Shown in pieces: positions 1 to 38,347 of a DNA stretch of 38,347 bases (within the stretch, counting starts at the first letter, position 1; each line of letters begins with the position of its first letter). The DNA is taken from the NCBI GenBank assembly GCA_919903055.1, contig CAKKSB010000078.1, positions 1-38,347 of the forward strand, in the 5' to 3' direction. The notes beneath the pieces are model-generated. The model saw only the letters and a list, made by a program, of their open reading frames with translations, had not been told where the DNA came from and did not search any database. The DNA is from Gammaproteobacteria bacterium. Its GTDB lineage: Bacteria > Pseudomonadota > Gammaproteobacteria > DRLM01. Position numbers and translations under genes: made by a program.

Positions 1-524
1 GAAGTGGTGAGGCCGGTCAAGGTGCCGCTCAGTCCCACCACGGTACCGATCAGGCCGAGAGTGATCAGCAGATTGCCGATCATCTCGACCGAATTGCTGG
101 TGCGGTAATAACTCGCGAATTCGATGTCGATCAGCGATTCGATATTGGGCTGATCGTTATTTTTGACGACTTCTTTCAGGGAGTTGAAAAAACGGTCGAC
201 CGCGCGATTGGTTTTGTTGGGATTCAATCCGTGCAGGCCGCTGTTGCGGGCGATCGCGCCCAGTTGCGAGGCGCGCAGCGCTTCTTCGGTGATAGTGACC
301 GCCAAGCTGAAGCTGATGACGATACCCAGAATGAACAAGGCCATGATGATCCAGGTGATCCGGCTCTGGTCATGCTTGATGTAGTCGACGAGATTGGTGT
401 CGAAGTAGAGGGCGAAGTGGATGGCCAGCGCCGTGGATGCCCAGATCAGCCAAAGAAAAATGGTGCGGAAAGCTTTTTCCTGTACCAACTGCTTGTGGTC
501 GTTCTTCCGCATACCGCTGTTCAT
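1..524 (-). CDS. MotA/TolQ/ExbB proton channel family protein (3' end outside window)
   Basis: The gene starts at the ATG at 524 and runs off the left edge after 174 codons, so the C-terminus is missing. An AAGGA-like ribosome site lies just upstream. The N-terminus has a short polar stretch, a first membrane segment (about residues 20-40, FLWLIWASTALAIHF) and a second (about 58-78, ITWIIMALFILGIVIS). Near the cut end comes the glycine- and threonine-rich helix GLIGTVVGLSGTLTGLT, which matches the pore-lining helix typical of MotA/TolQ/ExbB proteins. Members couple proton flow to motor or TonB/Tol-type work in the inner membrane. Which subfamily it belongs to cannot be told without the C-terminus and the downstream partner (an ExbD/TolR- or MotB-like gene would be expected to the left). 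Confidence 0.8.
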   Translation of the reverse strand, partial: MNSGMRKNDHKQLVQEKAFRTIFLWLIWASTALAIHFALYFDTNLVDYIKHDQSRITWIIMALFILGIVISFSLAVTITEEALRASQLGAIARNSGLHGLNPNKTNRAVDRFFNSLKEVVKNNDQPNIESLIDIEFASYYRTSNSVEMIGNLLITLGLIGTVVGLSGTLTGLTT

Positions 525-616
525 GAGTGTCCTTGGAGTAGTCTGGGGACGAGGCCGGGTGGTGTGCTGGAGGCCGCACATCGCCTTCATGAGAAGGATT
601 TTTATTTAATTATGGG

Positions 617-645
617 ATTCTTTATTACCCAAGCCCTAGCGTCAA
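617..645 (-). promoter_or_regulatory. Candidate sigma-70 promoter for the proton-channel gene
   Basis: On the minus strand TTGACG (645-640) is followed after 17 bases by AAGAAT (622-617). The -35 matches five of six consensus bases and the -10 four of six. The region is AT-rich compared with its surroundings. The rest of the gap between 525 and 899 shows no gene; apart from this promoter it holds only the hairpin at 836-864. Confidence 0.35.
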
Positions 646-835
646 GCGGGGTGTATGGCCGGCGCCAACAATCCGCATGCGTCGATTAGTTGGGCAAAGC
701 AGGAGATTTCGGTGGGTTAGGTGTAAGCATCAGTCCGTTCGGGCTAGACTGGCTGACGAAAATTCGCGGGTATTGAGATGGGGGTACCACAGTATTGTCG
801 CTGAGCGGCGGGTTTGAGCTTAATCGTTCAAGACA

Positions 836-864
836 CGCAACCGGGTCAGTTCAACCCGGTTGCG
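836..864. other. Strong 11-bp hairpin downstream of the 36-residue gene
   Basis: CGCAACCGGGT and its exact reverse complement ACCCGGTTGCG are separated by seven bases (CAGTTCA). It lies 36 bases past the stop of the small minus-strand gene. Neither side carries a T-run, so it is not a standard intrinsic terminator. It may stabilise a 3' end or act with Rho. Confidence 0.5.
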
Positions 865-899
865 TCACAGCCTATTCGGACAATGTCGCTTTAAAATTT

Positions 900-1010
900 T
901 TAAAGAGAAATTGATTTGGCCAAAAAGAACATGCCGGTAAAAATGATGGCGAGTCCCACGACGATGACGGTATCCTGCTTGCTGATGTCTTGCCAGTTTG
1001 TGTTGGACAT
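900..1010 (-). CDS. 36-residue single-pass membrane peptide
   Basis: This small gene encodes 36 residues. The start ATG at 1010 is preceded by a very strong ribosome site (AAGGGGGAG, seven bases upstream), which is the main reason to believe it is translated. The product begins with a polar stretch (MSNTNWQDISKQD), followed by a hydrophobic helix at about residues 14-31 (TVIVVGLAIIFTGMFFLA) and a short AKSISL tail. A single transmembrane helix with N-terminus in the cytoplasm is likely. I recognise no family. It stands alone between the channel gene and the ferredoxin gene, with an inverted repeat upstream (1052-1067) and a hairpin downstream (836-864). The function is unknown. Confidence 0.6.
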   Translation of the reverse strand: MSNTNWQDISKQDTVIVVGLAIIFTGMFFLAKSISL

Positions 1011-1051
1011 AAATTTTCTCCCCCTTACGACCATGATATATACCGCATAAA

Positions 1052-1067
1052 GTCTATTTGAATAGAC
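1052..1067. promoter_or_regulatory. Inverted repeat upstream of the 36-residue gene
   Basis: GTCTATT-TG-AATAGAC is a perfect 7-bp inverted repeat with a 2-base centre. On the minus strand a TATATA-type stretch follows it by about 10 bases, towards the small gene. The arrangement suggests an operator beside a promoter, but no matching regulator is recognised. Confidence 0.3.
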
Positions 1068-1177
1068 GACTGGAATCCTCTGTTTTTTTACACACAGATC
1101 AATGCCGCGTCAAGCCATTTATTAATGGCAATGGCGAGATTGAAGAGTACGGCCGGGTTTTATCCCACGCTCGGTCA

Positions 1178-3900
<2,723 letters not shown>

Positions 3901-3911
<11 letters not shown>

Positions 3912-5289
3912 GGTTGCCGCCCCCTTGCTGACCCTGTTGCATGCGTCGCGCGCGTTCTTCGTCGATGGGTTGCGGATCGAGCACCGCCACCGTCAAACCG
4001 TCGTCGACCAGGTATTTGCGCGCCACCTCGCGCACCTGTTCGGCGGTCACCGCCTTGACGCGTTCGAGATATTGCTCGCCTATCTTCCAACTGAGGCCCA
4101 TCGACTCCAGCGAACCGATCTTCATGGCCTGATAAAACACCGAGTCGAGCTGATACACGTCGCTGGCTATCACCTGCGCCTTGACGCGTTTGAGTTCGTC
4201 TTCGCTCGCCAGCTCGTCGCGCACCCGTTTGACCTGCTCGCGCAGCGCCTGCTCCAGTTCGGCGATGTCGTGGCCTTGGCTCGGCGTGCCGTCGATGATA
4301 AACAGGCTTTGGTCGCGGGAATCCAGGTCGTAACCGGCGCCGGCCTGGGCGGCGATCTGAGTGTCGCGCACCAGGTGTTTGGCGAAACGCGCGCTGCTGC
4401 CGCCGTCGAGTATGCCGGCCAGCACTTCGAGGGCATAAGGTTCCCATTCGTCAGGATTGGCGGTGCGCGGAGGGGCTTTGTAGCCCATCATCAAATAAGG
4501 CAGTTCGGCGGGCGCTTTGACGGTGAGGCGGCGGGTGCCGACTTGGGGAATTTCCTGGCGCTGTTTGAGCGGTTCGAGCTTGCTGGGTTTGAGCGGGCCG
4601 AAATGTTTCTTGGCGAGGGCCAGCACCTGTTGCGGATCGACGTCGCCCGCCACCACCAGCACCGCGTTGTTGGGGGCGTACCACAGGCCGTACCAGCGTT
4701 TGAGATCGTCTGCGCGCAGGTTCTCCAAATCGCCCATCCAACCGATGACCGGAATGCGATAGGGACTGTTCAAATAAGCCACGGCGTTGAACTGCTCATA
4801 AGTGAGGGCTTGCGGACTGTCGTCGGTGCGCATGCGCCGCTCCTCCATCACCACCTTCACCTCCTTGGCGAATTCCTCGGGCTTGAGCAGCAAGTGGCGC
4901 ATGCGGTCGGCTTCCAGCTTGAAGCTGATTTCGAGGCGGCTCTTTTCGAGCTGTTGGAAATAGGCGGTGTAATCGCGGCTGGTGAAGGCGTTTTCCCGGC
5001 CGCCGTTTTCGGCGATGATGCGCGAGAATTCGTTGGGGCCGTAGTTTTTAGTGCCCTTGAACATCATGTGTTCGAGCGCGTGGGAAATGCCGGTGATGCC
5101 GTCGTGCTCGTAGCTGCTGCCGACCTTGTACCACACTTGCGAGACCAGGACCGGCGAGCGGTGATCTTCCTTGACGATCACCTTCATGCCGTTGTCGAGC
5201 CGGTATTCGTGGACCGCGCCGCCGGATTGGGCAAGGCTGTTCAAGGGAAACAACAAACACAGCAGCATCAACGTTTTTAAATTTCGCAT
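3901..5289 (-). CDS. M16 family zinc peptidase, catalytic subunit
   Basis: This is a periplasmic or envelope-associated zinc peptidase of 462 residues. A signal peptide covers about residues 1-21 (MRNLKTLMLLCLLFPLNSLA). The inverted zinc motif HALEH is at 70-74, and the distal glutamate ligand expected about 75 residues later is E148 or E149 in KVVMEERR. The distance and the length match short (M16B) peptidases. The ATG at 5289 is chosen because it opens the signal peptide; the frame stays open 26 codons further upstream, but that extension is arginine-rich and unlike a signal sequence. Its partner without HxxEH follows immediately, overlapping by 11 bases, so the two probably form a heterodimer. 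It is divergent from ftsY. The substrate is unknown. Confidence 0.92.
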
Positions 5290-5427
5290 ATTTGGTTCCC
5301 TGTATTGCCGACTTACCCGGTGGACGGAGGGGTGATAGGATAGCCTATCGGTCCGGCGGGGGGCCATGTTCTTTCCGCCGGCTCTTTATCCTCCGCGTTA
5401 ACGCGTCAGCTACGACTACGGTTGCTT

Positions 5428-6420
5428 ATGTTTGGTTTCAAAAAAGATCGCGCCACCCCGGCGGACGAGGCCCCGCGTCCCGGCCTGTTTCAACGCCTCA
5501 AACAACGTCTCGCCCGCACCCGCGGCAGCCTCACCGACGGGTTGGCGCGTCTGGTGTTGGGCAAAAAGGTCATCGATGAGGATGTGCTCGAGGAGATCGA
5601 GACCCGTTTGCTGACGGCCGACGTCGGCGCCGAGGCCACCGCGCGCATCATCCAGGATCTGACCGCGCGGGTGCGGCGCAAACAATTGGCCGACGCCGAG
5701 GCCCTGCTCGCCGCGTTGAAAGAAGACATGCAGGCCATCCTCGCGCCGTGCAGTGTGCCGCTGGTGATCCCGGCCGGGGTGCGGCCCTTCGTGATCCTGA
5801 TGGTCGGTGTGAACGGGGTGGGCAAGACCACCACCATCGGCAAGCTGGCCAAGCGTTTTCAGGCCGACGGCCTGTCGGTGATGCTGGCCGCCGGCGACAC
5901 CTTCCGCGCCGCGGCGGTGGAGCAGTTGGAGACTTGGGGCGAGCGCAACGGCGTGGCGGTGGTGGCGCAGGCCCGCAACGCCGATCCGGCCTCGGTGGTG
6001 TACGACGCCTTGCAAGCCGCCAAGGCCCGCGGCATCGATGTGTTGATCGCCGACACCGCCGGCCGTCTGCACACCCAGGCCAATCTGATGGAAGAGTTGA
6101 AGAAGATAAAACGGGTGCTGGGCAAGCTGGAGCCCAGCGCGCCCCACGAGACCCTGCTGGTGATCGACGCCGGCACCGGCCAGAATGCCTTGAATCAGGC
6201 CCGCCAGTTCCACGAGGCGGTGGGCTTGACCGGCATCACCCTCAGCAAACTCGACGGCACCGCCAAGGGCGGCATCATCTTCGCCATCGCCGAACAGATG
6301 AAGTTGCCGATCCGTTTCATCGGCGTCGGCGAGGGTATCGACGATCTGCGTCCCTTCGACGCCGAGGATTTCGTCGAGGCCTTGTTCGCCGGGGAGACGG
6401 CGGAGGATGAGCGGAGTTAA
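5428..6420 (+). CDS. ftsY: Signal recognition particle receptor
   Basis: FtsY is the SRP receptor GTPase that docks ribosome-nascent chain-Ffh complexes at SecYEG. The product has 330 residues. The N domain is at about 25-115, and the G domain shows the P-loop GVNGVGKTTTIGKL (127-140), the DTFRAAAVEQL motif (157-167), DTAGRL and the closing (T/S)KLDGTAKGG motif, here SKLD rather than the usual TKLD. The acidic A domain found in E. coli (about 200 residues) is reduced to roughly 20 residues, so membrane attachment must rely on the N-terminal helix. The ATG at 5428 is used; a TTG two codons upstream is in frame but less likely. ftsE and ftsX follow. Confidence 0.96.
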   Translation: MFGFKKDRATPADEAPRPGLFQRLKQRLARTRGSLTDGLARLVLGKKVIDEDVLEEIETRLLTADVGAEATARIIQDLTARVRRKQLADAEALLAALKEDMQAILAPCSVPLVIPAGVRPFVILMVGVNGVGKTTTIGKLAKRFQADGLSVMLAAGDTFRAAAVEQLETWGERNGVAVVAQARNADPASVVYDALQAAKARGIDVLIADTAGRLHTQANLMEELKKIKRVLGKLEPSAPHETLLVIDAGTGQNALNQARQFHEAVGLTGITLSKLDGTAKGGIIFAIAEQMKLPIRFIGVGEGIDDLRPFDAEDFVEALFAGETAEDERS

Positions 6421-6450
6421 GCTTCGCTTCATTAAAGTGCGCCTTCCAGC

Positions 6451-7131
6451 ATGATCGAATTTCGCAATGTGGGAAAACGTTATCCCAGCGGCCACGCGGC
6501 GCTCAACGAGGTGAGCTTCATTCTCGCGCGCGGCGAGATGGCCTTTCTCACCGGCCATTCCGGCGCGGGCAAAAGCACCTTGCTGAAACTCATCGCCCTC
6601 ATCGAACGTCCCAGCAGCGGCGAGCTGATTGTCAACGAGCGCAACCTCAATCGCCTGGAGCGCGGCCACATCCCTTATCACCGCCGCGGCCTCGGCATGA
6701 TCTTTCAGGACTACCGCTTGCTGCAGGACCGCACGGTGTTCGACAACGTGGCCTTGCCGCTGGTGATCGGCGGTGAATACGACCAGCGCGAGACCGGCCG
6801 GCGGGTGCGCGCCGCGCTGGATAAAGTGGGTTTGCTCGGCAAGGAAAAATATTATCCATTGGAACTCTCCGGCGGCGAACAGCAGCGGGTGGGCATCGCC
6901 CGCGCCGTGGTGCACAAGCCGGTATTGCTGCTGGCCGATGAGCCCACCGGTAATCTCGACCCGGACTTGTCGCGGGAGATCATGGCCCTGTTCGAGGCCT
7001 TTCAGCGGGTGGGTGTCACGGTGTTGATCGCCAGTCACGATCACGACCTGATCGCCCGCATGAACCACCGGGTACTGACCTTGCAGCACGGCAGTCTGAT
7101 CAACACTGTCGCGGAGGCGCCGGCCTCATGA
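6451..7131 (+). CDS. ftsE: Cell division ABC transporter ATP-binding protein
   Basis: FtsE is the ATPase of the FtsEX complex, which in the divisome activates septal peptidoglycan hydrolases through periplasmic partners. The 226-residue protein has a Walker A motif GHSGAGKST (about 36-44), the Q-loop in MIFQDYRLL, the ABC signature [14 protein letters not shown] and a Walker [14 protein letters not shown]. Its length and motifs are those of a complete single-domain ABC ATPase. It follows ftsY after 30 bases and its stop overlaps the ftsX start by four bases (ATGA). No strong ribosome site is seen in front of the ATG, so translation may depend on upstream ftsY. Confidence 0.97.
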
Positions 7132-8126
7132 AACGGCGCGACGGGCAGGGTCAGGAATCGGAAGCGGCGCGCGCCGCGCCACGCAAGACCGGTCCGCGCC
7201 AGCGCGGGCTGGAAAATTACCTCACCCACCATTTGCGCGCCCTCTTCGCCAGCCTCGGCCAATTGGTGCGGACGCCGCTGGCCACTTTGATGATCGCGGC
7301 GGTGATCGGCATCGCCCTCGCCCTGCCCGCCGGGTTTCACGCTCTGCTCGCCAGCGTGCAGACGGTGGCCGCGGGCTGGGAAGGGGATATGGCCCAGATC
7401 TCGCTTTTTTTGAAACCCACGATTAAAGAAGATCAGGCCGCCGCCCTGGCCAAGCGGCTACGCGGCATGCGCGAGGTGACGGCCGTGCGTTACATCTCGC
7501 CGCAGCAGGCGCTGGCGGAGTTCGAACTATCCTCGGGACTGCGCGACGCGCTGGCTTATCTGAATGAGAATCCGCTGCCGGCGGTGCTGGTGGTGCGTCC
7601 GGCGGAGCAATACAGCACGCCCAGCGCCGCCCGGGATTTGCTGCATCGCCTGGAAGCCATGACCGAAGTGGACAGCGCCCAACTGGATCTGGCTTGGCTG
7701 GAGCGATTGCACGCCATGGTCGGATTGGCCGTCCGCGGTGTGTGGCTGCTGGCGGGGGTGCTGGCGGTGGGGGTGTTGTTGGTGGTGGGCAATACCATTC
7801 GCCTCGGCATACAGAATCGCCGGGAAGAAATCGTCGTCATCAAACTCCTCGGCGCCACCGACGGCTTCATCCGCCGGCCCTTCGTCTACGGCGGCATGTG
7901 GTATGGCCTGTTCGGGGGAGTCATCGCCTTGCTGGTGGTAAACGGCCTATTATTGAGTCTGGCTGGTCCGGCGCAACAACTGGCGGCCCTTTACCACAGC
8001 GGGTTTCGCCTGGAGCTGCTGGGCGGTTTGGCCTGTGTGATCGTGCTGGGCGCCGGCGCCGCCCTGGGCTGGCTGGGCGCCTGGCTGGCGGTCAGCCGTC
8101 ATTTGCGCGATGTGGAGCCGGTTTAA
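7128..8126 (+). CDS. ftsX: Cell division protein, FtsX permease subunit
   Basis: FtsX is the inner-membrane partner of FtsE. The 332-residue protein has an arginine- and proline-rich cytoplasmic tail (about 1-35), a first membrane helix (about 48-70, ATLMIAAVIGIALALPAGF), a periplasmic domain (about 75-195) that in the family contacts the hydrolase activator, then three C-terminal helices (VWLLAGVLAVGVLLVVG; YGLFGGVIALLVVNGLLL; LLGGLACVIVLGAGAALGWL). NRREEIVVIKLLGAT between helices two and three is the coupling segment typical of MacB/FtsX permeases. It overlaps ftsE by four bases. It lies 187 bases upstream of rpoH, whose control signals start 22 bases after the ftsX stop. Confidence 0.95.
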   Translation: MKRRDGQGQESEAARAAPRKTGPRQRGLENYLTHHLRALFASLGQLVRTPLATLMIAAVIGIALALPAGFHALLASVQTVAAGWEGDMAQISLFLKPTIKEDQAAALAKRLRGMREVTAVRYISPQQALAEFELSSGLRDALAYLNENPLPAVLVVRPAEQYSTPSAARDLLHRLEAMTEVDSAQLDLAWLERLHAMVGLAVRGVWLLAGVLAVGVLLVVGNTIRLGIQNRREEIVVIKLLGATDGFIRRPFVYGGMWYGLFGGVIALLVVNGLLLSLAGPAQQLAALYHSGFRLELLGGLACVIVLGAGAALGWLGAWLAVSRHLRDVEPV

Positions 8127-8148
8127 CCCCGGCTTAGCTCCCAGTTAA

Positions 8149-8177
8149 GGAACTTCTGAATGACCTTAGCACTCATA
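8149..8177 (+). promoter_or_regulatory. Candidate sigma-E (RpoE)-type promoter for rpoH
   Basis: GGAACTT (8149-8155) is an exact match to the sigma-E -35 consensus. After 17 bases comes TCATA (8173-8177), close to the -10 forms TCAAA and TCTGA. The -10 lies inside the left half of the CIRCE operator, so transcription from here would start near 8184, within the operator. E. coli rpoH also has a sigma-E promoter (P3, with GAACTT). This is a pattern match, not proof. Confidence 0.5.
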
Positions 8178-8192
8178 GGAATCGAGTGCTAA
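8166..8192. promoter_or_regulatory. CIRCE operator (HrcA binding site) upstream of rpoH
   Basis: TTAGCACTC (8166-8174), nine bases, GAGTGCTAA (8184-8192) is a perfect match to the CIRCE consensus TTAGCACTC-N9-GAGTGCTAA. HrcA binds this as a heat-sensitive repressor. It lies 121 bases before the rpoH ATG and overlaps a candidate sigma-E promoter. It implies that this genome encodes HrcA, although hrcA is not in the window. Confidence 0.95.
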
Positions 8193-8313
8193 ACTGATGG
8201 AAAGCCACTGAGGTGTGGGAGTGAGACGCCGCGTGGACTATGATTTGCATATTCAGAGCCTTAGCCGGATGAGCGTCAATCGAGCGCCGCCGGATTCACG
8301 AGGGTGAACTTAA

Positions 8314-9168
8314 ATGATTGAACAAAATAAAGGTTTGGAATTGGCCGTGCCGATAGGCAGCCTGGAGGCGTACGGCCAGGTCATCAACCGTATCCCGGTA
8401 CTGACCGCCGAGGAAGAGCGCGCGCTGGCGCGCCGTTTGCGGGATGACAATGACCTGGAGGCCGCCCGCCAACTTATTTTGTCGCATTTGCGTTTCGTGG
8501 TCCGCATCGCCCGCGGTTACGCCGGTTATGGCTTGTCGCATGCGGACCTGATCCAGGAAGGCAATGTCGGCCTGATGAAAGCGGTGAAGCGTTTCGACCC
8601 CGAGATGAACGTCCGGCTGGTGTCCTTCGCGGTGCACTGGATCCGCGCCGAAATACATGAATTCATTCTGCGCAACTGGCGCATCGTCAAGGTCGCCACC
8701 ACCAAGGCGCAGCGCAAGCTGTTCTTCAATCTACGCAGCGCCAAGACCCGCTTGGGCTGGTTCACGCGCGACGAAGTGAACGCGGTGGCCAAGGACCTCG
8801 GTGTCAGCCCGGAGACCGTAGTGGAGATGGAGTCGCGCATGAGCGGTTACGACGCCTCGCTCTACGGCGAAACCGACGACAACGGCGACGAACACCACAC
8901 CGCGCCCATCGCGTATCTGGCCGATCTGCGGGCCGACCCCGCCGAACAGCTGGAGCACGACAACTGGGACGATCACCACAGCGAGAAATTGCACGACGCG
9001 CTGGCCGGTCTCGACGCGCGCAGTCGCGATATTCTCTCGCGGCGCTGGCTGGCGGACAACAAGGCCACCCTGCATGAGCTGGCGGACCAGTATCAAGTGT
9101 CGGCGGAACGCATCCGCCAGCTGGAGCAAAATGCGATCAAGAAACTCAAGGTGGCGTTGGAGGCATAA
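8314..9168 (+). CDS. rpoH: RNA polymerase heat-shock sigma factor (sigma-32)
   Basis: RpoH directs RNA polymerase to heat-shock promoters. The 284-residue protein shows region 2 (about 50-125, with [20 protein letters not shown] and the region 2.4 motif [20 protein letters not shown]) and region 4 with a helix-turn-helix near the C-terminus ([20 protein letters not shown]). The RpoH box QRKLFFNLR is at 133-141; it separates RpoH from other sigma-70 group factors and is used for chaperone/FtsH control. The ATG at 8314 has AGGGTGA upstream. The upstream region carries a CIRCE element and a sigma-E-like promoter, and an intrinsic terminator follows. The leader of about 130 bases could also hold an RNA thermometer, which I cannot fold reliably by eye. 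Confidence 0.97.
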
Positions 9169-9197
9169 ACGCCAGGTCGAGAGGGGAAGCGTAAAAG

Positions 9198-9231
9198 AAC
9201 GGGCGGTGTCGATTGGCACCGCCCGTTTTTT
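9198..9231. terminator. Bidirectional intrinsic terminator between rpoH and bioD
   Basis: AACGGGCGGTG (9198-9208), eight bases, CACCGCCCGTT (9217-9227) is a perfect 11-bp stem followed by a T-run to 9230. A-rich sequence on the other side lets it also serve the converging bio operon. The bioD stop codon (9230-9232) overlaps the T-run, so this terminator sits directly at the end of bioD. Confidence 0.9.
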
Positions 9232-9910
9232 ATGGACGAACGGCGGCGAGCTTGAATTCCGCCGCCAGCGCCGCGACATCCACGCGAGCGAGATGGGGAA
9301 AGGTAGCCAGCCGCGGCGCGGCGAGTTGTGTCTCCAACGTCGCGATATTTTCGGCGATCTTTTCCATTGCGGGATCGACGAGGTTCGCCACCCAGCCTGC
9401 CCAGTGCGCGCCGCTACGGATAATGGCCTCGCCGCTCAACAGCGCGTGATTGAGACAGCCGAGGCGGATTCCCACCACTAAAATCACCGGTAGATTCAGC
9501 GCCACCGCCAAATCGGCGACACTCTCCCGGTCATTGAGCGGCACCCGCCAGCCGCCGGCACCTTCCACGATTACGCAATCCGTCCGTGCGGCGAGCTGCG
9601 CGTAATGCGCGTGGAGTACCGCCACGCTCAATTCCATCACCGCCTCGCGCGCCGCGAGATGGGGCGCGATGGCGGCGGGCAGCGCAAAAGGATTCACCTC
9701 TTCATAACCCAGCGGCACATTGCCGGCGGCGAGCAATTGCAGCGCATCGTCGTTGCGCCAGCCTTCGGCGGTGAGTACGCAGCCCGCCGCCACCGGCTTC
9801 ATGCCCGCCACGCGTCGTCCCGTTTCGGCGAGGTGATGAATCAGCGCCGCCGCGACCACCGTCTTGCCGACGCCGGTATCGGTGCCGGTGATGAAAAACC
9901 CCTTCATCAT
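9230..9910 (-). CDS. bioD: Dethiobiotin synthetase
   Basis: BioD closes the ureido ring of dethiobiotin from 7,8-diaminopelargonic acid, CO2 and ATP, the penultimate step of biotin synthesis. The 226-residue protein has the P-loop GTDTGVGKT (about 8-16), the substrate-binding KPVAAG (38-43) and the VEGAGGWRVPL segment that closes the active site. It is the last gene of the bio operon: its start overlaps the bioC stop by four bases (ATGA), and its stop lies in the shared terminator. bioA, which supplies its substrate, is not in the window. Confidence 0.96.
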   Translation of the reverse strand: MMKGFFITGTDTGVGKTVVAAALIHHLAETGRRVAGMKPVAAGCVLTAEGWRNDDALQLLAAGNVPLGYEEVNPFALPAAIAPHLAAREAVMELSVAVLHAHYAQLAARTDCVIVEGAGGWRVPLNDRESVADLAVALNLPVILVVGIRLGCLNHALLSGEAIIRSGAHWAGWVANLVDPAMEKIAENIATLETQLAAPRLATFPHLARVDVAALAAEFKLAAVRP

Positions 9911-10803
9911 CGCGGTGACGCGCGCCGGCGCAGGCTGTCGACCGCGACGCGCACCACGCCGTCTTCGCGCAGATTCACCGCGCTGCTCGGCGCCCAGGCC
10001 AGGCCGTAAACCACTTCGAAGGTGGCCGGCAACACGCCGTCGCGCCGTTCATGTTCATAAGCGTCGGCCATGGCGCGCAAGCGACCTTTGCCGGTGAGGC
10101 CGCGCGTGCGGCCGGCGGCGGCGTTGCGGGCGCCGAGGCTTTTGAGTTCGCGCATCAATTGCCGGACATCGGAATAGGTAAGCGTCAGTCGCTCGGCGTC
10201 CATCACCGGATCGGCGAAAGCGGCGCGCTGCAGGGCGTCGCCGACATCGTGCATGTCGATGAAGGCGCTGACATGCTGCGCGCTATCGGCGTGGGCCCAG
10301 GCCGTGCGCAGTTCTTTCAAGGTGTCGGGGCCGAAGGTGGAGAACAGCAACAGGCCGCCCGGTTTCAGCACGCGGCGGAATTCATTAAAAACCGCGTCGA
10401 GGTTATTGCACCACTGCAAGGTCACGTTGGAAAACAGCAGATCGGCGCTGTGATTCGCGAACGGCAAGCGTTCGGCATCGCCGCAGACGAAGCCTTGCCT
10501 GCCGCGCCAGCGCGCCAGCAGGCCGGCGTGGCGCCGCGCGGTGCGCAGCATATTCGGAGCGAGGTCGAGGGCGATCACCCGCGCTTCCTTGTAGCGTTGC
10601 GCCAGCGTTTTGCTGAGATGGCCGGTGCCGGCGCCGACGTCGATCACGCTGGCGGGTTGCAGACGAATATAGTCGAGGCGTTCCAAAAGGCGGGCGCCGA
10701 TTTCGCGTTGCAGTACGGCGACGCCGTCGTAGCTCGCCGCGGCGCGGTCGAAGCTGTTGCGCACGCGGCGTTTGTCGAGGTGGTAGGCTTGATTATCCAT
10801 CAT
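9907..10803 (-). CDS. bioC: Malonyl-ACP O-methyltransferase
   Basis: BioC methylates the free carboxyl of malonyl-ACP so that fatty-acid enzymes can extend it to pimeloyl-ACP methyl ester. The 298-residue protein opens with the family motif KRRVRNSFDRAAASYD and has the SAM-binding loop VIDVGAGTGHLS (about 53-64) and the later FSNVTLQWCNNL segment. It is longer than E. coli BioC (251), with extra residues in the C-terminal half (about 225-250). ATG at 10803 or 10800 may start it; both overlap the end of bioH. It works with BioH, encoded just upstream. Confidence 0.95.
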   Translation of the reverse strand: MMDNQAYHLDKRRVRNSFDRAAASYDGVAVLQREIGARLLERLDYIRLQPASVIDVGAGTGHLSKTLAQRYKEARVIALDLAPNMLRTARRHAGLLARWRGRQGFVCGDAERLPFANHSADLLFSNVTLQWCNNLDAVFNEFRRVLKPGGLLLFSTFGPDTLKELRTAWAHADSAQHVSAFIDMHDVGDALQRAAFADPVMDAERLTLTYSDVRQLMRELKSLGARNAAAGRTRGLTGKGRLRAMADAYEHERRDGVLPATFEVVYGLAWAPSSAVNLREDGVVRVAVDSLRRRASPR

Positions 10804-11572
10804 GCGGGTGTTCCAGAAATTCGGTGAGTGTCGCGAGAAATTCTTGCGGGTGGGAGAGAAAGGGCGCGTGGCCGGCGTCGCTTAGCACGTCGATCTGAAT
10901 CGCCGGCGCGCGCTGCCGTAGCGCCGCGCCGACGCTTACCGGTACCAGCATATCGCGTCCGCCCAGTATCAATTGCGTGGGCCGTGACAGCGCGGCGAGC
11001 CGCGGCCGCAAATCCGCGCCGCGCAGTATCTCCAAACCGGCGCGCAGCGCGGGCAGCGCCGGCGTGTATTGCAGCAGCGCCGCGCGCAAACCGCGCAACG
11101 TCTCGCGGCCCTCCGTGGAACCGGTGGTGACTTGCAAGCTGAGGAAGCGTTCCAAGGTCGCGCGGTAATCCTGTTCCAAGGCGCGGGCGAAACCGGCGAG
11201 TACCGCCGGGTCCATGGCGTGCGGCCAATCCGGCGCGGTGACGAAGCGCGGTGAACTCGCGACCAGAATCAATTGGTCCACGCGCGCGGGCGCACTCAGC
11301 GCCATGTGCGCCGCGATCATGCCGCCCAGCGACCAGCCCAGCCAGATCGCGCGCGGCGGCGCGGCGGCGGCGATGGTTTCGGTCACCGCCGCGAGATCGA
11401 AATCGTGTATCGGCGGCGGTGAACGGCCATGGCCGGGGAGATCGATGAGCGTGACGCGGTAACGCGGCGCCAACTGCTCCGCCAGCGCGGCGAACACGCC
11501 GCCGTGTAGGCCCCAGCCGTGCAGCAGGACGAGATCGGGTCCGAGCCCGGATTGTTCGACATGCAGCGTCAC
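10793..11572 (-). CDS. bioH: Pimeloyl-ACP methyl ester carboxylesterase
   Basis: BioH removes the methyl group placed by BioC once the pimeloyl chain is complete, which stops further elongation. The 259-residue alpha/beta hydrolase has the HGWGLHGG oxyanion segment, the nucleophile elbow GWSLGG with Ser81, Asp207 in GGRDMLVP and His235 in GHAPFLSHP; these positions coincide with the E. coli triad (82/207/235). The start is the GTG at 11572, which overlaps the bioF stop by four bases (GTGA). The frame stays open far upstream across bioF, but those residues are a shadow with no homology. Having bioH within the operon, rather than elsewhere, is common outside enterics. Confidence 0.94.
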
Positions 11573-13227
11573 AACACGGCTTCCAAAGCCGCGAGCAATC
11601 GATCGATGTCGGCTACGCTGTGCGCCGCTGACAGGGTGATGCGCAGGCGCGCCGTGCCGGCGGGTACGGTGGGCGGGCGGATGGCGGTGACGTAGATGCC
11701 GCGCTCGCGGAGCGCCGCGCTCGCCGCCAGCGCGCTTACCGAATCGCCGAGCAACAGCGGTTGTATCGGCGTGGCGGAAGGCGGCAAATCCACGCCCAAC
11801 TGCGCGGCGCCGCGGCGAAAGCGCGCGATGAGCGCATGCAAATGTTCGCGCCGCCAGTTTTCTTCCTGCACCAGACGCAGACTCGCCAGCGTGGCGTGGG
11901 CCACGGCGGGCGGCAACGCCGTAGTGTAGATGTACGGCCGCGCGCGTTGAATGAGGTATTCGATCAAATCCTCGCTGCCCGCGACGAAGGCGCCGAAACT
12001 GCCGAGAGCCTTGCCGAGGGTGCCGATCAATATCGGTACCGCCGCGTGATCCAAACCGTAGTGTTCGACAATGCCGCGGCCATGCGCGCCCAGCACGCCG
12101 AGGCCGTGGGCATCGTCGACCATCAGCCACGCGTCGTGTCGTCGCGCGACGTCGGCGAGTTGCGGCAGCGGCGCGAGATCGCCGTCCATGCTGAAGACGC
12201 CGTCGGTGAGGATGAGGGTGGTGCCGGTGTCGGGTTCATCGCCATGTTCCACGCCCTCATCCCCATCCCTTCTCCCGTTTACGGGAGAAGGGCTTTCGCC
12301 CCCCTCTCCCGCTCGCGGGAGAGGGGCGGGGGGTGAGGGTGTGGGTCGATGTCGCACAAGCTGATTCCAGATCGCCTCGATTACCGCCTCCGTTTCACCC
12401 AGCACCTGGTTATTCCAGTAGCGCAGTACAGTCAAACCGCGTTTGTGCATGAACGCCGTGCGTTGCTCGTCATAGGCCTGTTGCGCACTGTGCTGGCCGC
12501 CATCCAGCTCGATTACCAGGCTGTGCTCTTCGCAATAGAAGTCGGCGATGTAGTGGCCGATGGGATGCTGGTGGCGAAACTTTACGCCGGCGAGACGGCG
12601 GTTGCGCAGGCACTGCCACAACAGTTGCTCGGCGTCGGTGGCGCCGTGCCGGAGGTCGCGGGCGTGTTGCAACAGATCGCTCGGTAGGCGTGCCGCGGGT
12701 CTTGGGGGTGAGGGCGTCGGAGGGGGGTGCCGCGAATTTTCCTTCGCGCCCAATCGTCGCGCCAAATCGTCCACGTCATTGTGCGCGTAACGCCGCAGTC
12801 GCGCGCCGGAGAGGAGTCCCGCATCCAGTAACGACGCGTGGTTGAGCCGGTCTTCGAATACCGTATCGCCGCGTCCGGCCAGGGCCGCGACCACGCCGAG
12901 ATTGGCCATGTAGCCGGTGGAGAACAGCAGGGCGCGCGGCCGTTGCGTGAACTCGGCCAGCGCCTCTTCCAATTCATGATGCGGGCGTTGGTGGCCGGTG
13001 ACGAGGTGCGAGGCGCCGCTGCCCGCGCCGTATTGATCCGCGCCTTCTTTCAACGCGGCGATCATCCGCGGATGATTGGCGAGGCCGAGATAATCATTGC
13101 TGCAAAACGAGAGATAGCGCGTGCCGTCGATCACGATCGCCGTGCCCTGCGGACCGTCCACCACGGCGCGGCGGCGATATTGATGCTGCGCCCGCAACGC
13201 CGCGAGCGCGGTGGCAAGGTCTTTCAT
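11569..13227 (-). CDS. bioF: 8-amino-7-oxononanoate synthase interrupted in frame by a DUF559 endonuclease domain
   Basis: BioF condenses pimeloyl-ACP (or -CoA) and L-alanine, using pyridoxal phosphate, to form 8-amino-7-oxononanoate. The product is 552 residues, against 384 in E. coli. Residues 1-162 and about 333-552 align with ordinary BioF: NDYLGLA (44-50), NHASLL with His130, [12 protein letters not shown] (369-380) and the PLP lysine Lys406 in GTLGKALG. E. coli has the lysine at 236, so about 168-170 residues are extra, and all sit in the loop before the TDGVFSMDG strand. They comprise a proline-rich linker, a DUF559 domain (185-293, with ADF and IELDGGQH) and a second linker. No stop or frameshift interrupts the frame, and the rest of the enzyme looks functional. 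The upstream gap (13228-13536) separates it from bioB. Confidence 0.93.
12267..12292. repeat. Palindromic repeat, first of two at the cassette end
   Basis: CCCTTCTCCCG-TTTA-CGGGAGAAGGG, an 11-bp perfect stem. It is a member of the CTCTCCCG/CGGGAGAG repeat family found at several other places in the window. Here it is translated as part of the second linker of the BioF insert. Confidence 0.9.
12301..12326. repeat. Palindromic repeat, second of two at the cassette end
   Basis: CCCCTCTCCCGC-TC-GCGGGAGAGGGG, a 12-bp perfect stem, followed by GGGGTGAGGG, which mirrors the CCCTCATCCCC before the first palindrome. The stretch 12251-12344 is thus a nested palindromic unit. Confidence 0.9.
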
Positions 13228-13389
13228 TGCAATGAACCCGACGTGGCGGAAGTGCTAACGACGGTTTCCGAGCAAGGAGCGCTGTTCAGTAAGCGTGAAG
13301 TCGTTGGCGTTGTCTCAGGGTGTAATAGAGAACGGTGAAATCGAGAAGTGCGTGACCGGCCCGGTGAGTTTGAACATCTCTCACCCTGG

Positions 13390-13410
13390 CCCTCTCCCGG
13401 CAGGAGAGGG
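13390..13410. repeat. Dispersed palindromic repeat between bioF and bioB
   Basis: CCCTCTCC-CGGCA-GGAGAGGG, preceded by CTCACCCTGG. It is the same family as the palindromes in the bioF insert. It is the only recognisable element in the 309-base gap 13228-13536, where no gene or clear promoter is seen. Confidence 0.75.
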
Positions 13411-13536
13411 CATCCGGGCAAGACGCGGCTGATCGTGACGTACTCCAATAAGTCCCGCGTGGTCTCCGCGAACGGAAGGCATGTCATATGAGATCGCTAC
13501 TCTGCCCGATGATTCTTATTCGCGGGGCTAAGTTTG

Positions 13537-14583
13537 TTACGCCGTCGCCGATGTCACCATCGGTGATTCCGTCGCGCCGCGCCGCTGCTGGGTGTCGCCG
13601 CGTGCGCGCACTTTGAGGTCGTCGAGCATCTTGAGGTCGTCGCCCACCTGGCGGCCCTTGGTGGTGAGGTAGTCGCCGATCATCACGCCCGAGGCGCCGG
13701 CGAAGAAGATCATCGCCTGCAGGTCACGTAAAAAATGGCGGCCGCCGGCGATGCGGATCTCGGCGCGCGGCAGCATGTAGCGGAACACCGCGATCATGTG
13801 CAGGATCTCGAGCGGCTGCATCGGCTGCTGATTGGCCATGGGCGTGCCGTCGATGGGGTTGAGGAAATTCAGCGGCACGGATTCCACGTTGAGATTGCGC
13901 AGCGTCTCGGCGAGTTCGATGCGCTGGTCGAGCGATTCACCCATGCCGAGGATGCCGCCGGCGCACACCCGCAGGCCCGCGGCTACGGCGTGGCGAATGG
14001 TGTCGATGTTTTCCTGATAGGTGTGGGTGGTGCACACATTGTCAAAGAAGCTCTCGGCAGTTTCGAGATTGTGGTGATAGTTCTCCATGCCCATCGCCTT
14101 CAACATCTCCGCGCTCTCTTGGTCGAGGGCGCCGAGGCTGGCGCAGCGGCCGATGTCGGAATGTTTTTTGAGTTCGCCGAAATATTCGCGCAATTGCTCG
14201 CGCTCTTTGGCGCCGCGCACACCCCAGCCTTTCGATACCACGCCGAAGTCGCTGGCGCCCCACTCCCGCGCGCGATTCGCCTGTTCCACCAATTGCTCGG
14301 CGGGGATGTAATTGTATTTCGGCGCGACGGTTTTGTGGTGGCCGCTCTGGCCACAGAAAGAACAATTCTCCGAACAATTGCCCGAACGCACATTGGAGAT
14401 GGCGCAGATTTCCACTTCGTCGCCGCGGAAGGTTTTGCGTAAACGATCGGCGCCGGCCATCAGCCAGGGCAGGTAATCATGGTCGAGGCGGATCAGCCAG
14501 CGGCCTTCGTCGGCGGTCATGTCGCCACCCGTCAAAATGCGCTGGGTAAGGCCGTCGATGCGTTGATAAATAGAGTTATCCAT
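13537..14583 (-). CDS. bioB: Biotin synthase
   Basis: BioB is the radical-SAM enzyme that inserts sulfur into dethiobiotin to make biotin. The 348-residue protein has the [4Fe-4S] motif C-x3-C-x2-C in GNCSENCSFCGQS (Cys70, Cys74, Cys77), YNYIPAEQLVEQA and the conserved NHNLETA-like stretch (here YHHNLETAESFF), plus the C-terminal RIAGGR motif whose arginine supports the [2Fe-2S] cluster that donates sulfur. ATG at 14583 opens the family-typical N-terminus; an upstream in-frame start at 14688 would add 35 non-conserved residues and reach into the promoter region. It is the first gene of the bio operon. Confidence 0.97.
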   Translation of the reverse strand: MDNSIYQRIDGLTQRILTGGDMTADEGRWLIRLDHDYLPWLMAGADRLRKTFRGDEVEICAISNVRSGNCSENCSFCGQSGHHKTVAPKYNYIPAEQLVEQANRAREWGASDFGVVSKGWGVRGAKEREQLREYFGELKKHSDIGRCASLGALDQESAEMLKAMGMENYHHNLETAESFFDNVCTTHTYQENIDTIRHAVAAGLRVCAGGILGMGESLDQRIELAETLRNLNVESVPLNFLNPIDGTPMANQQPMQPLEILHMIAVFRYMLPRAEIRIAGGRHFLRDLQAMIFFAGASGVMIGDYLTTKGRQVGDDLKMLDDLKVRARGDTQQRRGATESPMVTSATA

Positions 14584-14706
14584 GGGGGTGTCTTCCGCGT
14601 GATGTCGAAGTCGTTCCCCTGCCAGGGCAAGGGCGTTTATGATGGCCGGAGCGCCCGCGGCAAAGGAGCTGCCCCAAGCTAACCGCAATCATGTCTAAAC
14701 TTCGTG

Positions 14707-14734
14707 AATATAATCACTTAACGGCGCCTGTCAA
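14707..14734 (-). promoter_or_regulatory. Sigma-70 promoter of the bio operon
   Basis: On the minus strand TTGACA (14734-14729), a perfect -35, is followed after 16 bases by TATATT (14712-14707). The start point would be near 14700, giving a leader of about 117 bases before bioB. The opposite strand has TATAAT at 14709-14714, a possible -10 for comF in the other direction. Confidence 0.65.
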
Positions 14735-14761
14735 CCAGATGTTGCTCAGCAAGGTTAACCG
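14728..14761. promoter_or_regulatory. Candidate BirA operator over the bioB promoter
   Basis: Read on the minus strand, CGGTTAACC, 16 bases, GGTTGACAG forms an imperfect two-fold site resembling the BirA operator halves (TTGTAAACC and GGTTTACAA), matching six and seven of nine bases. The GGTTGACAG half contains the bioB -35 hexamer, so biotinoyl-AMP-bound BirA could block transcription. The spacing differs by one base from the E. coli operator. Confidence 0.5.
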
Positions 14762-15455
14762 ATGGCTCTGGAATACACAGAACTGGCTGATGCCCGCTCA
14801 GTGTGTGTTATGCGGCGGCCCCGGACAGGATGGCCGCAATATCTGTACGGCTTGCCAGGATGAGATGCCCGCGCTGGGGCCGGCTTGCCGGCAATGCGCC
14901 GTGCCGTTGCCGACGGCGGAACTGTGCGGCATTTGCCAGCGTCATCCCCGACCGTTCGTGGCGACGGTCGCCGCTTTTCCTTATCAACCACCGTTGGATA
15001 ATTTGATACAGCGTCTCAAATTCCAGGGTGATCTGCGTTTGGCGCGCTTGTTGGGCGAGTTGATGACGGAAGGGTTGCGCGCTCGATTCGCGACGCCGCC
15101 GGACGTGGACACGATGATGCCGGTGCCGCTGCATGCGGCGCGTTTGCGCGAGCGGGGATTTAATCAGGCGCTGGAATTGGCGCGTCCCCTGGCGCGATGT
15201 TTGAACTTGCCGCTGGATGCGCAGGGTGCCGAGCGGGTGCGCGCCACGGCGCCGCAGAGCGGTCTGCCCGCCAAACTGCGCCGGCGCAATATCAAAGGCG
15301 CGTTCCGGGTGACGGCGGCGGTGGCCGGGCGACGGATTGCGATAGTGGACGATGTGATGACCACCGGCCACACCGTGAGCGAATTCGCCGCGACCTTGCG
15401 CCGCGCCGGCGCGGTTTCGGTAACGGTGTGGCTATGCGCGCGGGTTCCGGTATGA
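14739..15455 (+). CDS. comF: ComF family phosphoribosyltransferase-like protein
   Basis: ComF/GntX proteins support DNA uptake in naturally transformable bacteria and use of DNA as nutrient; the biochemical reaction is not established. The 238-residue product has an N-terminal four-cysteine-pair zinc ribbon (CVLC, CTAC, CRQC, CGIC, within about 22-66) and a type I phosphoribosyltransferase domain ending in the PRPP-binding loop IAIVDDVMTTGHT. RERGFNQALELARPLA is a family signature. I place the start at the ATG at 14739, as its N-terminus fits the family and the plus-strand TATAAT (14709-14714) lies just before it; an in-frame ATG at 14691 would add 16 residues. It is divergent from bioB, a common arrangement. 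Confidence 0.9.
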   Translation: MLLSKVNRWLWNTQNWLMPAQCVLCGGPGQDGRNICTACQDEMPALGPACRQCAVPLPTAELCGICQRHPRPFVATVAAFPYQPPLDNLIQRLKFQGDLRLARLLGELMTEGLRARFATPPDVDTMMPVPLHAARLRERGFNQALELARPLARCLNLPLDAQGAERVRATAPQSGLPAKLRRRNIKGAFRVTAAVAGRRIAIVDDVMTTGHTVSEFAATLRRAGAVSVTVWLCARVPV

Positions 15456-15586
15456 CCAGCCGGGTTTTTGCAAGCTACCCGCTATGATAAGATGTACTCC
15501 TTCGTTTCGGGAGCGGCGGTGATGAGGCCGTGGTTCCCGTGTCTGATCCGCGTTAAACAACTTCAAAATTGCCTAAGGAGTATTCC

Positions 15587-16150
15587 ATGTCATTACGACC
15601 GCTTATTGCCGTGTTTTTATTGGCTGGGAGTGTCCCAGCGATGGCCCAGACTTTTGACGTCAGCCTGAGTAACGACTCGGCGAAATTGCTGTACACCGCG
15701 CCGATGGGCCAGCAGGGCTTCGGCCGCGGCGAGTTCGACGGCACGCTGTTGTTCACCGATGACGACAGCATTATGGGTGCGGTGGGTTTTGGTGTGATAG
15801 GCGAGGCGGGCAGCGGTTCACCCGGACTCAACGCCGGAGTGGGTGTACGGCTTTATGGGCTGAATACCGACAACAACGATGTGGCCGCCCTGACACTGGG
15901 CGGACAATTGCGCTTTTCACCGACCGCCTTGCCGCGTCTGCGCTTCACCGGCTCCATCAATTTCGCGCCGAGCATCGTGACATTCATGGACGGTGAGCGC
16001 TTTATCGACACCGGAGTAACGGTGGGTTATGAAGTCTTTCAGGACGCCGTAGCTTACGTAGGTTACCGGCGAATCCGCGCCGATATTGAAGACGGCCCCG
16101 ATCTGACTGTGGATCAAGGTGCCCATATCGGCATCAATTTCCGCTTCTGA
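15587..16150 (+). CDS. yfaZ: YfaZ-like outer membrane beta-barrel protein
   Basis: The product is 187 residues, with a cleavable signal peptide (MSLRPLIAVFLLAGSVPAMA, about 1-20). The remainder alternates hydrophobic and polar residues in short strands separated by glycine- and asparagine-containing turns (for example FDVSLSNDSAKLLY, LNAGVGVRLYGLNTD, VTVGYEVFQDAVAYVGYRRI) and ends in phenylalanine (INFRF), the signature recognised by the BAM complex. This fits the YfaZ family of predicted outer-membrane proteins of unknown function. ATG at 15587 has a perfect AAGGAG (15575-15580) six bases upstream, which decides it over an in-frame start six codons earlier. A structured repeat follows 11 bases after the stop. 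Confidence 0.8.
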   Translation: MSLRPLIAVFLLAGSVPAMAQTFDVSLSNDSAKLLYTAPMGQQGFGRGEFDGTLLFTDDDSIMGAVGFGVIGEAGSGSPGLNAGVGVRLYGLNTDNNDVAALTLGGQLRFSPTALPRLRFTGSINFAPSIVTFMDGERFIDTGVTVGYEVFQDAVAYVGYRRIRADIEDGPDLTVDQGAHIGINFRF

Positions 16151-16160
16151 ACCAGGGGAG

Positions 16161-16305
16161 GCTCTGAATACTTCCATCCTGGAATTTTCAGAGCACGGAA
16201 AGCGAAAAATGTGATTTTCGCTTTCCTACATTTTCAATAGCTAGCCGCCATTGAAAATGGCGGCACATCCGTGTGCCGCAGGAACCTCTGCATAAATAGA
16301 GGTTC
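16161..16305. repeat. Multi-hairpin dispersed repeat, copy 1
   Basis: Five hairpins follow in about 145 bases. Their stems are GCTCTGAA/TTCAGAGC; GGAAAGCGAAAA/TTTTCGCTTTCC (12 bp perfect); ATTTTCAAT/ATTGAAAAT; GCGGCACA/TGTGCCGC; and AACCTCT/AGAGGTT. The second copy is at 30499-30641, in the same orientation, with the same stem order. Confidence 0.9.
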
Positions 16306-16383
16306 CCCAGCTTCAGCAGCGGCGGCCGTTGGCCGTTATACTCGACTTAGAGAGAGGGAACTCGCTAAGAGACGCTACGTTCC

Positions 16384-16746
16384 ATGCAAATCGCCAAGCT
16401 AGGTCAGGACTATTACGGCACGGTCCGGTCTCCGGTTTCTCCCGCGCCGGGGGAAGCGGGAGACCGGACCCGCACCGCGGAGGGAACGCCGTCCGGTCGG
16501 CCCACCGCTTCGCCGCCCGTCGAACGGGTGGTGGAAGGGGAATGGCTTAAGGGCAGCAGCGGTTCCCCCGATGATTTCTTCGAACGGATTTGGCGGCATC
16601 GCAGCAGCGAGGCCGGGAGTTCACGCGCAGGCGCATCCGCTTCTCCCTATGAAACCCAGCGCGCCATCAACGCTTATCTTTCTCAGGCGGCCCAGTTTGA
16701 ACGGCGGCCGGCCGGCGGTATCGCCACGGTCGATTATTACGCCTGA
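16384..16746 (+). CDS. Hypothetical protein, 120 residues
   Basis: I do not recognise the family. The product is hydrophilic, without a signal peptide or membrane segment. Residues 12-50 are rich in proline, threonine, glycine and arginine and probably disordered; residues 55-95 hold DDFFERIWRHR; and the C-terminus has a more ordered block, YETQRAINAYLSQAAQFE followed by a short linker and VDYYA. Similar C-terminal blocks of an AYxxxA helix followed by a VDxYA end occur in small gammaproteobacterial proteins of unknown role, which is my main support that it is translated. No strong ribosome site is seen before the ATG. It lies just after a structured repeat and before a HugZ-like gene on the same strand. 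Confidence 0.6.
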   Translation: MQIAKLGQDYYGTVRSPVSPAPGEAGDRTRTAEGTPSGRPTASPPVERVVEGEWLKGSSGSPDDFFERIWRHRSSEAGSSRAGASASPYETQRAINAYLSQAAQFERRPAGGIATVDYYA

Positions 16747-16802
16747 ATCTTATTTCCCCCGCGTTATTTCCCGCCACGCCGTGGCCTGCTAAAGTCATCG
16801 CC

Positions 16803-17288
16803 ATGGACAAACACGACGCAGAACAACTGTGCCGCTTGATCGACTCCCAACGTTGGGCGGCCTTGGCGACTATCCAAGACGATGACGTCCCCTATGTTTC
16901 CTTCGTGGCTTACGCGACGGAACCCGGTGTGGCAAGCGTGTTGTTGCATGTCAGCCGCCTTTCCGCCCACACCGGCTACGCGCTGGCGCGGCCGCGAGTC
17001 GCGTTAGGTATCAGCGCGGCGGACGACGGCCAAGGTGATCCGCAGACCTTGCCGCGAATCACCTTGGAAGGAAAGGTGGAGATTATCGGGCGGGATGTAT
17101 CGGAGTATGCGGTGGCGCGAGCCGTTTATCTCGCGAAACTTCCCACTGCGGAGCAGTTGTTCGGTTTCGGTGATTTCGTCTTATTGCGTTTAAAAGTGGA
17201 AACTTTGCGCTATGTCGGCGGTTTCGGCCGTGCGCATACCGTGAGCGCCGGGCGCTGGCGGCAATGGGCGGAAGAGTTGGGTATATAA
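16803..17288 (+). CDS. HugZ-like pyridoxamine 5'-phosphate oxidase fold protein
   Basis: The 161-residue protein matches the split-barrel flavin/heme-binding family that includes HugZ and putative PNPOx-like proteins. Typical are the N-terminal helix (ARxLIDxQxxAALAT-like: LIDSQRWAALATI), the strand PYVSFVAYA, the HVSRLSAHTGYALARPRVAL segment (family: hLS.LA.HT.Nl..dprvsL) and LEGKVEII. Members bind FMN or heme; some degrade heme. The C-terminal heme-utilisation domain of full-length HugZ is absent, so FMN-dependent redox or a stress function is as likely as heme breakdown. It is a single gene after the hypothetical protein. Confidence 0.8.
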   Translation: MDKHDAEQLCRLIDSQRWAALATIQDDDVPYVSFVAYATEPGVASVLLHVSRLSAHTGYALARPRVALGISAADDGQGDPQTLPRITLEGKVEIIGRDVSEYAVARAVYLAKLPTAEQLFGFGDFVLLRLKVETLRYVGGFGRAHTVSAGRWRQWAEELGI

Positions 17289-17359
17289 GGCGGGGAATGC
17301 GGGCTGCCGGCGGCGCGGTGGTCGGCCAGTCGGTGCTGGTCGGCATGCGGTTGAACGAT

Positions 17360-17509
17360 TCAATCGAATTGATCGGTGACCCAGGGTTTGATGACCAGGC
17401 TCAGCAGTATTCCCAAGAGGTAGTTTTTATAAGCGTATAACGCGCCCATGGACTCCGGGGTATGAATGATCAACACCATAATCAGGACTAGCAAACCCAT
17501 TCGAAACAT
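17360..17509 (-). CDS. 49-residue small membrane protein
   Basis: The start ATG at 17509 has AGGAAG five bases upstream, a good ribosome site. The 49 residues form a first hydrophobic helix (about 4-17, MGLLVLIMVLIIHT), a short loop with ESMGALYAYKN, and a second helix (about 30-40, YLLGILLSLVI), ending in KPWVTDQFD. Two short membrane segments are likely. I recognise no family. It is transcribed opposite to its neighbours, between the HugZ-like gene and the Nudix-ThiE fusion, so it forms its own unit. Confidence 0.55.
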   Translation of the reverse strand: MFRMGLLVLIMVLIIHTPESMGALYAYKNYLLGILLSLVIKPWVTDQFD

Positions 17510-17655
17510 AATCACTTCCTCAACCGGCGCGCCTTGGGTATGTCCCGCGCTTGAGACACATAATGGCCGCGGAGGGCCCGTCGTGCCGTTACCCGGTTAA
17601 CAGAGTAGGCGTGACGTAATAGACAGATCGGCAATTAAGACGGAAAATTTAAGGT

Positions 17656-18663
17656 ATGAATCAGCCAGCGGCCGAGGCCATAGTGCATGTGGCGGCGGCG
17701 GTGATCGTCGACGGCGCCGGCCGGGTGTTGCTGGCGCGCCGCGCGCCGCATCGTCATCAAGGCGGATTATGGGAATTTCCCGGCGGCAAGGTCGAGCCCC
17801 ATGAAACCGCGCGGATCGCTTTGGCGCGCGAGTTGTACGAAGAAGTGGGTATCGTCGTCGAGTCGGCGCGGCCGCTGATCCGTTTGCGTCATGCGTATGC
17901 CGGCAAGACCGTGTTGCTGGATGTGTGGCGGGTGGCGGCGTTTCGCGGCGTACCCCACGGCCGCGAAGGCCAGCCGGTCGAGTGGGTGGCGGTGGATGCG
18001 TTGCTCACGCGGGAGTTTCCCGCCGCCAATCCGCCCATCATCACCGCGGCGCGCCTGCCGCCGGTGTATCTCATCACGCCCGAACCGGAGGACGGCGATG
18101 TGTTTTGGTCCCGTTTGGAAACCGCTTTGGCGGCGGGAGTGCGCCTCGTGCAGTTTCGCGCCAAACAACTCGATGCGCCGACTCAGCGGCGTTTCGCGCG
18201 GCGGGCGATAGAACTCTGTCATGTAGCGGGAGCGCGTCTATTATTGAACGCGCCGCCGGCGTGGGTCGATGAGTTGGGCGCCGACGGTGTGCATCTCACC
18301 TCCGCCCGTTTGCGCGATCTGAGCGAACGGCCTTTGCGGCGCGAATTGTGGGTAGCGGCGTCTTGCCACACGCCGGATGAATTACGGCACGCTCGGGCTA
18401 TCGGGGTGGATTTCGCGGTGGCCGGGCCGGTCTTGCCTACCGCCAGCCATCCCGACGCGCCGCCGCTGGGCTGGTCCGGATTGCGTGATTTGACCGAGGC
18501 GGCGGCCATGCCGGTGTACGCTTTGGGCGGCATGTCGCCGGCCGCCGCGCCGACCGCCTTCGCGCACGGTGCGCAGGGCATCGCCGCCATTTCCTCGTTA
18601 TGGGAGGCGGCGGCGGACTCCGTCACGCTGGCGGCGCGGCTGCGTCAGTTGGAGTCAAGCTAG
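17656..18663 (+). CDS. mutT: Nudix hydrolase (MutT-like) fused to a thiamine-phosphate-synthase-like domain
   Basis: This is a two-domain protein of 335 residues. Residues 1-128 form a Nudix domain with the full box [18 protein letters not shown] followed by YEEVGI (43-66), as in MutT, which hydrolyses 8-oxo-dGTP and so prevents mutations. Residues 133-335 are a ThiE/TenI-like barrel ([59 protein letters not shown]). This fusion is known in many gammaproteobacteria; the role of the ThiE-like half is unclear and it is probably not a housekeeping thiamine synthase. AAGGT lies just before the ATG. The stop overlaps that of convergent yacG by four bases. Confidence 0.92.
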
Positions 18664-18836
18664 CTGGCGGGCAGGGTGTCGTCCGTGGGTTCGGCATCGT
18701 CGCTCGCGATGCGGTGTTCTTCATTGGCCCACTGGCCTAAATCGATCAAGCGGCAACGTTCGCTGCAAAACGGCCGCCAGCGCTGGTGTTCGTTCCATTC
18801 CACTTTTTTGCCGCAGTGCGGACAAGCTACTTCCAT
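18660..18836 (-). CDS. yacG: DNA gyrase inhibitor, zinc-binding YacG
   Basis: YacG is a small zinc protein that in E. coli binds GyrB and blocks DNA binding by gyrase. The 58-residue product carries CPHC (Cys5, Cys8) and CSERC (Cys24, Cys28), the four zinc ligands, followed by [15 protein letters not shown], the family's conserved helix. The C-terminal tail is acidic, as usual. The ATG at 18836 is two bases after the zapD stop, and coaE-zapD-yacG is a conserved set behind the pilBCD genes. Confidence 0.94.
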
Positions 18837-18838
18837 GA

Positions 18839-19606
18839 TCAGATCAGGCAGCAGGTGAGTTCGAAATGTACGTCTTGGGTGGTTTGCACGGCGTGGCCGT
18901 CGGGTAAAAACTCCATGAAGCGCACCGTGAAGCGATGGCGGCCGCCGCTGACTTCGGCGTAATAAGGCGCGTCTGCCGCCACGGCGACCCGTACCAGTTG
19001 GCAGGGACAAGTGGCGTCGAGCATTTTTTGGAAGAAACCGCCGTGGGCGATTTCCGACACGGGGTTGGCGCTGCCGCGTACCAGACGCAGGATCAGCGAA
19101 ATGGATAAGCGGATGGGTTCGAAGACCGTGATCCAATTGTGCAGATCGGCGATGCGCTTGGGCAAGGGCCGTTGCAGCCAGAAGTGGTAGCCGGGCAGGT
19201 CGAAGTCGCAGGTGCCGCCGGGAATGCTCACCCGTTGTTTGATGTTATTGAGAAACTCGTTCTGCCGCAGTTCCTGGCCCACTTGGCCGTGCATGCCGTG
19301 CATGCGGTCCACCAGCATGTCGAATTCGTCGAGCAACTCGACCAGCCGCGCGCGATCGACGCCGGGAGCGTTTTCCAGGGCGGCAAGGGCGCCCATCTGC
19401 CGTTCCAATTCCTTCATCACCTCGGTCTTGAGGTCGGCGCGGTTGAAGATGGTGAGGATGTCCAACAGGCTGACCAGCGCGTTGCGGCTGTCCCACAACG
19501 AGGCGCCTTCCAGGCGAGCGAAGAATTCCTTGAACAGATACTCCAACCGCAGAAAGGTCCGGACGCGTTCGTTCAGCGGTTGTTCGTAAATGACGTTGGC
19601 TTGCAC
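18839..19606 (-). CDS. zapD: Cell division protein, Z-ring-associated ZapD
   Basis: ZapD bundles FtsZ filaments by binding the FtsZ C-terminal tail. The 255-residue product matches the family along its length: [20 protein letters not shown] at the start, the helical KELERQ region, [16 protein letters not shown]-like (here [16 protein letters not shown]) and the C-terminal strand [11 protein letters not shown] use the GTG at 19606, as the family begins right there; an upstream ATG at 19714 in frame would add 36 low-similarity residues. The ribosome site is weak. The 267-base gap to coaE (19607-19873) contains hairpins such as GCAGGCGG/CCGCCTGC (19663-19691), but no gene. Confidence 0.9.
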
Positions 19607-19873
19607 GAGTCGCTTTTGTGAATGAGCACGGTTGGCTTGCGCCGTGCTTGCGGTTCCAAATGGCAGGCGGTGGTTCGCGATCGCCGCCTGCTTCCCCTTA
19701 TGTTTAAGAATCAAAAAATAAGGAACAGCCTGATTTTGTGATTCTTACATAGAACTTTGTTTGACCCTACCTTCACTCTGTCCGTCCTCTGCATAGAGTC
19801 GGGGATGTAAAGGGGATGTCGTCTCAATAACCGAGCGCCGGCAGGCGCCCCATGAAATGGAGGATAGTGTACG

Positions 19874-20509
19874 TCAATGCCGCGGATCGTGTAAGGGTGA
19901 TATGGTCTTTTCCGCCGCCGCGGCGAGTCCAAGATAACATTGATGCAGGTCCTCGGTTTGCCGCTGAAGCCGGTCGAGTCCGCCGTCGTTGTTGATGATG
20001 TCGTCGGCGACCGCGAGCCGGATCGGCCGCGCCGCCTGACTGCGCATGATCGCGGCGATTTCCTCGGACGACAGGCCGTCGCGGGCTTGTACTCGCGTGC
20101 GCCGGGCGGCTTCCGGCGAATCGACGACCAGTACTCGGTCGACGAAGCCGGTTTGGCCGGTTTCCAGCAGCAGCGGAATGACCACCACGCAATAGGGCGC
20201 GTCGAGCGCGGCGATCCGCCGGCGTATGTCGGCGTAGATGCGGGGGTGAATGATTTTTTCCAGCGCGCCACGCTGCGCGGTATCGCGAAATACCACGCCG
20301 CGCAGACGCGCCCGGTCGAGGGTGCCGTCGGGATTTAAAATTCCGGCGCCGAAGTGCGCGGTGATTTCCCGGAGCGCGTCGCTGCCCGGTACTACCACGT
20401 CGCGTGCGACTACATCGGCGTCGATGACCGGCACGCCGAGTTCGCCGAAATAAGCGGCTACGGTCGATTTGCCGCTGCCGATACCGCCTGTGAGACCGAT
20501 GATGAGCAT
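19874..20509 (-). CDS. coaE: Dephospho-CoA kinase
   Basis: CoaE phosphorylates the 3' hydroxyl of dephospho-CoA, the last step of coenzyme A synthesis. The 211-residue protein has the P-loop GLTGGIGSGKST (5-16), the DADVVARDVV motif (31-40), PRIYADIRRRI and the VIPLLLETG motif of the lid region. Its length is normal. It sits downstream of pilD after 167 bases with no gene in between, and the pil genes commonly precede coaE in gammaproteobacteria. Confidence 0.96.
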   Translation of the reverse strand: MLIIGLTGGIGSGKSTVAAYFGELGVPVIDADVVARDVVVPGSDALREITAHFGAGILNPDGTLDRARLRGVVFRDTAQRGALEKIIHPRIYADIRRRIAALDAPYCVVVIPLLLETGQTGFVDRVLVVDSPEAARRTRVQARDGLSSEEIAAIMRSQAARPIRLAVADDIINNDGGLDRLQRQTEDLHQCYLGLAAAAEKTISPLHDPRH

Positions 20510-20676
20510 GGTCTTAGGTTACGGCGCGCGGCGGCCGCTCGCAAGTCGAGGGCAGGTGGCAGCGGGATTGCGCGGATACATCGTCGCGACGGCCGGCGGT
20601 CCGGTGATCGATGTCTGAATGCGCTTAGCGTGGAATGCCGTGGCGTGGATCGGGATGACGACGGATCAGAGTCCGG

Positions 20677-21564
20677 CTAAGCGGGCAGCCCCATCATCGT
20701 GAAATAACGCGCGGTGATGGCGTCGCCCCACAGCAGGGTGAGCCAGCCGGCGGTGGCGAGGTAGGGGCCGAAGGGGATGGGGATGTTGCGGTCGCGGCCG
20801 CGGGCGAGGATGAGGGTGATGCCCACCGCCGCGCCCACGACACTGGATAACAGGACGATGACCGGCAGTCCCTGCCAGCCTACCCAGGCGCCGAGCATGG
20901 CCAGCAATTTAAAATCGCCGTAACCCATGCCTTCTTTGCCGGTGGCCCATTTGAATAAGACGTAAACGGTCCACAGGCTGAGATACCCCGCCGCCGCGCC
21001 GAGGATGCTGGCGGTGCTGTCGATGAACACGACGGGCAGGCTCAGCAGCAGCCCGAGCCATAACAGCGGCAAGGTGATGCTGTCGGGCAGTAATTGGTGG
21101 TCAAAGTCGATGACGGTCAGCGCGATCAATCCCCAGGTAAGCAGCAATGCCGCCCCGGCGGCCCAGCCGAAACCGAAATGCCAGGCGGCGATGCCGGACA
21201 AAATACCGGTAACCGCCTCCACCACGGGGTAACGCCGGCTGATGTGGCCGCCGCAACCGGGGCAATGGCCTTTGAGCCACAGGTAACTCATCAGCGGGAT
21301 ATTTTCCAACGCGGTGATCGGGCGCCGGCAATGCGGGCAGCGGGAACGCGGGGTGACGAGATTGAACGTTTCCGCTTGCGGCGGCGCGGCGCTATCGGCG
21401 GATTCGCTCAATAAGGCGCGGCACTGGTCGTGCCATTCACGCTGCATCATGAGCGGCAGCCGGTAAATCACCACATTGAGGAAGCTGCCCACCAGCAGGC
21501 CGAGGAAGGCCGCGGCGGCGGCGAAGGCCAGGGTGTTTTCGGCGAGGTAGGCCCAGATGCTCAC
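20677..21564 (-). CDS. pilD: Prepilin leader peptidase / N-methyltransferase
   Basis: PilD cleaves the short leader of type IV prepilins and type II pseudopilins and methylates the new N-terminal phenylalanine. The 295-residue membrane protein has GSFLNVVIYRLP (26-37, methyltransferase region), the zinc-binding cysteines CPHC (76-79) and CPGC (101-104), and the two catalytic aspartates of the bilobed protease: Asp153 in VIDFDHQLLPD and Asp217 in GMGYGDFKLL. At least seven hydrophobic segments follow the first. PilA carries the matching cleavage site (QQG/FTLIE). Confidence 0.97.
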   Translation of the reverse strand: MSIWAYLAENTLAFAAAAAFLGLLVGSFLNVVIYRLPLMMQREWHDQCRALLSESADSAAPPQAETFNLVTPRSRCPHCRRPITALENIPLMSYLWLKGHCPGCGGHISRRYPVVEAVTGILSGIAAWHFGFGWAAGAALLLTWGLIALTVIDFDHQLLPDSITLPLLWLGLLLSLPVVFIDSTASILGAAAGYLSLWTVYVLFKWATGKEGMGYGDFKLLAMLGAWVGWQGLPVIVLLSSVVGAAVGITLILARGRDRNIPIPFGPYLATAGWLTLLWGDAITARYFTMMGLPA

Positions 21565-21631
21565 GGTTACGTCCCTGCGAGTTGAGTTGGCGGTGATGAA
21601 CCGTTAATCGGCTTGGTCGCGGGAGACTGAC

Positions 21632-22852
21632 TTATACAACTGAGCCCATTTTGAAGATCGGCAGGTACATGGCGATGACCAGGCCGCCGATGATCACGCC
21701 GAGAAAGGCCATGATCATGGGTTCGAGCAGGCTGCTCAGGCCATCGACGGCATTGTCCACCTCTTCTTCGTAAAAGTCGGCCACTTTGGCCAGCATGGCA
21801 TCCAGCGAACCGGATTCCTCGCCGATCGCCACCATTTGCACCACCATATTGGGAAACAGACCGGTCTGCCGCATGCCCATTTGCAGGGAGATGCCGGTGG
21901 AGACCTCGTCGCGGATGCGCAGGATGGCGTTGCTGTAGACGATGTTGCCGGAGGCGCCGGCCACCGTGGTCATGGCCTCCACCAGCGGCACGCCGGCGGC
22001 GAACATGGTAGACAAGGTGCGCGCGTAACGGGCGATGGTGGCCTTATTGACGATGTCGCCGATGATGGGGAATTGCAGAGAAAGCCGATCGAGAAAATGG
22101 TTGAATTTCGGAAAGCGCTTCTTGCTTTCGATGAACGCGAAGACGGCGCCAATCACCACGCCGATAATTGCCCACCAGTAGCTCTGCACGAAGACCGACA
22201 TATTGACCACCATTTGGGTCATCGCGGGCAGGTCGGCGCCGAAACCTTTGAACAGGGATTCGAACTGCGGCACCACGAAATACAGCAAAATGACAGTGAC
22301 GATGAAGGCCGCCACGATAACCGCGCTGGGGTAGAACATAGCCTTTTTGATCTTGCCTTTAATCGCCTCGACTTTTTCCTTATAAATGGCGATTTTGTGC
22401 AGCAGAGTTTCCAGAATACCGGCTTGTTCGCCGGCGCGGACCAGGTTGCAATACAGCTCATCGAAATGACGGGGGTGCTTGGCCAGTGCTTCCGAAAGCG
22501 AGCTGCCGCTCTCCACGTCGGCCTTGATCGACATAATGAGTTCTTGCATGCCGGGGTTGTCGTGACCGCGGCCGATGATTTCGAAAGACTGCACCAACGG
22601 CACGCCGGAGCTCATCATGGTGGCCATCTGGCGGCTGAACACCGCGATGTCTTTAGCGGTGATTTTTTTGCTGCGGCCACTGAAGAGCGGTTTAGGTCTT
22701 TTTTTGACCTTGAGCGGATTAATGCCCTGACGGCGTAATTCGGCTTTGACCAAGGCTACGCTTACGCCTTTGACCTCGCCCTTGGTGCGTGAGCCTTTTT
22801 TGTCGGTACCTTCCCAAACGAACATGGTTTGGTTTGCGGTTTTCTCTGCCAT
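21632..22852 (-). CDS. pilC: Type IV pilus inner-membrane platform protein
   Basis: PilC is the inner-membrane platform on which the pilus is built and which PilB/PilT motors turn. The 406-residue product has the duplicated T2SF (GspF) domains: the first at about 70-195 with IAVFSRQMATMMSSGVPLVQ, and the second at about 275-395 with RYARTLSTMFAAGVPLVEA. Membrane helices lie at about 180-198 (SAVIVAAFIVTVILLYFVV), 225-245 and 383-403. The start follows the pilB stop after two bases. Confidence 0.96.
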   Translation of the reverse strand: MAEKTANQTMFVWEGTDKKGSRTKGEVKGVSVALVKAELRRQGINPLKVKKRPKPLFSGRSKKITAKDIAVFSRQMATMMSSGVPLVQSFEIIGRGHDNPGMQELIMSIKADVESGSSLSEALAKHPRHFDELYCNLVRAGEQAGILETLLHKIAIYKEKVEAIKGKIKKAMFYPSAVIVAAFIVTVILLYFVVPQFESLFKGFGADLPAMTQMVVNMSVFVQSYWWAIIGVVIGAVFAFIESKKRFPKFNHFLDRLSLQFPIIGDIVNKATIARYARTLSTMFAAGVPLVEAMTTVAGASGNIVYSNAILRIRDEVSTGISLQMGMRQTGLFPNMVVQMVAIGEESGSLDAMLAKVADFYEEEVDNAVDGLSSLLEPMIMAFLGVIIGGLVIAMYLPIFKMGSVV

Positions 22853-22854
22853 GA

Positions 22855-24576
22855 TTACACCGTGATAACGCGATTAAGTTCTTCCAGACTGGTCATTCCC
22901 GCCTTGACCTTGCGCAGGCCTGAGGTGCGCAAGTCGGCGATGCCTTCCTTTTTGGCCATGTCGGCCAGCAGTAATGCGTTACAGTTTTCCATGATGATCC
23001 GCGCCATATTTTCCGAGATGGGCATCACTTGGTAAATGCCCACCCGACCCTTGTAGCCCTCGCTGCACTTGTCGCAGCCCATCGCTTTATAGATGGTGAT
23101 GTCCTCGATTTCGTCTTCCGAAAAGCCTTCATTGACGAGTGCCTCCGGCGGTATGTAGACCGGCTGTTTACAATGCGGGCATAAACGCCGGGCCAGGCGT
23201 TGCGCCACGATCAGCGATACCGCCGAGGCAATATTGAACGGCGGAACCCCCATATTAGCAAGGCGAGACAGGGTCTGTGGCGCGTCGTTGGTATGCAGGG
23301 TGGAGAATACCATATGACCGGTCTGCGCGGCTTTGATGGCGATTTCGGCGGTCTCGATGTCACGGATTTCGCCGACCATGATCACGTCCGGATCCTGGCG
23401 GAGAAAAGCGCGCAAGGCCGAAGCGAAGGTCAGCCCGGCTTTGACGTTGACGTTCACCTGGTTGATGCCCGCCATATTGATTTCCGCCGGGTCTTCCGCG
23501 GTGGAAATATTGCGGTCCGGCTGGTTGAGAATGTTCAAACAAGTGTACAGCGACACGGTTTTGCCGCTGCCGGTGGGGCCGGTGACCAGTACCATGCCGT
23601 AAGGCTGGAACACCGCCTTCATCAAGTGTTCTTTTTGTTCGGGTTCGAAACCGAGGGCGTCGATGCCGAGCTGGGCGCTGGTGGGGTCCAGGATACGCAT
23701 CACGATCTTTTCGCCGAACAGGGTCGGGCAGGTGCTGACCCGGAAGTCGATGGCGCGGTTTTTCGACAAAGTCATCTTCATGCGGCCGTCTTGCGGCACC
23801 CGTTTCTCGGAGATGTCCAGCCGCGACATGACTTTGATGCGCGCCGACATGCGATTCGCCAGGTTCAGCGGCGGATTGGCCACTTCCTTCAGCATGCCGT
23901 CCTGGCGGTAACGTACCCGGTAGACTTTTTCATAAGGTTCGAAATGAATGTCGGACGCCCCTTTATTGATGGCGTCGAGCAGCACTTTGTTGATGAAGCG
24001 CACCACCGGGGTGTCGTCCACCTCGGAGTCGTTGCTGTCGCTGCCGAAATCTTCCTCGCCGCCGGTGATGTCGAGGTCGTCGAGGTCGCTGTCGTTGAGA
24101 TCGACCATCGACGCTTCTTGGGCCGACAAGCATTTTTCGATCATCTTGGCCAGCCGGTCTTGTTCGACCAGGATAGCCTCCGCGGTCAGGCCGGTCTGAA
24201 ATTTGATCTCATCGAGGGCCTGCAGATTGGTGGGGTCCGAGACCGCCACATAAAGACGATTGCCGCGTTTAAACAACGGCAGGGCATTGTGTTTGCGGAT
24301 CAGCTTCTCTTCCACCGCCTTGACCGCCAGTGCCTCCATGTCGATGACGGTGATGTCGAACAGCGGCACGCCGAATTCATTGGCTCCCGTCTCGGCGATG
24401 GAGTAGGCATCCAGCGTCTTGCTTTCCACCAGCTGGGCGATAAAGGAAATCTTCTTTTTAGCGGCCTCATCGTAGGCCTGGCGGGCCTGGTCATCCGAAA
24501 GCAGACAGTCCGCCACGAGTTTGCGGGGGAGGGCGGAGAGGCTTTGGGCGTTGTCTGTGGGAGTTGAGCTGGTCAT
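22855..24576 (-). CDS. pilB: Type IV pilus assembly ATPase
   Basis: PilB is the hexameric ATPase that powers pilus extension. The 573-residue protein has an N-terminal N1/MshEN domain (about 1-150), an acidic linker (155-190), the Walker A motif GPTGSGKT (333-340), the Asp box STAEDPAE (family: STVEDPVE), the Walker B motif DPDVIMVGEIRD (395-406), the His box HMVFSTLHTNDA (421-432) and a zinc site with CPHC (466-469) and CDKC (501-504). All catalytic elements are intact. The ATG at 24576 has AACAGGA directly against it, which is unusually close. An 18-bp perfect palindrome (24666-24683) lies about 90 bases upstream. Confidence 0.97.
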   Translation of the reverse strand: MTSSTPTDNAQSLSALPRKLVADCLLSDDQARQAYDEAAKKKISFIAQLVESKTLDAYSIAETGANEFGVPLFDITVIDMEALAVKAVEEKLIRKHNALPLFKRGNRLYVAVSDPTNLQALDEIKFQTGLTAEAILVEQDRLAKMIEKCLSAQEASMVDLNDSDLDDLDITGGEEDFGSDSNDSEVDDTPVVRFINKVLLDAINKGASDIHFEPYEKVYRVRYRQDGMLKEVANPPLNLANRMSARIKVMSRLDISEKRVPQDGRMKMTLSKNRAIDFRVSTCPTLFGEKIVMRILDPTSAQLGIDALGFEPEQKEHLMKAVFQPYGMVLVTGPTGSGKTVSLYTCLNILNQPDRNISTAEDPAEINMAGINQVNVNVKAGLTFASALRAFLRQDPDVIMVGEIRDIETAEIAIKAAQTGHMVFSTLHTNDAPQTLSRLANMGVPPFNIASAVSLIVAQRLARRLCPHCKQPVYIPPEALVNEGFSEDEIEDITIYKAMGCDKCSEGYKGRVGIYQVMPISENMARIIMENCNALLLADMAKKEGIADLRTSGLRKVKAGMTSLEELNRVITV

Positions 24577-24665
24577 TCCTGTTACCCGGGTAATCTCACC
24601 TTGCTTGTATCGGCTCAGCTTAATGATTGTTTAATGGTGCGGAAGGCTTTTTCAGTGGGCAAGAT

Positions 24666-24683
24666 ACACCGTGCGCACGGTGT
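24666..24683. promoter_or_regulatory. Perfect 18-bp palindrome between pilA and pilB
   Basis: ACACCGTGCGCACGGTGT is completely self-complementary. It lies 90 bases upstream of pilB and about 160 bases past the pilA stop, in the region that must hold a pilB promoter. The symmetry suggests a dimeric regulator operator, or a hairpin in the pilB leader. Confidence 0.45.
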
Positions 24684-24800
24684 GTTCGTGAATTAGATGC
24701 GAGGTGAATTGAACGAAAAGAATTCTTTATAGCGGGTGATAGTATGCTTTATGCGTACAGCCATAGGGTATGCATCCTGCTCTTTGCCTGTGACGTACAA

Positions 24801-24828
24801 AAAAACGCCCGGCTTGCCGGGCGTTTTT
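24801..24828. terminator. Intrinsic terminator after pilA
   Basis: AAAAACGCCCGGC-TT-GCCGGGCGTTTTT is a 13-bp stem with a T-run on both strands. It lies 17 bases past the pilA stop and separates pilA from pilB, so pilin mRNA can be made in excess over the assembly genes. Confidence 0.92.
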
Positions 24829-24844
24829 CGTTTACTAGTTAAGC

Positions 24845-25285
24845 TTATATTCCGGTGGTTGACTTGCTGCAACCCGTTGCCGCTGTGGTGGCGGCAGTCC
24901 AAGAGATTCGGGTTGGGTCAGCCACGCTAGGTGTGAAGGTAACTACGCAGCTGCCTACCGCTGCTGTTCCGGTCACAACGATAGCACCGGTAGTCGCCGT
25001 GATCGTGACGGATGATAAATTGGTGGACGAGGTGGGTAGTGCTGTAAAACCAGTTGCAGTGGTCAATTCGGCAAGCGTATCGCAGGAAGCCACTACACCC
25101 GCGCTGTTTTGCAGACATTCAGCCATTGCCAATTTCGTTGATTCAATGGCGGTGATGTTGCCTGACCATTTTGAACGGGTCGTGTAATCCTGATACGCCG
25201 GAATCGCGATGGCGGCCAAGATGCCGATGATCGCGACTACGATCATCAGTTCGATAAGTGTAAAGCCCTGTTGAGTCTTTTTCAT
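24845..25285 (-). CDS. pilA: Type IV major pilin
   Basis: PilA is the pilus subunit. The 146-residue prepilin has a six-residue charged leader and Gly7, then mature [20 protein letters not shown] (8-27) with Glu5 of the mature protein (Glu12), the residue used in assembly and methylation. Cys57/Cys68 and Cys113/Cys139 can form disulfides; the latter closes the C-terminal D-loop. The globular part is threonine-rich. AGGAGA lies seven bases before the ATG. Upstream is a good sigma-54 promoter (25424-25439), and the PilS-PilR pair that normally drives it is encoded at 26831-29805. A strong terminator follows. Confidence 0.97.
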
Positions 25286-25356
25286 GCGGTGTCTCCTGAT
25301 GACAGTTGTATGCGTCGTAAACTAGGGCGCTGGGATTTCCGCTGGGGGCTGACCAG

Positions 25357-25377
25357 TGCTGCCGGGGGGCGGCAGCA
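25357..25377 (-). other. Hairpin in the pilA leader RNA
   Basis: TGCTGCCG-GGGGG-CGGCAGCA is a perfect 8-bp stem. In the pilA transcript the loop reads CCCCC. It lies between the sigma-54 promoter and the ribosome site. It could stabilise pilA mRNA or be a target for a loop-binding factor. Confidence 0.5.
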
Positions 25378-25423
25378 TCGGCGCGTTTACCACGGGGTTA
25401 CACCTTTGCCGTGCTGAGGTGAA

Positions 25424-25439
25424 AGCAGAAAGTATGCCA
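25424..25439 (-). promoter_or_regulatory. Sigma-54 promoter of pilA
   Basis: On the minus strand TGGCATACTTTCTGCT matches the -24/-12 pattern TGGCAC-N5-TTGCW with GG and GC separated by exactly ten bases. The start point is near 25413, giving a leader of about 128 bases. PilR (26831-28168) is an NtrC-type activator of sigma-54, which fits this promoter. Confidence 0.8.
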
Positions 25440-25653
25440 GTGATCAAAAAGGTCGCGGTGGATTTTTTTCTTTATGTAATGATGGGATGGAGTTCACGTT
25501 TTTCGAGTGTATATGACGGCGCTGTGCCTTAAGCGGAGGAGAAATGAGGTATGACGGGGGGCGCTGTCATTCATGGTAGGCATGGAGCGAGGCCGAGCCG
25601 CTGACGCATTTTGTCATAAAGTGACGAAAATGGTCAGGACAATGTCAGCAGAT

Positions 25654-25676
25654 AGCGTGCGAGACGGTGTGAAAAC
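25654..25676 (-). repeat. Short repeat, copy 1, inverted relative to copies 2 and 3
   Basis: The 18 bases GCGAGACGGTGTGAAAAC (25659-25676) are the exact reverse complement of 25736-25753; extended to 23 bases there is one mismatch. The two arms are separated by 59 bases, which contain no gene. Confidence 0.9.
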
Positions 25677-25735
25677 TCGAAATTATCGTGATGATGGGTA
25701 CAAAACTTCCTACTCCGCGACGTTGCCTCGCAGCC

Positions 25736-25758
25736 GTTTTCACACCGTCTCGCGCGCT
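25736..25758 (+). repeat. Short repeat, copy 2, upstream of the toxin-antitoxin pair
   Basis: It starts GTTTTCACACCGTCTCGC. It lies 37 bases before the toxin promoter and pairs with copy 1 as an inverted repeat; a direct copy is at 26630-26651. The remaining gap 25440-25653 shows no gene. Confidence 0.9.
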
Positions 25759-25794
25759 GTGTGTACCTTAATACCCTCGATGTTGCATGGTGAG

Positions 25795-25822
25795 TTGACA
25801 TGATACGTCTCTGGCGTATAGT
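25795..25822 (+). promoter_or_regulatory. Sigma-70 promoter of the toxin-antitoxin operon, with an internal operator
   Basis: TTGACA (25795-25800) and TATAGT (25817-25822) are separated by 16 bases. The inverted repeat ATACG-N7-CGTAT (25803-25819) lies between and into the -10, a good position for autorepression by the antitoxin. The expected start point, 25828-25830, coincides with the toxin ATG at 25829, so the toxin message would be leaderless. Confidence 0.75.
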
Positions 25823-25828
25823 CAGCCT

Positions 25829-26149
25829 ATGTTCACCATTATCGAACTACCGCCATTTGCCGCAATGCGCGATGAATTATTTTCTGATGACGACTTCGCT
25901 GACTTTCAAGGGTTTCTGAACGAGCATCCCGAGGCGGGTGATGTTATTCCTGAAACAGGCGGTTGCAGGAAAATTCGGTGGGCCGCCAGAGGTAAAGGCA
26001 AGCGCGGCGGCGCGCGGGTGATTTATTTCCTGCATCTTTCCGCGGAGGAGATAGTCTTGGTGGCCGCTTATGGGAAGGGTGAGCGTGATGATGTGCCGCG
26101 CAAGTGGCTGCGGCAATTGAAGGAGGACTTTCTTGATGAGCAAGGCTAA
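25829..26149 (+). CDS. RelE/HigB-like toxin of a type II toxin-antitoxin pair
   Basis: The 106-residue protein matches the RelE-related toxins that precede their antitoxin gene (HigB order). It shows FADFQGFLNEHPEAGDVIPETGGCRKIRW, where the family usually has GxGGxRKLRW, then RGGARVIYFLHLSAEEIVLVAAYGKGERDD, matching the GGaRviYyy.....i.ll..Y.K strands, and a C-terminal helix. Such toxins cleave ribosome-bound mRNA and are held inactive by the antitoxin. The ATG sits at the predicted transcription start, so no ribosome site exists. The gene overlaps the antitoxin by 14 bases. Confidence 0.85.
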   Translation: MFTIIELPPFAAMRDELFSDDDFADFQGFLNEHPEAGDVIPETGGCRKIRWAARGKGKRGGARVIYFLHLSAEEIVLVAAYGKGERDDVPRKWLRQLKEDFLDEQG

Positions 26150-26504
26150 GAAATTAATCAAGCAATACCTTGAAGATGTGCAAACCAAAAAAGCCAAGGC
26201 ACCGCTATGGACGCGCAAAACTGAGCTTGTTCCACGGCGTGACGGTTCCGTGCGGCGGCGGGTCAAGCGCAGCGATGGGACCATCGAACGCGACGAAGTC
26301 ATTTCCGCCGAGCGGTGGCAAGTGATGACGGCGCGGGCTGCAACCGGTTTGTCACAAGCTGAATTCGCCCAACTGCTCGGGGTATCCAAGCGCACGATCC
26401 AGGAATGGGAACAGGGTCGTAAGCGCCCCTCCGGCGCCGCAAAAATGCTGTTGAAGATAGCCGCGAAACACCCCGAGGTGTTGCGCGAGGCTTTGGCCGC
26501 ATAG
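26136..26504 (+). CDS. XRE-family antitoxin (HigA/NadS-like)
   Basis: The 122-residue DNA-binding protein has a lysine-rich start (MSKAKKLIKQYLEDVQTKKAK), a middle part with RRDGSVRRRVKRSDG, and a helix-turn-helix domain at about 65-110 (ARAATGLSQAEFAQLLGVS, then KRTIQEWEQGRKRPSGAA). It is expected to bind the toxin and repress the shared promoter through the inverted repeat there. AAGGAGG (26120-26126) lies upstream; ATG at 26136 is chosen, but a TTG one codon earlier is better spaced and cannot be ruled out. The strong ribosome site for the antitoxin against a leaderless toxin would favour excess antitoxin. Confidence 0.85.
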   Translation: MSKAKKLIKQYLEDVQTKKAKAPLWTRKTELVPRRDGSVRRRVKRSDGTIERDEVISAERWQVMTARAATGLSQAEFAQLLGVSKRTIQEWEQGRKRPSGAAKMLLKIAAKHPEVLREALAA

Positions 26505-26534
26505 CATGATTAAATGACGTTACGCACTTTCTCC

Positions 26535-26554
26535 CTCTCCCGCTTGCGGGAGAG
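26535..26554. repeat. Dispersed palindromic repeat after the antitoxin gene
   Basis: CTCTCCCGC-TT-GCGGGAGAG is a perfect 9-bp stem of the same family as the palindromes in the bioF insert. The 326-base gap 26505-26830 contains this, the repeat at 26630-26651 and a weaker relative near 26780-26791, but no gene. Confidence 0.9.
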
Positions 26555-26629
26555 CAAGGGCTGGGAGAGGCAAATGCTGGACAACCCTAAAGCCTTGCGC
26601 AGTCACCAGACTGAAAAGACGATAAAATA

Positions 26630-26651
26630 GTTTTCACACAGTCTCGTGCGC
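26630..26651 (+). repeat. Short repeat, copy 3, downstream of the toxin-antitoxin pair
   Basis: It starts GTTTTCACACAGTCTCG and differs from copy 2 (25736-25757) at two of 22 positions, in the same orientation. The toxin-antitoxin pair therefore lies between direct copies. Confidence 0.85.
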
Positions 26652-26779
26652 CGCGCGCCCGGATCGGTGTAAGGTGAAGAATCAAGTGAAACGTATCCTG
26701 AGCTTCATGATTTTCATGGCGCGGTCATGGCTATTTCGTGCGCATGGCGCAGGCTGCGCGGCTGTGTCACCACTCTCTT

Positions 26780-26791
26780 CCTCGTTCGAGG
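26780..26791. repeat. Degenerate member of the palindromic repeat family
   Basis: CCTCG-TT-CGAGG with flanking CTCTTC and AGGGGG resembles the CTCTCCCG/CGGGAGAG units, but it is shorter and imperfect. It lies between copy 3 of the short repeat and the pilR stop. Confidence 0.4.
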
Positions 26792-26830
26792 AGGGGGATT
26801 TCTGTGCCTGCTGCTTTTATGCGAGTTTGC

Positions 26831-28168
26831 TTAATCCAGCCCCAGTTTTTTCAGTCGGTAGCGCAGGGCCCGAAAGGAAATGCCCAGCAGTTTGGCGGCG
26901 GCGGTTTTATTGTAACGCGTCTGTTCCAACGCTTTGACGATGGTGTCGCGCGCGATGGAATCCAGAAAAGGTTCGAGCTGCACCGGGCCGTCGCTGGCGG
27001 GCGGCAGCGCGGTGCCGGTAATGGGCAGACATAAATCCGCGGCTTGGATGGTATTGCCTTCACAGAGCGTGATAGCGCGTTCGAGGATGTTTTCCAGTTC
27101 CCGCACATTGCCGGGAAAGGGATAGTGCAATAAGTCGTCGATGGCCTCTTCGCTAAGCAGCGGCGTATCCTCGCCGCTTTGCGCGGCGATGCGTTGCAGG
27201 ATGTGCTCGGCGAGCAGGGGGATGTCTTCGCCGCGTTCACGCAGCGGCGGCACATGCAGTTCGATTACGTTGATGCGGTAGAACAGGTCTTGGCGGAATT
27301 GACCGGTCTCCACCAGCGCGGCCAGATCTTTATGGGTGGCGCTCAAGATGCGCACGTCGGTGGGCATTTCCTTTTGCGCGCCGATCGGCCGCACCGATTT
27401 TTCCTGGATGACCCGCAGCAGTTTCACTTGCATATGCAGCGGCAGGTCCGCCACTTCGTCGAGAAACAAAGTGCCGCCGTTCGCCGCTTGAAAGAGACCG
27501 TCCTTATCCGCCACGGCGCCGGTGAAACTGCCTTTTTTATGGCCGAAGAATTCGCTTTCCACCAATTCGCCGGGGATGGCGCCGCAGTTGACCGGAATGA
27601 ACGGTTTGTCGGCGCGCGGACCTTTGTCGTGGATCAGCCGCGCCACCAGTTCCTTGCCGACCCCCGACTCGCCGCTGATGTAAACCGGCGCCTGGCTGCG
27701 GGCCAGTTTGGCGATGGTGGTTTGAATCTTCTTCATCGCCGCGGAGTCGCCGAGCAGATTCAAGCTTGAGCTGCGTATCGGCTTGGCCTGGGTCTGCGAG
27801 AGTTTGAGCGCGGTGTTCACCAGATTGCGCAGCACCTGCAAGTCCACCGGTTTGGAAACGAAGTCGAAGGCGCCGGCCTTGAGCGCGCTGACCGCCGATT
27901 CCATATTGCCGTGGGCGGTGATGACGGCGACCAAGGTATCGGGATAATTTTTTTGGATGTGTTCGACCAGTTCGATGCCGTTGCCGTCGGGCAGGCGCAT
28001 GTCGGTGAGGCACAAATCGAAGGCCTGGCCGGCGAGCAGGGCGCGGGCGCCGGCTAAATCTTCGGCGGCGGCGCTGGCGATATTCATGCGGCCGAGGGTG
28101 ATCTCGATCAGCTCACGAATATCCGGTTCGTCGTCGACCACCAGGGCGATGGGTTGCTGTGTGCTCAC
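26831..28168 (-). CDS. pilR: Sigma-54-dependent response regulator of pilin expression
   Basis: PilR is the NtrC-type activator that, when phosphorylated by PilS, drives pilA from a sigma-54 promoter. The 445-residue protein has a receiver domain with Asp12/Asp13 and the phosphorylated Asp56 (LCLTDMRLPDG), a AAA+ domain with the Walker A GESGVGKE, the sigma-54 contact loop GSFTGA (family consensus GAFTGA) and a Walker B GGTLFLDE, and a C-terminal Fis-type helix-turn-helix (NKTAAAKLLGISFRALRYRL). The ATG overlaps the pilS stop by four bases. The A-to-S change in GAFTGA occurs in some natural activators. Confidence 0.96.
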   Translation of the reverse strand: MSTQQPIALVVDDEPDIRELIEITLGRMNIASAAAEDLAGARALLAGQAFDLCLTDMRLPDGNGIELVEHIQKNYPDTLVAVITAHGNMESAVSALKAGAFDFVSKPVDLQVLRNLVNTALKLSQTQAKPIRSSSLNLLGDSAAMKKIQTTIAKLARSQAPVYISGESGVGKELVARLIHDKGPRADKPFIPVNCGAIPGELVESEFFGHKKGSFTGAVADKDGLFQAANGGTLFLDEVADLPLHMQVKLLRVIQEKSVRPIGAQKEMPTDVRILSATHKDLAALVETGQFRQDLFYRINVIELHVPPLRERGEDIPLLAEHILQRIAAQSGEDTPLLSEEAIDDLLHYPFPGNVRELENILERAITLCEGNTIQAADLCLPITGTALPPASDGPVQLEPFLDSIARDTIVKALEQTRYNKTAAAKLLGISFRALRYRLKKLGLD

Positions 28169-29805
28169 GTCAACTGTTTCCTTCTAGGGTCGGCGAAGGT
28201 GATGCGGAAACAACTGCCTCCACCGGGTACCGCGATGTAATGAAGCCGGGCCTGGTTAGATTCGCACAGCTCGCGGGAGAGATACAGGCCGAGACCGGTG
28301 CCGGTATTCTCGGTGGTGAAGAACGGTTCGAACAAATGCGTTTCCGCTTCGGGCGGCACGCCGTGGCCGAAGTCGATGATGTCCAGATAGGGATGGAGTG
28401 AGTCCGCATTGGTGCCGCCGCGCAATTCCAGGCGGGGGACGCCGAGGCGGGCCAGGCTGTAACGCAGGCCGTTGTGGCAGAGGTTCCAGACTATCTGATG
28501 GAGCTGGGAGGGATCCATGCGCACGTGAGTGTCGGCCGGGGTAACCTCGGTATGGATGTGGTCGGCGCTGATATTGTGGGTGCGGCGGAGATCCATGACG
28601 AATTCTTCCAGCCACGGTTTCAGCGCCAGTTCTTCGGGACGGGCGCGCTGGCGCCGGCTGAGTTGCAAGACATTCTCCACGATGGCGTTCATGCGTTGGG
28701 AATGGTTACGGATGATTTCGGTGAGGCGGAGATCGCTGGTGCCGAGCTGGGGTGATTCCGCCAGCAATTGGCCGGCGTGGCTGATGGCGCCCAGCGGATT
28801 GCGAATTTCGTGAGCGATGCTGGCGGTGAGCCGGCCGAGCGACGCGAGCTTCAATTGCTGTGCCTGCTGGGCCAGGGCGGTGGTGTCCTCGAGAAAGATC
28901 AACGTGCCGGATTGCGAAGCCTGTCCCAATTTGGCGAAGCGCGGCAAGAGATCAGGGCTGGCGGAGTTGGGCCGGAAAAGCTGAGTTTCACGGTCGGGGT
29001 TTTCCTGCCATAGGTTGAGATGCCTGGCCAGCTCGGGGGCGAGGTGGGTCAGGTTTTGCTGAATGGGATCGGCCGGAGTGCCGAGCAGATGCCAGGCGGA
29101 TTCGTTGATCAAATGGATGCGCTGTTGGGCATCGACGACGATGACGCCGGTTTGCATGCGTTGTATCACGTATTCGGTGAGCTGCTGCATATTGGCGAGA
29201 TCGACGCCGCGTTGCGCGGCCAGCGCTTCGCTCTCGCGCGCGCGCTTCGCCAGCAGCCAGGCCAGGATGGCGGTGAGGAAAAAGGTGCCGCCCAGCAGGC
29301 CGGCGTGAGTGAAGCTCGGCCCCGGCGGAGCGCCGCTGATCAACATATAGGCTTCTTCGCCGAGTACCGCGAGGGTGCTGATGGCCGCGTAGAGGATGGC
29401 CATCCTCCCGCTCATGAGCATGCCGCCCCCGGCCAGGGTGATGATCAGCAGGGTGCCGAGGCCGCTGCGTATGCCGCCGCTGGCGTAAGTGAGGGCCAGG
29501 ATGCAGACGATGTCGGCGAAAATCTGGGCGTGGAGCTGCCAACGAAAGCCCGGTTTGCGGGCGCGGATGCTGACTACGCACAGTAAGGCGAACAGCGCAT
29601 AGCTAAGGCCGGCCATCATGAATAAATGAGGATCGCGTTCCCCCAAGGGCCGCCATTCGATGTCGGCCAGCGCTACGATAGTCAGCAGAATCGCCAAGGC
29701 CAGGCGATAGCCGTTGAGCAGTCCCAGCGGCTTCCAGGTCTGCCGGTAAACGGCCTCCGCGTTGGCGCTGAGCGGTCGGAAGGGCGTGTGTGAGTTATTG
29801 CTCAT
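28165..29805 (-). CDS. pilS: Sensor histidine kinase of pilin expression
   Basis: PilS senses the level of pilin in the inner membrane and controls PilR. The 546-residue protein has six hydrophobic helices in the first 190 residues (starting near YRLALAILLTIVALADI), a PAS-like domain (about 205-315, with TGVIVVDAQQRIHLINESA), a dimerisation domain with the phospho-accepting His332 in ASIAHEIRNPLGAISHA, and a C-terminal ATPase domain with the N-box WNLCHNGLRYS, DFGHGVP and TGLGLYLSRELC. It is the first gene of the pilS-pilR pair. Confidence 0.95.
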   Translation of the reverse strand: MSNNSHTPFRPLSANAEAVYRQTWKPLGLLNGYRLALAILLTIVALADIEWRPLGERDPHLFMMAGLSYALFALLCVVSIRARKPGFRWQLHAQIFADIVCILALTYASGGIRSGLGTLLIITLAGGGMLMSGRMAILYAAISTLAVLGEEAYMLISGAPPGPSFTHAGLLGGTFFLTAILAWLLAKRARESEALAAQRGVDLANMQQLTEYVIQRMQTGVIVVDAQQRIHLINESAWHLLGTPADPIQQNLTHLAPELARHLNLWQENPDRETQLFRPNSASPDLLPRFAKLGQASQSGTLIFLEDTTALAQQAQQLKLASLGRLTASIAHEIRNPLGAISHAGQLLAESPQLGTSDLRLTEIIRNHSQRMNAIVENVLQLSRRQRARPEELALKPWLEEFVMDLRRTHNISADHIHTEVTPADTHVRMDPSQLHQIVWNLCHNGLRYSLARLGVPRLELRGGTNADSLHPYLDIIDFGHGVPPEAETHLFEPFFTTENTGTGLGLYLSRELCESNQARLHYIAVPGGGSCFRITFADPRRKQLT

Positions 29806-29920
29806 CCGGGTGTGCCGTGCGTCCTTTGCTGGCGGGTCCTTACGGGGGTCGATAGGTGAACTTTACATCGGCGGCGAACCGTCCGCACTGAAGGATAGGT
29901 TTTCAGCGGACGGGTCTCGC

Positions 29921-30151
29921 TTAAGGACGGTGTTGGTCCAAGTGCTGTTGGCTGCAGAAGTGGAGGCCATCGCGGTGCAAGGCCTCGCCTTGCGGAATAT
30001 GCAGACCACAGTGGGCGCAGCGCACCATGTTGGCGTTGTTTTGCGGTTTGGCTTGGGGACCGGTCCCCGCCCTCGGCGCCAGCCAGCGTTTGACGGCGAT
30101 GACTAGCAGCCATACCGCGAAAGCGATGAGGAGCAGGCGTAGCAGCGTCAT
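29921..30151 (-). CDS. PP0621-like small membrane-anchored zinc-ribbon protein
   Basis: The 76-residue product begins with one membrane helix (MTLLRLLLIAFAVWLLVIAV, about 1-20), a basic, proline-rich linker and a CxxC zinc-ribbon-like part: MVRCAHCGLHIPQGEAL followed by HFCSQQHLDQH. CAHC with the later HFC/H supplies four likely ligands. This fits the PP0621 family, often next to pilS in gammaproteobacteria. Its function is unknown. It lies 115 bases upstream of pilS, in the same direction, and may be co-transcribed. Confidence 0.8.
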   Translation of the reverse strand: MTLLRLLLIAFAVWLLVIAVKRWLAPRAGTGPQAKPQNNANMVRCAHCGLHIPQGEALHRDGLHFCSQQHLDQHRP

Positions 30152-30434
30152 AAGTGAAAATCGCGATCGGGGCGGGAGGATTTGAAACCCTTGCCCTTGG
30201 TTGCCGAAGTCACGATCACCTTCGCGCTGTTACCGAAATTTAGAAAGCGACGCATTTTATATTCATGACTCGCTGGTATTAGGTTGCATTTGCAGCGGTG
30301 ACGCAGGGGTATTTAACCGTCATTCCCGCCACGTCTATGCCGCTGGGTGGTTAGGTATAAACCTATTTATTTTATATATTGTCTCTGACTATTATCGAAT
30401 AGGGCAAGCGGTCATCCGGCACCCCTACCCCCTG

Positions 30435-30458
30435 CCTTCTCCTCCTTGTGGGAGGGGG
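30435..30458. repeat. Degenerate palindromic repeat in the pre-EPS gap
   Basis: CCTTCTCCTCC-TTGT-GGGAGGGGG, preceded by CACCCCTACCCCC, is an imperfect relative of the CTCTCCCG/CGGGAGAG family. The gap 30152-31197 contains this, the multi-hairpin repeat copy 2 and a hairpin by the first EPS gene; no gene is seen. Confidence 0.5.
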
Positions 30459-30498
30459 AATGATATCTCATGTCCGACTTGGGATATTTAAAAAAGAA

Positions 30499-30641
30499 GC
30501 GCTGAATAATCCTATCCTGGAATTTTCACGGCAGGGCAGCAAAAAAGTGATTTTCGCTGCCCTTCATTTTCAATGATTAACACCATTGAAAATGGCGGTG
30601 CATCCTGTGCCGCGCAGGAACCTCTGATAAATCAGAGGTTC
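30499..30641. repeat. Multi-hairpin dispersed repeat, copy 2
   Basis: It is the second copy of the repeat at 16161-16305, in the same orientation. The stem GGGCAGC/GCTGCCC here corresponds to GGAAAGC/GCTTTCC there: two base pairs have changed on both sides. CATTTTCAATG/CATTGAAAATG and AACCTCTG/CAGAGGTT are perfect stems here, and GCGGTGCA/TGTGCCGC pairs through two wobbles. The first stem carries a 2x2 mismatch in this copy. Confidence 0.9.
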
Positions 30642-31159
30642 TCTTACGTTGCAATTTTGGGATAGGTTCCAGGCCGCTTGCAATGCAACTCGCGGCCATC
30701 ACCCCTGCCCGCCGTGCGCTACGTTCTGGCCGTCGCGATCGGCGAATACTGTCGCTGTCTGACAACAAAATAGGTAGGACCAATCGTCGTGGCCGCTTGT
30801 TTAAAAATCAAAACCGGATTCAAGTCGATTAATTGTCCGTGGGAATTTCAATCGCCATCAATGATCTCGGCGCATTTATTTTAGCGGCTGAGTGGCGGCG
30901 GCTTTCCGTCCATAGAGGGTCATACCGTGCAACGTGCACCGATATGCCCTTTTTACATTCTGATTGTGCTTTTTACACCCTTAGATGGACTGCGCTTGCA
31001 CATTGTCAGTGCGCCGGTGCGCATGTCCGTCGAAATTATTTTCGTCACTTATAACGGACGATCGCCCGCCATAAATTTTTTTCTGGTGTTGTTTCAATGT
31101 AATGTAAACAGTAGGAGCTTAACAATTTTTTCGCAATACCTAGGGGCACGAAACTTGCT

Positions 31160-31195
31160 GAGCTAGGGAAACAGTTTTTACTGTTGGTCGAGCTC
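31160..31195 (+). promoter_or_regulatory. Hairpin directly before the first EPS gene
   Basis: AACAGT-TTTT-ACTGTT (31170-31185) forms a perfect 6-bp stem and an outer GAGCT/AGCTC pair encloses it. No clear ribosome site is seen between it and the ATG at 31198, so the fold may control translation of the export lipoprotein. No JUMPstart/ops element was found. Confidence 0.4.
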
Positions 31196-31197
31196 TA

Positions 31198-32292
31198 ATG
31201 AAAATATCTCTAATAATAGCAATAACAGCGGTGCACATGCTCGCGGGTTGTGCGCTGGCGCCGGGCATGCACATGCGGGAACAGGACGGTGCTACCACCG
31301 TTCCACTTCCCGTCGTAGAGGCGGACGAGCCCGCCGTGCAGACCATCCCCATCACCCAGATCGACGCGGCATGGGTGCGCGATCAAACTGCAAGTCGCAC
31401 CAACGAGGCCTTGGCGTTGGCGCGGCCTTATGAGCCGTACCGCGTAGGTCCGCGCGATGTATTGACCATCACGGTCTGGGACCATCCCGAACTCACCATT
31501 CCCGCCGGCGAATTCCGTTCGGCGGACATATCCGGCTACCGTGTGGGCGAAGATGGCATGCTGTTCTATCCCTATGTCGGTGTCATCACCGCCGCGGGAA
31601 AAACCGTGGAGGAATTGCGGCTGCTATTGACCGGCGGCCTCGCCCCTTTTATAGCCAAGCCGCAGCTCGACGTGCGGGTGGCGACGTTTCGCAGTCAGCG
31701 TACTTATGTTGTAGGCGAACTTATCAAGCCGGGCGTACAAGCGATCACCGACATTCCGCTGACCGTCGCCGAGGCGCTGGACCGGGCCGGCGGGCCGAGC
31801 ACGGCGGCCGATCTGAGCCGCGCAAGCCTGGCGCGCGACGGCAAAACCTATCGCATCGATCTCAACGCTCTCTATCAGGAAGGCGATACCAGCCAGAATG
31901 TGCTGCTGCAAGACGGTGATGTGCTCAACATTCCCGACCGCGCGCAAAACAAAATTCTGGTGATGGGTGAAGTACTCAAGCCCGATTCCCAGCTTATGGT
32001 CAAGAGCCGCAAGACGCTGGCCGAAGCGATCAGCGATGCCGGCGGTGTCAGCGCCTTCAGTTCGGATCCGCGCCGCATCTATGTCTTTCGCAGCCGTTTG
32101 GACCGGCCTTTGGTTTTCCGTCTCGACGGTAAAACACCGGACGCCATGCTGCTGGCCGAGCGCTTCGAATTGGAGCCGCGCGATGTCGTCTACGTCGACA
32201 CGGCCGGCATCTCGCGCTGGAACCGCGTACTCAGCCAGCTCTTGCCATCCTTCAGCGTAACCACGCGCCTGTTGCCGGGAGCGGTTCCATGA
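31198..32292 (+). CDS. Polysaccharide export lipoprotein (Wza-like, OPX family)
   Basis: OPX proteins form the outer-membrane exit channel for capsule or exopolysaccharide. The 364-residue product has a lipoprotein signal with the lipobox LAGC (Cys18), a long linker, the polysaccharide export domain (about 78-165, YRVGPRDVLTITVWDHPEL and VGEDGMLFYPYVG, with VRVATFRSQRTYVVGEL following) and SLBB domains (LTVAEALDRAGG; KTLAEAISDAGGV). It is the first gene of the operon and overlaps the co-polymerase gene by four bases. The C-terminal segment is hydrophobic enough for a membrane-spanning helix, as in Wza. Confidence 0.92.
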   Translation: MKISLIIAITAVHMLAGCALAPGMHMREQDGATTVPLPVVEADEPAVQTIPITQIDAAWVRDQTASRTNEALALARPYEPYRVGPRDVLTITVWDHPELTIPAGEFRSADISGYRVGEDGMLFYPYVGVITAAGKTVEELRLLLTGGLAPFIAKPQLDVRVATFRSQRTYVVGELIKPGVQAITDIPLTVAEALDRAGGPSTAADLSRASLARDGKTYRIDLNALYQEGDTSQNVLLQDGDVLNIPDRAQNKILVMGEVLKPDSQLMVKSRKTLAEAISDAGGVSAFSSDPRRIYVFRSRLDRPLVFRLDGKTPDAMLLAERFELEPRDVVYVDTAGISRWNRVLSQLLPSFSVTTRLLPGAVP

Positions 32293-34523
32293 GCACGCTC
32301 ATGCCGGTTATGGACACCAGGCCGGCGCCCGCGGCCGACGACGGCAAAGTCGATTTGGGCCTGTTCCTGGCCACCTTGAAACGCGCCAGAGTGTTGATCG
32401 GGGCCTGCGTCGTCGCGGCACTGATATTGGCCGTGGCTTATTTGTGGATCACGCCTCCCACGTTTCGCGCCGACGTGTTGTTGCAGGTAGAACGCAAGGC
32501 CAACGCCGTCGAGACGTTGCTCAATGAATCGACGCGCCCGCTGGAAGAAACGGAATCCATCAGCGCGGAGTTGGAGCTGATGCGTTCACGGCAAGTTCTG
32601 GGCGAGGTGATAGACCGGCTCAAGCTCGAAATCATCGCCGAACCCCATTATTTTCCCGTGATCGGCACGGCATTCAAATACCACGGCAGCCTTGATCCCG
32701 ACGGTACGCTATTCGCCACGCCGTGGCGGAAATTGGCGCGCTACGCCTGGGGTGGAGAAGTAATCGCGCTCTCGACGCTGGAAGTGCCGCCGATGTACGT
32801 GGACCAGCCCCTGCTGCTCACCGCCGGCAGATACGGCCAATATACGCTGCAAGGTCCGGAAGGCGAACTGCTGCTGACCGGAGACGTGGACGCTCGCGCC
32901 GCAGCGGGCGGATTCATTTCTCAAGTCGATGAGTTGATCGCGCGGCCGGGTACGCAATTCAAGGTCATGCGGTTGTCGCGGATGAGCGCGCTCACCGCTT
33001 TGCAGAAACGCTTGGACAGCAAGGAGCAAGGCAAACTCTCAGGCATCATCAACCTTTCCGTTTACCATGAAGATGCCGCACGGGCAGTTGAGATCGCCAA
33101 TGCCATGGCGCTCGCCTATCTGGAGCAAGACGTCTCCCGGCGGGCCCGCGAAGCTAAGCAAACCATGACCTTCATCGACAGTCAGCTCCCGCTGGTGCGT
33201 GAACGCCTGAAAACCGCTGAAGACAATTACAACCGCTATCGTTTGGCGCGCGGCTCGGCGGATCTGGATCTCGAAATCAAAGGCCGTCTCGAACGCCAGC
33301 TCGAAGTGGAAAATCAACTGGTCGACATACAGCGGCAGCGCGCGGTTTTGCGCGAGAGCTTCGCACCGCTGCACCCCAAGATATTGGCGCTGGACGGTCA
33401 GGAAACCCGCCTTACGCAAGAGGTGGGCACGCTTGACCGCTGGATCAAGAATTTGCCTGAAACGCAGCGCAATCTCACCCGGCTGATGCGCGACGTGCAA
33501 ATCAATACCCAACTTTATCTTTCGCTGCTGAACAGTTCGCAGGAGCAAGGCATTGCCCAGGCCGGCAACATAGGCAACTCGCGCATCGTCGATCCCGCGC
33601 TGCTCCCCAGCGAGCCGGTCAAGCCCAGACCCGATTTGGTGATTGCCTTGAGCGTGGCCTTAGGATTATTCGTCGGCATGGCGGCGACCCTGTTGCGGCA
33701 TGTGTTGCGCCAACTCGTCAGCGATCCGCGCTGGATAGAACAGCATTTCGGCTTGCCGGTGTTCGCGGTCATTCCGCACAGCAAATCCGAGCAGCGTTTG
33801 CGCCGGTACCAGCGACGGCCGAGGTCGGTGCAGCGCTTGCTCGCGCACCGCAGTCCGCAAGACGCGGCGATCGAGAGTCTGCTGGTCCTGCCGCACACCA
33901 TGCAGCTCACCGCCGCGCGCACCGCGTCGCCCGAGCAAGCCGGCTGGCCGCCCGAGCCAGGACGCGGACAAGTATTGTTGATTTGCGGGCCGCGTGCCGG
34001 TGTCGGCAAATCGTTCGTCAGCGCGAATCTGGCGGCGCTGCTGGCGCGCACCCACCGGGTGTTGCTGGTGGACGCCGATCTCAGACACGGCCGGCTGCAC
34101 GACTATTTCGGTTTGCCGCCGACGCCGGGCTTGACCGAGATGATCGCGCGGGGCGCGCACATTACTCCCCATCGCGTTACCGATAACTTGCATGTATTGC
34201 GCAGCGGTTTGCATGCGCGGCAGCCCGCGGCGTTGTTGCAGTCAGCGACTTTATCGCAACACACGGCGGCTTGGGCGGCGCAGTACGACTATGTCCTGTT
34301 TGATTCCGCGCCCCTGCTGGAAGTCGCCGATACCCTGGCGCTGGCTCCTCTCGCCGATGTCTGCCTGCTGGTGTTGAAGGCCCATGCTCACAGCCTGGTG
34401 GAAATCGATCTCAGTCTGAAACGTATGCTGCGCGCCGGCGGCAAGGTGCAAGGCGTGTTGTTCAATGACGTGAGTCCCGCCGATATGACGTATTACACCC
34501 GAGCCTACGGCTATGCTTCTTGA
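32289..34523 (+). CDS. Polysaccharide co-polymerase with BY-kinase domain (Wzc-like)
   Basis: Wzc-type proteins set polymer length and phosphorylate tyrosines in their own tail, coupling assembly to export. The 744-residue protein has a Wzz domain with membrane helices at about 36-53 and about 450-470, a coiled-coil periplasmic region (about 270-400), and a cytoplasmic kinase domain: Walker A GPRAGVGKS (about 566-574), Walker A' VLLVDADLRHG (about 590-600) and Walker B LFDSAPLLEVADT (about 670). The tyrosine tail is short (TYYTRAYGY near the end), with four tyrosines. It overlaps the polymerase gene by 11 bases. No Wzb-like phosphatase gene is seen in the window. Confidence 0.92.
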   Translation: MSTLMPVMDTRPAPAADDGKVDLGLFLATLKRARVLIGACVVAALILAVAYLWITPPTFRADVLLQVERKANAVETLLNESTRPLEETESISAELELMRSRQVLGEVIDRLKLEIIAEPHYFPVIGTAFKYHGSLDPDGTLFATPWRKLARYAWGGEVIALSTLEVPPMYVDQPLLLTAGRYGQYTLQGPEGELLLTGDVDARAAAGGFISQVDELIARPGTQFKVMRLSRMSALTALQKRLDSKEQGKLSGIINLSVYHEDAARAVEIANAMALAYLEQDVSRRAREAKQTMTFIDSQLPLVRERLKTAEDNYNRYRLARGSADLDLEIKGRLERQLEVENQLVDIQRQRAVLRESFAPLHPKILALDGQETRLTQEVGTLDRWIKNLPETQRNLTRLMRDVQINTQLYLSLLNSSQEQGIAQAGNIGNSRIVDPALLPSEPVKPRPDLVIALSVALGLFVGMAATLLRHVLRQLVSDPRWIEQHFGLPVFAVIPHSKSEQRLRRYQRRPRSVQRLLAHRSPQDAAIESLLVLPHTMQLTAARTASPEQAGWPPEPGRGQVLLICGPRAGVGKSFVSANLAALLARTHRVLLVDADLRHGRLHDYFGLPPTPGLTEMIARGAHITPHRVTDNLHVLRSGLHARQPAALLQSATLSQHTAAWAAQYDYVLFDSAPLLEVADTLALAPLADVCLLVLKAHAHSLVEIDLSLKRMLRAGGKVQGVLFNDVSPADMTYYTRAYGYAS

Positions 34524-35859
34524 ACGCTGGACAGGCTGGAGCCAGCGTATTTTGTCACCGGAATCGGTGCTGCCGGTGTTGTTGGCCTTGTTGGTCAGCG
34601 TGGCGCTGGTAGTGACTTTGCCCCAGGCTTATTCCAACTGGGAAGGCACGCGTGAAGTCATGGGCGAACAGGATTTCGGGCTGCGGCTGTTGCGCGAGCT
34701 TGGAGTGTCCATCGTCGTTTTGTATTGTCTTTTGCTGCGCCGCTATTGGGATATTTTACTCAATCCCGCCGTGGTAAGCAGCATCGCGGTGGTGGGCGCT
34801 TACGTGATATTCGAAGTTATGTATGCGCTGGAGCGCAATTTACCGCTGGTAGTGCCTTTGGCCGGGCTGCGGGTTTTCGAATATCTGCCTTTACTCTTCA
34901 CCGGCATCATGATGGCGAGAATGCCGCAGGGCGAACAGGCATTCCGGCGCTTGGCCCATTATGTGTGCCTGTTCGTATTGATAGAGGGCGTGCTCGGGGT
35001 GATCCAGGCGTTGTATTCGCCCCATTTGTACGGTGTTTCGCTGTTGGGAGGAGGCCGCGCTTTCGGTACTTTCGTCAGCCCCAATGCCTACGGCGCGACC
35101 TTGGCCACTTGCGTGCTGCTGTTTGCCATGAGTAATTGCGCCCGGCTGCGACTCTGGCTTTTCCTATGTGTGATCTTCATCGTACTAAGCGGTTCACGCA
35201 CGGCTTTCGTTTGCACCGCGCTGGTATTGTTCTTTATCGGGTTACGCAGCTTAGCCCCCTGGGAGCGGGTATTAACGCTGTTGCTGACGCCCTTCTTGCT
35301 GGGAGGCGCACTGTGGCTGGGGTCCAGCAAAATCGTCAGCGGCCGGGATATCGAAGGTGAAGGCAGGCTGGAAGCGTGGGCCGACTTGTTAACAAACAAC
35401 GTGCAATCGGTCTGGAATTTATTGTTTGGCTGGGGCTTGGGTTTAGGCTCGAACACCGTCACGGTACTGTTCGGCAACGATGCTTTTACCGGCCAATTCA
35501 CCTCCGACAGCCTTTACATGTATCTGCTCAACGGCTTCGGCCTGATTGGTCTGCTCGCTTATCTGATTGCCTTGGGATGGGTATGGCGGCGCAGCCACCA
35601 TCCCGACAAAACCTTGTTCATATTGTTTCTCCTGTTGGCCGGGGTGCCCTTCAACGCCTGGGAAATGTTTCCACAAAACGCTTTGCTCATGCTGTTATTG
35701 GGTTACGTCGTCGGCTATCCGCAGCGTGACACTGCCCGTGCGCCGTCCGGTATTTCCCGTTACTCCCACTACGGCAATGGCGCGCAGCCGTCAGTCTCGC
35801 CCGTAACCGGCGCGCACCCGCGGCATCCGCTTTCACCCACTATGGAATCACGACGATGA
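34513..35859 (+). CDS. O-antigen ligase/polymerase-like membrane protein (Wzy-type)
   Basis: This integral membrane protein of 448 residues has about eleven hydrophobic segments spread from residue 20 to 415 (for example VLPVLLALLVSVALVVTLP, LWLFLCVIFIVLSGSRTAF, LFILFLLLAGVPFNAWEMF). SGSRTAFVCTAL is the Wzy_C motif typical of O-antigen ligases and polymerases, followed by a large periplasmic loop (about 260-340). It probably polymerises the EPS repeat unit or ligates glycans. The C-terminal about 40 residues are polar, rich in proline and serine. Its start lies inside the end of the co-polymerase gene and its stop overlaps the next gene by four bases. Confidence 0.85.
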   Translation: MLLERWTGWSQRILSPESVLPVLLALLVSVALVVTLPQAYSNWEGTREVMGEQDFGLRLLRELGVSIVVLYCLLLRRYWDILLNPAVVSSIAVVGAYVIFEVMYALERNLPLVVPLAGLRVFEYLPLLFTGIMMARMPQGEQAFRRLAHYVCLFVLIEGVLGVIQALYSPHLYGVSLLGGGRAFGTFVSPNAYGATLATCVLLFAMSNCARLRLWLFLCVIFIVLSGSRTAFVCTALVLFFIGLRSLAPWERVLTLLLTPFLLGGALWLGSSKIVSGRDIEGEGRLEAWADLLTNNVQSVWNLLFGWGLGLGSNTVTVLFGNDAFTGQFTSDSLYMYLLNGFGLIGLLAYLIALGWVWRRSHHPDKTLFILFLLLAGVPFNAWEMFPQNALLMLLLGYVVGYPQRDTARAPSGISRYSHYGNGAQPSVSPVTGAHPRHPLSPTMESRR

Positions 35860-36893
35860 TCGACAGGCTAATTTCGTTGGTAATGCGCAGCGAGCCGCAA
35901 TGGTCTCCGCCTTTGACAGGCGAGCGAGACGCAAAGCCTTCGGCGGGTGTCCACGTCTTGGAACGGGGCAGAGTCGAGGTCAGTAAAAACCCGGCGAAAC
36001 GCGAGCAATCGTTGCCGGCCGTATTCCCCGTCAATCAGCGCGACCTGCGGAATGAGCCACCGGTGGTTTTTCCGGTACCGGACACGCGCGCTTCGGCGGT
36101 GACCATCGTCATTCTTGCCTGCAACGAGGCACGGCATTTACCGCGTTGTCTGGCCCAACTGCCGCGCGGTTACCGGGTGGTGGTCGTCGATTCCGGCAGC
36201 ACCGACGCCACGCCGGAGATCGCCGAGGCGCATGGCTGCGACGTTTATACGCGCGCCTGGCAGGGTTTCGCCGAGCAGCGCAATTTCGCCTTGCGGGAAT
36301 GCGGTGTCCGTACGCCGTGGGTGTTGTTCGTGGATGCCGACGAAATTTATCCCGCCGACTTTTTCGACTGGTTCGAAAGCGAGGTCGCGGAGCGGCCGGC
36401 GATAGACGCCGTGTGGGTACCTTCGTATTTACATCTGCGCGGCAAGCGCCTCGCTCATGCGCCGGGTTATCCCATTTACCATCCGCGGGCGATACGCGTC
36501 GGCAAAGTGCACTTCGTCACCAACCATACCGGGCACGGCGAGAGCATCCCCGCTACCACCGCGACCATCACCGCCGCCATTCCTTATGACCATTATTTTT
36601 ATGACGGCGACATCGTGGGGTGGATGCACAAACATATCGGCAAGGCCCTGCTGGAGGTCGGACTGAAACGCACCGCCGGCGCCCAATTGTCGCGACGAGG
36701 CAAATTGAGTTTGCTGCTCGGCCGCAGCGCGTTGCGCATTCCGGCGCGCTTTCTCTATCACTACGTCTTGCGCGGCGGGTTTCTCGACGGCCGCGCCGGT
36801 TTCGAATTCGCGCTGATGTTCACTTGGTACGAAGCCACGATTTATCTACAGCACAACGCGCAATTGGGGAACAGTCATGACGAGGCAAGTTGA
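35856..36893 (+). CDS. Family 2 glycosyltransferase with N-terminal extension
   Basis: The catalytic GT2 domain starts at about residue 82: AVTIVILACNEARHLPRCL, VVVVDSGSTDATPEIAEAHG, GFAEQRNFAL and the nucleotide-sugar/metal motif VLFVDADEIYP. The C-terminal part (about 190-345) resembles WaaE/KdtX-like transferases, with YHPRAIRVGKVHF. It presumably adds one sugar to the lipid-linked EPS unit. The first about 80 residues are unusual: rich in proline, arginine and valine, with no similarity to GT2 that I can see. The ATG overlapping the previous stop by four bases (ATGA) supports this start, and no internal ATG lies between residue 10 and the domain. Confidence 0.88.
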   Translation: MIDRLISLVMRSEPQWSPPLTGERDAKPSAGVHVLERGRVEVSKNPAKREQSLPAVFPVNQRDLRNEPPVVFPVPDTRASAVTIVILACNEARHLPRCLAQLPRGYRVVVVDSGSTDATPEIAEAHGCDVYTRAWQGFAEQRNFALRECGVRTPWVLFVDADEIYPADFFDWFESEVAERPAIDAVWVPSYLHLRGKRLAHAPGYPIYHPRAIRVGKVHFVTNHTGHGESIPATTATITAAIPYDHYFYDGDIVGWMHKHIGKALLEVGLKRTAGAQLSRRGKLSLLLGRSALRIPARFLYHYVLRGGFLDGRAGFEFALMFTWYEATIYLQHNAQLGNSHDEAS

Positions 36894-38070
36894 TGTCGCG
36901 GTAGTGAGTACGCACGTAGCGCCGGCCTTGGGGTACGGCGGCGTCTCGGTGACGACGGCCGTGCTGACCGGCGCCTGGGCCAAGCTGGGCCATCGTATCT
37001 TGCTGTGCTCATCCGATGCATCCTTGGGTGCGCGCCTGCGGCCCAAGGATGTGAACCTGGGCAGCGCGGTCGAGGTCAGTCTTTACCGCAGCTACGGATT
37101 TCGCCGCTGGGGCTTCGGTCTCGGCGCCATTCCGAAAATCCTCCGCGTCTGCGTGAACGCGCCCCAGGTCTATATTCACGGCATCGCGACGTGGCCCAGC
37201 ACGCTGGCGGCGCTGTTTTGCTGGGGTTTGGGCCGGCCCTTCGTCGTCGCGCCGCGCGGTGGCTTGATGCCGGAGCACGTCATACTCATTCGGCAATCCA
37301 AGCCGCACAAATGGTGGTATTACCGGCTGTTGACCTTGCCCGCCTTGCGCCGCGCCCAGGCCATCCATTGCACCAGCGATGTCGAAGCCGAGGGTGTAAG
37401 ACGGTATGTGGGCGCGGATGCGCCGGTGGTGATCATTCCCAACGGCGTCGACCTGGATCAGATACACGCGTCGCCCGCGCCGCAAACCCCGGGCCTCACG
37501 CTGTGTTTCCTCGGACACATCCTGCCGGAAAAAGGCATCAACGCGTTTTTGCGGGTCTGGCTCACTCAGCGTCGGCCCGGTGACCGCATGTTGATCGCCG
37601 GCCGCGCGAGCGACGGGGCTTATTTCGACGAATTCAAAACCCTGGTCGCCGAAGCACCTGAGGCCGTGTCCTATCACGGCTACCTGGACCGCGCCGGTGT
37701 CAAAAATCTCTTGGCGCAAAGCCATTTTCTAGTTTTGCCGTCGGGACTGGATGCCGGCGGCATGCGCGAAAATTTCGGCAATGTCGTCGCCGAGGCGCTG
37801 GCCGCCGGCCGGCCCGTGCTGGTGTCACGCGGTTTGGCGTGGGACGGCATTGAAGCCGCGGGTGCCGGTTTCGTTTTCGATCTGAATGCCGCCGCCGTCG
37901 GCGCCGCTCTACGGCGCGTGCAAGCGCTTGAGCTAGACGCTTGGCGCGGCATGTCGCGCCGCGCCCGCCGCCACGTCGAAGCGCATCTCAACGTGCACAC
38001 GCTGGCCGCCGAGGCCTGGCGTCTGCTCGTGGCGCCGCAAGCGCTGCCGGCGAATGGAGCGCGGTCATGA
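36877..38070 (+). CDS. GT4 family glycosyltransferase
   Basis: The 397-residue protein has the two Rossmann-like domains of GT-B enzymes. The N-terminal part contains STHVAPALGYGGVSVT, IHGIATWPSTLAALF and VAPRGGLMPEHV, as in many GT4 EPS glycosyltransferases. The C-terminal domain has IPNGVDLDQI, LCFLGHILPEKGI, FGNVVAEALAAGRPVL and VSRGLAW; the last two are the donor-binding part, although the usual ExGFG is MRENFGNV. It overlaps the upstream GT2 gene by 17 bases and the next gene by four (ATGA), so all are translated from one message. Confidence 0.92.
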   Translation: MTRQVDVAVVSTHVAPALGYGGVSVTTAVLTGAWAKLGHRILLCSSDASLGARLRPKDVNLGSAVEVSLYRSYGFRRWGFGLGAIPKILRVCVNAPQVYIHGIATWPSTLAALFCWGLGRPFVVAPRGGLMPEHVILIRQSKPHKWWYYRLLTLPALRRAQAIHCTSDVEAEGVRRYVGADAPVVIIPNGVDLDQIHASPAPQTPGLTLCFLGHILPEKGINAFLRVWLTQRRPGDRMLIAGRASDGAYFDEFKTLVAEAPEAVSYHGYLDRAGVKNLLAQSHFLVLPSGLDAGGMRENFGNVVAEALAAGRPVLVSRGLAWDGIEAAGAGFVFDLNAAAVGAALRRVQALELDAWRGMSRRARRHVEAHLNVHTLAAEAWRLLVAPQALPANGARS

Positions 38071-38347
38071 AAGTAGGCTTGATCGTGCCGACCTTGAACG
38101 CCGGACCAACTTTTGAAAGCTGGCTGGCAGCCTACGCGCAGCAAACCTTCAAACCCGATTACGCGCTGGTGATCGACTCTTCCTCGGAAGACGAGACGGC
38201 GGCGCGCGCGCGCACGCATGGTTTCACGGTGGAGGTCATTCGACGCGAGGCCTTTAATCACGGCACGACCCGCGACTTCGGCGTGTCCTATCTGTCCGAC
38301 GCCGATATTCTGATATTTCTCACTCAGGATGCGGTGCTCGCCGATCC
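38067..38347 (+). CDS. Family 2 glycosyltransferase, rhamnosyltransferase-like (3' end outside window)
   Basis: The gene opens at the ATG at 38067 and continues past the right edge after 93 codons. The start MKVGLIVPTLNAGP, the QQTFKPDYALVIDSSSEDE segment and AFNHGTTRDFGV match the GT2 rhamnosyltransferases (RfbF/WbbL type), where F(N/D)HGxTRN is characteristic. ILIFLTQDAVLAD follows, a family variant of the DXD region. It is part of the EPS operon. Confidence 0.88.
   Translation, partial: MKVGLIVPTLNAGPTFESWLAAYAQQTFKPDYALVIDSSSEDETAARARTHGFTVEVIRREAFNHGTTRDFGVSYLSDADILIFLTQDAVLAD

Follow-up and report, generated by a model that had tools for sequence, protein, structure and literature searches.

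A CIRCE element before rpoH overlaps two sets of promoter-like motifs in an hrcA-bearing gammaproteobacterium and many of its relatives

The textbook proteobacterial heat-shock response is that of Escherichia coli, in which HrcA is absent, translation and proteolysis control sigma-32, and feedback on this factor operates at the translation and protein levels. Class I control by HrcA and its operator CIRCE is familiar from groESL and dnaK of Bacillus subtilis and from groESL in rhizobia and other bacteria. It is established for HrcA elsewhere that the repressor becomes inactive when unfolded protein titrates GroEL.

A perfect CIRCE before rpoH was predicted in 2004 in Geobacter sulfurreducens, at -51 from the translation start, together with CIRCE elements at groESL and at hrcA-grpE-dnaK-dnaJ (PMC545781, Table 8). 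This is a single delta-proteobacterial prediction, and no sigma-E overlap is described there. The P3 promoter of Pseudomonas aeruginosa rpoH is dependent on AlgU (sigma-E) according to a review (PMC13104619), a documented sigma-E link of the kind we propose below for rpoH of hrcA-bearing genomes. Taken individually, CIRCE and HrcA are already known, as is the control of rpoH by sigma-E; we found no report of a class-wide composite of them or of a CIRCE that overlaps a sigma-E promoter, in a search that stopped short of Permina and Gelfand's 2003 survey, which covers beta-, gamma-, and epsilon-proteobacteria.

The window, by which we mean the whole 38,347-nucleotide stretch of DNA analyzed, carries rpoH directly behind ftsX, the same gene order as in E. 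coli. The features of the locus are as follows.

5422-6420: ftsY, preceding ftsX
6451-7131: ftsE, preceding ftsX
7128-8126, plus strand: ftsX, upstream neighbor of rpoH, above the curated cut-off
8149-8155, plus strand: GGAACTT, sigma-E (RpoE)-type -35, at the position of GAAC in relatives and with the geometry of the E. coli rpoH promoter
8166-8192, plus strand: CIRCE operator, predicted HrcA binding site, with perfect arms and a 9-bp spacer, kept before rpoH in relatives
8166-8171: TTAGCA, would-be poor -35 of the extended -10
8173-8177, plus strand: TCATA, sigma-E-type -10, formed by the last bases of the CIRCE left arm and the first of the spacer; relatives have TCTAA as their consensus
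8187-8195, plus strand: TGC-TAAACT, extended -10-like, built from the CIRCE right arm and three bases that flank it, with T at +29
8300-8305, plus strand: GAGGGT, probable rpoH ribosome-binding site, read from the sequence
8314-9168, plus strand: rpoH, heat-shock sigma factor sigma-32, 284 aa (TIGR02392, 417 bits; cut-off 323)

The CIRCE lies in the 187-bp gap between ftsX and rpoH, 121 bp from the rpoH ATG. Its full sequence is TTAGCACTCATAGGAATCGAGTGCTAA, that is, TTAGCACTC-ATAGGAATC-GAGTGCTAA, with no mismatches to CIRCE (TTAGCACTC-N9-GAGTGCTAA), and it is the sole match in the 38 kb window with up to three mismatches allowed, where shuffled sequences lead one to expect 0.01. An initial sequence-only reading had called the element exact over both arms and spacer; this is correct for the arms, but the spacer is defined by its 9-bp length and has no consensus to which it could be exact. 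Farther into the rpoH leader, positions 8244-8251 read TTTGCATA, of which TTGCATA is kept in same-genus and same-family genomes while most of the leader diverges.

The assembly that contains the window is a 2.4-Mb metagenome-assembled genome (MAG) in 157 contigs, 75% complete. It has one hrcA (PF01628, E = 1.4e-65, 221 bits; a 354-aa frame on contig C141), followed on the same strand by a grpE-like frame, and it has rpoE (TIGR02939, 334.9 bits against a cut-off of 236.15). Absence of hrcA had been named by the sequence-only reading as one of two observations that would refute it, and the gene is present. The host genome has exactly three CIRCE sites, at rpoH (no mismatches), hrcA (none), and groESL (one). 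This set parallels the Geobacter sulfurreducens prediction, which likewise has a perfect CIRCE upstream of rpoH along with CIRCE at groESL and the hrcA operon. Operator and repressor family are also those of class I control, and the other CIRCE elements of the host are at groESL and hrcA(-grpE); the difference is that the target here is the heat-shock sigma factor. The predicted rpoH operator also appears to contain promoter -10 elements, whereas the host groESL CIRCE lies downstream of a standard promoter.

The CIRCE is upstream of a heat-shock gene, rpoH, and overlaps conserved promoter-like motifs, which look like two sets, one of the sigma-E type and one a sigma-70-type extended -10. With regard to the sigma-E set, 22 of 26 rpoH loci have GAAC 15-16 bp ahead of the CIRCE left arm (binomial p = 6e-43). 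In aligned rpoH elements the final TC of the left arm and the first spacer bases spell TCTAA, or something close to it, 16 bp past GAACTT. CIRCE positions +9 to +11 prefer T-A-A in rpoH elements, a preference for which the HrcA palindrome does not account. In the window itself the -35 is perfect and the -10 is TCATA, 17 bp from GAACTT, while most relatives have the consensus -10 at 16 bp; the 17-bp spacing is common to all three same-genus genomes. The off-consensus -10 and longer spacer therefore suggest a sigma-E part of less than average strength in the window.

The right arm extends in aligned rpoH elements to TGC-TAAaaT, the form of an extended -10, and T is present at CIRCE +29 in 79 of 83 distinct rpoH elements, whereas the mirror position, -3, favors no base. 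About 30 of these 83 elements were chosen through the GAAC pattern, which inflates -35 counts in that set and leaves the +29 count unaffected; the 26-locus set above was not so chosen. Such flanking conservation is asymmetrical and therefore unlikely to be part of the HrcA site, and the -35 and +29 features are not consistent at the host groESL and hrcA CIRCEs or at five non-rpoH CIRCEs elsewhere. A sigma-70 and terminator consensus scan of the window found none of either; the extended -10 was missed by it because its -35 is too poor.

Among the 80 RpoH loci closest by sequence, 25 have a CIRCE (up to three mismatches) just upstream of rpoH; the initial reading had proposed looking for such elements in related species, and this outcome supports it. 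The CIRCE-bearing loci come from MAGs labeled Chromatiaceae, Chromatiales, Methylothermaceae, Competibacteraceae, Woeseiaceae, and Thiotrichaceae and from the genera Thiohalomonas, Plasticicumulans, Ketobacter, and Pleionea; within the same 80 loci, there is no CIRCE at rpoH in Pseudomonas, Halomonas, Marinobacter, Methylophaga, Colwellia, or Endozoicomonas. A search for hrcA, which covered 50 of the 80, found it in 24 of 25 CIRCE-positive and 9 of 25 CIRCE-negative genomes. Some hrcA-bearing lineages have no CIRCE at rpoH, for example Chromatiaceae and Nitrococcus. The nine loci concerned (L010, L018, L020, L021, L034, L057, L060, L080, and L083) mostly have a strong sigma-E-like promoter, and it seems that these genomes lost the control of rpoH by HrcA but kept hrcA. 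One other hrcA-bearing genome, G082, has two RpoH genes (C289:38614-39441 and C325:252-1055) at similar distance to the query, and its fetched RpoH locus (L131) has no CIRCE.

We searched 369 genomes from across the Gammaproteobacteria for a strict composite pattern, GAAC-N11/12-TTRGCACTC-N9-GAGTGCTAA; 118 have it, in one copy per genome, and the reversed-pattern control gave no matches in the same 369. All 30 of the copies that were fetched lie directly before an RpoH gene. With hrcA present in 268 of the 369 genomes, 112 have both composite and hrcA, 6 the composite only, 156 hrcA only, and 95 neither (Fisher p = 1e-12; here as elsewhere, because the genomes are related, there are fewer independent events than the p-values imply). 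That CIRCE goes with hrcA across the class supports the earlier suggestion that rpoH is an HrcA/CIRCE target. Five of the six composite-bearing genomes without an hrcA match are 62-88% complete and one is 99% complete, and all six have a second CIRCE.

The strict pattern does not capture every case. We took 30 hrcA-bearing genomes without it, 29 of which had an RpoH locus, and 25 of these 29 have a CIRCE (up to three mismatches) before rpoH; many hrcA-bearing loci retain CIRCE without a clear GGAACTT. By extrapolation rather than direct count, roughly nine in ten hrcA-bearing members of the class would have a CIRCE at rpoH. On these counts a CIRCE at rpoH is normal for hrcA-bearing Gammaproteobacteria and no exception, a point that the sequence-only reading missed, as it did the 2004 Geobacter prediction and the overlap with sigma-E-type and sigma-70-type promoter motifs, and the predicted rpoH operator is an ordinary, well-conserved one in an under-appreciated place. 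A phylum-wide search matched 14 of 299 genomes, which is a floor and not a frequency because the CIRCE-to-rpoH spacing allowed was narrow and the sample was weighted to complete genomes; the window itself, with its longer spacing, was missed.

Escherichia coli differs from this genome in having neither CIRCE nor HrcA. The best CIRCE match at its rpoH has eight mismatches, in agreement with the earlier statement that enteric rpoH lacks the element, and a search of the E. coli control genome yielded no HrcA. The two share the ftsX-rpoH context. The GAACTT-N16-TCTGA geometry of E. coli rpoH P3, seen there as TGAACTT-N16-TCTGA, has spacing identical to the consensus geometry of the relatives, against 17 bp in the window.

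We think it probable that the CIRCE element belongs to a composite rpoH control region, in which a sigma-E-type promoter and a sigma-70-type extended -10 promoter overlap one HrcA operator and GroEL-dependent HrcA represses both. Free GroEL would keep HrcA active, and HrcA on CIRCE would cover the -10 region of each promoter and hold rpoH transcription down. When unfolded proteins occupy GroEL, HrcA would become inactive and rpoH would be derepressed together with hrcA-grpE(-dnaK) and groESL; sigma-E would add envelope-stress transcription of rpoH only after HrcA release; and newly made GroEL would make HrcA active again and turn rpoH off. Since the operator overlaps both promoters, HrcA would gate both, and the supply of sigma-32 would depend on GroEL. 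From sequence we infer that the promoters are active and where they start, that HrcA binds and represses at rpoH, and that GroEL controls HrcA there; for repression and GroEL dependence homology is the guide.

It could be instead that the CIRCE is a functional HrcA site and the sigma-E assignment is wrong, so that some other factor binds GGAACTT/TAA and the only HrcA-controlled promoter is of the sigma-70 type. The many hrcA-bearing loci that have CIRCE and no clear GGAACTT are in favor of this, as are the almost invariant right-arm extended -10 and the off-consensus sigma-E -10 of the window. We nevertheless regard it as improbable, given that GGAACTT-N16-TCTRA has the geometry of E. coli rpoH P3, that an AlgU-dependent rpoH P3 is known in P. 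aeruginosa (PMC13104619), and that the sigma-E motif is kept in relatives with neither CIRCE nor hrcA, where a sigma-E-like promoter precedes rpoH in 12 of 16 loci (p < 0.05).

Two further explanations would deny the element its role as an operator for rpoH. A CIRCE is a perfect inverted repeat, here 5' of rpoH, and a transcript-stability effect has been described for the Bacillus CIRCE; both speak for a stem-loop in the mRNA leader that mainly alters rpoH mRNA stability or translation. Such a role is very unlikely here, since the presence of CIRCE follows hrcA, the conservation of the right-arm flank suits a -10 element, and the rpoH leader and start fold no more strongly than shuffles (z = -0.67), a search that was made for an RNA thermometer and found none. 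In addition, the complete stem would not be transcribed from either promoter because both inferred starts are in or after the CIRCE. That the element is a relic or chance match with no present function is scarcely credible, even granting that the host genome is a 75%-complete MAG and the evidence all sequence-based: none of the three same-genus genomes has a mismatch in the arms, although the adjoining leader has diverged, CIRCE at rpoH is kept across many families, and the chance expectation is very small (0.01, above) even at three mismatches.

Returning to the composite region with its HrcA-gated promoters, the occurrence of the same arrangement across many hrcA-bearing Gammaproteobacteria means that the E. 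coli-style circuit may be a later, stripped-down version. In CIRCE-less relatives, a test for a fossil CIRCE gave 2.58 of 7 left-arm matches against 1.72 +/- 0.20 in shuffles, whereas the right arm in register was not above shuffles. The left-arm excess is no more than suggestive, given the relatedness of the loci and the position of that arm right against the -10. Loss of CIRCE from a retained promoter in hrcA-less relatives would fit these observations, a fit that falls short of proof. An HrcA-controlled, sigma-E-driven rpoH promoter may then be the ancestral gammaproteobacterial state, one AND-type switch for cytoplasmic and envelope stress, from which the E. coli and Pseudomonas circuits arose by loss of hrcA and decay of CIRCE with the sigma-E promoter kept; we see this history as evenly balanced between right and wrong. 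Such a switch, if real, would sense cytoplasmic stress through GroEL and envelope stress through sigma-E.

If HrcA controls rpoH itself in most Gammaproteobacteria that have hrcA, both classical systems would be parts of one hierarchy, in which the GroEL level sets sigma-32 transcription, and the enteric circuit would be derived from it by simplification. The locus would also be a clear case of a single operator in which some bases belong at the same time to -10 elements for two different sigma factors.

Several smaller observations were made along the way. Five Pseudomonas/Stutzerimonas loci (L041, L043, L045, L053, and L067) have a GCARTGCTA-ACTGC-like segment after the sigma-E-like promoter, at the place of the CIRCE right arm but shifted by one base; it is possibly an operator fossil kept as an extended -10. 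Two tandem CIRCE right arms lie upstream of rpoH at locus L139 of genome G060 (gagtgctaaaatttTTAGCACTC...GAGTGCTAA), which suggests a double HrcA site there. In the phylum-wide sample, four genomes of a single family outside the class, f200 (G425, G434, G453, and G497), have an RpoH-like motif preceded at a suitable distance by a CIRCE right arm. Elsewhere in the window, at 17656-18663, a NUDIX domain is fused to a thiamine-monophosphate-synthase domain.
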